Positions 1 to 64,000 of a stretch of 64,000 nt of DNA are shown here, in pieces. This stretch comes from Henricia sp. BOLD:AAB3569. Its lineage: Eukaryota > Echinodermata > Asteroidea > Spinulosida > Echinasteridae. The notes beneath the pieces are model-generated. The model did no database searches and had not been told where the DNA came from. It was given only the letters and a program-made list of their open reading frames with translations. Position numbers and translations under genes: made by a program. Each line of letters opens with the position of its first letter. The first letter of the stretch is position 1. The stretch is taken from NCBI GenBank assembly GCA_037783545.1, contig JBBELK010000450.1, positions 496,001 to 560,000 of the forward strand, read 5' to 3'.

Positions 1-111
1 AGGTTTTTCTTGTCAACTCATGAAAAACAAAATTGGGTTATTGCAAATGATACAATGGGCCTTTAAGCAAAAACCTATTATAGTATTGTCGTAGTCGAGA
101 CTTTCTTGGTT

Positions 112-485
112 TGGTCTCAGACCTGCTGTTTGTCTCAGACCTGCTGTTTGTCTCAGACCTGCTGTTTGTCTTAGACCTGCTGTTTGTCTCAGACCAGCAG
201 CCGATTTCACGAAAGAGTGCGCAGCTTGCTCAACTTTTTTAAAAATGGTGATATTATCACCATGGTGATATTATCACCAAATTGTTGTGCGACTTACGCA
301 ATAAAACGTTGCACAAGTGGCCTTACGCAACTGCGTAAGTTTCATGAAATCGGCTGCTGCTGTTTGTCTCAGACCTGCTCTTTGTCTCAGACCTGCTCTT
401 TGTCTCAGACCTTCCGTTTGTCTCAGACCTGCCGTTTGTCTCAGACCTGCCGTTTGTCTCAGACCTGCCGTTTGTCTCAGACCTT
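112..485. repeat. 18-bp minisatellite split by a MITE
   Basis: Direct tandem copies of an 18-bp unit (TTTGTCTCAGACCTGCTG and variants such as CCTGCCG and CCTGCTC) run over about 112-194 and again over 360-485. The two blocks are one array interrupted by the palindromic element at 195-359. Variants are clustered: CTGCTG-type units lie left of the insertion and CTGCCG-type units to the right, which suggests local expansion. The array lies in a LARS1 intron. The spacerless, variable units rule out a CRISPR array. Confidence 0.9.
195..359. mobile_element. CAGCAGCC-family palindromic MITE inserted in minisatellite
   Basis: The ends are inverted copies of CAGCAGCCGATTTCACGAAA. The interior alternates TTGCGCAA and TTACGCAA motifs, so the whole element can fold back on itself. 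Further full or partial copies are at 1860-1998, 43285-43358, 51036-51236 and 63679-63801. No coding capacity; a non-autonomous DNA element is the simplest reading, superfamily unknown. Confidence 0.8.
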
Positions 486-636
486 CCTGATTATTGTAAA
501 CTTAAGATCCACTTAACTACAGGATCATTTGCACATTTTATTTCTTTGCGATTGAGAATCTAAATTGTCAAACTTCAAAAGAATAACCACAGATCTACCT
601 CTGAGAGCCTTGAATTCTTTTTATTTGACTGGACAG

Positions 637-741
637 GAGAACATTGCTAAGCTTGGATCCCGAGCTATGGATCTTACTATGGAGTTTGATGAGAAGGAAG
701 TCCTTGAAACCAACCTGGTCTATCTGACCAGCACTCTGGAG
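637..741 (+). CDS. LARS1: leucyl-tRNA synthetase, cytoplasmic: coding exon (4th from 3' end)
   Basis: Cytoplasmic leucyl-tRNA synthetase attaches leucine to tRNA-Leu and in animals also takes part in the multi-synthetase complex and leucine sensing. This 105-nt exon encodes 35 residues, from ENIAKLG to VYLTSTLE, in phase 0 at both ends. The start follows a pyrimidine-rich stretch ending GGACAG at 636, and the end is followed by the donor GTAATT at 742. The peptide resembles the C-terminal part of animal LARS1 (LEFDEK, NxVYLTxxLE) as I know the family. The frame stays open about 80 nt upstream, but the acceptor at 636 is much better than the AG at 556, so I chose 637. All earlier exons lie left of the window. 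Confidence 0.86.
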
Positions 742-822
742 GTAATTATATGGCTAGTTATTGTCTTCAAATGATACACTCAAATGTGTATATAAAAGAC
801 TACACAGTTATGTTTTACTATA

Positions 823-1130
823 CACCAATCCAGTAACTAAGGTCTCCTTCCCTGTACATCCGCCATAGCTGGGGGCCTTCCACTGAATGAACTGTATGTT
901 TTTGCTGTTGTTGAAGCTGCATTTGTTTACTTCGAACAAGTTGCGCGTCTTTGTACGGTTGTGTACGCGAAGGAGGAGCGTCGCGTGCACGCGGAGGGGG
1001 CGCGTTCGTGCATGTAATGAATGAGCGCTTTTCGTTCTAACAGCAACATAAAACGCACAGCCCATGCGCAGAGACGCCCCCCAGCTATGGCGGATATACA
1101 GGGAAGGAGACCTTAGTTACCGGATTGGTC
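823..1130. mobile_element. MITE copy 1, ACCAATCCGGTAACTAAGG family
   Basis: About 55-bp terminal inverted repeats start (C/G)ACCAATCC and reach CCATAGCTGGGGG. Both ends are flanked by TATA (819-822, 1131-1134), consistent with a TA-type target duplication. The GC-rich interior is itself roughly palindromic. A second complete copy is at 2447-2787 and a third end is at 63806-63858. Tc1/mariner-like is possible from the target alone. Confidence 0.85.
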
Positions 1131-1859
1131 TATACGATTGAGGACAATCCTTTGTGTGTCCCTTTGTTCCTATACTGTAATTCTGTCTCATAGACTAAGC
1201 ACATTAAAGGAACACACCGGCCTCGTTTGGCTATTGGCCTTTGGCTATTTTGGGCTCGAAATAGACCCATACATGATCGTGGCCTTGTGAGTTAGTTTTA
1301 TTTCCAGCTGTAGAAACCAGCGCGAAGTGCGAGTTGCTTTTGTCAATTGCGGTTAGTTTCACTTGTTGAATAATAATGTCCTACGAACACTGTGTACTGT
1401 ATTTTCCAATTTGTAGACAAACCTGCCAACAGGTTTCAAAACAAGAAATTCTGGGTGTTGATTAATGATATGGAGGACAGAATCTCTCAAATTTTCGCGT
1501 TTGACTCTTTGGGGCGATAACAAATAGTATCCGAAGAAAAAACAGCACTATTGCGTTCGAGTTGCTTCCTCGAGTCAGCGCTGATCTGAGGGATCATGCA
1601 TGGTGTGATGAGTCGGGGGAAAACAAGGAAACGAGGTTAAACATGTGTAAAACCGCATCGAATGCCACCTTTATTTACAAACACATGATACATAATACAG
1701 CGCCGAGTGTATAGTCCAACATTTGAAACATTTCTAGTTAATTACGTGACATTTTAATGATTTTTTTTTTTCACGACGACCATCGAAAAATTATTGTCAA
1801 GGATGCTAGATCGCTACGTTATGTAAACAGTAAGCCGGTGTTTTAATTTAACCCTTTGA

Positions 1860-1998
1860 CGCAGTTGTGTAAGCCCACTTGCGCAACATTTTATTGCGTA
1901 AGTTGCGCAACATTAAAACTATTTGTTGCGCAAGCTATAGGGTTTGCGCCATTTTTTAAAAGTTGCGCAAGCTGCGCAGTGTTTCGTGAAATCGACTG
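1860..1998. mobile_element. partial CAGCAGCC-family MITE
   Basis: Repeated TTGCGCAA and TTACGCAA motifs end in TTTCGTGAAATCGACTGCTG, the right terminus of the palindromic family at 195-359. The left terminus is not recognisable. It directly abuts the next MITE at 2001. Confidence 0.7.
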
Positions 1999-2000
1999 CT

Positions 2001-2188
2001 GAGCTGCCAACCCTCCCGGATTTTGCAACAGATTCTTCAGAAAATTACTATTTTTGTGAGTCCTGACATGGATAAAACCCACTGGATTGTCAATTAACAA
2101 CCTTGGGGATTTTTAGATGTGTTTGGAGTCGCGGAATGAACCTGTTTTCCCAGATGTCTTCCCCAAAATCCGGGAGGGTTGGCAGCTC
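2001..2188. mobile_element. MITE with GAGCTGCCAACCCTCC termini
   Basis: A nearly perfect 24-bp terminal inverted repeat (GAGCTGCCAACCCTCCCGGA...) bounds a 188-bp AT-rich interior. A decayed relative sharing the inner sequence is seen at about 5600-5715. No ORF of note. Confidence 0.85.
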
Positions 2189-2446
2189 TGACATACGATC
2201 AAAGACCAATTTGAACAAAAGATACGACGCCCGAGGACATGAAAAGATCTTTTGTTATTCCTTTGTCTGTCTATCCTTGGTCGTAATATAATACAAGAAC
2301 ACTTTATGATGATATACACTTCAACATTACCCACACCCTGCCCACACCCATTTTATATCCTATTTATAAAACAAAATTGGCTTTCTTTATACTGTAAACT
2401 TTCATTGTAATGCCCTCTATAAGTCCCAGCTATTTACTCTAGTATA

Positions 2447-2787
2447 GACCAATCCGGTAACTAAGGTCTCCTTCCCTGTATACCTGCCATAGCTGGGGGG
2501 ATTTCAGTGCAAGGACTGTGCGTTATATGTTGCTGTTAAAACAAAAAGCGCGCATCCATTACATGTACATGCACGAGACGCGCCCCCTCGCGTACACAAT
2601 CCTACAAAGACACGCTTCGAACAAGTTGCGCGTCTTTATAAGATTGCGTACACGAAAGGGGCGGGTCGCGTGCATGTAATGCCAATGGATGCCCACTTTT
2701 TATTTCAACAGCAACACAAAACGCACAGTCCATGCATTAGAAGCCCCCCAGCTATACAGGAAGGAGACCTTAGTTACCGGATTGGTC
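2447..2787. mobile_element. MITE copy 2, ACCAATCCGGTAACTAAGG family
   Basis: The termini match the element at 823-1130 and are again flanked by TATA (2443-2446 and 2788-2791). The interior has the same palindromic GC-rich layout, including GTTGCGCGTCTTT. The ends are slightly asymmetric because CCATAGCTGGGGG is shortened on the right. Confidence 0.85.
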
Positions 2788-4328
2788 TATATCATTGTGC
2801 TCCCTGCATATAAGGCTTGTATTAATTTGGTCCTTTGACGAGTGCTACAGCAGTTTACTGTAAATTTTACTCTGCGATAAGCAGGGGCGAGATTTGTCCG
2901 GAATTTTCCGGATTTCCGGAATTTTACCGACGCATCCGGATTTGAGAGTTTTCTGTTTTTCATTGTGAAATCCCCGATTTTTTGCACTTTTTCGTTGTGT
3001 GCTCCGCAATCCACATTTTATTTTCCGCTTTTTTGCCCTTCCAGTGGGCCATATTTTTTTAACGAGCGCCCTCAATTGATTCAGTAATTTTGTGAAGCAA
3101 ACTTGTGCAAGTCTAGTCGCCATGCAAGTGCCATGACATACAGCGCTGTATCATGTAACGAGTAGCGAAGCAGATGTGTGCAAGTCTAATCCCTAAGCAA
3201 GCGCCATCTTTGCCTGCATCGTAAACTGGAAACGGTCGTTAGTTGCATGTGGAGTGTGATGCATGCGTGTGCATTGCGCGGCTGGCGCGATGCGACAAGC
3301 AGTGGGCAACGAACCAATTTTACCCTCTGCTTTCGCTTCACCGTCTTCAACGATCGATGTTGGATAGATTCTTTTTAATATTATCCACATTTGTAAAAGG
3401 TAATTAAATTGTTTTTGATGTTGCAATTTGCACGATGGTGATAGTGACGTGCTCTATAAAAATGAGTCACTTAGGGGGAAAAATCTGAATGGAGTTTAAT
3501 ACATGGTTGAAAAGGGCGTTAATTAAGCTTTATTTTGATACATGATAGACATCTGTGCGATATTGCATTGCAAAGTTATTAAATTTTAAAGAATTTTTAT
3601 TTTCATAATGTGCACAACTTCGAACAACTTTAAACACCCCGTACGTGGAAATACGCTGTGCGAGAAGCGACTTATTTTCGTAGAGCCCGTCACATATTTC
3701 AAACGATTGCAAAAGTTGAAATCTTTGTTGTTTCTATGTCTCTCCGATGCCCCGCCCCTCCCCCAAGGAAGCCACGCCCCTTCCGGAATTTTTGTTTTCC
3801 TCCAATCTCACCCCTGGATAAGGCTCAACATTTTTTTGAGAGAGCGGTTCCAAGGACCTTGTACAAGTCACAGCATGAATGCACAATAACACTATCTAAA
3901 CACTACATTGTAACTCAGTGACTGCATTTGCAATAAGTAATCATGGCCTTGCTACACACGGGGCATTGCTACATACTTCACCACCATGCCTCTATTTGAA
4001 ACACTGCCAACTCTACATGTGGAGTTGTCTTTGAGCTTGTTACCATGGAAATGAAACCAAACAATCATAAATCAATAGTGATTGAATTTAGTGGCAGAGC
4101 AAAAATCGGTTGCCTCGACGATGTGTGTCCCTCAGTGTTGTTTTCATTTCATTGTCATTTTTTTCAAGAGAAAATATAAGTAGGTGGATCAATACTGTTG
4201 CCAAAACAATGCCGCAGTACTGGGAAATTGCTATGGCAACATGGAAACATGGAAGATAATAGAAACACAATGACTAGCTTTGTCTTCATCAATAAATGGG
4301 TAACTGATGTAATATATGGACATTTCTG

Positions 4329-4583
4329 AGGTGGATTGCAATATAACTTTTAAATCTGAGATATATCATGTCATAACTGAATTTAGGCTTCTTAAATTTT
4401 GTCTTAAGAATGATACAAGTTGTGACACAAAAATGCTTTATTGCAAAACAAAATAACCTATTATGCATCAGTTACGACGTCTTAGAAGTTGAGATATCTT
4501 AGAATATCTTAGAAGTTAAGATATCCTAAGAAGTTTTGGCACATAAGTTAAGACATCCCGACTTTCTTTAATGCAATCCATCC
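4329..4583. mobile_element. short MITE of the GGTGGATTGCAATA family
   Basis: GAGGTGGATTGCAATATAAC on the left mirrors AATGCAATCCATCC on the right. The interior has repeats of AAGACATC and TTAAGATATC. It is a smaller relative of the 606-bp element at 46897-47502. Confidence 0.7.
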
Positions 4584-5133
4584 TTGGTGTCTTAAGAAGA
4601 TTTGGCACATAGGCCTATATATGCTTTATTGCAATTCACTTTTGGATGTTAGTAGTACGATAAGGGGCAAATGGCAAGGGGATTAACAAGGCAGCTATTC
4701 CTCAAAATGAATACTCATACGTCCCATTTTTCTTGAAAATGCACCATGATTTCGCATGATGTTTCAGAGGTATTTTGTAATTGACTGCTTTACGGTGACG
4801 TCACGCCTTCCAACATTTGGGGTGTCATTTGACAATCGTGGCCTGAGTGCTAACCAGCAAAAAGAGCAAAAAAAGCACATCGGTTGCACTTGCCTTCGTT
4901 GCTTAACATTGCTTTATGTTGTTGTGCCACGGATGTTGTATCGAGAAAGATAAAACTGTCTTCCTCCAGGCTAAATCAAATCCAGGCATGTTCATGTGCG
5001 TCTATTGCCGTGCGCGTGGCCGGTGACATTCCCGGATGTTGCACGTGGTTGAAAGCGAGTAGGTCCTATCTGTGTGCAGACAGCATTACAATTTACAAAC
5101 AAAAACAGCTCTTAGTGATTTTTCAAATCAAAT

Positions 5134-5531
5134 AGTCAAACCTTGTAAATACGAGCTCCTTGGGACTTTGCATATTACCATGTTATAACAGGAACCTTGT
5201 ATTATCAAGACTAAATATTGGGTAATCCCCCAAATTAGAGGTCAAAAGTGTTACATGCTTTTAAAGATTTTCAAGTGTGTTTAGTGATTTTCCAGAAAAA
5301 AATATTTATTTTTATTTCCTTAGATGGCACTTAAATTTAACGTTTGTGCGTGAATAAGGTACCAAGGTCAATGCAAACTTATTCTACAGCTAATTTTCAT
5401 TGGCGTAGTTAACGTTTTGGACCCCTAATTTTGGGAATTACCCTACAATGAACAAGGAATTTGGACCTAACATTTTCCTTGTGATAAGCAGAATGTTGTA
5501 TTAACAGTGCTCTTATTATCGGGGTTCAACT
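5134..5531. mobile_element. AGTCAAACC-family repeat with a nested inverted-repeat element
   Basis: The outer ends AGTCAAACCTTG and GGTTCAACTG are inverted relatives. Nested inside at 5219-5441 is a second element with inverted termini related to GGGTAATTCCCAAAATTAGG. The outer repeat is the same family that hosts the Penelope-like insertion at 11712-12391, and the inner one recurs at 10448-10883. Confidence 0.6.
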
Positions 5532-6001
5532 GCAGTTTTTGGTAAAACTGAAAAATATTGGCTTCTGCTCTTGGGAAAAATGGTTCAATCTCTGCTTCTA
5601 GGTTCAAGACACACAATTTCTCGTGAATACTCTGCAAGATTTGTAGACGTGTTTGAAGCGAAGAATTAACCTATTTTTCTTCAGAAATATACAGGAGAGT
5701 TTAGCAACTCCAGATTAACCCAAATTTACTAAAATGAGTAGAGTTTTCTACAAGAAAGGACTTTAGGCGTAATATGCTTAACCTTCATTCCATGCATCAA
5801 TTTAAAACTTGGGAGGAGCTACATATGGTATACAAGAAATGGATATGGATTTAAAGAGAATTGGCATTGACTGACGTTGAAGGTCAGTTGTGGAGTATAG
5901 TATCCATGGCAACCAATGCTGTCTGAATTAAGCTGTAAATTTTGTCTCAAGGAACCAAGAGGTTTGCTGGCAATCTATACCTCTATTGAAGTCGGATTTA
6001 A

Positions 6002-6424
6002 AGATAGTATACATGATTGGTAAACTGTTGCAAATAGTTTTATTCCCCTGTGTGATTGAAGATATGCATGATTAAAACCAACCTGAGCAAAAACCAGCTC
6101 CGTACTTCGTTTAACTTTTGAGAAAAAGGGTTTCGCCCTGAACCAAGACCTGTGCACGAAGTGTTTTTGGGTCGAAGTAGCATTTGGGCGATGTAGTGTT
6201 TGGACGAAGTGATTTGGGGCGAAATGGCACTCAAGCGATGTGGTCTGGGGGCGAAATGGTTTTGGGGCGAATTGAATTGTTTTACTCATTTCTCAAAGAC
6301 TATAGCACTTTAGACCAAACAATTTCAGGGGAAGTTTTCTACGGTCATCATGTTTATATTGTGTAAGTCAGGCGTAAATTTTGTGAACATTTCTGATTTT
6401 CGAGATACCAATCATATACTGCCT
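6002..6424. mobile_element. TTAA-target non-autonomous element, copy 1
   Basis: The termini are AG(A/G)(T/C)AGTATACATGATTGG and its inverse, flanked on both sides by TTAA (5998-6001 and 6425-6428). TTAA duplication is typical of piggyBac- and Kolobok-type transposons. The GC-richer centre has only about two degenerate copies of the GGGGCGAAATGGCAC motif that is expanded in copy 2 at 61839-62511. Confidence 0.85.
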
Positions 6425-7005
6425 TTAAATATGAAGAGTTTCATCACAAAATGCTGTATATTGACCCCTTTTCCAAACGTCATTTGGGAGTCAAATACAT
6501 GTAATGCTGCGTCATTGTGGAAGCAATTTGCGTGTGCATTGTGTGTGTCCATAGCACGCTTAACGCACTGTACTAAGGCTCCCATTGGTGAATTAAACCA
6601 CGTTACGCCCACCAGAGACACACACAATGCGCACGCACATCGCTTCCACAATGACTCAGCATTATTTGACTCCCAAAATGGCGTATTCGCACATGTTCGA
6701 AAGGGGTCAATATCCATTTTTGGCATTTGTAGAAAACCTCAATTTTATATTACAACTAGGCACTACACGTAATGGAAAATTCAAAAAAATTAAACGGGCT
6801 TTTTATTGTGTGTGGAATATAACAGTTTGTCAATATAAAATGTCTTGACACTATTATCTGTAATTTTTTAATATACCTTTTACTGCGTTTTGCGATGAAA
6901 CTCTTTATATACAATCAATGGGTATTCCAGCATGTATAATTGACCCAAGATTTTGCTCCATGAGTTGACGGGGGAAAAACTTGTTCAGAGTGTTGATAGC
7001 AATGG

Positions 7006-8214
7006 TAAGGCCAAAAAAAACCAACTATGTTTAGCGTTAGAGCACAAGTCACTTTCAACCCTGCACGTCAAAGGTTTTTTGATTAAAGAGGAAGAATCCC
7101 CCTTGACGAAAATCCAGCATTTAGGCTTTTTTCGATAGTCCAAACATCCCTCTTGCCGATGTGGATTTTTATTATTTTTTAATTGTCGGTTTTAAGTGGA
7201 TAAATTGCAAGCAAAAGTGTGCTTTTCGAAAATGAGATTTTCGCGATTTCTGAAACGCTCATTAGGTATTCATGATATGCGCGTGACCCCGTGACGCAAT
7301 CCTGAGAAAGAGAAGTCAACACGATTGTTAGCTCCGTACGTTTACACGCAAAAAACTTGGAAAACCGTCTCTGTTAGATGGTGTTTTTTTAAGAATTTTG
7401 TTGGTCCAAAAAGTCAGAGATATGCCCAGTAGCTGCGTGGTTGTATGTTTTACCAGACACTATGAAAAAAAAAGAGCAGAAAGATTTTCTTTTCTATTAC
7501 CAAGAGAGAGAAAAATGAGTCGCTCATTCTATAACTTGTACGGCTGATGTTCAAACACACGGTCTGTGTACACCGTACCATGCTGTACACAGACCGCTGT
7601 GAATGCCGTTCGTTCCGTGACAAAACCACCCGTCGCAATGCACCAGTATTTACTTCAAAAGAGCTTCATTGTGAGCCACAATTTCATCGTTTTTTCACAA
7701 AACAGGTAATAGAAGATTGTTGTCATATTACATGAAGTGTTTTTCACGTTTGTATTTTTAATTACAAGGACAAAACAGGCATGATAAACATTCACTTCGT
7801 GTATTTTCCATTCAATACTGCACAGGCCATTTTGTATGTTTCTCAGGATGACGTCAAAACCCTGTTGATAAACAAACCAAGTGACCTCGAGCGTTTCAGA
7901 ATTTCGGGTGAAGAGGGTCGGAACTGCTTTACATGTACGTTTTAAGCAAAAGCCTGTCGATTTTTTTTGAAAAACAAGTTGTGATGGTGTTGTAGACACA
8001 TACACCTCCATGATAAACAGAAAAACTAAAAAAATGTGGAAGGGGGAATTCTAGCTGTTCAAAAACTTGCCCGTTGGCTTCATGTCAACTTGATTTTATT
8101 GCTTGGAATCCACTTGCCCAAACAAAAACAAAAGAAGAAAAAAATGCCGCATCACTGCATAATTTTGGGAGACTTCAACTTACGCTAAACATAGTTCTTT
8201 TTTTTTGGCCTAAC
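7006..8214. mobile_element. ~1.2-kb inverted-repeat element sharing ~970 bp with 29700-30675
   Basis: The outer ends GGCCAAAAAAAACC and TTTTTTTTTGGCC lie next to inverted copies of CTATGTTTAGCGT. The inner 7084-8055 is nearly identical, in the same orientation, to 29700-30675, and the ORFs in both are short and broken. The flanks differ between copies, so one core is carried by two different sets of ends. Confidence 0.7.
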
Positions 8215-8479
8215 AAACACTACAGAAATTAACAACTGGAAGTGTTTTTTTAAAAGTGTTTACACACAGGATGATACACAAAATGCTGTGCAATAAATGG
8301 CATTTTGTACTTTAACTCTTTAGAGACCATGCATTTCCACATGTACTTAGCTATACGCCCAGACGCATGCCTTGAAAATGGGATATCACTAAAATTGTCA
8401 CATACGTACAATAGCACACATATTGGTACTCATGTACCTCAACCATAAACTGAAATTAAAAACATTGAGATGTAGAATG

Positions 8480-8666
8480 CAGTAAACTCTCGTTGTAACT
8501 CCCCCTGATATAAAGCTCTTCCTGATATAAAGCTCCTTTTTCTAAAAGTCCCCGCCTATATTCAGTTCATACATGTATGTAGTGTGTGCATTGGTTATAG
8601 TGCTCTCTGGATATAAAGCTCTGATAAGCTCAGTCCCTTGAAGAGCGCTATAATGAGAGTTTACTG
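8480..8666. mobile_element. 187-bp MITE with CAGTAAACTCTCGTT termini, copy 1
   Basis: Inverted termini CAGTAAACTCTCGTTGTAAC and TATAATGAGAGTTTACTG with TA immediately after the right end fit a Tc1/mariner- or pogo-type MITE. A second copy at 42593-42775 has TA on both sides. Fragments are seen near 2795-2875 and 62928-62955. Confidence 0.85.
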
Positions 8667-8811
8667 TACTAAATGTTTTGCTACATGTACTCTTTCTAAA
8701 AACACAATTTGACGTACAGTTCGTTTTGGCGGTCAACCCATTTTACAAGGAAAATAAATGCTGTGCTAAGCAAATTTTTATTTTTATAAATGCTGTGCTA
8801 AACAAATATTG

Positions 8812-8831
8812 GCACCCCCCCCCCCCCCCCC
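8812..8831. repeat. poly(C) run
   Basis: An uninterrupted run of about 20 C. Prone to assembly or sequencing error. Confidence 0.9.
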
Positions 8832-9735
8832 GTCTAATAATAATGCAGTTTACCAGTAAATATGTTAATCCAACAGTGATTACTGAAGTGTGTCACCATG
8901 CTGAGCGAGTCAATAACTACTCTATCTCTCAGTCTAACTAATCACTTAAGGGCCCAGTGTATCATTATTTGCAATGACCCCAAAAAGTAATCGACGAGTT
9001 TACAGGGGAAAAGTTCTGAAAGTAAAGATTGAATTAATAGCAACTACCCAATGAAAGGTTTTCTGCTCAAAATGATATAATTTTACCAGAAAATGATCCG
9101 TAAAGATAAAATTATTTAGATCGTTTGCAAACGATTTACTTATTTTTGGTTCACATCTACGCGGTCCAAAATGCATGGGCGCTGTGTACTGCACGTGCGT
9201 GTTCCAACGCGATGCATTTTTATGGATCGCGCGCACACGCAGTATATAATGTGCGCCACAGAGTGCATGACGCAAGCCACATAGTACCCGATCAACTGAG
9301 AACGAATATTTGAAACACCCCGCCATGACCAGGAAAACGCATATGGATTTTCATGGTTTTTTTAAACGTGGTACATTTGACAAAGCTGAAATTTCTTCGG
9401 ATGAGTTTGTTGATGTCTTTCTTTTGATTTATAATGGTTTTATTCTCAGAATCGCTCAAAAACAGATCATCTACAGGCCTTTAAATATAATCTAAGTGTA
9501 GACAGTCAGGGGGAAAAAAATGAGCCATAAGATCAATGTATTCTGTCATCTCGGTAAATCTGTCCGGGAACCCCCCAATTCAAACATTGTGGGGCTGGTG
9601 GCCACTTATGGCCACTATAGGCATTTAGCTTCAGGCCGGTCTTGGCCGCTATATTCTCTAAAGGGTTAATATCAAAATGTAATTAGACAATGTACCAAAA
9701 CAGTAAGATTACTCTTTTTTTCTCTCTTCTTGTAG

Positions 9736-9831
9736 CTGGAAAGCTTAGAAGTCACGTTTAGTTCAGAAGCTACAGACAAAATCCAAGAGGAATGTTGTCC
9801 AGGCAAACCATTCTCCCTCTTCAGAACTGAG
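9736..9831 (+). CDS. LARS1: leucyl-tRNA synthetase, cytoplasmic: coding exon (3rd from 3' end)
   Basis: A 96-nt, 32-codon exon, phase 0 at both ends, between TTCTTGTAG at 9735 and the donor GTACGA at 9832. It encodes LESLEVTFSSEA through CCPGKPFSLFRTE. The Cys-Cys-Pro-Gly-Lys-Pro stretch is characteristic of the C-terminal extension of animal LARS1. Joined to the previous exon it gives VYLTSTLE-LESLEV with no frame break. This part lies beyond the aminoacylation and editing domains. Confidence 0.93.
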
Positions 9832-10190
9832 GTACGACTCGATTTTTGTATCAAGCTGCCATGCATTAGACCTTTATCACGGTGCGGCCATCTTTTCTTT
9901 TCTCCTTTTAAAATGAACGTAACCAAAGCGAGGCTTGCAGAAAAAAATAGTTTGGTCCTGTTTTGAAATTGTTCATTGTATGCATCACAATGGCACAGGC
10001 GCTGCGCGATCAAAAGAGCGCGCACCGTGGACAGTGATTCTCAACGGGCGATTGCACGCGCTGTCGCATTCGCGTGATAGTGCAGACGCACTGATCGTAC
10101 GTACCCGACAAAGATGGACGCACCATGATAAAGGAGCGTGTTCAGAAAAATGGCTTTCATTCTAACCTAACAGTCACATAAATTACCTTC

Positions 10191-10440
10191 CCAAAATACT
10201 ATCCATGGGAAGAAAACAGGAAATTTGCAATCTCCAATTTGGATGTGGAAGCAAAAAGGTTGGTGTGATCACTGTACTGCTTTATGGAGTCGGATAAATT
10301 AGTTTACAAAACATCGATGGTTTTTATCCTTGAAAATATACAGATTGAGAGCACGAAATTTCAGAATGTTAATGAGAAAAATATGACAAATGATATGGTA
10401 TAAAAATCTCAACACCAATGGGAAAAAAGGGAGCGTGATC
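10191..10440 (+). repeat. dispersed 250-bp repeat, copy 1
   Basis: The segment starting CAAAATACTATCCATGGGAA recurs in the same orientation at 56038-56290 with scattered substitutions and small indels. No TIRs or coding signal were recognised; it may be part of a longer element. Confidence 0.75.
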
Positions 10441-10447
10441 TGTACAT

Positions 10448-10883
10448 GGGTAATTCCCAAAATTAGGGGTCCAAAAATGTAACATAAGAAAGTGCGTTTA
10501 GGGATTGAAAGTGGTTTTCCAGTAGAAAATATTTACATGTATTTTTATTTTTATTATGCCACTTAAATTTAACGTTTATGTGTGGATAAGGCCCCAAGGT
10601 TAATGCAAACTCATTCTACAACTAATTTTCATTGGCATGGGTAACCCGGGACACCAAATTCCTATTCAATATAATGGAACAAATTATAAGCCTTTATGGT
10701 CTTTTGTTTTTAATATTTGTCAGTAATCACAGAACAAAATATTCAAGAAATTGGTGCCGTACCCTGTAATCACAGGCCACAGTATATTACTGAGAATCTG
10801 TTATCACGGTGGCGATTTGTGATGCCCAGGGTGTCGTACATAACTGGGACACCAAACGTTTTGGACCCCTAATTCTGGGAATG
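10448..10883. repeat. GGGTAATTCCCAAAATTAGG inverted-repeat element with internal insertion
   Basis: GGGTAATTCCCAAAATTAGG at 10448 is mirrored by CCCCTAATTCTGGGAAT near 10865-10881. Compared with the copy at 5219-5441, about 200 bp (10648-10845) beginning and ending with GGGACACCAAA are extra, so this looks like an element with a second insertion. Confidence 0.6.
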
Positions 10884-11373
10884 CATAGTTCCGAGATTGC
10901 CCAGTTAACCCCGCCCCCTTGGATATTGTTGCTATGTGCTCACAAGCCATCGCAAAAAAATGGCGAGACTACGTCCAAAGCAACGGGACTCGGCATGGAA
11001 AGCACAGATTCATTGGAGAAAACCCAAAGGTATTTATGTTTTGAGGTCGACAGTTACCGTAGCACACACTGAGCGAAGGGCTAGTAATGCAGGGATGACA
11101 TATCTTTCATAAAAATGCGCTTTCCTACCTTTGAACAGCGAATCGCCCAACATTGAAACCAAAATTCACCCGGTCACTGGCGCATACAACATACAAACTG
11201 TATTGGCAGAACATCGCGGATTTTTTTTGATGATTGCATCACTTTGACCTTTGTGGCCGCCGTCTGCTAGCTCTGTTGTGATTGGTTGTGGGTTCGGCTT
11301 GATTGACAGGTCGGAACTATGCATTACCCACATGCTCCTTTAATGAATTAAATCCTGTCCGTCTTGCATGCAG

Positions 11374-11506
11374 CCAAGTGTGACAGTTCAGATGATCAAC
11401 CCCCAACCACACAGCAGTCATTTTACCATGGACATACCCATTATGGAAGGAGACACAGTTCCCAAGGTTACAAATCGCATTCTTAAACAGGACAGAGGAA
11501 TCAAAG
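11374..11506 (+). CDS. LARS1: leucyl-tRNA synthetase, cytoplasmic: penultimate coding exon
   Basis: A 133-nt exon between TTGCATGCAG at 11373 and the donor GTAAGA at 11507. It encodes 44 codons, from PSVTVQMINPQP to QDRGIK, plus the first base of a split Asp codon. The spliced product reads FRTE-PSVTV on the left and RGIK-D-AKRIK on the right, matching the order and spacing in vertebrate LARS1 (VNPQP; RGIKD). Phase 0 in, phase 1 out. Confidence 0.93.
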
Positions 11507-11796
11507 GTAAGACAACATCTTAAGATTCTGTCTCCAAAGTAAGACGTAATCCATGTTTTTGTGAGCACTTTGCATCACTCCTTATTTATCAGCCCACTAC
11601 AATCAAAGCCTGTTAATAAGGACTTTGTTGGACCTTAATGAGAACCTTGTATTATCAGGAATGAAAACGGTTAAGAACAAAGGAGTGGGACCTGAATTTT
11701 CCTTGCTATTAGCGCGCAGCATTCTGAACACGTCATTCCCGCTTTTAGCCTTATATTATTATCGATAGTGTACCCACGCCATTCTTGCATTTTGCT

Positions 11797-11830
11797 CTGA
11801 TGAGTTTAAGTCGAAAAGCTTTAGCATGTC
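11797..11830 (+). ncRNA. hammerhead-ribozyme-like core in left pLTR
   Basis: CTGATGA (11797-11803), a nine-base stem-II region, then GAAA, followed by TTTAGCAT and a GTC triplet at 11828-11830. This order matches the conserved core of hammerhead ribozymes, known from terminal repeats of Penelope-like elements. Stem II is weak and the 5' strand of stem III looks shortened, so catalytic activity is doubtful. Confidence 0.55.
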
Positions 11831-11985
11831 TTTGTCGTTACTTAATTCTATTTTCTGATTTTGCAGTACCAAACACTTACTCATTTATTTGAAACGACGG
11901 TAAACAGCACGTTCTATCCTCCATCTGCAGCAACTTGCCTGCTTCCCGCAAACAGCCGTCGCGTGTCTGCAAGAATGCTTGCAAT

Positions 11986-12198
11986 GCTGCAACACAGCCC
12001 AAATGCACATCTGCTATAGGACAACACTTGCTTGATCACCCCAAGTGCTCGGAACAATACAGCGAACAGCAGTTCTCTTTACTTGCCAGAGCACGCAATA
12101 TCATGCATCTGCACATGCTCGAAGCTACATACATTCACTTCACAAAACTCGTGTTATGCCGTCAGAAAGAATTTGTACACGCGCTACATGTAGTCTAA
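11986..12198 (+). pseudogene. C-terminal fragment of a Penelope-like polyprotein
   Basis: The open frame encodes CTSAIGQHLLDHPKC, then QFSLLARARNIMHLHMLEA, then LCRQKEFVHAL, followed by TAA. The pattern GxHLLxxPxC, FxxLxxAR, HLxxLEAxYI, LCRQKEFV is the C-terminal part of retroelement proteins I associate with Penelope-like elements. Frame 11935-12198 is open, but no start codon is implied. Without catalytic domains this is a dead fragment. A LINE origin is the main alternative. Confidence 0.65.
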
Positions 12199-12332
12199 CT
12201 GCGCATGCGCAGTAGCGTGCTCCCTGCTGTTGTTAGCTGACCAATTAGCGCGCAGCATTCTGAACATGTCATTCCCGCCTTTAGCCTTATATTATATCGA
12301 TAGCGTCACCCACGCCATTCTTGCGTTTTGCT

Positions 12333-12366
12333 CTGATGAGTGCAAGTCGAAAAGCTTTAGCATGTC
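12333..12366 (+). ncRNA. hammerhead-ribozyme-like core in right pLTR
   Basis: Second copy of the motif at 11797-11830: CTGATGA (12333-12339), a nine-base spacer, GAAA, then TTTAGCAT and GTC at 12364-12366. The stem-II region differs at two positions between copies while the core is unchanged. Confidence 0.55.
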
Positions 12367-12568
12367 TTTGTCATTACTTAATTCTATTTTCCTATTAGCA
12401 GAATGTTGTACAGTCAAACCTGCTATTAAGGCCAGCTTGATAAATGGGCTACCTGCTTATAGTGGCCACCCATCTTTGGTCCCACATTTATAGTGGCAAA
12501 ATTTTTACAGCCAGTTTTTTTCAACCTGTTATCTTTTCTCACAACTCTCCGTCACCTCTTCTCCTCAG

Positions 12569-12780
12569 ATGCCAAACGAATCAAGCTTCTCCGATATGAC
12601 GACCCAGACCTGGGCCCACGTAAACTTCCCAAATTCCAGGAACACACTCAAGGCAAGACCACGGTGCCCTCTGAAGCCACATTCACAATCTCCCTGGAGA
12701 CCAAACGGGTTGCTGTATCGGAAAACGGCAAAAGCATACATGTAGATGTAGGCTCGATATTGGTTTACATGGTAGAGTAG
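12569..12780 (+). CDS. LARS1: leucyl-tRNA synthetase, cytoplasmic: terminal coding exon and stop
   Basis: The exon starts after TCTCCTCAG (12568), completes the split Asp codon and ends with TAG at 12778-12780. It encodes AKRIKLLRYDDPDLGPR, an internal stretch, then VSENGKSIHVDVGSILVYMVE. The (K/R)YDDPxLGPR motif and the final VDxGxxxxYxV(E/H) ending match the C-terminus of animal LARS1, whose C-terminal extension is tied to complex assembly and tRNA binding. The four exons together give the last 181 residues with consistent phases. Confidence 0.95.
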
Positions 12781-12812
12781 AGATCAGTCAAATTTAACAA
12801 GGAAATAGATAA

Positions 12813-13496
12813 TAGTGCTGGGAGTTACCGTTTATTTTTCTAAACATTTAAACGTCAATTTAACGTACGTTTAAACGAATAGTAAACATAACAGTTCTTT
12901 GACCTGGTATCATGTGCGTTCGTGCGGCACCACTGACACTTCATTGAATTGGAGCATACATGATGCAGGCCACGAATATTCAGATATAGGCGTTGCTGTT
13001 ACTTTCGAGATAAGTCACTCAAACCCATTTTTATTGATTAAATGAAAATACAAAAGGTAGCCTAGTTCAGGGTGATAAAAATTCACAAAGACTCGGTGAA
13101 TAGCTTTGACTTCAACTTGCAACCATGGAAAATCAATAAAAGCTCTAATACAAGTACGATCGTCGGCTTCACAATGGTTACCGCCCTGCTTTGAATTCAA
13201 CTTGCAAGATGAAACCGAAAACAATCAGTAAAATCGCTTCCACCCGCAAACGCAACTGCATGGTGGGCTTGAAACCACAAAAGGTTACCGACCATTGGGC
13301 TCATCACAGCGGAATGCTGCCTGATTCTTTTTCAGAAAAAAAAACTGACACTTTAGACGTTTCCGGCGGCGCAAAACTGCCAATAGATCTTTGAAAAAGA
13401 GGATCGTTTTTTCACAAGTTGGTTTCGGATATCCGTTTAGCATCTTTCTAAACGGATAATTTCGGTCGTTTAAACGTTTACACAGTCCCAGCATTA
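12813..13496. mobile_element. 684-bp hAT-like non-autonomous element in LARS1 3' region
   Basis: The terminal inverted repeats TAGTGCTGGGA and TCCCAGCATTA are flanked by the perfect 8-bp duplication ATAGATAA (12805-12812 and 13497-13504). The 8-bp duplication and TAGNG-like ends are typical of hAT transposons. Subterminal TTTAAACG motifs repeat near both ends. It has no transposase. It starts 33 bp after the LARS1 stop, so the 3' UTR must run into it. Confidence 0.9.
13135..13140 (+). promoter_or_regulatory. candidate LARS1 polyadenylation signal AATAAA
   Basis: First canonical AATAAA after the LARS1 stop, 355 bp downstream and inside the hAT-like element. A variant ATTAAA lies at 13037-13042. 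Which one is used cannot be told from sequence. Confidence 0.4.
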
Positions 13497-13750
13497 ATAG
13501 ATAATTTAGTAAATGTAATCATGGTATTAATGTAAAGGGTATCTAATTTGAAAATATCAGGTGAGGTTTATCAGTTGACACCGACAGGAAAGAGTAAAGC
13601 ATTTTCACTTCATTTTGTTTGTTGTTTTTGTTGATAACCACTCTTGGCTTAAAATTGATAATACTGTTAGCAGATTTGTCAAAGTATCCTTTGCCAATTT
13701 AGGATGTTTGAGGGAAGTATCTGTCAATTATTTGGGGAATTGAAGCACAT

Positions 13751-14370
13751 GCAGCATGATATGTGACGGAGGGTACCTCCACCCCTCCCCCTTCCATTAT
13801 TCCCCTATTGTGTCTCAAACATCCAAGGAATTTCAAAGAAATTCCTTTCAGTGTTTAGGGGGTGGTGGTGGTTAACAAAAGGGAAGAGTGTGTTGAGGTT
13901 AGGGTTGTAACAAGTCTCCCTCTGCTCAAGTCCCAAGTCAAGTCAAGTCAAATGGCCTCCGAGTGTCAAGTCAAGTCAAGTCGATTCAAGTCAAGTAGTA
14001 TTTGTTCAAGTTAATTTCAAAATGAGTCTAAACCCTGAATATTGCATTCGCGTAGGGTATTTGTGTTGTTCTGTTAAAAGAAAGCTTTAGTTATGAAAAA
14101 CAATTGGTCCTCAAAATGACAAAATGGCATGTTTTATGCGTCAAAGTTAAATTTCATTTTTGGCAGACGCGAGTATAAATAATGTACAAGTCTGAGTCAA
14201 GTCGAGTCATTTAAGGTTCAACTTCAAGTCAAGTCATTTGAGGTTCGAGTCTCAAGTCAAGTCAAGTCGGTGGAACTCGAGTTGACTCGAGTCCGAGTCA
14301 TTACAACTCTGGTTGAGGTATACATGTAGGAGCGGTAGAGGGGGAGTCAACTTGTCACATATCATGCTGG
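13751..14370. mobile_element. GCAGCA(T/C)GATATGTG-family MITE split by a hAT-like element
   Basis: GCAGCATGATATGTGAC at the left is mirrored by CACATATCATGCTGG at the right. The interior (TCTCAAACATCCAAGGAATT, GTTAACAAAAGGGAAGAG) matches the uninterrupted 177-bp copy at 57439-57615. Without the insert at 13900-14311 this copy would be about 200 bp. Confidence 0.85.
13900..14311. mobile_element. 412-bp hAT-like element rich in CAAGT repeats
   Basis: The ends TAGGGTTGTAAC and its inverse partner CAGAGTTGTAAT are flanked by the perfect 8-bp duplication GTTGAGGT (13892-13899 and 14312-14319). The interior is largely iterated CAAGT and AAGTC motifs. The CAGNGTTGTAA end and 8-bp duplication point to hAT. 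No coding capacity. Confidence 0.88.
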
Positions 14371-14986
14371 CTATAGATTGAAGTGTTGATCACAAAATAG
14401 AAATATATAAAAAGTGGTCGGTTGGGTACGTCATAATATAATATAAGCTCTAAAAACATTACAATAACTAGGATAACTTGTAAGTAAACACAGATGTGCC
14501 CTTGCTGCACTGGTGTAAAACAGGGTGGTTTAAATTTCTTTAATTACACAAGTTAGGCTGTTTATAGGCCCATTGTATCATTTGCAATGACCCTATTTTG
14601 TTTTTCATGAGTTGACAAGTAAACCTTACTTGGTGTTGATAGCAATGGTAACAAACACCACATGAATTTATTTCATGTTGGAAATTGAAAACTGAAGGTG
14701 GGTTTCTAAAAAAAGTCTTGTGCACGGGACTTTTTAACTATTCACTTGTACACAAAATCTATATATAGATTTTCAAGGTTTTCTGAACCATTAATGCATG
14801 ATGGATTTTTAAAATTCCCTTTTGATGGAATATTTGAAAAGGACTAAATTCCCATTTTCTGCAAACCACAGTATGTATACATGTACGAATTGGGGCATCA
14901 TCAGAGGATGTTTTTGGTATTTCATTTGTATCAAGTAAAATATTTCAAATTCAAGGGGCCTTATGGACAGAAATAGAGATCTGGTT

Positions 14987-15815
14987 ATTATTATTATTAT
15001 TACTTTCTGGTACTGAAACCAAGGATTCCTCAAAAGTGCCCATTGCACCAAGGGCCTAGAGGGTCACTGCCTATTGACAATTGGATGCCATCCGTGACCA
15101 GAAATCCAACTAAAAAGCGTCTTTTTTTTATGATTGGGCACTGTACTTGCGTATTGTGATTAGGGTATTAAAAACTCAGAAAAACTGAAAAAAAGGTACT
15201 TTAAAAAAACCTTTCCCCGTAATTAGGGTCCTTGAGAGGACTTAGGATGATTAAATGTTTAATTTTGACTCAATTAGTTTCGCCTGCATGGCTTCAAAAT
15301 GGGCAGAAAATGCAATCAATGTGCAGACATAACCCTGCATTACACTGTTCAAATGTGTGGAATACACCAGTGCATTTTGCGGAACGTCTTTGTACTTGTT
15401 AAGGGGTGCATTTTTGGACTGTAGAAATTACGTGTTTAGGGTAGTTTTTGAAAAACTCTGGTCACGCACGGCATCCACTTGTCAATGTGCAGTGGCCCCC
15501 CTGGGCCATTGCACTGTCGCTCGCAAGCGTGAGGAAACCCATGAGGAGAAGACGATGAATTAGAAACGGCCAGAGACATCGGGGAATCCCCTTGCTCTTC
15601 ACAAAAGAATGCTCTAGATCTTTAAAGTGCGTTACCTAACAAACTGGACCAACAGCTTTACATCCCTTCCGAAGGATGGAGCAACTGTGGTTAAGTGCCT
15701 TGCTCAAGGGCACAGGTACCACGGCCGGGTATCGAACCCGCAACCCCAAGTTTTCACCCGAGTATTGCAAGTCAGTGACTTAAACCACTCAGCCATGGTT
15801 AAGGTAGTGGGTTTG
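14987..15815 (-). mobile_element. tRNA-derived SINE (minus strand), split by an insertion
   Basis: Read on the minus strand: a tRNA-like head with A box TGGCTGAGTGG and B box GGTTCGATACCC, a body with GCAAGGCACTTAACC and CCTTCGGAAGGGATGTAAAG, then a 3' end with GAGGAATCCTTGG and an (AAT)n tail at 14987-15001. The same body occurs in the + copies at 20474 and 25690. The head resembles Ser/Leu-type tRNAs. Transcription would be by RNA polymerase III. Confidence 0.88.
15049..15507. mobile_element. hAT-like element inserted in the SINE
   Basis: The SINE 3' portion stops at CATTGCAC and resumes with ATTGCAC (15042-15048 and 15508-15514), a 7-8 bp target duplication. The insert ends AGGGCCTAGAGGGTCACTG and CAGTGGCCCCCCTGGGCC are inverted. 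Size and duplication fit hAT; no transposase was seen. Confidence 0.75.
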
Positions 15816-15864
15816 AGTCCAGACCATGTCCCTATTGATTGTACCCCCGACCAAGGCACTTTCA

Positions 15865-15962
15865 CTATGAGCAAAAACATGTACATGTTCATTGTGACCC
15901 CATTGTTAGTAACAATGGTGTGTGCCCAATTTCCATTGTTAGATGTTCATAGTGTTTGTCAT
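15865..15962. repeat. short palindromic relative of the 29652-30729 element ends
   Basis: CACTATGAGC on the left and GTTCATAGTG on the right enclose CCCAATTTCCATTGTTAG, the same terminal sequence that bounds 29652-30729. Probably a solo or deleted copy. Confidence 0.6.
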
Positions 15963-16173
15963 GAATTGCTTCTCCCAACCATGGGTACATGACAGGGTTG
16001 TACTTGTAGTCGAGTCCACAAGTTCAGAGCCGATAAAATCACAAGTCCAGTAACAAGAAGCAAAGATGAACACGCACAAAAGAATGCCTTTGTTGGAGTT
16101 CATTTTAATAGCTTGTGACTTGAATTGAGACCCACGGACTTGTGGTGGACTTGTGAAGGCTTGTGAGGACTTG

Positions 16174-19100
16174 TGGCTGAGGTTACCTCAGCTCTAACTT
16201 TATCATTTTTTTCAGATGTGGTTTTTCGGATGTAGAGCTGAGGTTACTTATCAACATGAACACGATATCTCAAATTCAGTCTGTGCACTGGTGGTCTGTA
16301 ATCGACCGCGCATTGCCATTCCTTTGTACACGGATAGACACATCGTACACAAGACTTGAATTTGTACACATCGGCTGTCATTCCTGACCTCCTTTTTTAC
16401 TGCAATTGTAGGTTGAATCTTCATCGTGGCTTGTTATTTTTCTGAAGGACCTGCGTAGTGGTTATTCCTGACAAGGTTTGGGCGAGTCCCAGTAGTAGAG
16501 GACCTGGCTTAGACATGTATGCACATAATTTAGGAGAGGATAACTCAACTGTTATAGGCTAATATGACCCCAAGGAACAACTTGGGATGTGTGCCAAAAT
16601 CTCTATCCGGGGCGAAAAGCCCGAAAATGACCACGCCCTTTTTAAGATGGTCACGCCCCTTTCTTAATCAGTAGTGCTGCTTCCGACATAGTTGTATCTA
16701 CTGAATTCAACTGATATTAGCTAATATGACCCCGAGGAACAACTTGGGATGTGTCCCAAAATCGTTGCCGAGGAGAAGTACCCAAAACTGACCACGCCCT
16801 TTTAAATGACCACGACCTTTATCAGAAGTGCTACCTCTGACATATCTATACATGTATCTACTGAACTTGACTGATATAAGCTAATTTGTGCCAAATTCAC
16901 TATCGATAGAAAAGTACCCGGAAATGACCACACCCTTTTAAACGACCACGCCCCATATTATCAGAAATGCTGCTTTCGACATAGCCAAACTACTGAACTC
17001 AACTGATAAAGGCTAATTTGAGCCCTAGGAATAACTTGAGATAGGGGTGTCAAAATCGCCACCTAGAGAGTAGTTCCCACAAATGACCACGCCCTTTTAA
17101 AAATGACCACGCCCCTTATTTAAAGTGTACTTCCGACATCGGTGTATCTACTCTAGGGCAAGCTAATTTGATCCAAGGGAACAACTTCGGATTTGTGCCA
17201 AATTCCCTATCCGGGATAAGTACCCCAAAATGGCCACGTCCTTTTAAATGACCACACCACCTCTTATCAGAAGTGCTATACGTACTTTTAATTTTGCTTT
17301 ATCTACTGAAATCAACAGATATAAGATAATAGGACCCCGAGGAACAACATGGGATGTATGCCAAAATCCTGGGGGAAAAGTACCCAAAAATTAACACGCC
17401 CTTTTTTTCGTCAGAAGCGCATTACCTCCGACATAGTTGTATTTACTGAACGCAACTGATGTAAGCTAATTTGACCCCGAGGAACAATTTGGGATGTGTG
17501 CCTTATTCGCGGTTAGGGGAGAAGTACCCCAAAACGACAACATTCCTCTTTTCATCTGCAGTGCTATACTTCCGACATAGCTGTATCTTCAAAACTGTTA
17601 CAGCTGGGTATCTGGGTTGCTCAAAATGGCCATGATGTTTAGTGGGTCATATAGAAGAGTTTCGAATATATATTTTGATAATTAGAGAAATTGCCAAAAA
17701 TGTTATCCATTACCATAGATACTACCCCTTACTACCTATCGGTACATATATAAATTGCCAAATATTTATTAACGTAAGCGTTCCATGCTTAAATTGTACG
17801 AATGTCTATTTCTTATTCTATAGTGCACTCACACAGTAGTAAATCGTGTTATGACTTCCGTCATGACATAGCATTTTTCTAGGCAATGCACCCTATCAGC
17901 AGTATGGATTAACACGAATAGCTAGATTTTTTAATAATGTGCACCAAGCTGTAGTGAGTAGATTGTTTCAATAATTTTCACCCTTTAACTACATGTTATA
18001 CTTGAACAAGGTGAAGCACAATGAGCAGTGGGAACGACCTCACCCTAAAAAGAAACAGTTATACCATCATCAGATTGCTACACAAAGTCAATAGTAAATT
18101 TTGCTGAGCTCTGCCATCAAATACCGCTATAATTCTTTCCAAAGCAAAGACAATCTCTTTCCCCTCTGATACACAGTACAGATCTAATTTCTATCAAAAT
18201 ATAAATTTAAAACTCTTCTATGACCCCCTAAACATTATAACCATTCCGAAAATTTTGAGCAACCCAGAAGATACAACTATGTCAGAAGTACATTTCTGAT
18301 AAGAAGTGGGTGTGGTTATTTTCCGGTACTTCTCCCCGGACAGCGAATTTGGCACACATCCCACATTGTTTCTCAGGGTTACATTAGCTTACATCAGTTA
18401 AGTTCAGTAGTATATCTATGATGGATACAGCATTTCTGATAAGAAGGGGCGTGGTCATTTTCGGGTGCTTCACCTGGATAGCGAATTTGGCACAAATCCC
18501 AAGTTGTTCCTTGGGGTCATATTATATTGTATCAGTCGAGTTCAGTAGATACAGCGATGTCGAAAGTAGCACTTTAAATGTGGGGCGTAGTCATTTTAAA
18601 AAGGGCGTGGTCATTTTCGGGAACTTCTCCATAGGTGGCGATATTGACACACATCCCAAGTTATTCCTCGGGGTCAAATTAGCTTATCAGTTGAGTTCAG
18701 TAGTTTAGCTATGTCGGAAATAGCACTTCTGATAAGGCGGGGCGTGGTCATTTAAAAGGGTGTGGTCATTTCTGTGTACTTTTCCATCGATAGTAAATTT
18801 GGCACAAATCCCAAGTTGTTCCTCGGGGTCAAATTAGCTTATATCAGTCAAGTTCAGTAGATACATGTGTAGATATGTCAGAGGTAGCACTTCTGATAAA
18901 GGTCGTGGTCATTTAAAAGGGCGTGGTCAGTTTTGGGTACTTCTCCCCAGGTAGAGATTTTGGGACACATCCCAAGTTGTTCCTCGGGGTCATATTAGCT
19001 AATATCGGTTGAATTCAGTAGATACAACTATGTCGAAAGCAGCACTTCTGATAAAGAAAGGGGCGTGACCATCTTAAAAAGGGCGTGGTCATTTTCGGGT

Positions 19101-19354
19101 ATTTCGCCCCGGATAGCGAATTTGGCACACATCCCACGTTGTTCCTTGGGGTCAAATTAGTCTAGATCAGTTGAGAAATCCTCTCCTAAATTATGTGCAT
19201 ACATGTCTAAGCCAGGTCCTAGACTACAGGGAGAAGAGAGAAAATGACATTTGTTTTGTTATATCGTGTTCATGTTGATAACCTCAGCTCTACATCCGAA
19301 AAACCACATCCGAATAACCACATGATAAAGTTAGAGCTGAGGTAACCTTAGCTA
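16174..19354. mobile_element. 3.2-kb MULE-like foldback element with inverted tandem arrays
   Basis: The ends TGGCTGAGGTTACCTCAGCT and (inverted) TAGCTAAGGTTACCTCAGCT continue into matching inverted arms of about 1.5 kb. Each arm is mostly a tandem array of ~150-170 bp units containing GACCACGCCC and GGAACAACTTGGGATG: forward at 16555-17600, reverse complement at 18240-19190. The loop of about 500 bp (17690-18185) is unique. Imperfect 9-bp flanks (GAGGACTTG, TGGGACTGG, 6 of 9 matching) fit Mutator-like insertion. The same termini make up the hairpin at 46584-46691. Confidence 0.85.
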
Positions 19355-20473
19355 TGGGACTGGTGATGGACTCGACTAGCCGATGTTTGATTACATAGTC
19401 CATGTGTGCATAATATGACTACGTACAGGCTCCCAAGAGAGTTGGGAAAGTTTATAGAATGGCCTCATTGAGCCCAATGACCAGGGGTAATATATTTGTG
19501 ATAAAGCATCTAGCCTTGAACATATGCAAGCAGCATTGTTGAGGTTAGATGGCTATATAAGCTATATATTAAGATGTGTGCTGTATAAGCACATCTCTCT
19601 GTACTATAATAAGGAGCCTGGCAAACATTTCAAAATTGTACAAGAATGGTCAATAAATTTTTGTTCAGGTTTTTATCAAATAGTCTTTAATTTTCAAAAA
19701 ACAATCTTCTAACACGCTGCATTTTCATTGCCATCTCAAATGACAGCTTAAAGTTTTACATGTAGGCCTACTTTGCAAGTTCATCTTTTCCCAGTCAAGA
19801 AATATAAAAGGATAACTTGAACAGTTTCATTTCATTTATTATTTCTCAGGAGAACAACAAAGGTGACAAAGTACAATACAAGCATTAAAAAAGTAATTTT
19901 GAAAACGAGAATGATAACACCCCTGAAGGATTGCCAAAAAGCGAACTGGTGGCTCTCCCATTATGCTGTCAATGCGACAGACTATAACTTAGTACAGAAT
20001 CAGCATATTAAAACAAAATAATAATAATAATAATAATAATAAAATAAAATAAATAAATAAATACTTTTCAAAGGAAGCCTTTATTTATCCTTTTCAAGCT
20101 AATTTTTTACAAGCAAAATTTATGTATATACAAAAGTAAAAGAGTGGTACCAAGGAAACAAAACATTTAGTATAACGTAACAGGAAAAAGATCAGCAATT
20201 TCAAACAAGGGTAGGAGTAATGATTTCAAGCCCTCTCTCCCCAGAGCAGCTACTCTGAGGAGAAAAGGCCTGAAAAATTTGAAAATACAGAATAATTTAC
20301 AAGGAAAGATATTGAAGTTATCATTATTGACCAAAGAAAAGAAGTTGATTTGTCGAAGTGAGACAAAAATACTGGTCACAAAATAATGTACAACGGGAGT
20401 GGGAAAGGTGTTAGGGAAACCTAAGAAAATGTGAGCGCTCCCCTGCCCAGAAATAAATACACAGATAGAATGT
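19355..20473. other. stretch without recognised genes
   Basis: Only AT-rich sequence and a short (AAT)n/(AAAT)n microsatellite near 20020-20060 are seen. No conserved ORF, TIR pair or RNA gene was recognised. Confidence 0.6.
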
Positions 20474-20856
20474 GGGGTACCGTGGCCGAGCGGCTTAGGT
20501 CATTGACTCGCAATCATAGGTGAAAACTTGGGCTTGCAGGTTCGAACCTCCCCACGGCTACGGTACCTGTGCCCTTGGGCAAGGCACTCAACCACACTTG
20601 CTCCATCCTTCGGAAGGGATGTAAAGCCGTTGGTCCAGTGTGTTAGGTAATGGAAACGCACTCTAAAGATCCCAGAGCATTCTTTCGTGAAGAGCAAGGG
20701 GGATCATCCCCGGTGTCTCTGGCCATTTCTAATTCTAATTCTTCATGGGTTTCCTCACGCTTGCGAGTGACAGTGCAATGAGCACTATTGAGGAATCCTT
20801 GGTATGAATACCAGAAAGAAATAATAATAATGATAATAATAATAATAATAATAACA
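20474..20856 (+). mobile_element. tRNA-derived SINE, near full length
   Basis: A box GTGGCCGAGCGG at about 20482 and B box GGTTCGAACCTC at 20539 form a Ser/Leu-type tRNA-like head. It is followed by GGCAAGGCACTCAACC, CCTTCGGAAGGGATGTAAAG and an (AAT)n tail at 20820-20856. It matches the minus-strand copy at 14987-15815 along its whole length and is the best reference copy of the family here. Confidence 0.92.
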
Positions 20857-21842
20857 AAAACAATTGCAAGAGGTATCATATTTTAACAAACAGACAGTTA
20901 TTTTTACAGTTTTAATCATTTGCACTCATAAATTTTAACTATGATGTTCTTTAAAGAGACTGACACACAGAGCAGCAGCAAAATATTGCAACAGAAAAAT
21001 GTGTTTCTTTTGATTTATTTTATCCAAAGATTCAATTATTTTATTGATCATATTACTTCCAGCTGCTTCATGTATTGTAGGGAACAACAGAGGGCCTCCT
21101 CTGTCCATCGAACAAGTTCTTAGCGGCGCGGTCGAATTCATTGTTAAACTGGGTGTAACTAAGTTTGCGGAACTTTCGCTGCATTTTGTTTACTCGAAAA
21201 CAAACACATTTTCATTGTTGGGCATTTATATAAGGAAAGTAGTGGCACTAAAGAGTATAAATGACGATTTTTGGTTGACATTTGGTTTGCTAAAAGTGAA
21301 ATAAATACCATCTTTCTGGTATTAATATAAAATGTACCCCCTGCGTGCAAAGTAGAACACTTCGCTTCAGTCACTGCGCGTGCGCTGCACATAACACGTG
21401 CTGCGCTCGAGATAGATCGACCGATCATTCACTCGGAATCGGTAGTGAGATAGATGTGCACGTGTTTACCAGTTTACGAAGAAAGAATTAAACACGCGGG
21501 AAAAGTTGGTTAATTTTCTCTTCAAAATTTACACTGTCAATGATACTCCCAAAAGCTAATTTCTAGCACACAAATTTACATCAGTGTTGACGTTTTCACA
21601 AGGACTGCACTGGAGTCTGAACTGAATAAGTGTACTGTCTGCAGTGTGAACTTTGTCTGCTGTCGGGTGAGTATTTTTCTAGGTATTTTTTCCGTTTACT
21701 TTGAACAAAGATTTTAAGGAAATCACCTCTGGAATCAACAAATAATTACAGATAAACCAATTCTAATATAATTTCCACATGCACTTTTGTCGCAAATGTT
21801 GCTTTTCTAAAGAAAAATCACATTTTCTCCTTAGTTTAAAAA
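20857..21842. other. stretch without recognised genes
   Basis: No conserved ORF. TCGGGTGAGTA at about 21664 resembles a 5' splice site after a GC-richer segment, but no start codon frame or partner acceptor supports an exon. Confidence 0.5.
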
Positions 21843-23618
21843 TAAACCTTATCGACGTTCTCAATGCATTATGGGATTGGATGACAAAATTGCCCGGCCA
21901 AAAGAGATGCATTTTCTCCTTAGTTTAAAAATAAACCTTATCGACGTTCTCAATGCATTATGGGATTGGATGACAAAATTGCCCGGCCAAATGTGCATAA
22001 ACCTATGAGGCGGACACCAACTCGGCAACATTTTTACTCATTTTCACGAAAACCAAAAAGAGTTCAAGAATCAACCTCCCACCACTTTATCTTTGACACA
22101 TATCAAACATTCTGACAAACATGTCCCGAAACAGAAATGTCGCAAATGCGAGAAATCTTTGGGGATTCCCTTCATATCGGTAGAGTCCCACGCTCGCAGC
22201 TCGGTATGCGCTAGCCCCGCGAGCAGTGCTTCGGAAACCTCAGCCCTGTCTTCTAATATACACCAAATCTGTGGCAAACTCACGCAAATGAAATTTGGCC
22301 CACGGCTCTGATATTTGCTCAATAGGTGCACTCACCCCAGTTTATAAATATTCCGAAGAGTACGCATCGATCCGATGTCTAGTTTCGGTGAAATCGTGGG
22401 GACAGTTTGAGACCTTTCTTGTGATGAAATTCCCACTCTTTGACCAAAAATCAAATATGCGCATGCGCGAGGGCGGAGAGGTCAACATAATAGCGCCATC
22501 TCGCGACGGCGTCGTCACGTACCAGCTGCACAGCGGCTGTTTCAGGAGAGAGCACATCGACAGTAAATGAGGTACTGTAGTCCGTAGGTAGGTAAATGCC
22601 GACTCGCGTTTCGGTTTTTTTTTCATATACATTGAACACGGATTTGGGTGAATTTATATATTGGAATCAATAGGAAATTTTATTCCTATTGATTCCAATA
22701 TATAAATTCACCCAAATCCGTGTTCAATGTATATGAAAAAAAAAAACGAAACGTGAGTCGGCAAAATGATCAAACGTCTGGCTTGGCGGCATGGCATCGC
22801 CTGCAGCGCGCGCTGTACGTGTAGAACGTACCGCGCGATAGAGTCGATGTGCTCTCTCCTGAAACAGCCGCTGTGCAGCTGGTACGTGACGACGCCGTCG
22901 CGAGATGGCGCTATTATGTTGACCTCTCCGCCCTCGCCCATGCGCATATTTGATTTTTGGTCATAGAGTGGGAATTTCATCACAAGAAAGGTCTCAAACT
23001 GTCCCCACGATTTCACTGAAACTAGAAATCGGATCGATGCGTACTCTTTGGAATATTTATAAACTGGGGTGAGTGCACCTATTGAGCAAATATCAGAGCC
23101 GTGGGCCAAATTTCATTTGCGTGAGTTTGCCACAGATTTGGTGTATATTAGAAGACAGGGCTGAGGTTTCCGAAGCACTGCTCGCGGGGCTAGGTATGCG
23201 CTAGCGCTATGCAACACATGCACACGGCGCTGGACGGATCGATTTTTAAAAATTTATATTGGTGGGGGAGTCCGTGTACACGGACTCGCAGTGCAGCACA
23301 CTGCCGATACGGCGTGTGTTGCATGCATAGCGCATACCGAGCTGCGAGCGTGGTACTCGGACTCTACCGATACGAAGGGAATCCCCTATGATTTCTCGCA
23401 TTTTCAACATTTCTGTTTCGGGACATGTTTGTCAGAATGTTTGATATGTGTCAAAGATAAAGTGGTGGGAGGTTGATTCTTGAACTCTTTTTGGTTTTCG
23501 TGAAAATGAGTAAAAAAGTTGCCGAGTTGGTGTCCGCCTCATAGGTTTATGCACATTTGGCCGGGCAATTTTGTCATCCAATCCCATAATGCATTGAGAA
23601 CGTCGATAAGGTTTATTG
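21843..23618. repeat. 1.8-kb near-perfect palindrome
   Basis: The arms 21843-22680 and 22681-23618 are inverted copies of each other. They meet at about 22680 with almost no spacer, where ATTCCAATATATAAATTCAC is mirrored across TATTCCTATTG. Inner and outer ends both pair (AAACCTTATCGACGTTCTC / GAGAACGTCGATAAGGTTT). The left arm has a local duplication of ~80 bp (21831-21990). The right arm has an extra GC-rich foldback segment near 23215-23335. Each arm carries, in mirrored orientation, one 90-codon open frame starting MAHGSDICSIG. Confidence 0.9.
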
Positions 23619-23628
23619 CATTCAGTTA

Positions 23629-24487
23629 TTATGCACCTATCAATTGTATGACGCACCTTCGGACCCCGGGAAAGGTGCGTCAATGTCCACAGGAGCGTCA
23701 TCTTTTTGGCACACATGACGCACCCTCAGTCACTTTTTGTGACGGACCATTCTTGTAAAATGACGCTTCAAACTACATGTACCAAATTTTGACGCACCAT
23801 CTTTGGAACAGATGCACCTTGACGGACATATATGACTGACATATGTAAAAAAAATACCTGGCTTTCCATAGACGAGTACACAAAACTAATGTAAACCAGC
23901 GTGCTTGGGGACCATCTTGCTTTCAGAAGATACCATTAAGCAGTAAGGGGTAGTTTCATTGATTGCGTAGGAGTTTATTTGTTAGTAGGCCTACCCCAAT
24001 TAAATGAGTATAAACGCAAATAAACCGTTTAATTAAATGGGACACTAACATTTATTCGAATTTAATTACCGCCAGTATATGAAACAAAACAACAAAGACA
24101 TTAAACAGATGTACCTCGGAAACAGTACGGTTACCCCTCCTTCCAAAATGGTATTATTCCACAGCAGTATTTTTGACGTGTTTTGTTTTTCCTCCTGTTT
24201 TTCATACATGTTTTTCACGCACATGCAAAGGGACTAAAATGATGTTTCAAATCTGTTAAATTCCATTTCACTCTGTGGGTGTACTTTAGGGGGCTTCGAC
24301 TTGGAAAACCAATGGACACTGAACTGACGCACCATTGACACACCTTGACGCACTAGTCATGGTAATCGTGACGGACCAATGTGTACTTTGACGCAATACC
24401 TTCGTCAAAATGTGACTGGACATTCCGGGACATGACGCACCTTTCCTGGGGGTCCGAGGGTGCGTCATACAATTGATAGGTGCATAA
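23629..24487. mobile_element. 859-bp element with TTATGCACC termini, TA target
   Basis: About 40-bp terminal inverted repeats (TTATGCACCTATCAATTGTA...) are flanked by TA (23627-23628 and 24488-24489). GACGCACC motifs repeat throughout. The TA duplication fits Tc1/mariner-type. It begins about 10 bp after the palindrome ends. Confidence 0.88.
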
Positions 24488-25149
24488 TACTTATAGTCAG
24501 GGAATTTTGCTGAAACCTGGGAACTAAATCCTTACCAAATAATTTCTTCGCCAATGTGTTAGTGAAGGTGTCTACTAACACCTCTTAAAAAGTTGAAATT
24601 CAATTCCCCTAGGAAACCACGTGACAGCTTCTAAAAGTTTTACCTTAAAAATACAGTACAGACAACAGCCGTTGACAAAGCGCCCATTTGTTTCGAATGG
24701 TGTGCGCCTAAGCAGACGACTGTTTTGTGTTTCATACTGGCGCAAATGCGGGCAGTGCTGTGATTGGATTGGATTCTGGTGCTGCTCCTGTGGTTTTCTG
24801 TGATTCTGAATCGAATTCTGAGGTTTTTAAAATGATGAAAGGTCAGGGTCACGTGACTAAGCTGAGAATCGGGGCCATTTCCAAGATGGCCGCCATTGAA
24901 ATTTACAGGTGCCAGGCGTAGGCCGTGTCAGCTAGGTGTAGGTATACTTAGAGTCGGCCGATTTTAAAAATCCTGGTGTTGATACTATGGTTTTTCCATG
25001 GTGCTGAATCCAATTCCGAGGTTTTTATAACGATGAAAGTTCAGAGTCACGTGATTAGGCTGAGGATCAGGGTCATTTCCAGGAACTTGCCTTTTTACCC
25101 AGCGTGCACTGCCTAAAAACAGCTCGATTTGCCAGGTATAGGCCTATTA

Positions 25150-25310
25150 TATAGACCGTCACGTATCGAATAGCCGCCATTTCGTTTTCTTGGGGCACCT
25201 TTTGTTACTTAAACCGTTCAACAATGGAAGCACAATATTTGCAATCATGCATGTCCTCAAAGAACAAAGAAACTGCCCCACAGAATCGCGGCTATTCGAT
25301 ACGGTCTATA
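25150..25310. mobile_element. 161-bp MITE, TATAGACCGT termini
   Basis: TATAGACCGT...GTATCGAATAGCCG is mirrored by CGGCTATTCGATACGGTCTATA. The outermost TA on each side may be the target duplication. Confidence 0.85.
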
Positions 25311-25689
25311 GCGCGAAGGCGGGACTGTAGTAGCATTTATGCAAATATAATAATTTAGTGCAAATCTACACGCAACTGGTCTATCATTGGCACCGAGTGG
25401 CACTAAACGTCCCCGAAATGTACCACACACACTTTCTTAACAATGTGCGCTTGTGTGAACAGAGGCTAAATATTCTTACAAAAGTTGAAGTTTTGCCTTC
25501 GGAATTGCTTGGTAATTTCTGGAATCGGCAAGCTACCTCATATAATCGAATATAAATGAAATGAATCGATTTCTACTAGCAATCGATTCCTCAAACATCT
25601 GGAATCGCGATTACGATTCTTAAAGTGGGATAGATTCTACCCGATTCCGGCGCCGAATCGCCCAAGCCCAGTATTATAATGACGTGGGT

Positions 25690-25955
25690 GTTACTGTTAT
25701 GTCCGAGCGGTCAAGCACGTCGAACTCAAGTTCCTGTGCCAGTACTATATGGTTCGATTCCAGGCCGTGACGGGTTGTGGCACTTGTGCTCTTGAGCAAG
25801 GCACTTAATCACAATTGTTTCGTCCTTCGGAAGGGATGTAAAGCCGTTGGTCCAGTGTGTTACATGTAACGTACTTTAAAGATCCCAGAGTATTCTTTCG
25901 TGAAGAGCAAGGGGAGGGATTCCCCGGTGTCTCTGGCCGTTTCTAATTCAACTTA
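25690..25955 (+). mobile_element. tRNA-derived SINE, 3'-truncated
   Basis: A box TGTCCGAGCGG at about 25700 and B box GGTTCGATTCC at 25751 precede the same body as the 20474 SINE (GAGCAAGGCACTTAATC, CCTTCGGAAGGGATGTAAAG). The sequence diverges after CTGGCCGTTTCTAATTC, so the 3' end and AAT tail are lost. Confidence 0.88.
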
Positions 25956-26296
25956 GAAGTTGATAGTTATTCGAATATCTATGTTAATTGTATCTATGTT
26001 AATTGATCCCATTCCTGTAATTGGCGGTTCTTCCGCTGTTGGATGTGGTGAATAAATAAATAATAGAGCCTTTCAACCGACAGCCATGCATGTGAGGGTC
26101 CGGAGCTGCGTTCCACATCAGCAGCGTAAATACGGGGGTCAGATTCCCCTCCCCCCACGGAAAATCCTGTATTGCCCTGAAAAAAGGCAAGGAAATATGG
26201 AAAATAAAGTTTTTTTTTTTGTAACGATAGGGCCTATACCTACCTGTAACTGACTGGATGTCTGCTGATAGTGCTGTATGCCCTGATTGTACATGC

Positions 26297-26343
26297 ACCC
26301 CCCCCCCCCCACCCCCACCCCCCCCCCCCCCCCCCCCCCCCCC
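26297..26343. repeat. C-rich low-complexity tract
   Basis: About 47 bases almost all C, followed by further C-rich sequence to 26412. It produces proline- or glycine-rich artefact ORFs on both strands. Confidence 0.95.
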
Positions 26344-26872
26344 GTCGCCCTTTCCCCTCGCTAAAAAGCAATGCACCCATGTGCATATTCCACCCCCACC
26401 GCCCCTCCCCCAGTGAAAACAATCCTGGCTACGCTGCTGTTCCAGATACGCGAAAATCAGATTTCTCTCTAGGTCTCTGGTTAAATGGAACGCAGCCAGG
26501 GTTCTCCCATTCAAATTATGTGACACTATTTTTGCAATCCCATGGCCAGAGAACTACACACAACGCTGTCGGCATTTGCGCCAGATGAAACACAAAACAG
26601 CCGTCTGACCCAGCGTATACGCTATTCAAAACAAATGGGCACTTTGCGTTTGCCAACGGCTGTTGTCTGATGTACTGCATTTTAAGGTTTTTACATTTTA
26701 AAATCTGTACAGCATTTTTAAGAAGCTGCCCCGGGCTTTCCTAGGGGAATTGAATTTCAACTTTTTAAGGGGTGTTAGTAGACACCTTCAGTAACAAATT
26801 GGTGAAGAAATTATTTGGTAAGGATTTAGTTCCCAGATTTGCCAAATATCGGAAAATATTCCCTGACTATTA

Positions 26873-27246
26873 GGCCGAGTAAAAAATAAAACATGTTTCT
26901 CGTCCGGGTTTTTAAAAAAAAAGGAGGAAGAGGGGCTTTTTATTTTTTAATTTTTATTTTTCAAGATGACTGCCATTAGAGATTTCTAGGCCGCTGCAGG
27001 TAAATAGACTCATGCGAAGACATATTTAGCGATGGTACAGTAGCTACACGATGTAGAAAGTCACCGAGAGAGTCTATATAGAAGACTTCGAAATCGCAAG
27101 TATTTATTTTCCGACGGATTTGTTGTAGTTTTTAATATTTTTGTCTCATTTTTTGGAAATAAAAAATAAAAAATCAATCCAGGCGGCCTCAAAAAAGGAA
27201 GCGGGCGGGGACGAGAAACATGTATTTTTTTTTATTTCGCCTTATA
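26873..27246. mobile_element. MITE with ACATGTTTCTCGTCC inverted ends
   Basis: AAAACATGTTTCTCGTCCGG on the left mirrors GGACGAGAAACATGT on the right, with T/A-rich outer ends (AGGCCGAGTAAAAAATA / TTTATTTCGCCTTA). It abuts the preceding element directly. Confidence 0.75.
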
Positions 27247-27426
27247 ATAGCCACTTGGATATTTTTTTCAAAATGGTTTAAAAGGATTTAAAGTGATTGC
27301 ATCAGTTAGAGCATGGTTTCCAAAAAAAAATGACACCTCATTTGTTAAAATTGATCGACCCAATCAAGAGCTATTCAAATTTGAAGGTGCCGAAAAACGC
27401 CTCTTTTGTCGGTAAATAAACCCTTT

Positions 27427-27527
27427 CACGAAATACGCAGCTCCATAGCAAAGGCATGGAGCTGCGTATTTCGTTGCACGAATTTGGCGAGCGCGCATTG
27501 CTGACGAGCCTGTTCCTTTATTAAAGT
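27427..27527. mobile_element. partial copy of the CGAAATACGCAGCTCC hairpin element
   Basis: CACGAAATACGCAGCTCC and its inverse enclose a short loop, followed by the right arm CGCGCATTGCTGACGAGCCTGT. The left outer arm is missing. The fuller, duplicated copy is at 52201-52426. Confidence 0.8.
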
Positions 27528-27754
27528 ACAGTTTATTTATACATGAAAGCCATTAGTCACTGTAATGGTTGCGCTGTGGGAGGCCAATCTCTCAAATCTC
27601 ATTAACACAAATAATTATCTTCACATTGAGAAAAAATTACAGCATCGATCCAATTATGAAGAAGTATAATGGCAGAATGCAGGCACCATATCCACTGTGC
27701 ATTGTGCTACATGTATGTATGTACCGTATGTGTTTCCTTGAAGCACCAAGGAAT

Positions 27755-28677
27755 TACACTTGATCCCGAGCTCGGGATTGAACACCGAGCTCGGGATCAG
27801 CCCCGGATCACAAATAGGTGTAAACGCTCTCGGAACCAAACTGGCCCCGGATCAGACCCCGAGATTTTGGTCTCGCGATGGCGGAGGGTTCGATCCCGAG
27901 CTCGGGATCAGTTTGCGGTTAGCTGGGCAATAAATCTTCCCCACATCCTGTTGCGGGCTAAAGCGCGCGACAATTCCAGGGGAGCCCGCGCTCGTATTAT
28001 GTACACGTACGTGTACACGTAGTACATGTATATATACACGCACACAGGTACCACTGCTTCCATGCATTGTGTGTGCAGGCATATATGCCATGACAAAATG
28101 CATGATACCCCGACGCGACGTAATTGGTATCCTGCATTCAGCAATCTCTCTTGCGTGTCCGATACAAACTTCACACGTTCAGAAAAAGTGTTTCTGTATT
28201 TCCTCTACTTTCTGCAACTTCTCTACTTTCTACAACTATCTAGCGACACTTTGTCATTATCATACAGCTTAGTTTTTAGTTGTTATATCAAGGATTTCGG
28301 AGTGTCATTCAACGATTTCCGACATAGCATAAGTTGACATTATTTCGTCGTGAAGAGAAGTTGACGAAGACGAAGTAGCCGAGTCGAGTTGTCTTCGTGT
28401 GAAAAGATGCAAACGAAGTTTGCGGGCGCTCGTGGAGCAACGACGAACTGGCGAAATTTTGGGACATTTGGGCCAGCGCAGAAATATTAAATGGCTAAAC
28501 TGGACGGAACATCTCGGAATTCTGCTGCGTTAGCTTGACCTTTGACTGCAACTTCTGGCTCCGCGCTCGGGATCAACAACAGATATAAACGCGGCACTCG
28601 AGACCATTGCGGTTAACCTCAACACATTCTTATCAGGGGGTCAATCTTGATCCTGAGCTCGGGACCAGTGTAAACAC
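27755..28677. mobile_element. element with GATCCCGAGCTCGGGATC motifs
   Basis: TTACACTTGATCCCGAGCTC on the left is mirrored by GATCCTGAGCTCGGGACCAG near 28650. GAGCTCGGGATC recurs several times near both ends. A palindromic ACGTACGTGTACACGT tract lies near 28005-28020. No recognisable coding gene. Confidence 0.65.
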
Positions 28678-29651
28678 GGTGCGAGAAATGTCAGATCATT
28701 CACAGGGAGGGGTCCTGTTTTGTAAGAATTTGTGGTGGTGGTTGAGCTCTGGGAGACCAGTCTCTCATTAAAACAATCTTACATTGAGAAAATCACAGCA
28801 GTTAGTCCACTGAGGAAGGATATATGTTTAATGGTAGAATAAAAGCACCATGTCTACTTTGCAATCCAAGGGATTACTCAAGAGATGGCATAGTAAGTAC
28901 ATTGTAGAAAGGAATGTCAGAAAACATGGGGGTCCTGTTTTGTAATGATTTTGTCCATGCTGCTGGGAATGTTTTAGCCTTTGTTCAAGGCCTCGCAGCT
29001 GGTGGTGTCGAGCGCACCCCTGGTCACATAGTAGCGCTCTCATTCTGGCTCAGGACACCGCCAGCTGCAAAAGTAGCTGCCAGGTTTTGAACAAAGGCTA
29101 GGAATGTTTGGATTTTGAAGTAACCTTGCGCCGTATGGACACATGCAGAGCAGCATTCTAACCACTTCACTTTTCTTGATGTACATGTACAGTAGATGAG
29201 TTGGAGGGAATTTCAATAATTATAAGGTGCATTGTGAAGTGGTTCCTGCTGGTGATGTTAAAAATGTTGGAGAAAACGGCTGGAGCTGAGCATAAATTTA
29301 GTCACTTTCGGTGTAGCACACTGAGCATTGCACATCGCGATAGGCCATGCACAAGTGGAATATCAGCTCCTGTGGAAACGCATCCATGGCACAGATGCAT
29401 ACAGAAAACGGAAAGATTACCATGCACGGAAACCCTCTGGGACCCCGGCCATGCACTAAACCTATGAACCAGCTCTGAAAAAGTTTTTCCTTAGTAAAAT
29501 CATGAAATTTCTCCCTCTTAATTTTGTATTTTTATCATCCAAAAAAGCAAATCCTGGGTGTCCGTGCATGGTAATAATTAAAACCCCAGAAAACTTTTCA
29601 ATAGGGAGGTTTCGCAAGGATACGGATATGATAACGTACATGTAACCGTTC
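28678..29651. other. stretch without recognised genes
   Basis: It contains an imperfect inverted pair, GGCCTCGCAGCTGG (28990) and CCGCCAGCTGC (29058), with CCTTTGTTCAA and its inverse outside. No conserved ORF or RNA gene was recognised. Confidence 0.55.
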
Positions 29652-30729
29652 ACACTATGAGCAACTAACAATGGAAATTCGGCACAAACCATTGTTATTA
29701 AAGAGGAAGAATCCCCCTTGACGAAAATCCAGCATTTAGGCTTTTTTTTCTATAGTCCAAACATCCCTCTTGCCGACGTTGATTTTTATTATTTTTTAAT
29801 TGTCGGTTTTAAGTGGATAAGTTGGAAGCAAAAGTCGCTTTTCGAAAATGAGATTTTCGCGATTTCTGAAACGCTCATTAGGTATTCATGATATGTGCGT
29901 GACCCCGTGACGCAATCCTGAGAAAGAGAAGTCAACACGATTGTTAGCTCCATACGTTTACACGCAAAAAACTTGAAAAACCGTCTCTGTTAGATGGTGT
30001 TTTCTGAAGAATTTTGTTGGTCCAAAAAGCCAGAGATATGCCCAGTAGCTGCGTGGTTGTATGTTTTACCAGACACTATGAAAAAAAAAAGAGCAGAAAG
30101 ATTTTCTTTTATATTACCAAGAGAGAAAAATGAGTCGCCCATTCTATAACTTGTACGGCCGATGTTCAAACACGTGGGAACTACGCCCGCAGGGGACCGT
30201 ACCATCCTGTACACAGACCGCTGTGAATGCCGTTCGTTCCGTGACAAAACCACCCGTCGCAATGCACCAGTATTTACTTCAAAAGAGCTTCATTGTGAGC
30301 CACAATTTCACCGTTTTTTCACAAAACGGGTAATAGTAGATTGTTGTCATATTACATGAAATGTTTTTCACGTTTGTATTTTGAATTACAAGGACAAAAC
30401 AGGCATGATAAACATTCACTTCGTGTATTTTCCATTCAATACTGCACAGACCGTTTTGTATGTTTCTCAGGATGATGTCAAAACCCTGTTGATAAACAAG
30501 CCAAGTGACCTCGAGCGTTTCAGAATTTTGGGTGAAGAGGGTCGGAACTGCTTTACGTTTTAAGCAAAAGCCTGTCGATTTTGTGAAAAACAAGTTGTGA
30601 TGGTGTTGTAGACACATACACCTCCATGATCAGATGATAAACAAAAAAACTAAAAAAATGTGGAAGGGGGGATTCTAGCTGTTTAACAATGGTGTGCCCA
30701 ATTTCCATTTTTAGTTGTTCATAGTGTCA
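29652..30729. mobile_element. 1.08-kb element with CACTATGAGCAACTAACAAT termini
   Basis: The inverted ends CACTATGAGCAACTAACAAT... and ...TTTAGTTGTTCATAGTG bound a core (29700-30675) nearly identical to 7084-8055. The inner edges GAATCCCCCTTG and GGGGGGATTCTAGC are also inverted. The interior has only short, interrupted frames. Confidence 0.82.
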
Positions 30730-31086
30730 CGTTGATGCGCACACTGAACTGGGTTTTGCACTGTGTGAATACAATCTGCTCTGCAGTTGGCTTTGTTTTC
30801 AGCTAATTTTGCTCACTTTCATGTGGGCACGACTCAATAAATTTGATAGGTATTCATGGAAGATACAGCACAAAGAAACAAAATGCATACAACTTATTAA
30901 TCCATCTCGAAAAAAGCCACATCTGCATAACCGCTATCTGTTTTTATACTACGCGTATGGAGGCTGATACCCGTTATTCACCATGTTCACGCGTATGAAA
31001 ACATGTGTACTACGGTTACGCGTCACCAGAAGCGCATAGAGTCATGATGTATCCGTGACGGTGCGAAACCTCCTTAATGATAATGT

Positions 31087-31914
31087 GAACAGGGCTTGAC
31101 ATTAACTTTTCATGTAGAGATACATGTACATGTACATGTAAGATTTTACCTGTACGACAAAATGTTTTACCTGTCCGAGGAGGTATTGTAGAGAAATGAA
31201 ATAAAATGAGAAAGTTCAATATAAAGCACAACAGTTTTTAAACTCCACAAAGGAATGCATCTGATTTGTTCTAACATGGAATTTTAAGGTTGTGTTTGAA
31301 CCAGAAACCAGCAGTAACAAAAAGACATGTATAACAAATAAGAAACCGAAAAGAAACTGAAGCCGTCATGTCGAAAAGATCACAACTATGGTATGCACAA
31401 AGAATATCTGACGAACTCATCGCTGGTACTTTATCAATATGAACACATGCAAAAGAACTAGTCCCAGTGCTGATATAGCATCGATATATACACTGGATGA
31501 AGCAACGATGTCTAAAAATGATGCCATTGTACCTCACCAAACACAATGCCTTGCCTAGACTGGTCATACTGTCTTCACTAGTCTACATCATGGTCTACAT
31601 GTGTTAAGTGGAATGCAAGTGATCGCATGGACCGGGGAGCAGTCTAGGCCAAGCATTGTTCGTGGGGGACAATGGCGGCTGGCGCGTGGCTTCAATTATC
31701 TTCAATTCTTCAAACATTTTGTGGTATTCCAACTGCGAGAAATGCAGGTAAGGATCGATTTACAGCCAAGAAAACGAGGAAGGTGGGCTTTTATTTAGCA
31801 TATTTTCACCTGTCCATCGGACAGGCACGGCACTGTGTTTACCTGTCCCGACTGGCATTTTTTGGAAATTACCTGTCACGGACAGTCGGACAACCGTTAA
31901 TGTCGAGCCCTGGT
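31087..31914. mobile_element. hAT-like element, CAGGGCTYGACATTAAC termini, carrying an exon-like segment
   Basis: CAGGGCTTGACATTAAC at 31090 is mirrored by GTTAATGTCGAGCCCTG ending at 31911. CAGGG(C)TYG ends are common in hAT elements. ACCTGTC motifs recur near both ends. The interior contains the first-exon-like segment at 31672-31747. A clean 8-bp duplication was not found. Confidence 0.75.
31672..31747 (+). CDS. possible captured first exon (MAAGAWLQL...)
   Basis: ATG in the context GACAATGGCGG is followed by 25 codons (MAAGAWLQLSS ... IPTARNA) and a consensus 5' splice site GCAG|GTAAGG at 31747/31748. The upstream sequence is GC-richer than its surroundings. The peptide is basic and amphipathic enough to resemble a mitochondrial presequence, but I recognise no family. 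It sits wholly within a hAT-like element, so it may be a captured gene fragment or chance. Confidence 0.35.
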
Positions 31915-34397
31915 GAATGCGGTTTCAGGAGAGTGGTGTTGACATTTTAGCATTTGTCTACATGTTGTAAACATCCCTGGCTGAACAGCATCAAATTTGC
32001 AAAGTTGCACTCGACTTTTTTTAATCTGAAGAAAGTGACAAAATTACACCCTGTCAGGAACCGCAAATATAAAGCATTTGGAATTTGATTTGCCAAGTCG
32101 AGACAGTTTCTCTGTTCCTCCAGTCTCTTGTCTGAAACTTGTAATCTTATCAAAGATACATTACGTGCATTAACACGAAGTCCCATTGGGGCGGTCAGGG
32201 AGAAAATCAAATTAATGGGATTGCTCATGCAGTAAATGTTGCATGGGCAGCCGTGGAGTGATTGTCTTGGGGTAGACCTCTGTACAGTGTTTTTAAAAAA
32301 GGCAGCACTTGGGGAGAAAACTGCCTACATGTACATGTAGTTCTCAGTCGAAATGTGCATTGTGGTTAAAATTGAATTGTCGCTATACAATGTACATGTA
32401 GCTCATCCTGAGATCTCGGGGAATTTCCACTCTGCTAAGCGACATTACAATGTTATTTTGATGTAATTTAATCCATTCGGTCATGTTATGCCGAAAAGAA
32501 ACGATTTCTACTTTCCAGAAATTGTATTGGGTTCTGTTCCTTATGGCTGTCCCATTCCTACCAAAACTTCCGGCGAAGATCTTATTTACTCTGCAGTTTT
32601 TAAAATTAATTTTTAAAATTACCAGTGATGCATGCTGACCAACGTGAATGGAATGGATTCCCCTGTATGCTTTAAATAGCAGCCAATCGCCGACCCGGAC
32701 CCGCCAGCATTACCGAGTACACTACATGTACATTGTACGTACATGTATGTATCACACTGCATGCACAGTGTTTACAATCTGCGCTCGTTACATTTGAATG
32801 CCTGCAATGCACTGCCAAGCATCCTGATTGGTCCAGAGAGGCGACAAGATTTCTGTCACTTGTTCCCCAGCGAAATGGGGCCGGTTTCAACAGGGCCTCG
32901 TTATGCACAAGTAGGGGAGTGCTTTAAAGGGGCACTATTGCAAGAGGATGCTACCAGTACATGTATATAGCTACATGTTACATACAGTAGACTTTTAATT
33001 TTTTTAGGTTGATTTTAATCGTGTACATGTACATGTGTATATCTGTAATCACACAGGGAGATAAAACTATTTGTAATGGTTTACCAATCATGTGTTCTTC
33101 TGCCTTTGTTTCCATAAACAAGTTGGGACTTGTGACTTGCTGGCAAAGACTACCCTATAGGAAAAATGTTGACCTGCAACTTGACCTGAGAACACTCTGT
33201 TGCAGCCTTGGCCTTTGTCATGGCAACAGTTACTAAATGTAGTTCAAAATTTGCAGTGTTGAAATATCTGCAAGCCCATGTCAACTTTCTAAGGATCTGT
33301 ATTCTTGTGTGTGCCTTTGTTGTTTAAAAATTATCCTGCACACTTGAGAAGACTTAATTAGTTAAATTACAGAAACCACTGTCATCTACAGATGAACAGT
33401 AGACGTGATAATTGATGGATGCATAGTATAAAGTCCATCTGCAGTTTCAACAATTGTGTGGTATCCTAAAGTGTGTCATATTTATTCAATGTTGAGTGGT
33501 CGCCCAGGCAACAAATTAGGGTCTACAACTCTTGAAGTGGGGTTTGGGGTAGGTACATGTAGACCTGGAGGAGAATAAAATGATCAATTCAGGAGCCAAT
33601 TTCTGTTTTGCAAATACCATGTACATCTGCCTAGTAGGCCTATTGCAGGGAAATCCAGGTGAAACACATTCCAGACAGTATCTGGGCACTGCCAGGAATC
33701 CTCTCAATCCTCTCATGGACTTTTTAATTTTCTAACTGGAGTGCCGCTTGCAAAACCAAGAATCTCGCTGCAAAATCGCAGTTTCCGTTTGCTGATGAAA
33801 TAATTTTCAATGTAGTAACATTTTGTACCATTAATTAGCATTTTTGTTTCAAGCAATTAATTAATTGTCAAAAAAAGTTGCCCTGTTCGAATATTTATTT
33901 TCTTCATACCGGTACCTGTTTCACGTTCCAACTCCAGCAGCATTTTACTCAACCACACAAAGTACACGTACAGTGAAATATTTCTTTAACCCTTCTCTAA
34001 AGTACGTCTTCAAATTCATGTTGACGGGGCGAGTCTTTCCTTGATTGCCCAGAACGAACAGCAATTTCCTCTTTAGATTAAAAGATTGGCAGGTGATCTA
34101 CCGTAGTTACTGAATGTTGTGCCTGCAGGCAGGAGTATTATTGTGTAGCGATAGCACCATTTCATGTACGTTACACGTAGGTTTCACATCTCGGGCTCCA
34201 ATTTTGATCCCCATAATGCAAAAGTCCGACTAACGATGTTTGGTTTACACAAGAATATTGGATATAAAAAACATACATGTACAGTACTAAAATTGTCAAT
34301 GTACAATGTTCGTTGTACATCCTTTCTGCATCTGGACATGACTGTCGCTGTATAGCATCTTGAGAAATTGTTTGGACTAAATAAGCACAGTTGAATA
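31915..34397. other. 2.5-kb stretch without recognised genes
   Basis: AT-rich with scattered TACATGTA motifs. No conserved ORF, tRNA-like head or clear TIR pair was recognised. Confidence 0.5.
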
Positions 34398-35737
34398 AGG
34401 CCAGTTTCAAACGCCGTGCTTGTGCCGTGTCGAATTAAATTAAACTTGATTTTTTTAAATTCGACACGGCACACGCACGACGTTTGAAACCATTTGACTC
34501 AGCAAATCGAATTCGGCAAGGCAGAAGAATTTAGCTTTGACAGGGTCTGCTGTGCTAAGAACTCAATTTAGTGCGGCACAAGCACGGCTCGGCTTCAAAC
34601 GTCGTGCTTCTGCCGTGTCTAATTTAATTCCAGTTCGAAGTTGGGCCGCAATTGTGTTTAACAATAAGGAATGAGCATGCTCACAGCTCGTATGCGAGCA
34701 AAGAATTAACCAACAAACGAGTCAGACTCCCAAATTTTCCGCATCACGGAGAACACGGACGGAAAAACGGAATTTGATTAAGAACACGGAATCCGGAAAA
34801 TAAAACGGAAGTGAACAAAACAATCAGAATAAAACGGAAATCACATGTTTTCTTCCAAAATAGTCTAAATTAAATAATTGGGAACTCTTCCCAGCAGAAT
34901 ATAATCAATCTGATTGCAAGAAACAACTGTTCAAAATTATTACCAAAAACGTTTTCCTGCAGCAGGGCCTCGGCCTAGCCTCCTGGGCATGTTGGCCGCT
35001 AGCGCTAGGTGCATTTTACACATGATGATCATGGTGTTGGTCGCTACTCCGTTGCTAGTGTTCAATGTTGCAACTCGTGGGAGCGGGTTACCAGTGATAT
35101 TTGTGCCAACAAACATGATCAATTGATCAGAGACACAGCGACCATGTTTACGAAAAAAATATAATTTCGGTCACGGGCTTTGGACTATTTTTAACTCGCT
35201 TGTTTACAGCTACATGTAGTTCCTTATTCATACATACAGATACATAAATATAACAAAGTCGCAAATTTGAGTCTGTATTTAAGCCGCATGGTGTTTTTTC
35301 CTTCAAATTCTTGAAATGCACTAGAATTAAGAAAGCCGAAGCCCAATCCTGTAATTTCGAAAATGCCCAATAGATTGATACAATCGTCAGCTCCCAAACA
35401 GTCCGTGGTATCCTGCAATGTGTAACGCATGGCCTGAGAACCCACCAAATTTTGTGTTTCCTTTAGATTGGTTCTCGATCCTATCGCTTATTCATATTGC
35501 GATATTCATTCGTTCTGTGGACAAAGTGTGTGGAATATGTGGATGGGAACCAATCTATGCTGAATCGTGCATGTGCACGACGCGTGTTCTGTGACTGCGA
35601 TCACTTCATGTGAGCTGTCACGCTGGAGAAATGTCAAAAAGGTGGAAGGCTTTGCCGTCCAGAAAACTGAAAAACGAAACTCTACCGCCAAATCTCCGAG
35701 TTCGCCGGTTTCCCTAAGTCTAGTTTCAGATGGCATC

Positions 35738-38489
35738 CCAGGGGTTTCCCTTAACTTATTTTTTCACTCGCCGGCCGGACTAGTAAACCAACATTTTAGG
35801 TAGTCCGCAAGCTGTTTTACTAGCCCGCATGTTTTTACCCATTTTTTTCTAAATTTCTTCATTTTGTACCAACATCTATCGAGTGTGGAATTTTGCAAAG
35901 AAAAGGCTTTGGTTTTATTTTCAGCGGTACAGAACGACTTATCAAAGCATCAGTAGGTGCACATTTGATGAGGAAAAAAAAAAATTGAAAAACAAAATTT
36001 GAAGATTTTACTATAGAAACAAACGGAAACAACATGTAGCAGGAATAACTTTACTAGGAAAAACTCTGTTCTTATGTGTTTTGTAAAGGTCTGGTAATTG
36101 CCAAGTATACTTTTCCATTTCTTTTTCATCTATTACTTTTAAAAGCTTCTAATCGTTCCGAAAATTCCGTTTACGAACACCCCGTGCTGGCCGTGCGCAC
36201 GTGGTTAGCATCGTGGTTAATGTGCATGTATATGTGTACACATGTGTAAACAAACCGGATGAATGTCCGGACATGCATGTACCAACTGCATGTACATGTA
36301 TCGATACACGATACATGTGCCATTGTTTCTTCCCCATGCATTACGGCCGTACACATATACGTCCGTGGTACGGTACACATGCGATGCATTCCAAACACAG
36401 AAACGTTGGCCCAACGTCCGCCACTGGTTTCAGTGCTTTTGTGCACGCGTCTATGGAAAACCTGGTACCTGTTGTTGGCCAACGTTGAGGTTCTCCCCAC
36501 GTACCCGGTACGAACGTGCGTATCGGCCCGACCAAAAACAGCTCTCGATACGGTACAGACGGCCCGGTCCCCCGGTGCTGGTCCACCGGGCGCTGGAACG
36601 TGCCTAGTCTGGTTTCCGGACAAAAGATTCCCGGCTTTAGTTGGGCGGTAACCAGTCCAACTCATGCCGATCACCATTTTGTTAACTTGAACGTCATTGG
36701 CCAGAATTTACTAGCAACAACAGGTCATATTATTTTTATCAGCCAATCAGCATGCGTTTTACAACACGAGTTGGCCTCTTACTCTGATCGGGAAATCCCC
36801 TGCACGTGAAATCCCCTGCACGTGCACGGGGTTTGGTTGAAACCCGGAGGTCGGTTCGGAGATAACGGAGTAACCCAGAGGTGACCCGGGTAGAATTGTT
36901 TGTTACCGTGTAGTACATGCTACAACCTACCTCCGGCTTGTTATTTTAATACCACGTAGCTCCGGAGCCACCGTCAACGCACCAACTACACGTTAGCAAA
37001 AACATCTACCTCCGGGTACCTCCGACTTTTATACATTTCCTTCATGACATACATGTAGCTGGGTTGTCGATCGTAATTTTTGTGATCGTTTTTTCGTGCA
37101 TCGCAGCGACCGTGTTTTGCTTGATCGTCATTTTTATGGAAATATTCGACGATCCTCGGCGCCGGAGAAATAGGTGCCACACGAGACTGTTTTATACGGA
37201 CGTACGTCAGGCCTCAAATTTCGCAGTTTTTAGGGCAAGGCCACTTTGGCCTTGCATGAAGGCAAATTAGAAAGGGCACCGAGGCCACAAGGCGGGGCAC
37301 TAAGGCCAACTTTAGTTTTGAAAAAGGGCGACAAGGCAAAAAAAAACAATGAAAACAAATGTTTGTTTGGAGTCGAGTAGGTCTGGTGGCAAAGTTTATA
37401 CACAAATGAATTGGGGCCGAGTTGGTCTGGGGCCGAGTTTGTACACAAAGCAATTGGGGCCGAGTTGGTCTGGGGCCGAGTTTGTACACAAAGCAATTGG
37501 GGCCGAGTTGGTCTGGGGCCGAGTTTGTACACAGGGCAATTGGGGCCGAGTTGGTCTGGGGCCGAGTTTGTACACAAGGCAATTGGGGCCGAGTTTGTTT
37601 GGACAAAACGTTTTCGCCACGCACGCCACGCCGGTAAAACTGGGCGCTATACCCAGTACATGTACATGTACCTGACGAATACCAGTGAAAGCATGATGCA
37701 AATGCCGGCTCATGTACTTTTTTCCTTCCATGCGCTGGTGTACCCACCATAGACGATGTATGAGCTGTGTGGCTTATCAGTGCAGTGCAGTACATGTATA
37801 CTGTACACGTGTACCGTACATGCGCTATGCATTCACGACCGACTGCGTGCCATGCATAGTCGAGTCACATGGCGCGCGCTGTGCTCTCGCTTGTTGATAT
37901 GATGTTCGTTCAGTTTCCAGGAATTTTGGAAGAGTTTATACCCGTGGCCGTACGCGTACCGCGGTACACTTCGAGTGTCGTTTATCGCCCATTTTATCTT
38001 GATACAAAAAAGGGGCACGACGGCCATCGGCGAAAAAAAAGGCAGGGCATTTTTGGCCGTGAAAGGGCCAAATTTTTGAGGGGCATCAAGGTCAGTAAGA
38101 GGGGCATCGGCGGCCATGGCCGTCGTGGCCGCCGTGAAATTTGAGCCCTGGTACGTACGATCGCGTTGCAACGTTGGCGATGGCATGAACACATTTTTAA
38201 TGCTGAAATTGCGTGCGCGATCGCGAGCGGCCTTGTGTTGTGGAAATCGGTGGCAAATGCGCCGGACTAGAGGCCCCAAAATGATATGGATATCAACAGG
38301 AGAAATTTCTAAATTAAATACACATGGGGACTGAAGTTGTGTTAAATCCATCGTACATGCCTTTCTGAAATATGGACCTTTCAACCTTTTTAACTCGCCC
38401 GCCGGACTACAAAGAGAAGGGTTTTGACTCGCCCGCCGCTGTTTTCACTCGCATTTGGCGAGCGGGCGACCGCTAAGGTCGAACCCTGC
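35738..38489 (+). mobile_element. 2.75-kb element with CACTCGCC subterminal repeats, copy 1
   Basis: It begins CAGGGGTTTCCCTTAAC and ends CCTTAGCGGTC-type sequence inverted (GACCGCTAAGGTCGAACCCT), with GCATCC directly on both outer sides. CACTCGCC/GGCGAGTG and CCGGACTA motifs cluster near both ends. Copy 2 is inverted at 41138-42392 and lacks the middle. The centre contains the 43-bp minisatellite and a short hydrophobic frame (37064-37270) of unknown meaning. hAT-like ends are possible but not proven. Confidence 0.8.
37411..37600 (+). repeat. 43-bp minisatellite, 4.5 copies
   Basis: TTGGGGCCGAG starts at 37411, 37454, 37497, 37540 and 37583, exactly 43 bp apart. Within the unit GGGGCCGAGTTGGTCT and GGGGCCGAGTTTGTAC are themselves half-repeats. 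It lies only in copy 1 of the host element. Confidence 0.92.
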
Positions 38490-39162
38490 ATCCTATTCTG
38501 CAAATATTGTTCCCACAGCTTAGAATTTCGTCGCAAAAACACCGTAGGCGATTATCTAGCCAGCAAAAAGTAGCAGACATGTTTTTTTTGTAGTTTTAAA
38601 TAACACCGTTGTTTTCACGGAATTTGGCCAAAATTAACACCGGCAAAAAACGGAATTTGAAATTTAAAAAACGGAATCTGGCAAAAAACAAGTGCATCAA
38701 AATAATAAATATGGCAACCTACAATGGACAAAATAGAAAATGCACGTGCACAATATCCATGACGTGCATGCGACTCATCCGCAATTAAGTTTGACGTTTG
38801 AAACTACCGTCGCGCCAAATTAATTTATTTGACACGACATACATGTAAGCGCGACGTTTGAAACAGGCCTCACTGATCAGAGCACCTGCGTGTGGGCTTT
38901 TTACTATCGTTTGCTATTGGTACATTTGTATTTGATTATCTTATTTCACTCGTTCTGCAGTTTCTTGAAGTTATCATCAGCAGTGTGGCTTTTACCAATA
39001 CCATTGTTCCTGAAGTCCATGGCCGCAGCTTGACAAGAATTGATCTAATTAGAATAAGAAACCTGTTGCTATAGTGAGGCAAGCCTGTTGCCATGGTTTC
39101 ACACAGCCTACATGTTGATCATTGGTCCCAAATATGGTCGGTTGTTATGAACGTGTCTATTG

Positions 39163-39183
39163 CCTTTTTTTTTTTTTTTTTTT
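39163..39183. repeat. poly(T) run
   Basis: About 20 T. It could be the poly(A) tail of the minus-strand SINE at 39300-39583, though about 110 bp of other sequence lies between. Confidence 0.8.
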
Positions 39184-39299
39184 ACAATAGTTTAATTTTA
39201 CGGAGTAGCTACGGTACATGTATACGGTAGTTACAGCATTATGTATATTTACACAAGTGTGCAGTTATAAGGCACACAGTATCTAACACGACTGTCGTT

Positions 39300-39583
39300 C
39301 AAAGGTGCCATAGCCACTATTGTCACTGCCCTTATGGAATTACCAGAATCATCTCGCTTCAACTACATGTAGGTGGCTGCCTGGCTAGTTGCGCACAACC
39401 CTATCAGCACTTGGATTGTAGCATTCCCCTGGCAGTTCCCCAAATATATCGCTTGGGTATACAAGGCAATTGGGAAAAAAGTGTCTTGCCCACGGACACA
39501 AACACGTTGGCACAAGTGGGGCTCAAACCCATAACCCCTTGATCATGAGCACGGCTGTATAACCACTAGATCACACATGCTCC
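39300..39583 (-). mobile_element. tRNA-derived SINE of a second family
   Basis: On the minus strand, A box TGTGATCTAGTGG and B box GGGTTTGAGCCCC form a tRNA-like head, followed by GTGGGCAAGACACTTT. The head and body differ from the SINE at 20474. The 3' end is uncertain. Confidence 0.7.
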
Positions 39584-40410
39584 CCAAACCAGATGCGCTA
39601 CCCAGGTGTGCATGCGTAATATGCCCTTTATGTTGATGACGAAACTTTTAAAAGCTCTTGGTAAAGCGTATGCAGTAACCAATCACATGGTGCATGTACC
39701 GGTAACACTGATTTCTGTTAATGATTCAACTTACTGAAAAGTAACTTTAAAAAAGGTATGAACGTTAAATTTTGTTGAGTAGTGTACACAGGCTTTATAG
39801 CTCAGGCACAGTTTTTGTGAAAGTCGGTCACCAATAACGATAATAATGATAATAATGACCCTTTATGTAACGCAATATATCCACCCTCATAGGTGCTCAA
39901 GACGCTGAAATATGAATTACGGTACGTACTATACCAGGGGGAAAAATTACATAATAGGCCCAAAAAAAAAAAAATACATGTTTTACTTTAGCGTAGGTTG
40001 AAGTCTCCCAAAATGATGCGGTAACGTGGCTGGTTTTTTTCCCCTTTTATTTTCTTTGGTGAGCTGATTTCAAGCAGACGGTGCGTGTCTACAAGTAAAA
40101 AAAACATCTGATGCGCAGGGTTTAAAGTGTCGTGTGCGCTGACGATGTACATGTATATATATTTTTTTGCTGTTTTGGGGAAAAGAACTTTGACACGCAG
40201 GGTAGAAAGTGACGCGCGCTAATGCTAAACATATTTTTTTGGGTTTTTTGTTTTTGTTTTTTGGGGGTTTATTTTGGCCTTAAATGCTTTGTGCAGGAGG
40301 TGAGTTTTGAGACATGAATTTTAAACTCGGTCTTTGATGTCATTGCAAGGTCACTTCATCGTCCACACAATTGCCTATTGTTGGTTGGTTCATTCATTCC
40401 AATCTATAAT

Positions 40411-40792
40411 GTATTTTATATAAGGCCCAAGTAGATCCTTGTGATCTGATTGGACGATATAGCAGGTCATGTGTCGTTCAATATTTAATCCATTTAATGC
40501 TATGTCACTATTTGTGCAATTTTGTTCCATTTGGCGTGCAATTTTGTTCCATACGTTTTTTCCATTGCACGGTGCGCTGGTGCGCCCACTGTATTAATCC
40601 AGCGCATATGTGTATAGCTATGTGCGTGTCGAATGTATGACGCGAGCGCGACTCCGGCCCTGACACAAATGTTTCACAACTCGCATGCACAAGCGACATG
40701 GCGGACGATGAAATAAACTCGAAGGGTAAGCCTGAATAATAATTTGTAAAAAAAAGTAGGATGACAAGGATCTACTTGGCCGTCATATAAAA
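40411..40792. mobile_element. 382-bp inverted-repeat element containing an exon-like segment
   Basis: TTTTATATAAGGCCCAAGTA...GATCCTTGT at 40414 mirrors ACAAGGATCTACTTGGCCGT...ATATAAAA at 40764. The GC-rich interior includes an ATG with a splice donor at 40698-40725. A separate 80-bp hairpin follows at 40833-40915 (GCAATGGGAGG / CCTCCCATTGC). Confidence 0.75.
40698..40725 (+). CDS. possible captured first exon (MADDEINSK...)
   Basis: GCGACATGGCGG opens a 9-codon frame (MADDEINSK) ending at a 5' splice site GAAGG|GTAAGC (40725/40726). The upstream 130 bp are GC- and CpG-rich like a promoter. The frame is too short to identify. It lies between the inverted termini of the host element, so it may be promoter or exon capture, or chance. 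Confidence 0.3.
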
Positions 40793-41137
40793 CAAATATT
40801 GAATGTTTTAATTCGTGCAATGGGAGGAATATTTTCATTCGGTAAAAGATGGAATGTGTTCCATTCAACTGTTGAATGAAACATTCCATCTTTCACCTCC
40901 CATTGCACTCATAAACATTCATTATTTGTATGCCTTGTGACAAGCATCGCTCTTCACAAGCAGTTCAATGTCAACTACATGTAGTAGTACATGTTAACAC
41001 TGCAAGCATAAAACTTTAAACAAGGCCTTTTGTCCTTGCTGCTGTTTATGAAAGCCAAGGTACAATGTACATGTACATGTAGTGCACAAAGTGCATCCAA
41101 CCTGGAAACAGGTACAGCTACTCAACTGGTATAAATG

Positions 41138-42392
41138 CAGGGTTCGACCTTAGCAGTCGCCCGCTCGCCAAATGCGAGTGAAAACAGCGGCGGGCGAGTC
41201 AAAACCCTTCTCTTTGTAGTCCGGCGGGCGAGTTAAAAAGGTTGAAAGGTCCATATTTCAGAAAGGCATGTACGGTGGATTTAACACAAAACGTCAGTCC
41301 CCATGTGTATTTAATTTAGGAATTTCTCCTGTTGATATCCATAATTTTGGGGCCTCTAGTCCGGCGCATTTGTCACCGATTTTCACAAGGCTGCTCGCGA
41401 GTCCGTGATTTGTTACTCAGAAGTCGGCTTGGTATTTTTCACCGGACGAATAGCCTTTCGTTTCGACCGCGTGCGCACGTACCGTCCGTGACCATACACA
41501 ACATGTACATCGAGATCACTGACGAACATTCGACAGCTGCGTAAAAAACAAATTGTGCGCACGCATGGTTTGCGCAGAAAAATTAGTGCATGAACGAACA
41601 CATGGTTGTGTTCCACGTACGTTCCAACGTTGGCCAACAACAGGTACCAGGCTTTCCATAGACGCGTGCACAAAAGCACTGAAACCAGTGGCGAACGTTG
41701 GCAACGTTCGTGTGTTTGGAACGCAACCCATGTACGTACGACCATAATGCATGGGGAAGGAACAATGGCACATGTATCGATACATGTACATGCAGTGGGT
41801 ACATGTACATGCATGTCCGGACATTCATCCGGTTTGTTTACACATGTGTACACATGCACATTAACCATGATGCTAACCACGTGCGCACGGCCAGCACAGG
41901 GTGTTCGTAAACGGAATTTACGGAACGATTAGAAGCTTTTAAAAGTAATAGGTGAAAAAGAAATGGAAAACTACTTCGTTTATTTTTACATTTGGAAAGA
42001 ATTTAATACTTGGCAATTACCAGACCTTTAAAAAACACATGAGAACAGAGTTTTTCCTATTAAAGTTATTCCTGCTACATGTTGTTTCTGTTTGTTTCTA
42101 TAGTAAAATCTTCAAGTTTTTTTTTTCACTATTATTTTTTCCCTCATCAAATGTGCACCTACTGATGCTTTGATAAGTCATTCTGTACCGCTGAAAATAA
42201 AACCAAAGCCTTTTCTTTGCAAAATTCCACACTCGATAGATGTTGGTACAGTACAAAATAAAGAAATTTAGAAATAAATGGGTAAAAACATGCGGGCTAG
42301 TGAAACGGCTTGCGGACTACCTACCGGTAAAATAATGGTTTACTAGTCCGGCGGGCGAGTGAAAAAATACCGTAAGTTAATGGAAACCCTTG
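41138..42392 (-). mobile_element. element with CACTCGCC subterminal repeats, copy 2 (inverted, deleted)
   Basis: Read on the minus strand it matches both ends of 35738-38489 (CCGGACTAGTAAACCA; GGACATTCATCCGG; GGCGAGCGGGCGAC) but lacks about 1.5 kb of the middle, including the minisatellite. AAATGC flanks it directly on both sides, showing an independent insertion. Confidence 0.82.
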
Positions 42393-42592
42393 AAATGCAT
42401 ACTGGAAATGTCCTTAATGTAATTAGATCAATCAAATTAAATTGGGTTTGCTCCAGTTGTACATGTGTACATATTTTTACAGTGTGTACTCGACTTGCAC
42501 AATACTAGATATTGCATTTGTTACTTTGCTCAGTTACACATCCACGCAACGGTATAGAGAGAAAAATGTTCGTTGGGAAAACCTGAGGAGTA

Positions 42593-42775
42593 AAGTAAAC
42601 TCTCGTTATAACACCCCCTGATATAAAGATCTTCTTGACATAAAGCTCCTTTTTCTAAGTCCTGGCCATTATTCTCTGCATTGTGTACCGGGGTATGCAC
42701 TGTTTATAGCGCTCTCTGGATATAAAGCTCAAATTATTTCGGTCCCTTGAAGAGCGCTATGATGAGAGTTTACTG
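42593..42775. mobile_element. 183-bp MITE with AGTAAACTCTCGTTATAAC termini, copy 2
   Basis: The inverted termini match the copy at 8480-8666, with TA on both flanks (42591-42592 and 42776-42777). Interior GGATATAAAGCTC and CTCTTGAAGAGCGCTAT-like segments are shared. Confidence 0.9.
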
Positions 42776-42811
42776 TATACCACTTTGCCTCATACATGTA
42801 CATGTACATGT

Positions 42812-42885
42812 ACCGGTAGCTCAGTTAGCAGAGCGTCTGCCCAGTGTGTCAGATTTTGGGTTCAAATCCCGATAAGGCCCATATG
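42812..42885 (+). pseudogene. tRNA-like sequence (degenerate or SINE head)
   Basis: GGTAGCTCAGTTAGCAGAGC matches the A box and pairs as a D-arm (GCTC/GAGC). TTGGGTTCAAATCCCGA matches the B box and a T-arm. The acceptor stem does not pair (GTACCGG against TAAGGCC) and the anticodon stem is imperfect, so this is not a functional tRNA. A run of T at 42890 could end Pol III transcription. Confidence 0.7.
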
Positions 42886-43688
42886 GGTTTTTTTTCTCTT
42901 TCATGTTTAATTGTCTCAGCTGTACATTGGGATGTTAAATGTGATGAACTTTGTATTTTTATTTAGTTACATGTATTTTGATAATTTACATACACTGTAA
43001 GTACACTTACAATTTGTAAATTTGATGTTGTGTACATACCGGTATGTGCAAAATTGCCCAGCTGTATTCCATTCGATTTTGGGCAAAATTGAAAATGATC
43101 CGTGTTGTTACATGTACATGTACAATGTATGTACTCGGCTTCAAGAGGCTTGTTATGATGATAGAGTTCTTTCCCCAGCTTATCAATAAATGCTGATATC
43201 CAGTGCTATTTGTTAAGCCAAACTTACTCTGAACAAGCCATGCATTTTATCTTTTTATGAGTTGAATTCTGTTAAACCATATTGTTTCGCGACTTACCAA
43301 TAAAATGTTGCGCAAGTGGGCTTACGCAACTGCGTAAGTTTCGTGAAATCGGCTGCTGCTCTGGGAAAAAGTACCAGTAGCATAAATCGCGCAGGCTACA
43401 AATGTAGGTCAAATTTTTGCGACCATAAGAAGAAATCTGTGGTAGATCCACGCTCATTAAAATACAAAAACACAAATGAAATTTCAGGCGAAACACGGAT
43501 TGGCCGCAGATTTCTTCTTATGGTCGCAAAAACTTTCCAGAGTGGGTCAATTTGTGAGTTCAGACATTTGGGAGTTCAGACATGAGCATTGCTCGACATT
43601 ATTACAAAAGATTGATAATGTTGCTTAATGCTACAGACCTCAGTTTCTTTTTAAAAATTTATTTCCCGCCATTTTTTTTTCTTGACAG

Positions 43689-43737
43689 TTGCCGCAGCTG
43701 AAGATTGCTGTTTGAACTATACTGTACATGAAGCCAG
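43689..43737 (+). other. exon-like segment U1
   Basis: Poly-T tract and CTTGACAG acceptor, 49 nt beginning TTGCCGCAGCTGAAG, donor GTAAGG. It contains in-frame stops in at least one frame (TTTGAAC), so if it is an exon it is probably untranslated. Confidence 0.45.
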
Positions 43738-44262
43738 GTAAGGTTTGAGATTCTTGCACATTGCTTTGGTAATATTGCTTTGGCTTGTTATGATGATAGA
43801 GTTCTTTCCCCAGCTTATCAATATATGCTGATATCCAGTGCTACTTGTTAAGCCAAACTTACTCTGAACAAGCCATGCATTTTATCTTTTTATGAGATTG
43901 TTGAATTCTGTTAAACAGTGACCTGCTCTGTAAAAAAGTACCGGTAGCATAAGTCGCGCAGGCTACAAATGTAGGTCAAATTTTTGCGACGATAAGAAGA
44001 AATCTGTGGTACTGTAGATACACGCTCATTAAAATACAAAAACACAAAGGAAATTCCAGACGAAACACGTATTTGCCGCAGATTTCTTTTTATGGTCGGG
44101 AAAAACTTTCCAGAGTGGGTCAATTTGGGAGTTCAGACATTTGGGAGTTCAGACATTTAAGCATTGCTCCACATTATTACAAAAGATTGATAATGTTGCT
44201 TAATGCTACAGACCTCTGTTTCTTTTTAAAAATATATTTCCGCAATTTTCTTTTCTTGACAG

Positions 44263-44312
44263 TTGCCGAGCTGAAGATTGCTGTTTGAACTACATGTATA
44301 CTGTACATGAAG
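44263..44312 (+). other. exon-like segment U2
   Basis: TTTTCTTGACAG acceptor, 50 nt beginning TTGCCGAGCTGAAG, donor GTAAGG. Same module as U1. Confidence 0.45.
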
Positions 44313-46583
44313 GTAAGGTTTGAGATTCATGCACATTGCTTTGGTAATATTGCTTTGGCTTGTTATGATGAAGAGTTCTTTCCCCAGCTTATCAATATAT
44401 GCTGATATCCAGTGCTACTTGTTAAGCCAAACTTACTCTGAACAAGCCATGCATTTTATCTTTTTATGAGATAATTGAATTCTGTTAAACATATGTGACC
44501 TGCTCTGGAAAAAAGTACCAGTAGTATACCTGATAAGTCGCGCAGGGTACAAATGTAGGTTGAATTTTTGCGACCATAAGAAGAAATCTGTGGTGGATCC
44601 ACGCTCATTAAAATACAAAAACACAAAGGAAAATCCAGACGAAACACGGATTTGCCGCAGATTTCTTCTTGGTCGAAAAACTTTCTAGAGTGGGTCAATT
44701 TGTGAGTTCAGACATTTGGGAGTTCAGACATGCATGTAAGCATTGCTCCACATTATTACAAAAGATTGATAATGTTACTTAATGCTACAGACCTCGGTTT
44801 CTTTTTAGGTGATCGGGCTCAACCCGATCACCTATTGATATCGTACGATTTCTTTTTTTTTTTTTTTTTTTTTTTTCTTCTTTTTCCACTCAAACGTTTC
44901 CAGAGCTTTTCTTCGAAACGGTTCAAGCTATCAACTTGAAACTTGGTAGGAACATCAACCCCAATGTGAAGGTGTGCATACAAGTGTGACGTCACCATGA
45001 CGTCATCGGGTATCAAATTACAACAAAAAAATGACCAAAATATGCATGTTTTAAAATGCTTCCGTCTGGAAAACCACGTGACTCATGATCTTCGTATTTG
45101 GCAGGCTTATATATCAGATCATGGCCAACAATTTTCTTTGTGTGGGCATTTTCATCTGACCCTTCCTTCTGGGGTCAATCTGAGGTCAAAGTTCAACGAA
45201 AACGAAAATCTCAATTTTTGCACTTATCACTGCTTATTGAGCAACAATGCCCATCAAACCAAGCTGAATCTTTAAGTAACTAGGTACAGGCATAGGTCCT
45301 ATGGCAGACTTTCACCAGCGTGTATAATATTATGATGGCATCAAGCGTGACGTCATCGTGACGTCATCAAGTATCAAATTACACCCTCCAAAAAACCAAA
45401 ATATGCATATTTTAAAATGCTTCCGTCTTGAAAACCACGTGACCCAGGATCTTCGTATTTGGCAGGTTTATAGATGACATTCCGTGCTACAATTTTCTTT
45501 GTGTGGGCATTTTCATCTGACCCTTCCTTCTGGGGTCAATTGGAGGTCAAAGTTCAACGAAACTGAGAATCTCAGTTTTTACACTTACCAGCAACAATGC
45601 CTATCAAACCAAGCTGAATCGTTAGTAAATTAGATACAGACATAGGCCCTACGGTAGACTTGATGTCAAGTCTGTAACTAGACCGGTTGTTTCGTAAACG
45701 GCAGCAGCGTAGTCGCGAATGGACTGGAAACAAGTCTAATCGACCTCTAGTTACAGACTTGAGAAACCTGTTTCCGTTTTGTACACGGTCTATGGAGATT
45801 GCTACCAGAATTGGACGTAGAGAGCTGATTGGTCGAAACGCGGGGCTACATTAATATTCATGGTACTCCTTTAAATGGATGTGTTTTTGTGAATTTTGAA
45901 TAGGGTTTTATCTCCATCGTAATAACGCATGCAGCAAGCTTGAAGTGCAATTTTTTTAGGCTACGTACATGTAAGCCTATTCGACTTGATCAGTTTATGC
46001 GAATTTGGGATTATCGATGGTTTTTGTTTAAAATATAATCGCAAACGCTGATGATTGCATGATTGCAGATCGTGGTTTTGGAGAAAGATAGAGCTGACAT
46101 TTTGAACAGTGCTGTCAAGCATGGGCGCCAAAGAATGGGGTTGTCGGCCTCGTTGAAACCGAAGCTAGGGATTTGGAAATCTGTGACATCGTCAGCCACA
46201 CAGTCGTGACACTATTTTTGATATCTGTTGCAACTTGTCTGTTGTGTGAAAATGGTTTGTTGTGTGAAAATGTTGTGTGAAAACTCAAAATAGAAATTTT
46301 GGATTTTTGTCAAAGTCTCATAAGCAAATGGGGCAGTTTTAATGTGCTTTTCAAGCTTTCGGTCAAATATGTCACCTTCTCAACATTTGCCAGTTTTGTA
46401 TGACAAGGACGCATATCTTCGATGGTGAGGAAAGATTTGTTTGCAGGACTTTTTCTAATCTGGAGCGAAGATCTGATTTATCAAGACTAAATATTTCTTG
46501 CAGGATAGCTAGTAAAGTCGTGTTACAAACTAAGCACGCACGCCACTTGTAGGTATTATGCCGACCATTTTAGCCACCAGCAA

Positions 46584-46691
46584 TAGCTAAGATAATCTCA
46601 GCTCTTGTTTTATCATTTTTCATTGGGATGGTCTTTTTAGACCACATCCCAATGAAAAATGATAAAACAAGAGCTGAGATTATCTTAGCTA
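46584..46691. mobile_element. 108-bp hairpin, solo terminus of the MULE-like foldback family
   Basis: Near-perfect palindrome from TAGCTAAGATAATCTCAGCT to its inverse, flanked by the perfect 9-bp duplication CACCAGCAA (46575-46583 and 46692-46700). The termini match those of 16174-19354. The 9-bp duplication is the Mutator-like signature. Confidence 0.9.
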
Positions 46692-46896
46692 CACCAGCAA
46701 CACGTTTTGAAAATCAACTAGTCGAAGAAGAATGTTACAAACAAAAACCAAAATCCAATTTGTAGTAATAAATAAAAAAAACACCGGGCAAAATTACTGA
46801 CCCGCCAGCTCGAGTTTGGAAAGTTGGCAGTGCGCTCGATCTCTTTCAATTTTACATAAAGTGCATCTTAGTCTGTGGTGCGTTAACTGGACTGCA

Positions 46897-47502
46897 GGGG
46901 TGGATTGCAATAAGAAAGTTAGGACATCCTAACTCCTAGGACGTCCTAACTCTGACATCACTAAGACATCATAGATTATTTTGCCTTGCAATAAACATTT
47001 ATGTATCCTAACTTGTGTCCTAGGACACATCAAATTTAAGACACCTAATACGTGTCCTAAGTTATGTTTTTAGAAAATTGCTCAAAATGTCCTGCTCAAT
47101 TCAGACAAAAGGAGCATTGTGACTAGGATCAAAAGTTAATTTGTTGATAGTTTGTCTTTCTTAAACTCAGTTTTCACTGAAAGGAAATTACGATTAAAGC
47201 TGGGCCTATAATTCTGAAAGTTTTCACGATGTTTTTCACGCCACTGTCACGCGTACGTACGGCAGCAACAACCGGCTAGTAATGTAATACAATACACATG
47301 CGCGATGGTATGCAAACACACGAATGTGATTCAAAAGCCGCTCACAACAGTAAAGACATACAAGCTTTTATGTCTTAGCTAAGACATCCTAACTTTTGGA
47401 TATTGCAAGGCATTTTTCAATGTGTCGTAGCTAAGATGTCATAAACTCAGTTAGGACATATGATGTGTCTCAGACTTAAGACTGTTATATTGCAATCCAC
47501 CC
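46897..47502. mobile_element. 606-bp MITE of the GGGGTGGATTGCAATA family
   Basis: GGGGTGGATTGCAATA and its exact inverse bound an interior with many AGGACATCCTAAC and TAAGACATC repeats. A smaller relative is at 4329-4583. Nested in 45662-48160. Confidence 0.88.
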
Positions 47503-50048
47503 CAGTGCCACAACAGTTGGAAAACGATAAAGCAACAGAAGGTAAACATAGTTTTAATACATTCTGCTCAGCTTCATTTGTTTTCTGCGACGTGGTAAAG
47601 GGCTGTGCAGTTTAATTTATCGATGTATTTAGCCCTTGACGTGACACAAGTAATTGGCGCAATCACATCTAAAGGGACTGATACCGAGTTAATACTTGAA
47701 TATGATACTGTTAGAACACATTCATCAAAAGAAGCTGATACAAGATCTCCCATAATCATTATAGGGGAGATCTTTTTAATGAATATTGTCGTACATTTAT
47801 TTGTACATCATAAATGCTCTTGACTGTAACTTAACATACTACATTTCACTAAACGCTTAACACAGTTTCTCTAAATAACAATATTGAAGTTTTAAAACAC
47901 GCATTAACCGAATCAGATAACATTACATCCCCTCTGGTAGAAGTGGACGTTACCACGGCACGATGGCCGAAATGTTATTGGCTGGTTCTATGGCAACAGC
48001 GTGATTATATATTACGCGCCATGAAGCATTAATATTGGCGCGAAAACAGGTTTCTCAAGTCTCTAGACAGGTACTATTCATAACAACGACTGTTGCGTGT
48101 GGGGATTATAGGCGTCAGACGGACCAAATACGACTGTCTAGAGACTTGACCTCAAGTCTAGCCCTACGGCAGACTTCCACCAGAATGCATAGTATCATGA
48201 TGGCATCAAGTGTGACGTAATCATGACGTCATCAGGTGTCAAATTACAAAAATTCAGAGGTTATTATTTCAAAAATTCATATCTCAAGAACCGTAATAGA
48301 TACTTGAACATTTCTTTCACAACATGATCAGTCTAAATGAACTGACCAAATCATACAATGTCATGACCCCTGTGTGACGCCTACTTCCGGTCCAAACCGG
48401 AAGTTGTTCGAAAATGTGCATTTTTTAAGCGTTTTGAATGCAAATAGATTCAAAGTGGTAGTGAATTTGACCATATTTCTACGGAACGAAATGTTTCCAC
48501 ACATGTGGACTTTTTGACTATATCATTGGTGACGTCATCACATGGACGGTAGTTACGTAATGTGGTGTCAAAATACGCAAATTTGGAGCTGAATTGTTTT
48601 AAAATGCTGTATATTGAGAACTACAGCAGATATTTGCATGATTCTTTCGCCACATTTAAGAACTTGATGTTTATCAAATTGTTGAACAATTTGTGCACAA
48701 CATTGTGACGTCATGATATCGTCACAGGTGTCAAATTACAAAAATTAAATGGTTATTATTTCAAAAATTCATATCTCAAGAATCGTAATAGACACTTGAA
48801 CAATTCTTTCACAGCATGATAGGTCGCAATGAACTGAACAAATCATACAATGGCATGACCCCTGTGTGACCCAAACCTCCGTTCCAAGCCGGAAGAGGTT
48901 CGAAAATGTACACTTCTTTTAGCATTTTGAATGCAAATAGGGCCAAAGTGGTAGGGAATTTGACCATAGTTCTACGGAACGAAATGTTCCCTCACATGTG
49001 GACTTTATGACTACATATATACCACTGATGACGTCATCACGTGCACGGTGGTTACGTAATGTGGAGAAATTATTTGTTGGGTCCCTTGATAATTAAGCTA
49101 ACTCAGTCGTTTGAGGGCGCTATGCCAAGCCTCCACTAATCTGAAGATTTGCGCCCATATATAGTGCTCGACTTCTAATAATATAACTTGTATCTAGGCA
49201 GCCTGTCTCGGGTCAGAGGTCATAATGTATCTTTTTAGGGAGGATGTCTGGGCCACACGGCCAATGATATACACGTACGTGCGCGAGTAGTGAATAAGTC
49301 AGACAGACGAGACATAATAAGCAGGGATTGATTTACAACCGAGAAAATTTGACTTTTGAAGATGTAAAACTGCTAGTTTCCGTGGCATCATCGCCAGGAA
49401 AGTTGAATGAACACTTGATAGCACAAGGACATTTACTTTTTGTGACTTAGCTGTTGTATCTTGGGTGTAATTATGTACGGCTAGCCTTAGTCGGCGGACC
49501 AGCGTAAATATGTCTTCTCACCGAAAACTGTGAATGTGACATGCTGGAAATCGTTGCTGTGTTGGAAATAAAATGGACATGGTGGACCGCAACTCAAGTT
49601 GACTGGAGCGTCAGTTTATTCTAGATGCAATTGAACCCCAACTCCCCACACGGCGATATACTACAGTAATATGATCTCAAATGACAAAATCTTTAGAACT
49701 GTAATAGATATTGAAAAGATTCTTTCACCACATATAGGCCTAGGCCTACATGTCAAAACTTGTTCTTCAGTAGATACTTGAACAATATGTGCACACAATA
49801 GTAACGTTATGATGAGCTTGACAATGATGACGTCATCAGATACACAATTTTAGCGTTGAATAGTCAGTCATGTCTTGAGAATTCCAATACTTTTTTAACA
49901 TCAAACAACTCAAGTTTTCAAACAATCTCAAAACTGTGTCGTCATCATCATTTCAATGTTTGTCACCCGATCACCTTGCGTTTGTAAAAAACACAAACGC
50001 GAAGCTCTAGTTAAAAAATTATTTCCGTCATGTTTTTTTTCTTGACAG

Positions 50049-50105
50049 TTGCCGAGCTGAAGATTGCTGTTTGAACTATACTGTACATGTATACTGTACA
50101 TGAAG
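50049..50105 (+). other. exon-like segment U3
   Basis: TTTTTTTTCTTGACAG acceptor, 57 nt beginning TTGCCGAGCTGAAG, donor GTAAGG. It lies just right of the Helitron-like insertion and completes the interrupted unit. Confidence 0.45.
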
Positions 50106-50631
50106 GTAAGGTTCGAGATTCATGCACATCGCTTTGGTAATATTGCTTTGGCTTGTTATGATGAAGAGTTCTTTCCCCAGCTTATCAATATATGCTGATA
50201 TCCAGTGCTACTTGTTAAGCCAAACTTACTCTGAACAAGCCATGCATTTTATCTTTTTATGAGATTGTTGAATTCTGTTAAACATACATGTATGTGACCT
50301 GCCCTGGGAAAAAGGTACCGTTAGCATAAGCATGATACAATGTAAGTCGCGCAGGCTACAAATGTCATGAATGTAGGTCGAATTTTTGCGAGCATAAGAA
50401 GAAATCTGTGGTACATGTAGATCCACACTCATTAAAATACAAAAACACAAAGGAAATTCCAGGCGAAACACCGATTTGCCGCAGATTTCTTCTTATGGTA
50501 GCAAACTTTCTAGAGTGGGTCAATTTGTGGGTTCAGACATTTGGGAGTTCAGACATTTAGCATTGCTCCACATTATTACAAAAGATTGATAATGTTGCTT
50601 AATGATTTCCGCAATTTTGTTTTCTTGACAG

Positions 50632-50682
50632 TTGCCGCAGCTGGAGATTGCTGTTTGAACTACATGTATACTGTACATGAAG
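50632..50682 (+). other. exon-like segment U4
   Basis: TTTTCTTGACAG acceptor, 51 nt beginning TTGCCGCAGCTGGAG, donor GTAAGG. Confidence 0.45.
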
Positions 50683-50920
50683 GTAAGGTTTGAGATTCAT
50701 GCACATTGCTTTGGTAATATTGCTTTGGCTTGTTATGATGATAGATTTCTTTCCCCAGCTTATCAATATATGCTGATACTCGAAGCTACTTGTAAAGCCA
50801 AACTTGGTCTGAACAAGCCAGTATTTCGTCTGTTTATGAGACTGTAGAATTACTTGTATGTTTTAAAACATATCTGTGAATTCAGACACAAATTGAAGAC
50901 ATAACATTTTTTCTTGGCAG

Positions 50921-50964
50921 TTGCTGCAGTTGAAGATTGCCCTATTGAACTACACATACAGTAG
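50921..50964 (+). other. exon-like segment U5
   Basis: TTTTTTCTTGGCAG acceptor, 44 nt beginning TTGCTGCAGTTGAAG, donor GTAAGA. More diverged; shared with U6. Confidence 0.4.
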
Positions 50965-51035
50965 GTAAGATTTGAAATTCATGCATGTATTGCTATGATC
51001 AATGAGCTGTGTAGATATTTGTACATACCGGTATA

Positions 51036-51236
51036 CAGAAGCCGATTTCACGAAATATTGCGCAACTTTTGAAAATGACATACCGGTACGGTAAGCCTCA
51101 TACATTTTGTACACATGTACAAGTACATGTATGTAGGCTTGCGTGTAATTATCACAAGAATGTTACGCAGCTTACACAATAAAAAGTTGCGCAAGCGGGC
51201 TTACGCAGTGCGTAAGAATTCATGAAATCGGCTGCT
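51036..51236. mobile_element. CAGCAGCC-family palindromic MITE
   Basis: CAGAAGCCGATTTCACGAAA and its inverse ATGAAATCGGCTGCTC bound an interior with TTGCGCAA and TTACGCAG motifs. It abuts a GGCTTGTT element copy. Confidence 0.8.
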
Positions 51237-51329
51237 CACTTGTTATGATGATAGAGTTCTTTCCCCAGCTTATCAATATATGCTGAAACTCAAAGCTACT
51301 TGTTAAGCCAAACTCAGTCTGAACAAGCC

Positions 51330-52200
51330 ATCGTTTTCCGCATGTACAGTACAATGTATGGTAATGTACCGGTTTTCATGAACAGTGTGTTGGCCTGCAG
51401 GGTGTTTGTGCAAAAACTTGTGTGAAATGACGTGAGGTTGAATTAGGGAATAAAAGTAGGTTTGGCCAATCTTAAACATGCATTTAAAACCAGCTACATG
51501 TACATGTAGGGGTCCTGGGTGCTAATAATCTGATAATGCCCGAGCCGGTGTAAATCGGTAAAACTCACCAAAATTAGCTCGCCGTTTTGCCATGTTTTGC
51601 ATTCACTTTCCAAAACCCAGTGTTTTTGTCCGATCACGCTCGTTATGCGTAATGCAGGCGTACGTGTTGCGCACGCACAGTGCACAATTTGTTTTCGGGC
51701 ACGTGCAGTTTCTGTGTGCGTGTGCGTGATCTGTATACGCGCTGACTAGTGCACTAACGCGGGCCGGCCGGCCGGGCATTATCGCTAGTCATTATCGCTA
51801 GTTTAAGACTGCCCACGTGACGTGCTCTCAGCTAATAGGGATGCGTAAACTGTCTAAGATATTTATGAATGTGGGGTAAAACAATTTTTTTTTAATTGCT
51901 TACTTTTTTACGGCTGTTGCATTTAAGCGATCAAAACAAAAAAGCTTCAGCTGTTGGGGCTTTAAAAAAATCCTGTCCTCGTGCAATGATCGACAGATAA
52001 ATTATTAACAGTCGGAAGTCATCTTTAAAGATGCTTTTAGTGAAGTTGATCCAGGGATGCATCCTAGCAAATATTGGCCGGGATTCGTCTTAAATCCCAG
52101 AGTGCACTGAAAGATAAGATGAATTTTGTCAAATCGGCCGCAGATACATGTTCTGTTGTCCTATAACTGACAATACAAGATACACATGTACGGTAACTGA
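51330..52200. other. stretch without recognised genes
   Basis: A CpG-rich patch (51600-51790, containing GGCCGGCCGGCC) is the only notable feature. No coding exon with splice sites was recognised. Confidence 0.5.
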
Positions 52201-52426
52201 TTAAAGGCACAGGCTCGTCAGCAATGCGCGCATGCCAAATTTGTGCCACGAAATACGCAGCTCCATAGCAAAGGCATGGAGCTGCGTATTTCGTGGCACG
52301 AATTTGCAATGCGCGCGTGCCAAATTCGTGCCACGAAATACGCAGCTCCACAACAAAGGCATTGAGCTGCGTATTTCGTGGCACGAATTTGGCGCACGCG
52401 CATTGTTGACGAGCCTCTGATCTTAA
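52201..52426. mobile_element. double-hairpin element with CGAAATACGCAGCTCC arms
   Basis: Outer arms AAGGCACAGGCTCGTCAGCA and its inverse, with TTAA at both ends (52201-52204, 52423-52426). Inside are two successive hairpins, each with GTGCCACGAAATACGCAGCT arms around a short loop. The partial copy at 27427-27527 has one hairpin. TTAA ends fit piggyBac/Kolobok-type. Confidence 0.82.
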
Positions 52427-53004
52427 TGTACTTTCTCAATTTTCTCTAATTTCCATGTAAATGTGGTGAACAGCTGTTGAATCGAAGTCCGTAGAACTAC
52501 ATGTACATACGTGAACAACAGAGGTAAGAATGGAAGTTTTGGTTTGTGTATTTTTCCTGTGATGTGTGATTATTTTAATGAAATTGTTTTCAAACTTCAA
52601 ATCTGTGCTAAACTGTCAATTTAGTTGAACATTTATGCATGGTGTCCTAAATATCATTGAAAAGGCACCAACTTCATAGCTGAATTTTTGCTCAACATCT
52701 AAGCATTACATTTTAATACTGTTTTCTGAGATGAATTTGCCCCCTCCCAAAATTGTGATAATAATTTGGGCTCGGTAGTATGGAAACGTGAATTTATCTC
52801 CAGTTAATTTGATTATAAATGTACATGTACCGGGTGGTTTCTTCATACAGATCACTAAACCTTCCTGTGTTTTTTTCTACATTGCTCTCTCCCTCGTTGT
52901 GAAGGACAAACACAGGAGTTTAGGGACCTGTAACCATGGTAACAATATAAAACTGCTCTATTAATGATAAAATGCATTAACAGATTTCTAAAGATCGGGC
53001 GGTA
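52427..53004. other. stretch without recognised genes
   Basis: It holds an imperfect palindrome at 52852-52928 (TAAACCTTCCTGTGTTT / AAACACAGGAGTTTA). No gene was recognised. Confidence 0.5.
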
Positions 53005-55510
53005 TTATTATTAATGGTTTATTATTAATGATTTATTTTTCATATTTCAAACATCGCAGCCAAAAGGCTGAATTATGTTTAAAAACAACAATTAGATCAT
53101 AAAGAATATTATAAGTAGAATTTACACATAGGATTTTAACATAATAAAAACGCACATTTAAATACGACTACCACGAAACACGAATATGACGATATACGAT
53201 TACAAACAAACAAGCTACAGGCAAAAATAGGAAACCAAATGAACATCAGTTACATTTAGTTTATGGAACATTTATTGAGCGCGCAAACTAGTGATGGAAC
53301 GCTACTAGTTTTATACCGATTTGTCCGACATTTGATGAAACCAAGTTTGTTTGAGTTACGGAGATTATTGTTACGAATTGGTGGAAGCCAATCCCAATAA
53401 ATGCTAAAATTCAAAAGTCTTTTTCCAAAATTAAGGAAAAGTTGTTCTAGTCTATCCGAGATCTTGGGCAGACCAAACCGAAGACAAACTTCATCATAAG
53501 ACTGAGTTACATGAAAATTTCCTCCCAGGATAATACGGAATGCTTTCCTCTGCAATCTTTCTAAGGAGACAATGTGGGATTTGGTCAATCCAGAGTACCA
53601 TACGGGACATGCATATTCGATGGTTGGTCTTACATACCAGGCAACATACACCATGAATGGATCTTTAACAGAAACCGTAGAACGTTTCAACTGGCGTAGG
53701 AAAAATAACCTTCGATTAAAATTACCACACATTATTAATTTGACTATCCCACTTCAGATTGTTCTGAATATAAATCCCAAGGAGCTTTACACAGTCCGTT
53801 TCGTTGATCTGAGAATTAACAATCTGAAATGGGGGAATCTCGGAAGGATTTCTTTGGAAACAAATACGCAAATATTGGCATTTTGTTGGATTGAGCTTCA
53901 GTCTGTTTGCTACAACACATTCCTGCAAGTGATTAAGCTCATTCTGCATACTGACAGTTTCATTCTGTTGAGTAAATGTTTGAGTTAGGGTCATATCATC
54001 AACGTATTTGTAATGTTTTATCACAGAGTGGTTTGGAATAAAGTCATTGATCATGACTAAAAAAGCAATTGGCCCAATTTGTGCCTTGGGGAACTCCGGC
54101 ATTAAGGAACTCCCAAGAAGAGAGAGTGCCATTATACCGAACCACCTGCAGACGATTTGCCAAGAAACTACACAACGGAATTATGCAAGGTTATGACAAG
54201 GTTATGATCGAGCCTATCAAATGCTTTACTGAAATCTGTAGCGACCACAACAGCAGATCTATTGGGTTTATCCAAAGCACTCTGTATATCATCTACAAGT
54301 CTTAGTAAATAGTGAGTCGTTGATGACCCCTTTAGCGATCCAAATTGGTGATTGTCAATAGACGTTCTTATATCATCGATAATCCACTTCACAACAAAAT
54401 CTTTAAAGATCTTGGAAAAAATGCTTGTGAGTGAGATTGGACGAAGGTTGTCAATGTTAGGAGAACTGGTCTTAGGAACAGGGATAACAAATGCCTTTTT
54501 CCAAATTTCTGGAACAATACCTTCCTGAAGAGACATATTGAGGAAGACAAAGGAAAACAAAGTGAGTAGGCGAATTATTTAATCAAGCGGGGTGGAAGAC
54601 AGTCGGGCCCTCCCGATTTATTTGGTTTGATGTTTTAAAGTTTTTAAAAAAACATCAGCAGGCGTTACTTCCGGAACAGGATAATCGGAAGGTACATGTA
54701 AGTATGCCGGTAGAGTATTCAAATCAAGACCTGGTATATCATTGGCCACAGGTAAACATTGTATTGATTTGATTTGCAATCTCTGTGGGCGAACTACCAG
54801 GAAGGGTAATATTTTGTCTACACTTAACACCAGCAATTTTTTTAATATGTTGGTGCCACTCAAATGGGTTTCTTGTCTTGAGTTTCATTATACTAGAATT
54901 ATAAAAATGCCGCATTAATGAATCTGATGACCTTGTTACTAAGTAATTTCCACAATGCGGTTTTACCGCTATTGAAAGCCTTTTGTCGTTTTACAATAAG
55001 AGCTTTAATTTTGGTGCTTATCACTATTACGAACTACAGTTTTTGTGGGAAAATACTCATCCAGAGCATCTTGCAAGACTTGATAAAAACATTCAACTTT
55101 TTTATTACTAGTTGATGCTAGCTTTACACAAGTCCAGTTCTGTTTCGTTATCCACTGTCCAAATTCACGTTTATCCGAATCTCTAATTGGTCGCACAACC
55201 CGACGCTGAACAGAGTTGTGTAGGTTCACGAGGCAGGATCTTTGGTAACCAAACGACAGTGTTATGATCACTTGATCCAATTGGCGAAGTTATTTGAGGG
55301 CTATTGTAAAATTGTTTCAAGTTCGTTATAATTTTTTCTAAAATAGACTGTCCTCTTGTAGGAGTACTGACAACCTGAACCAGGCCTGTCGGACGACGCA
55401 TGATATTTGTGTCCACTTTGTTCTATTATATTGAAACTGAAAGTCTGCTTGATGAATTTTAGCTGTGAGTCTGACATACGGTATTAACTTCAAAAGGGTC
55501 TAGCTGTGGA
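53005..55510 (-). mobile_element. 5'-truncated, frameshifted LINE (CR1/L2-like)
   Basis: On the minus strand the ORF2 order is preserved: end of the endonuclease (SSDHNT motif, about 55290), a linker, reverse transcriptase (54560-53730) and a C-terminal thumb-like region to a stop at 53256. RT blocks include ISLTSIFSKIFKDF, HQFGSLKGSSTTH, ATDFSKAFD and YVDD in the catalytic box (usually (F/Y)ADD). At least four frame changes break it. The 3' end is ATT-rich (53005-53040). ORF1 and most of the endonuclease are missing. Clade assignment from memory. Confidence 0.88.
53256..54560 (-). pseudogene. reverse transcriptase and C-terminus of LINE ORF2, broken
   Basis: Three consecutive open pieces, 54560-54168, 54132-53722 and 53732-53256, need frameshifts to join. 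The first has palm motif ATDFSKAFDRLDHN (catalytic Asp in FD), the second YVDDMTL (second catalytic pair), and the third RPTIEYACPVWYSGLT and LERLQRKAFRIIL, typical of non-LTR elements. All catalytic aspartates are present but the frame is disrupted, so no active enzyme is expected. Confidence 0.9.
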
Positions 55511-55786
55511 CCGTACATGTGTACTTGGCTTGTTATGATGATAGATTTCTTTCCCCAGCTTATCAATATATGCTGATACTCAAAGCTACTTGTTAAGCCA
55601 AATTTAGTCTGAACAAGCCAGTATTTCGTCCGTTTATGAGACTGTAGAATTATATGTACTGTATTTTAAACAAACATGTATAGATCTGCGACTTCAACAT
55701 GCCCAACAAATTGACAATTTTGTCAAGTAATGTAGACAACTGTCTCTTTTTTTTTAAATTGAGGAAACTCCTTTTTTTTCTTGGCA

Positions 55787-55828
55787 GTTGCCGCAATTGA
55801 AGATTGCCCTATTGAACTACATGTACAG
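55787..55828 (+). other. exon-like segment U6
   Basis: TTTTTTTTCTTGGCAG acceptor, 42 nt beginning TTGCCGCAATTGAAG, donor GTAAGA. Matches U5. Confidence 0.4.
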
Positions 55829-56037
55829 GTAAGATTTGAAATTCATGCATGTATTGCTATGATCAATGAGCTATGTACATACAGTATTGGCTTGTTATGA
55901 TGATAGAGTTCTTTCCCCAGCTTATCAATATATGCTGATATCAAAGCTACTTGTTAAGCCAAACTCGGTCTGAACAAGCCATCTACATTGTATCTTGTCT
56001 TAGGGTCCATCCAAAATTGTCAACACTTTCAATACCT

Positions 56038-56290
56038 TACAAAAAATACTATCCATGGGAAGAAAACGGGAAATTTGCAATCTCTAATTTGAGTGTGGAA
56101 GCAAAAAGGTTGGTGTGATCACTGCACTGCTTTATGGAACCAGATATAAATTAGTTTACAAAACATATGGGGATTTTGACGATATCCTTAAAAATTTACG
56201 GATTGAGAACGCGAAATTTCAGAATGGTCATGAGAAAAATACGACAATTGATATGGTAGCAAAATCTCAAAACTTTTGGGAAAAAGTGAT
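56038..56290 (+). repeat. dispersed 250-bp repeat, copy 2
   Basis: Same orientation as 10191-10440, from AAAAAATACTATCCATGGGA to GGGAAAAAGTGATCT. It abuts nothing recognisable. Confidence 0.75.
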
Positions 56291-57438
56291 CTTTTTTTGT
56301 TGTTAGAACAAAGATTACATTGGCAAGACAAGAGGTATTCTCAGTCGGATGCAAATTAGCTTTCTGAAGCAAGTAAATAACCAATATCATTGTAAACGAA
56401 CATCTCATTTAGTAGTGGTAAGGAACGCATTATAAGGTGCCTAATCACCATAAAAATGAACGACCAAACCTGTGATGGGAGAAAAATTGTTTAGTAGTGG
56501 TACATGTATCAACTCGTGTGCGCATACATGTAGTTGTCGTAGAAACAATTTTTACTGCCAAAACAAAATTTGCAGCATACATGTTAATATCTCGATAACT
56601 CCTTATGTACGTACAGTTGTATTAATCAGAAGTTTACATACAACTGTGTTAAAACTGGTGTGCTTAAACTTGTGTTGTCACCATTTTTGTAACGGTCTTT
56701 ACTAAAGTCGTGATTTTGTGGAATTCCTCACGTGTTTGCAGTACTTAAAACATAGCTTGTACACCTTGCAATGGTTCGGGTAGTCCTGTTCACCATTTTG
56801 GGTGATGCTGGTAGTGTAAACTTCTAATGATGTATGTAAACTTCTAATGATGTATGTAAACTTTTGATGATGTATGTAAACTTCTGACTTCAACTGTACA
56901 TGTACATGTATGCTTGGCTTGCTGCCAAGACTTGTGAAATAAATTTATGACACCTGATGGACTCTGCATCAGCTGCAAAATGAACACAATTTATGTTCAG
57001 CCACGTACTGTATGTCTGTTGGTAATTAATGCTGCGTGCAGTAGCAGAGCAAATTTACAGATTGTGTGAACATTATACGCCTATGTACGTGTCAAAATGC
57101 ATTTTCCAAATAATTCTTTCTCCAGACGCCAGAGGCAAATGACTTGAGGGTTACAAAGTAAAATGTGTATCAAGCGATGAAGTAAGATGTGGAACAGAGA
57201 TGTATAGCCCAAGGGACAATTTCATAAAGCCGTTAGCAGAAAAAGAAATACCTAATACAAGATGTATTTGCTTTGCAAAATGGGTTAGCAGACAAATTGG
57301 GTTCTTAGTCAGAGTAGCAGAACCCAAGTCAATTGCAATGCAAATCAGACAATTTAGACTAACATATTTTTGCAAAGAAAATGAATTTGGTTTTAAGCAT
57401 TTTCCCTGTTGTACAGTAATTGGCCCCAGTAGGCATAT
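56291..57438. other. stretch without recognised genes
   Basis: It contains a short 20-bp tandem block, three copies of GATGATGTATGTAAACTTCT-type units near 56820-56890. No gene was recognised. Confidence 0.55.
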
Positions 57439-57615
57439 GCAGCACGATATGTGGCAAATGGACTCCCCCCTACCATTGTTTCCCTATTGTGTGTCAAACA
57501 TCCAAGGAATTTCCAAGGAAATCCTTTCAGTTTTTAGGGGGATTGGTGCGTTAACAAAAGGGAAGAGTATGTTGAGGTTTAGGGTGGAGAGTCCCTCTGC
57601 CACATATCGTGCTGG
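57439..57615. mobile_element. 177-bp MITE, GCAGCACGATATGTGGC termini (intact copy)
   Basis: GCAGCACGATATGTGGC and its inverse GCCACATATCGTGCTGG bound an interior collinear with 13751-14370 minus its insertion. Confidence 0.88.
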
Positions 57616-58693
57616 GTATACCAGTTGGAGTGACTTCTTGTGCACATTCTTGTACTCGTGTATGTTATCCGTTCTTGGGAAATAAGTCTGATCTCGCACA
57701 TTCTGGGCCGACATTTCACAAGCATAACTAGAAAATTGTTTGACAACTGATTCAACCAATGCAACGGTCAGGTTTGAATTTGATCATTGGATCATCATTG
57801 GTCAAGTTAGTGAAATGTTAACAGAAGAAACGACTTCTAAATACACTACATACCGGTAGTACCCTGACCAATTAGCTTTAGCCTCAATCCACTAGTTTTA
57901 ATGTCTATATTTTTCTAAACTCCTCAAAAAAAGTTCGGAAACTGCAATTTCTCTCTTGTTACCAAGTCATTATTCCTCTATACAATGATGTGTCATTTGT
58001 TATGATTAAGCAATTAGGAGATGTGCAGCACAGCTGAATATGGGGGTCGGTGTAAAGTGGAATATCATAAAATTCACTCCTATTGTCATATCGGTGCATT
58101 CCCCTTTTGCTTGGGGGATGGGAATGTGTCTATACATTTTGTGACAATAGCAATGCATTGTAAAGAGGAATAACAGAGCTAAGTTCCAATGATACAAAAT
58201 TCAAGGAAAATGACTTGGTAACAAGAGAGAGATTGTCAGTCAAACTTGAGTTCCCGAATCTTTTTTGAAGAGTTTATAATGTACATGTACATACTGTGTA
58301 CATGTATGAAGTACATGTAGGCCTACTTGCTTTTATGATTTCTGAAATTCGTCCTTTGGCCGCCATTAAGATTTTTTATAATAAACTCCCCCATCCCCCC
58401 CCACTCCCACCCCCCCAAAAAAAAACCAAAAAACATTCAACCAAGCTTGTGCAACATCAGACTTATTTACCTAAAGTGGGTCACATTACAAATTAGACAT
58501 GCTAAGTATTTCTTCTATACACTTTGTCAATCCAGCCGCTCGGTGTAATTCAGATTTACCCTGATCCTTGATAGACTGCCACTTGCATGTACACCTTTGT
58601 CAGGTATGTATTGCTTGAGTCAAGCTGCAATAACACTTTTCTACAGTACATACATGTACCAGTACACGTAATCTTATGTACATGTAACATGTA
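57616..58693. other. stretch without recognised genes
   Basis: An inverted pair (GAAACTGCAATTTCTCTCTTGTTACCAAGTCATT at 57938, opposite near 58207-58238: AATGACTTGGTAACAAGAGA) suggests a ~300-bp foldback element (57925-58260). No gene was recognised. Confidence 0.6.
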
Positions 58694-60118
58694 GGCTCAC
58701 AATAAGTTAGGGATATTGTGGGGTGTACGCAGTTATTTTATTGAGGGTATGCATTCTGCTTGAATTATTTTGTATATGATTAGACAATTGTATCTGCATG
58801 ACAGACGCACCTCGTCGCAGAAATAGTTAAAAACAGTCGTTTGAAAAAACAACATACCGGTACCAATAGGGTCATTCCATGTCAATTCAACAAGCTTTTG
58901 GATCTGACATGAAATGAAATTTGGTGTGCTGATTGGACTCCTTGAGAAACCCCGAAAACTAAAATGTTATGTTATTTGGTCAATTAATTTGAGAGATACG
59001 AGTCAACGAACTTTTGACTAATTAGCATGACCTGCTACATGTATGTTTGGACAGTTACAGTGTACAGTGTGTATATCTCTAAAAGTAATGGACCTAGAGA
59101 GATAAACTTTACATCATTTTAAAGCTCTTGAAATGGCCTTCATTTTATAAAATAACATAAATTGTATCTCGTACCACAAAAAAGTTATGTAAATTTATAA
59201 CCTTTGACCTTAAGTAGCTTGATTTTTTTTTCCCATCTATGTTCAGTTTGATTTGTTTATATTTAACCTGAGAAATTAGATTCTTGGTGAAAACCTGAGG
59301 GAGTATATACAACATGTAAATAACAGTGAGGGTCAGGTCCAAAAGCTTAAACGTGTAGAAACCTTACACGTGTAGAAAAAATGCCGGTGTTGCATTTAGT
59401 AGTGTGAAAACGTAGCCGATTGGACCCGTGTTGAAATTTCAAACAAATTAACACGGCTTGGACCCAATTTTCATCACGGGTCGAACATTCATAGTGTGAA
59501 AAGGCCTATGGAATGACCCAATATCCCTAATTTACATGTACATGTACTGAGTAGTGTACCATGCATTCCCATTGGACTTTTTCTTTTCAGTCCCATGTGT
59601 AAAATTACCATGATTCAGCCACAGGCCCACATTTCTTAAAACATGATACTGTTCCCACTAGACTACCATTGCAGAGCAGAACCTGTCAGGGATATTATTA
59701 CGTACCGTTAGTTCTGTGCAATTGTATTGGTGTTAAATATTGTACACATGTAATGTACATGTACCTCAAAGCCATGGTATACCGTATGTAGTTAAACTTG
59801 GCTTGTTATGATGATAGAGTTCTTTCCCCAGCTTATCAATATATGCTGATACTCAAAGCTACTTTTAAAAGCCAAACTCAGTCTGAACAAGCCAGTACAC
59901 TAACAATAAGTTGGGGATATTGGTGTGGTTTAATTTTCTATTTGTTTTTCTTCAAATGACTGTTTTCACCCATTCCTGTGACAAGGTGTGTCTGTCATGC
60001 AGATAAAATTGTCTAATAATATACAAAATCAGTCAAGCGGAATGCATACCGGTACCCTCAATAAAATGTGTACATCCCACAATATCCCTAACTTACCGGT
60101 ACATGTATTGTGAGTATT
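58694..60118. mobile_element. possible composite element with CAATAAGTTAGGGATATTG ends
   Basis: CACAATAAGTTAGGGATATT and, inverted near 60080-60118, AATATCCCTAACTTACC...TTGTG, with matching inner sequence (TATTTTATTGAGGGTA; GACAATTTTATCTGCATGAC). Within it 58868-59522 has GGGTCATTCCAT inverted ends, and one GGCTTGTT copy lies at 59800-59893. Confidence 0.55.
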
Positions 60119-61189
60119 GTATTTTGTCTTTTTATGAAAACGTGTTTGCATGTTTTTTCCCCATCTATGTTTAGTTTTATTTGTTTATATTTAACCTGAG
60201 AAAAATTAGATTCTTGGTGAAAACCTGAGGGAGTATATATACAAAGAAACAAGACGTTTTCACTTTGACTCATTTTTAAGAAGCTGGATTCCTTTCCGCC
60301 CTATTTTCCACTCCTACTGCTCACACCATTAAATATTACTTTGGCATTGGCTGTCTCGGGCATAATGCGGGCACTCATGAAACCCGAGATAGGCGTCATC
60401 TCGTTTGAACCGAATCGATGGAAGTCGCCCGCATACAAAAAAAAAATGATTTGCAGCCGAGCTCGGGAGTAGGTAATTAATCTCAAGACACTTGATGGAA
60501 CACTTGGATACAGACATGTACAGTATGTACTCTACATCTTGCTCTGTCAACTGTAAGAAGACAAGAAGCCAAATTGTCATGGAAATGGAGGTTACATGTA
60601 TGCATGTACAGACACGTACAAGTGTGCCTCATGACATCTCGAGAAAATACTAACTGCACTGCAGGTCTCAGGGCAAAAAACAGCCTAACCTATACAGTAC
60701 TGCATACATGTACAGCCAGCGTCAATATATGGTAGTGTCCAGAAAGCTGTTTCTTTACTATTTGTGATCCATTTTGGTGAAATACATGTAAGAGTCGGAT
60801 CTTGCACAGTCTGGTCCGAGTTTTCGTAACTAGCGATGGGAATTAACGGTTAATTCAGGTGTTGGTTAACCGTTCAGCCGACACTAAAGAATAATGCTCG
60901 TGTTTATAGTAGAAACTAATATGCATGTGCAATGTACACAATACCTCTAGGCCCCAAAATAATCGTTGACTCTTTATCTGGTCAAAATTTTACTCATGAA
61001 AAAAAAAAAAACAATTTAAAAAAGTAACAAGTAAACATGGAAAAGAATGCACAGTGAAATCTACATTGTAAATCAAACCTTTGGGGGAATAAGATGACAT
61101 TTTAACAAAGGACTAGTTTTGAGTTCTACACAAAGTTAACTTGATACATGTGTAACTATATACATGTGTGACTATATTGTCTCTTCCAG
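60119..61189. other. stretch without recognised genes
   Basis: 60150-60240 repeats 59228-59315 (CCCATCTATGTT(C/T)AGTTT... GGAGTATATA). The rest has only scattered TACATGTA motifs and a GAGCTCGGGA motif like that of 27755-28677. Confidence 0.5.
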
Positions 61190-61230
61190 AAATGAATGTG
61201 ATGAAGATACATGTAGTCCAGATGGATTAG
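61190..61230 (+). other. exon-like segment U7
   Basis: TTGTCTCTTCCAG acceptor, 41 nt, donor GTAAGA. The sequence is unrelated to U1-U6. It lies about 1.4 kb upstream of the candidate exon at 62570 and could be an untranslated exon of the same gene. Confidence 0.4.
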
Positions 61231-61253
61231 GTAAGACTTGTCTTGGTTACTTA

Positions 61254-61605
61254 GACCCCGTTCTCATTAGAGAAATCACTTTATTTGATGAAGATTAGTT
61301 AATGAAACGTGTGTTTACATTTCACTTAACGAAGATTTAATGAATACCGGTACCGTTCACATTAGACAACTGTTAACGAAGATAGAATGAAGCTGTGCAA
61401 TGCCCCCATCTCGTTGCGTGTCAAATCGCTTCGTTGAATGAAGGGAGCGTTAACTTTACAAATTTGCTTCATCAAATGAAACTGTTTGCTTTATCCAATG
61501 AAGCGATTCTAATCATCGTCGAATAAAGAGGCGCGCGTTTATATCAGGAAATCTGTTCGTTGAATCTTCGTCGAACGAAGAGATTTCCCTAGTGGGAACG
61601 GAGTC
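61254..61605. mobile_element. 352-bp MITE, GACYCCGTTC termini
   Basis: GACCCCGTTCTCATTAGAGA and its inverse partner TCCCTAGTGGGAACGGAGTC bound an interior with repeated TTCGTTGAAT / ATTCAACGAA and GAAGATT motifs. A target duplication was not identified. Confidence 0.78.
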
Positions 61606-61838
61606 TTTGTGACATACTTGGCTGCTTAGTTACGGTACATACCGATTCTCGGCTTGTTATGATGATAGAGTTCTTTCCCCAGCTTATCAATATATGCTGA
61701 TACCCAAAGCTGCTTATTAAGCCAAACTCAATCTGAACAAGCCATGCATTTGCATCCTTTAGCAGAGGGCTTTAGAGAAAGCAATTAAGATTGTTCATGG
61801 AAGTACCGGTACTTGTGGAATGTTAAAATTGCAGTTAA

Positions 61839-62511
61839 AGATAGTATACATGATTGGTAAACTGTTACAAATAGTTTTATCCCCCTGTGTGATTGCATGA
61901 TTAAAACTAACCTAAGCAAAAAACAGCTCCGTACTTCGTCTAACTTTTGAGTAAACAGTCAAAAAAGAGTTTGCAGTCATTTCGCCCCAAACCCACTTCA
62001 CCCTGAACCATTTCGCCCTGAACCACGGCCTGTGTACGAAGTGGTTTTAGGGCGAAGTAGCATTTGGGAGATGTAGTGTTTGGACGAACTGATTTGGGGC
62101 GAAATGGCACTTGGGGGCGAAATGGCACTTGGGGGCGAAATGGCACTTGGGGGCGAAATGGCACTTGGGGGCGAAATGGCACTTGGGGGGCGAAATGGCA
62201 CTTGGGGGCCGAAATGGCACTTGGGGGCCGAAATGGCACTTGGGGGCGAAATGGCACTTGGGGGCGAAATGGCACTTGGGGGCGAAATGGCACTTGGGGG
62301 CGAAATGGCACTTGGGGGCGAAATGGTTTTGGGGCGAATTGAATTTGTCTCATGAGACGAAAACTAATTGTTTTACTCATTTCTCAAAGACTATAGCACT
62401 TCAGACAAAACCATTTCAGGGGAGGTTTTCTACGGTCATGTTTATATTGTGTAAGTTAGGCGTAAATCTGAACATTTCTCATTTTCAAGATACCAATCAT
62501 GTATACTGCCT
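61839..62511. mobile_element. TTAA-target element, copy 2, with expanded minisatellite
   Basis: Same termini as 6002-6424 and flanked by TTAA (61835-61838, 62512-62515). The 250-bp length difference is accounted for mainly by the internal tandem array at 62099-62335. Confidence 0.9.
62099..62335 (+). repeat. 18-bp minisatellite, about 12 copies
   Basis: CGAAATGGCACTTGGGGG repeated about 12 times, mostly 18 bp with a few 19-bp units, ending in a variant GAAATGGTTTTGGGGC. It creates long artefact ORFs in all frames. Confidence 0.95.
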
Positions 62512-62569
62512 TTAATGATACTGTGTATACATGTATGTAGGCCTATTCTTTATTTTTGCTTTTTTTCAG

Positions 62570-62869
62570 TGACTGCATTAATTCCCAATCACAAGGCCTT
62601 GGCCCCTAGACCCTGCCAATTTCCAAGCCCCAGTTGTTAGTTGTCTTATTGCTACCCCTGTATTGTAATTTTCACAGTGTTGATGACATTGGCCCATTGG
62701 TCAGGCTGAACTGCAAGGACACTGTAATCGAGGCCTATGACACAATTGACATTGTGAAACACTGCACTGTCTGCACACATCAGTCGAGAGTGTGCTTCAT
62801 GTAGCAACCACACCATGGGTTGCGGTGGCTCTGCACAGCCACGCTATGAAATGAGCAAGTCGGAAAAAT
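62570..62869 (+). CDS. first coding exon of a putative N-myristoylated protein (BAALC-like start)
   Basis: An acceptor with a long T tract (GCTTTTTTTCAG, 62569) starts a 300-nt exon. ATG at 62815 lies in strong context (CACACCATGG). It encodes 18 codons, MGCGGSAQPRYEMSKSEK, plus one base before the donor GTGAGT at 62870. Met-Gly-Cys-x-x-Ser is an N-myristoylation motif with an adjacent palmitoylatable Cys, so membrane attachment is likely. MGCGGS...PRY resembles the start of BAALC, but 18 residues cannot prove it. The first 245 nt would be 5' UTR; further exons lie beyond the window. CDS proper is 62815-62869. Confidence 0.5.
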
Positions 62870-63217
62870 GTGAGTACACTCTAATAAATTACAAATGTAC
62901 CATTGTGTTGAAGTGAGTTTGTATAGTAAACTCTCTTTATAGAGCTCTTCCAGGGATCAAACTAAAACTTGTTATTTATATTTTTGTTAAATTATCAGAT
63001 TCGTACAGAAGTAGCATCATTTGTTTCTCGGTTCAGGTTTTGTTTTTTATTTTGTTTTTGTCTATGTCAAAATTATTTTTTTCCCCTGGTTAGCACATTA
63101 GTAAATAATGATTTGAGGAAACTTGTACCAGTTAGTTACATACGGTATGTAGCATTTTGTCAGTTTATTGTGTGCTGGTTAGTGGCATAATCAGGTTCTT
63201 TTAAATACAGGAATACA

Positions 63218-63566
63218 ATTCTTGGGTTTCACTTTCTTAACAACCAGTTGCTACAGTATCCGCCATTACTGTGTCCATACTAGGGCACGCCAAAGCGGAA
63301 ATAATTCAACACCAATAGTTCTACCATTAATCCTGAAAAACAAGTCTCAACATTTGTAAAAACTTGCCAACAAAAGCACGGTATACCGGTTTTAAACAGT
63401 CTATCAACATTTAAAAGTCATGCCAATCTCCTTTTTTTTTCTTGCGCAACATTTGCGAAAATATGCATCAACTTTTTAAAAAATTATTTTCGCTTTGGCG
63501 TGCCATAGTATGGACACAGTAATGGCAGATAGCAACCGGTTGTCAAGCCAAGTGAAACCCAAGAAT
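63218..63566. mobile_element. 349-bp MITE with ~88-bp inverted termini
   Basis: ATTCTTGGGTTTCACTTTCT on the left mirrors AAGTGAAACCCAAGAAT on the right. The arms continue through GCCATTACTGTGTCCATAC and GGCACGCCAAAGCG. No coding capacity. If the gene at 62570 is real it lies in its intron. Confidence 0.88.
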
Positions 63567-63678
63567 AACTAGAGGTATGACGTTTGTTGTTACAAACGCC
63601 AGGTGATCGGGTTAAATGAACATTTTGTGATGAATTTCAGACGTTGTTATCACCTGTGGAATGGCAAAAATGGAAGTT

Positions 63679-63801
63679 CAGCAGCCGATTTCACGAAACT
63701 TTACGCAATTGCGCAAGTCCACTTACGCCATTACTTGCGCAATAACTTATGGCGTAAGTGGACTTGCGCAATTGCGTAAAGTTTCGTGAAATCGGCTGCT
63801 G
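63679..63801. mobile_element. 123-bp near-perfect palindrome, CAGCAGCC family
   Basis: CAGCAGCCGATTTCACGAAA continues through TTACGCAATTGCGCAAGTCC to a short centre and back. It is the cleanest copy of the family and probably young. Confidence 0.9.
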
Positions 63802-63805
63802 TATA

Positions 63806-63858
63806 CACTAATCCGGTAACTAATATCTCCTCCCTGCATATCCGCCATAGCTGGGGGT
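63806..63858. repeat. single terminus of the ACCAATCCGGTAAC MITE family
   Basis: TATACACTAATCCGGTAAC through CCGCCATAGCTGGGGG matches one end of 823-1130; the other end is absent. Confidence 0.75.
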
Positions 63859-64000
63859 TGATAGCTTGCACCGTTTTGAGATATGAATTGTTGAAATAAT
63901 AACCTTTGAAATCTTGTAATGTGACACCTGTGACGACATCATGACGTCACAATTTTGTGCACAAATTGTTCAACAATTTGATAAACATCAAGTTCTTAAA

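Follow-up and report, generated by a model that had tools for sequence, protein, structure and literature searches.

The minimal hammerhead ribozymes of Penelope-like elements (PLEs) are defined by a diminished stem III that is able to pair between copies. Minimal type I hammerheads of these elements were reportedly described by Cervera and de la Pena in 2014 and by Lunse, Weinberg and Breaker in 2017. According to a passage in PMC6155905, PLEs usually carry minimal hammerheads without helix III, and a section of the review PMC7761336 adds that these may self-cleave as dimers and calls their role unknown. The hammerheads on record in a section of PMC3088659 include forms with a stem II of two pairs, and once of one pair, as well as palindromic stems III, and loop pseudoknots are regarded there as critical for the speed of the ribozyme. 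Rearranged hammerheads are among the subjects of PMC10085705. In Poseidon of Anolis carolinensis (PAc), the hammerhead cuts only when its protein is present, and the 'tail', for which 30–40 bp is cited, is explained by two start sites of reverse transcription (PMC11167929).

The motif described here was found in two repeats within the window, i.e., the whole 64-kb stretch of DNA that was analysed. It shares with the minimal PLE hammerheads the core, the order of the elements, the place in the pseudo-LTR, the diminished stem III and the tandem arrangement of the pseudo-LTRs, whereas its stem II is also down to one pair and its putative cleavage triplet is UUU. As in PAc, the motif is located near the junction of the pseudo-LTR and the ORF, and insertions end at two nearby sites that form a 'tail'. 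PAc differs by the presence of stems I and II, by demonstrated cleavage and by a cut 26 bp inside the ORF. In the RAGATH-1 model (RF03152), stem II likewise comprises one pair closing a loop of seven bases, and copy 1 aligned to it in the same register, but the model has a long stem III. In animal retrozymes, too, hammerheads lie in two direct repeats spaced by a few hundred bases; the PLE ORF end inside the window unit, however, marks this unit as a truncated PLE and not as a non-coding retrozyme. Overall, every odd feature of the motif has a precedent, and it probably belongs to a known kind of hammerhead. We interpret it, with a probability of about 0.58, as a strongly reduced (or decaying) hammerhead of PLE pseudo-LTRs, whose activity, if any, would depend on a dimer or on a protein.

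Genomic setting of the element

The repeats at 11708–11855 and 12244–12391 start 536 bases apart and are identical in 140 of 149 aligned columns (94%). Copy 1 terminates in TTTTGCAGTACCAAACACTTACTCA and is followed by about 300 bases that translate as the 3' end of a Penelope-like ORF and then by copy 2, which terminates at TTCTATTTTCC (Table 1). The repeats are pseudo-LTRs of a 5'-truncated PLE. The CTATTAGC pair may represent a target-site duplication round the whole 686-bp insertion, an uncertain assignment because it consists partly of the pseudo-LTR's own letters.

The downstream exon encodes the C-terminal ubiquitin-like domain of LARS1 (Pfam ULD_3, E 1.8e-20; PDB 9w01 and 6kid, E 1.9e-8). 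Because this exon matches the LARS1 C-terminus, the element can be assigned to the intron in front of the last coding exon, in the same orientation as the gene; the exon upstream of the element was read by eye. With the pseudo-LTRs, the ORF end and the exon matches, the location of Penelope-like terminal repeats in a LARS1 intron, as given in the preliminary description, holds. A second copy of this intron stretch, with the same insertion and flanks 87–95% alike, is present on contig C97 (L002 / L043), representing either a duplication of the locus or a contig of a divergent haplotype.

Table 1. Positions of the element, the motif parts and the neighbouring exon in the window.
Feature	Position	Strand	Basis or remark
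Pseudo-LTR copy 1, 5'-truncated	11708–11861	+	94% identity with copy 2; query for the genome-wide family search
AC-rich 'tail' TGCAGTACCAAACACTTACTCA behind copy 1	11862–11883	+	many family copies stop about here or ~27 bases earlier
Penelope-like ORF 3' end, 5'-truncated, C-terminal to GIY-YIG endonuclease motif	11901–12198 (stop 12196–12198)	+	translation
Pseudo-LTR copy 2, without tail at its end	12244–12391	+	repeat comparison and family alignment
Candidate target-site duplication CTATTAGC	11706–11713 and 12392–12399	.	proposed by eye from the alignment
Hammerhead-like motif, copy 1	11793–11826	+	best of all registers, descriptor search
Copy 1, putative stem I	11793–11796 with 11823–11826	+
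Copy 1, core	11797–11803	+
Copy 1, putative stem II pair	11804–11812	+
Copy 1, GAA	11813–11815	+
Copy 1, putative stem III palindrome AAGCTT	11816–11821	+	putative cleavage after 11822
Copy 1, CTTGC	11784–11788	+	possible pseudoknot partner for loop II 11806–11810 (weakened there)
Hammerhead-like motif, copy 2	12329–12362	+	descriptor search and family pairing count
Copy 2, putative stem I	12329–12332 with 12359–12362	+
Copy 2, core	12333–12339	+
Copy 2, putative stem II pair	12340–12348	+
Copy 2, GAA	12349–12351	+
Copy 2, putative stem III palindrome AAGCTT	12352–12357	+	putative cleavage after 12358
Copy 2, CTTGC	12320–12324	+	may pair with 12342–12346
LARS1 (cytoplasmic leucyl-tRNA synthetase), last coding exon, downstream of the element, same strand	12568–12780	+	exon start inferred from AG

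Identity of the element family

Pieces of longer family copies matched Pfam RVT_1 (E 3e-4) and GIY-YIG (E 0.0026), both under the curated Pfam cut-offs. The endonuclease piece of these copies gave nothing useful in NCBIfam or PDB, the ORF piece of the window searched alone had no Pfam match, and no full-length ORF of the pseudo-LTR family was present among the copies examined. By eye, we take the family protein to resemble PLE proteins. The anatomy of the family is that of PLEs: partial-tandem pseudo-LTRs, frequent 5' truncation and an optional tail (~27 bases here). Over 79 distinct pseudo-LTR rows, the 3' coverage dropped from 68 rows at column 147 to 48 at column 154 and again from 39 at column 173 to 26 at column 174; therefore, the family has two 3' ends about 27 bases apart. 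The hammerhead-like motif sits 33 and 60 bases 5' of these two insertion ends.

A start of the ORF at the ATG within CTGATGA was considered and rejected. The frame is open to the tail, yet shared variants at columns 140 and 144 alter amino acids (by hand), and two other families described below are without such an ORF (by eye, there is a stop after 17 codons in family 2 and CTGACGA in family 3). A full-length family copy bearing the ORF start was not found among the copies examined.

The first look at the genome yielded 1451 candidates for the pseudo-LTR and 796 for the ORF end, of which the best 40 each were scored, with partly overlapping loci. Direct tandem pairs of pseudo-LTRs, noticed in the window, its C97 relative and L006/L021, seem rare in the family. 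In comparison, an inverted pseudo-LTR adjoins the 5'-truncated end of the element in 10 of 50 loci (L004, L005, L007, L009, L013, L047, L048, L052, L055 and L056).

Core letters and their chance frequency

Both repeats contain CTGATGA-N9-GAAA (11797–11816 and 12333–12352) and then GTC (11828–11830 and 12364–12366), in the hammerhead order already recognised in the preliminary description, and the core CUGANGA ... GAA A ... UH is present in each of them. The earlier remark that the core is unchanged while the stem II region differs is correct insofar as the nine-base spacers, GTTTAAGTC in copy 1 and GTGCAAGTC in copy 2, differ at two bases, but it carries little weight: an identical core in two 94%-alike copies says little. 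In the window, CTGATGA-N4..20-GAAA was found three times versus 0.86 expected, the two repeat copies not being independent, and 6 of 100 shuffles contained at least three. Since about one chance occurrence is expected per window, the bare motif is unremarkable, and the case rests on its context.

Stem register and folding

When all registers were searched with the core fixed, the best one was identical in a consensus-like sequence and in both window copies. It consists of stem I UGCU/AGCA of 4 bp, a stem II of one G-C pair and a loopless stem III AAG/CUU, with cleavage after UUU. Because the palindrome AAGCUU has no loop, the 3-bp stem III would form only between two copies, so that in this register the motif has the diminished stem III, able to pair between copies, of the minimal PLE hammerheads. 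The shortening of stem III noted earlier takes the form of this loopless palindrome, but it is accompanied by a reduction of stem II to one pair.

The UUU|AGCA register scored 8 against a shuffled mean of 4.5–4.7. Mononucleotide shuffles gave P values of 0.03–0.04, rising to 0.08–0.10 when stem III had to keep a loop. With dinucleotide shuffles, the stems alone reached P 0.045 in the consensus-like sequence, 0.032 in copy 1 and 0.058 in copy 2, and adding the pseudoknot between loop II and the 5' flank changed these values to 0.013, 0.046 and 0.015, respectively; the longest Watson-Crick run between CTTGC and loop II is three in copy 1 and five in copy 2. Among the CTGANGA...GAAA sites in 358 kb, a score of 8 was attained by 26 of 44 sites of this family and by none of 24 untagged sites (best 7.5), with tags assigned by text pattern and one of the untagged sites (L058) being a broken copy of the pseudo-LTR family.

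The GTC, proposed earlier as the cleavage site, did not withstand this comparison, as almost no stem can be built around it: no register besides UUU|AGCA scored above 5, and stem I was nearly absent from those with GTC. In the family, 62% of the cells were paired around GTC, many of them as G-U, versus 97% in the UUU register, a contrast that leans towards the latter because its structure was derived from the same family.

Minimum-energy folds were no better than those of shuffled sequences in all four stretches (z −0.57 to 1.00). In the favoured fold, the core is part of a different hairpin, and stems I and II alone amount to +1.1 kcal/mol. Given these ordinary folds and the other hairpin around the core, the motif would not be expected to adopt the hammerhead fold unaided as a monomer.

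Searches with Rfam models

The Rfam hammerhead models had no match in 2.2 kb of the window, and the whole window had none for any Rfam family at the gathering threshold. Hammerhead_1 did not match any family stretch tried. The lack of a model match at relaxed threshold, named in the preliminary description as one of two observations that together would speak against a hammerhead, was borne out for the family: none of 19 family loci matched a hammerhead model in a 63-kb search with E up to 10, in which a family 2 locus alongside reached 43.7 bits. Only copy 1, searched alone, matched RAGATH-1-hammerhead (RF03152), with 15.0 bits (E 2.2, cut-off 56.3) in the UUU register with the one-pair stem II. 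Copy 2 and the consensus-like L010, each searched alone, had no RAGATH-1-hammerhead match, and a genome search with this model (E up to 10) gave none among the best 58 of 73,818 candidates. The model also matches below its cut-off in 8 of 14 control genomes. An assignment to the RAGATH-1 type, as suggested by copy 1, was rejected since it was not repeated in copy 2, the consensus-like copy or the genome search.

The sensitivity of the models can be judged from locus L099 of family 3, a hammerhead whose three stems comprise 5, 5 and 3 pairs as counted by eye and which one Hammerhead_1 search missed and another scored with 18.7 of the 34 bits of its cut-off. Because Hammerhead_1 nearly misses such an evident hammerhead, the silence of Rfam on the pseudo-LTR motif is weak evidence, and motifs of this kind may be under-reported in standard annotation.

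Distribution and conservation in the genome

A 33-base motif pattern including the core was found, with up to three mismatches, at 401 places of the 740-Mb genome and at none for the reversed control; unlike the bare motif in the window, this recurrence stands out. The pattern CTGATGAG-N6..20-CGAAA-N3..12-GTC had 227 matches in the same genome versus 14 for its reversed form; among the matches listed, six belong to family 2, five are unrelated and the remainder belong to this pseudo-LTR family (by eye).

For covariation, 62 of 65 located copies were aligned, partial matches having already been dropped. None of the 13 pairs changed on both sides in the 56 distinct rows, which come from one family with little variation and give low power. 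In each helix, 96–100% of the cells are paired, in a structure derived from the family itself, and most of the aligned copies preserve the core letters together with stem I and the palindrome of stem III. The second observation that would have spoken against a hammerhead, relatives devoid of complementary stems, was not made: short complementary stems are retained, but compensating changes are lacking. A hunt for diverged relatives over six stretches chosen by offset yielded the pseudo-LTR 3' end twice, its 5' part once and neither of these in three stretches, and hence added nothing to the covariation count.

Variants common to at least 10% of copies occupy 13 of 175 columns, with 0 of 34 in the motif and 13 of 141 outside (P = 0.054). 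At a 7% threshold, 24 columns are variant, one of them inside the motif (P = 0.029), and at 5%, 34 are, with three inside (P = 0.060). Columns 82–139 are free of shared (at least 10%) variants (P = 0.004, for a range picked after seeing the data). The density of private changes, by contrast, is no lower in the motif than outside it (0.024 vs 0.019 per site), so that the copies appear to decay unprotected after insertion. With shared variants absent from the motif, the lineage that produced the copies may nevertheless have been constrained there, although the conservation test is borderline. Coding could contribute to this conservation, as the frame that begins with the core ATG runs without a stop as far as the tail; of the three shared variants that follow immediately downstream, two are non-synonymous in that frame (by hand).

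These data bear on the idea of a dead relic, according to which the family, once equipped with a complete PLE hammerhead, had already been stripped of stem II and the greater part of stem III when it spread, leaving a core that is non-catalytic in all copies, while the surrounding block was retained because the element requires it otherwise, for instance to bind protein or to begin reverse transcription a little further downstream. The absence of covariation, a stem score near background and the extension of the variant-free block past the motif to column 139, toward the two insertion ends, all fit such a history. Moreover, for PAc the protein-binding RNA was assigned to the initial 172 nt of the ORF, and ribozyme mutants still insert (PMC11167929). 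However, the core, stem I and the stem III palindrome persist in most copies (with the structure taken from the family), and stem III remains self-complementary in a few copies that carry a TG insertion, AAGTGCTT, so we regard loss of catalysis before the spread as possible but rather unlikely.

The TG insertion in the putative stem III (AAGCTT to AAGTGCTT) was seen in L019, L081 and L091 and at G000:C24:2348932, C103:1446699 and C176:828097. If U-G pairs are allowed, this variant stays self-complementary, which may hint that a dimeric stem III is under constraint. In two other copies (L078:1983-2050:+ and L082:1152-1219:-), which look like related loci, GCATGCG directly before CTGATGA replaces the TGCT of stem I.

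Full hammerheads in two other element families

Family 2 (L031–L041) gave 11 Hammerhead_1 matches of up to 43.7 bits, with the best 73 of 133,289 candidates scored. Its sequence reads ATTCTG CTGATGA GTGCC ACAC GGTAC GAAA CAGTCTGTC CAGGAAT, about 100 bases past the ORF stop in L041, and has a descriptor score of 13–15 (P below 0.001). In family 3 (L099 and L100), AATTCC CTGACGA GTGGA GGTA TCCAC GAAA CAGATTTGTC GGAAT lies about 280 bases past the ORF stop and scores 14.5. Stem II of the two families has different letters with the pairing kept. The family 3 protein is 55–57% identical to that of family 2 in the longest matches, and since its open frames reach 721 aa, family 3 may be recently active. 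From the resemblance of their sequences, we take both families to be PLEs; neither family 2 nor the family 3 piece had Pfam support for this, family 2 also had none in NCBIfam, and the upstream stretch of one family 2 copy contained no reverse transcriptase recognisable by eye.

In both families the motif is located 100–300 bases past the ORF stop, as in window copy 2 (~135 bases). In contrast to the window family, they score 13–15 rather than 8, and stems I and II comprise about five pairs each; stem III has three pairs as a hairpin, or 4–4.5 when counted without a loop.

The position of these clear hammerheads is relevant to a chance origin, i.e., core letters met by accident in a repeat that later multiplied, one accident looking like hundreds. 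Such an event would agree with the single family that accounts for most of the genomic matches listed and with the 0.86 occurrences of the bare motif expected per 64 kb. It is nevertheless very unlikely, because the clear hammerheads of families 2 and 3 have their parts in the same order and are found on the same side of their ORF, and passages in PMC6155905 and PMC7761336 describe PLEs as known for hammerheads at that place.

Proposed structure and its consequences

The reading we prefer, a strongly reduced or decaying PLE hammerhead, keeps the earlier proposal of a decayed or minimal core at the site where PLEs are known to carry hammerheads. The RNA would fold as a type I hammerhead with stem I UGCU/AGCA, the core CUGAUGA, a stem II of one pair closing a loop of seven bases, GAA and the palindromic AAGCUU as stem III. 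Loop II could pair with the upstream CUUGC, stem III would form between two copies, and cleavage would follow UUU. Of this picture, the family, the position, the letters and the lack of covariation are observed, whereas the register, the dimer and any activity are inferred. If the RNA of an intact element cuts at all, cleavage would be weak and would take place in a dimer of tandem pseudo-LTRs or with the element's protein assisting. With full and reduced hammerheads in one genome, it can be asked which stems the element needs and whether a protein or a second copy substitutes for them.

A stricter version, which we hold to be decidedly unlikely, makes the hammerhead an obligate dimer that cuts tandem PLE transcripts, its one-pair stem II held by the pseudoknot of loop II with the 5' flank and its stem III being the loopless palindrome. 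If true, this would be nearly the least RNA able to form a hammerhead, in a PLE with hundreds of copies.

For the host gene, the two window copies might be imagined to act as a dimer, cutting the intron twice and freeing a 536-nt retrozyme-like RNA that affects LARS1 expression. Both copies retain the core, stem I and the palindrome, in direct orientation on the gene's strand and 536 bases apart, and animal retrozymes with units of roughly 200–400 nt give circular RNAs, as a part of PMC7229834 reports. On the other hand, the pseudoknot of copy 1 is weakened, the second copy at the related C97 locus lacks one stem I letter, nothing found points to constraint at the LARS1 locus, and the general weaknesses of the motif all apply, which makes an action of this kind exceedingly improbable. 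The insertion in LARS1 is most likely an ordinary, decayed-looking passenger, and nothing found suggests that it has a role in this gene.

Two further repeats were observed. At L007 (2991–3109) and L013 (3013–3154), a hairpin-like repeat matches many unrelated microRNA and snoRNA models with up to 67.4 bits, under their cut-offs; it is probably a mobile element of palindromic structure that gives rise to false RNA calls. In the window itself, open frames on opposite strands at 6350–6772 and 22295–23109 encode nearly identical peptides and form inverted repeats, perhaps hairpin-type transposons.
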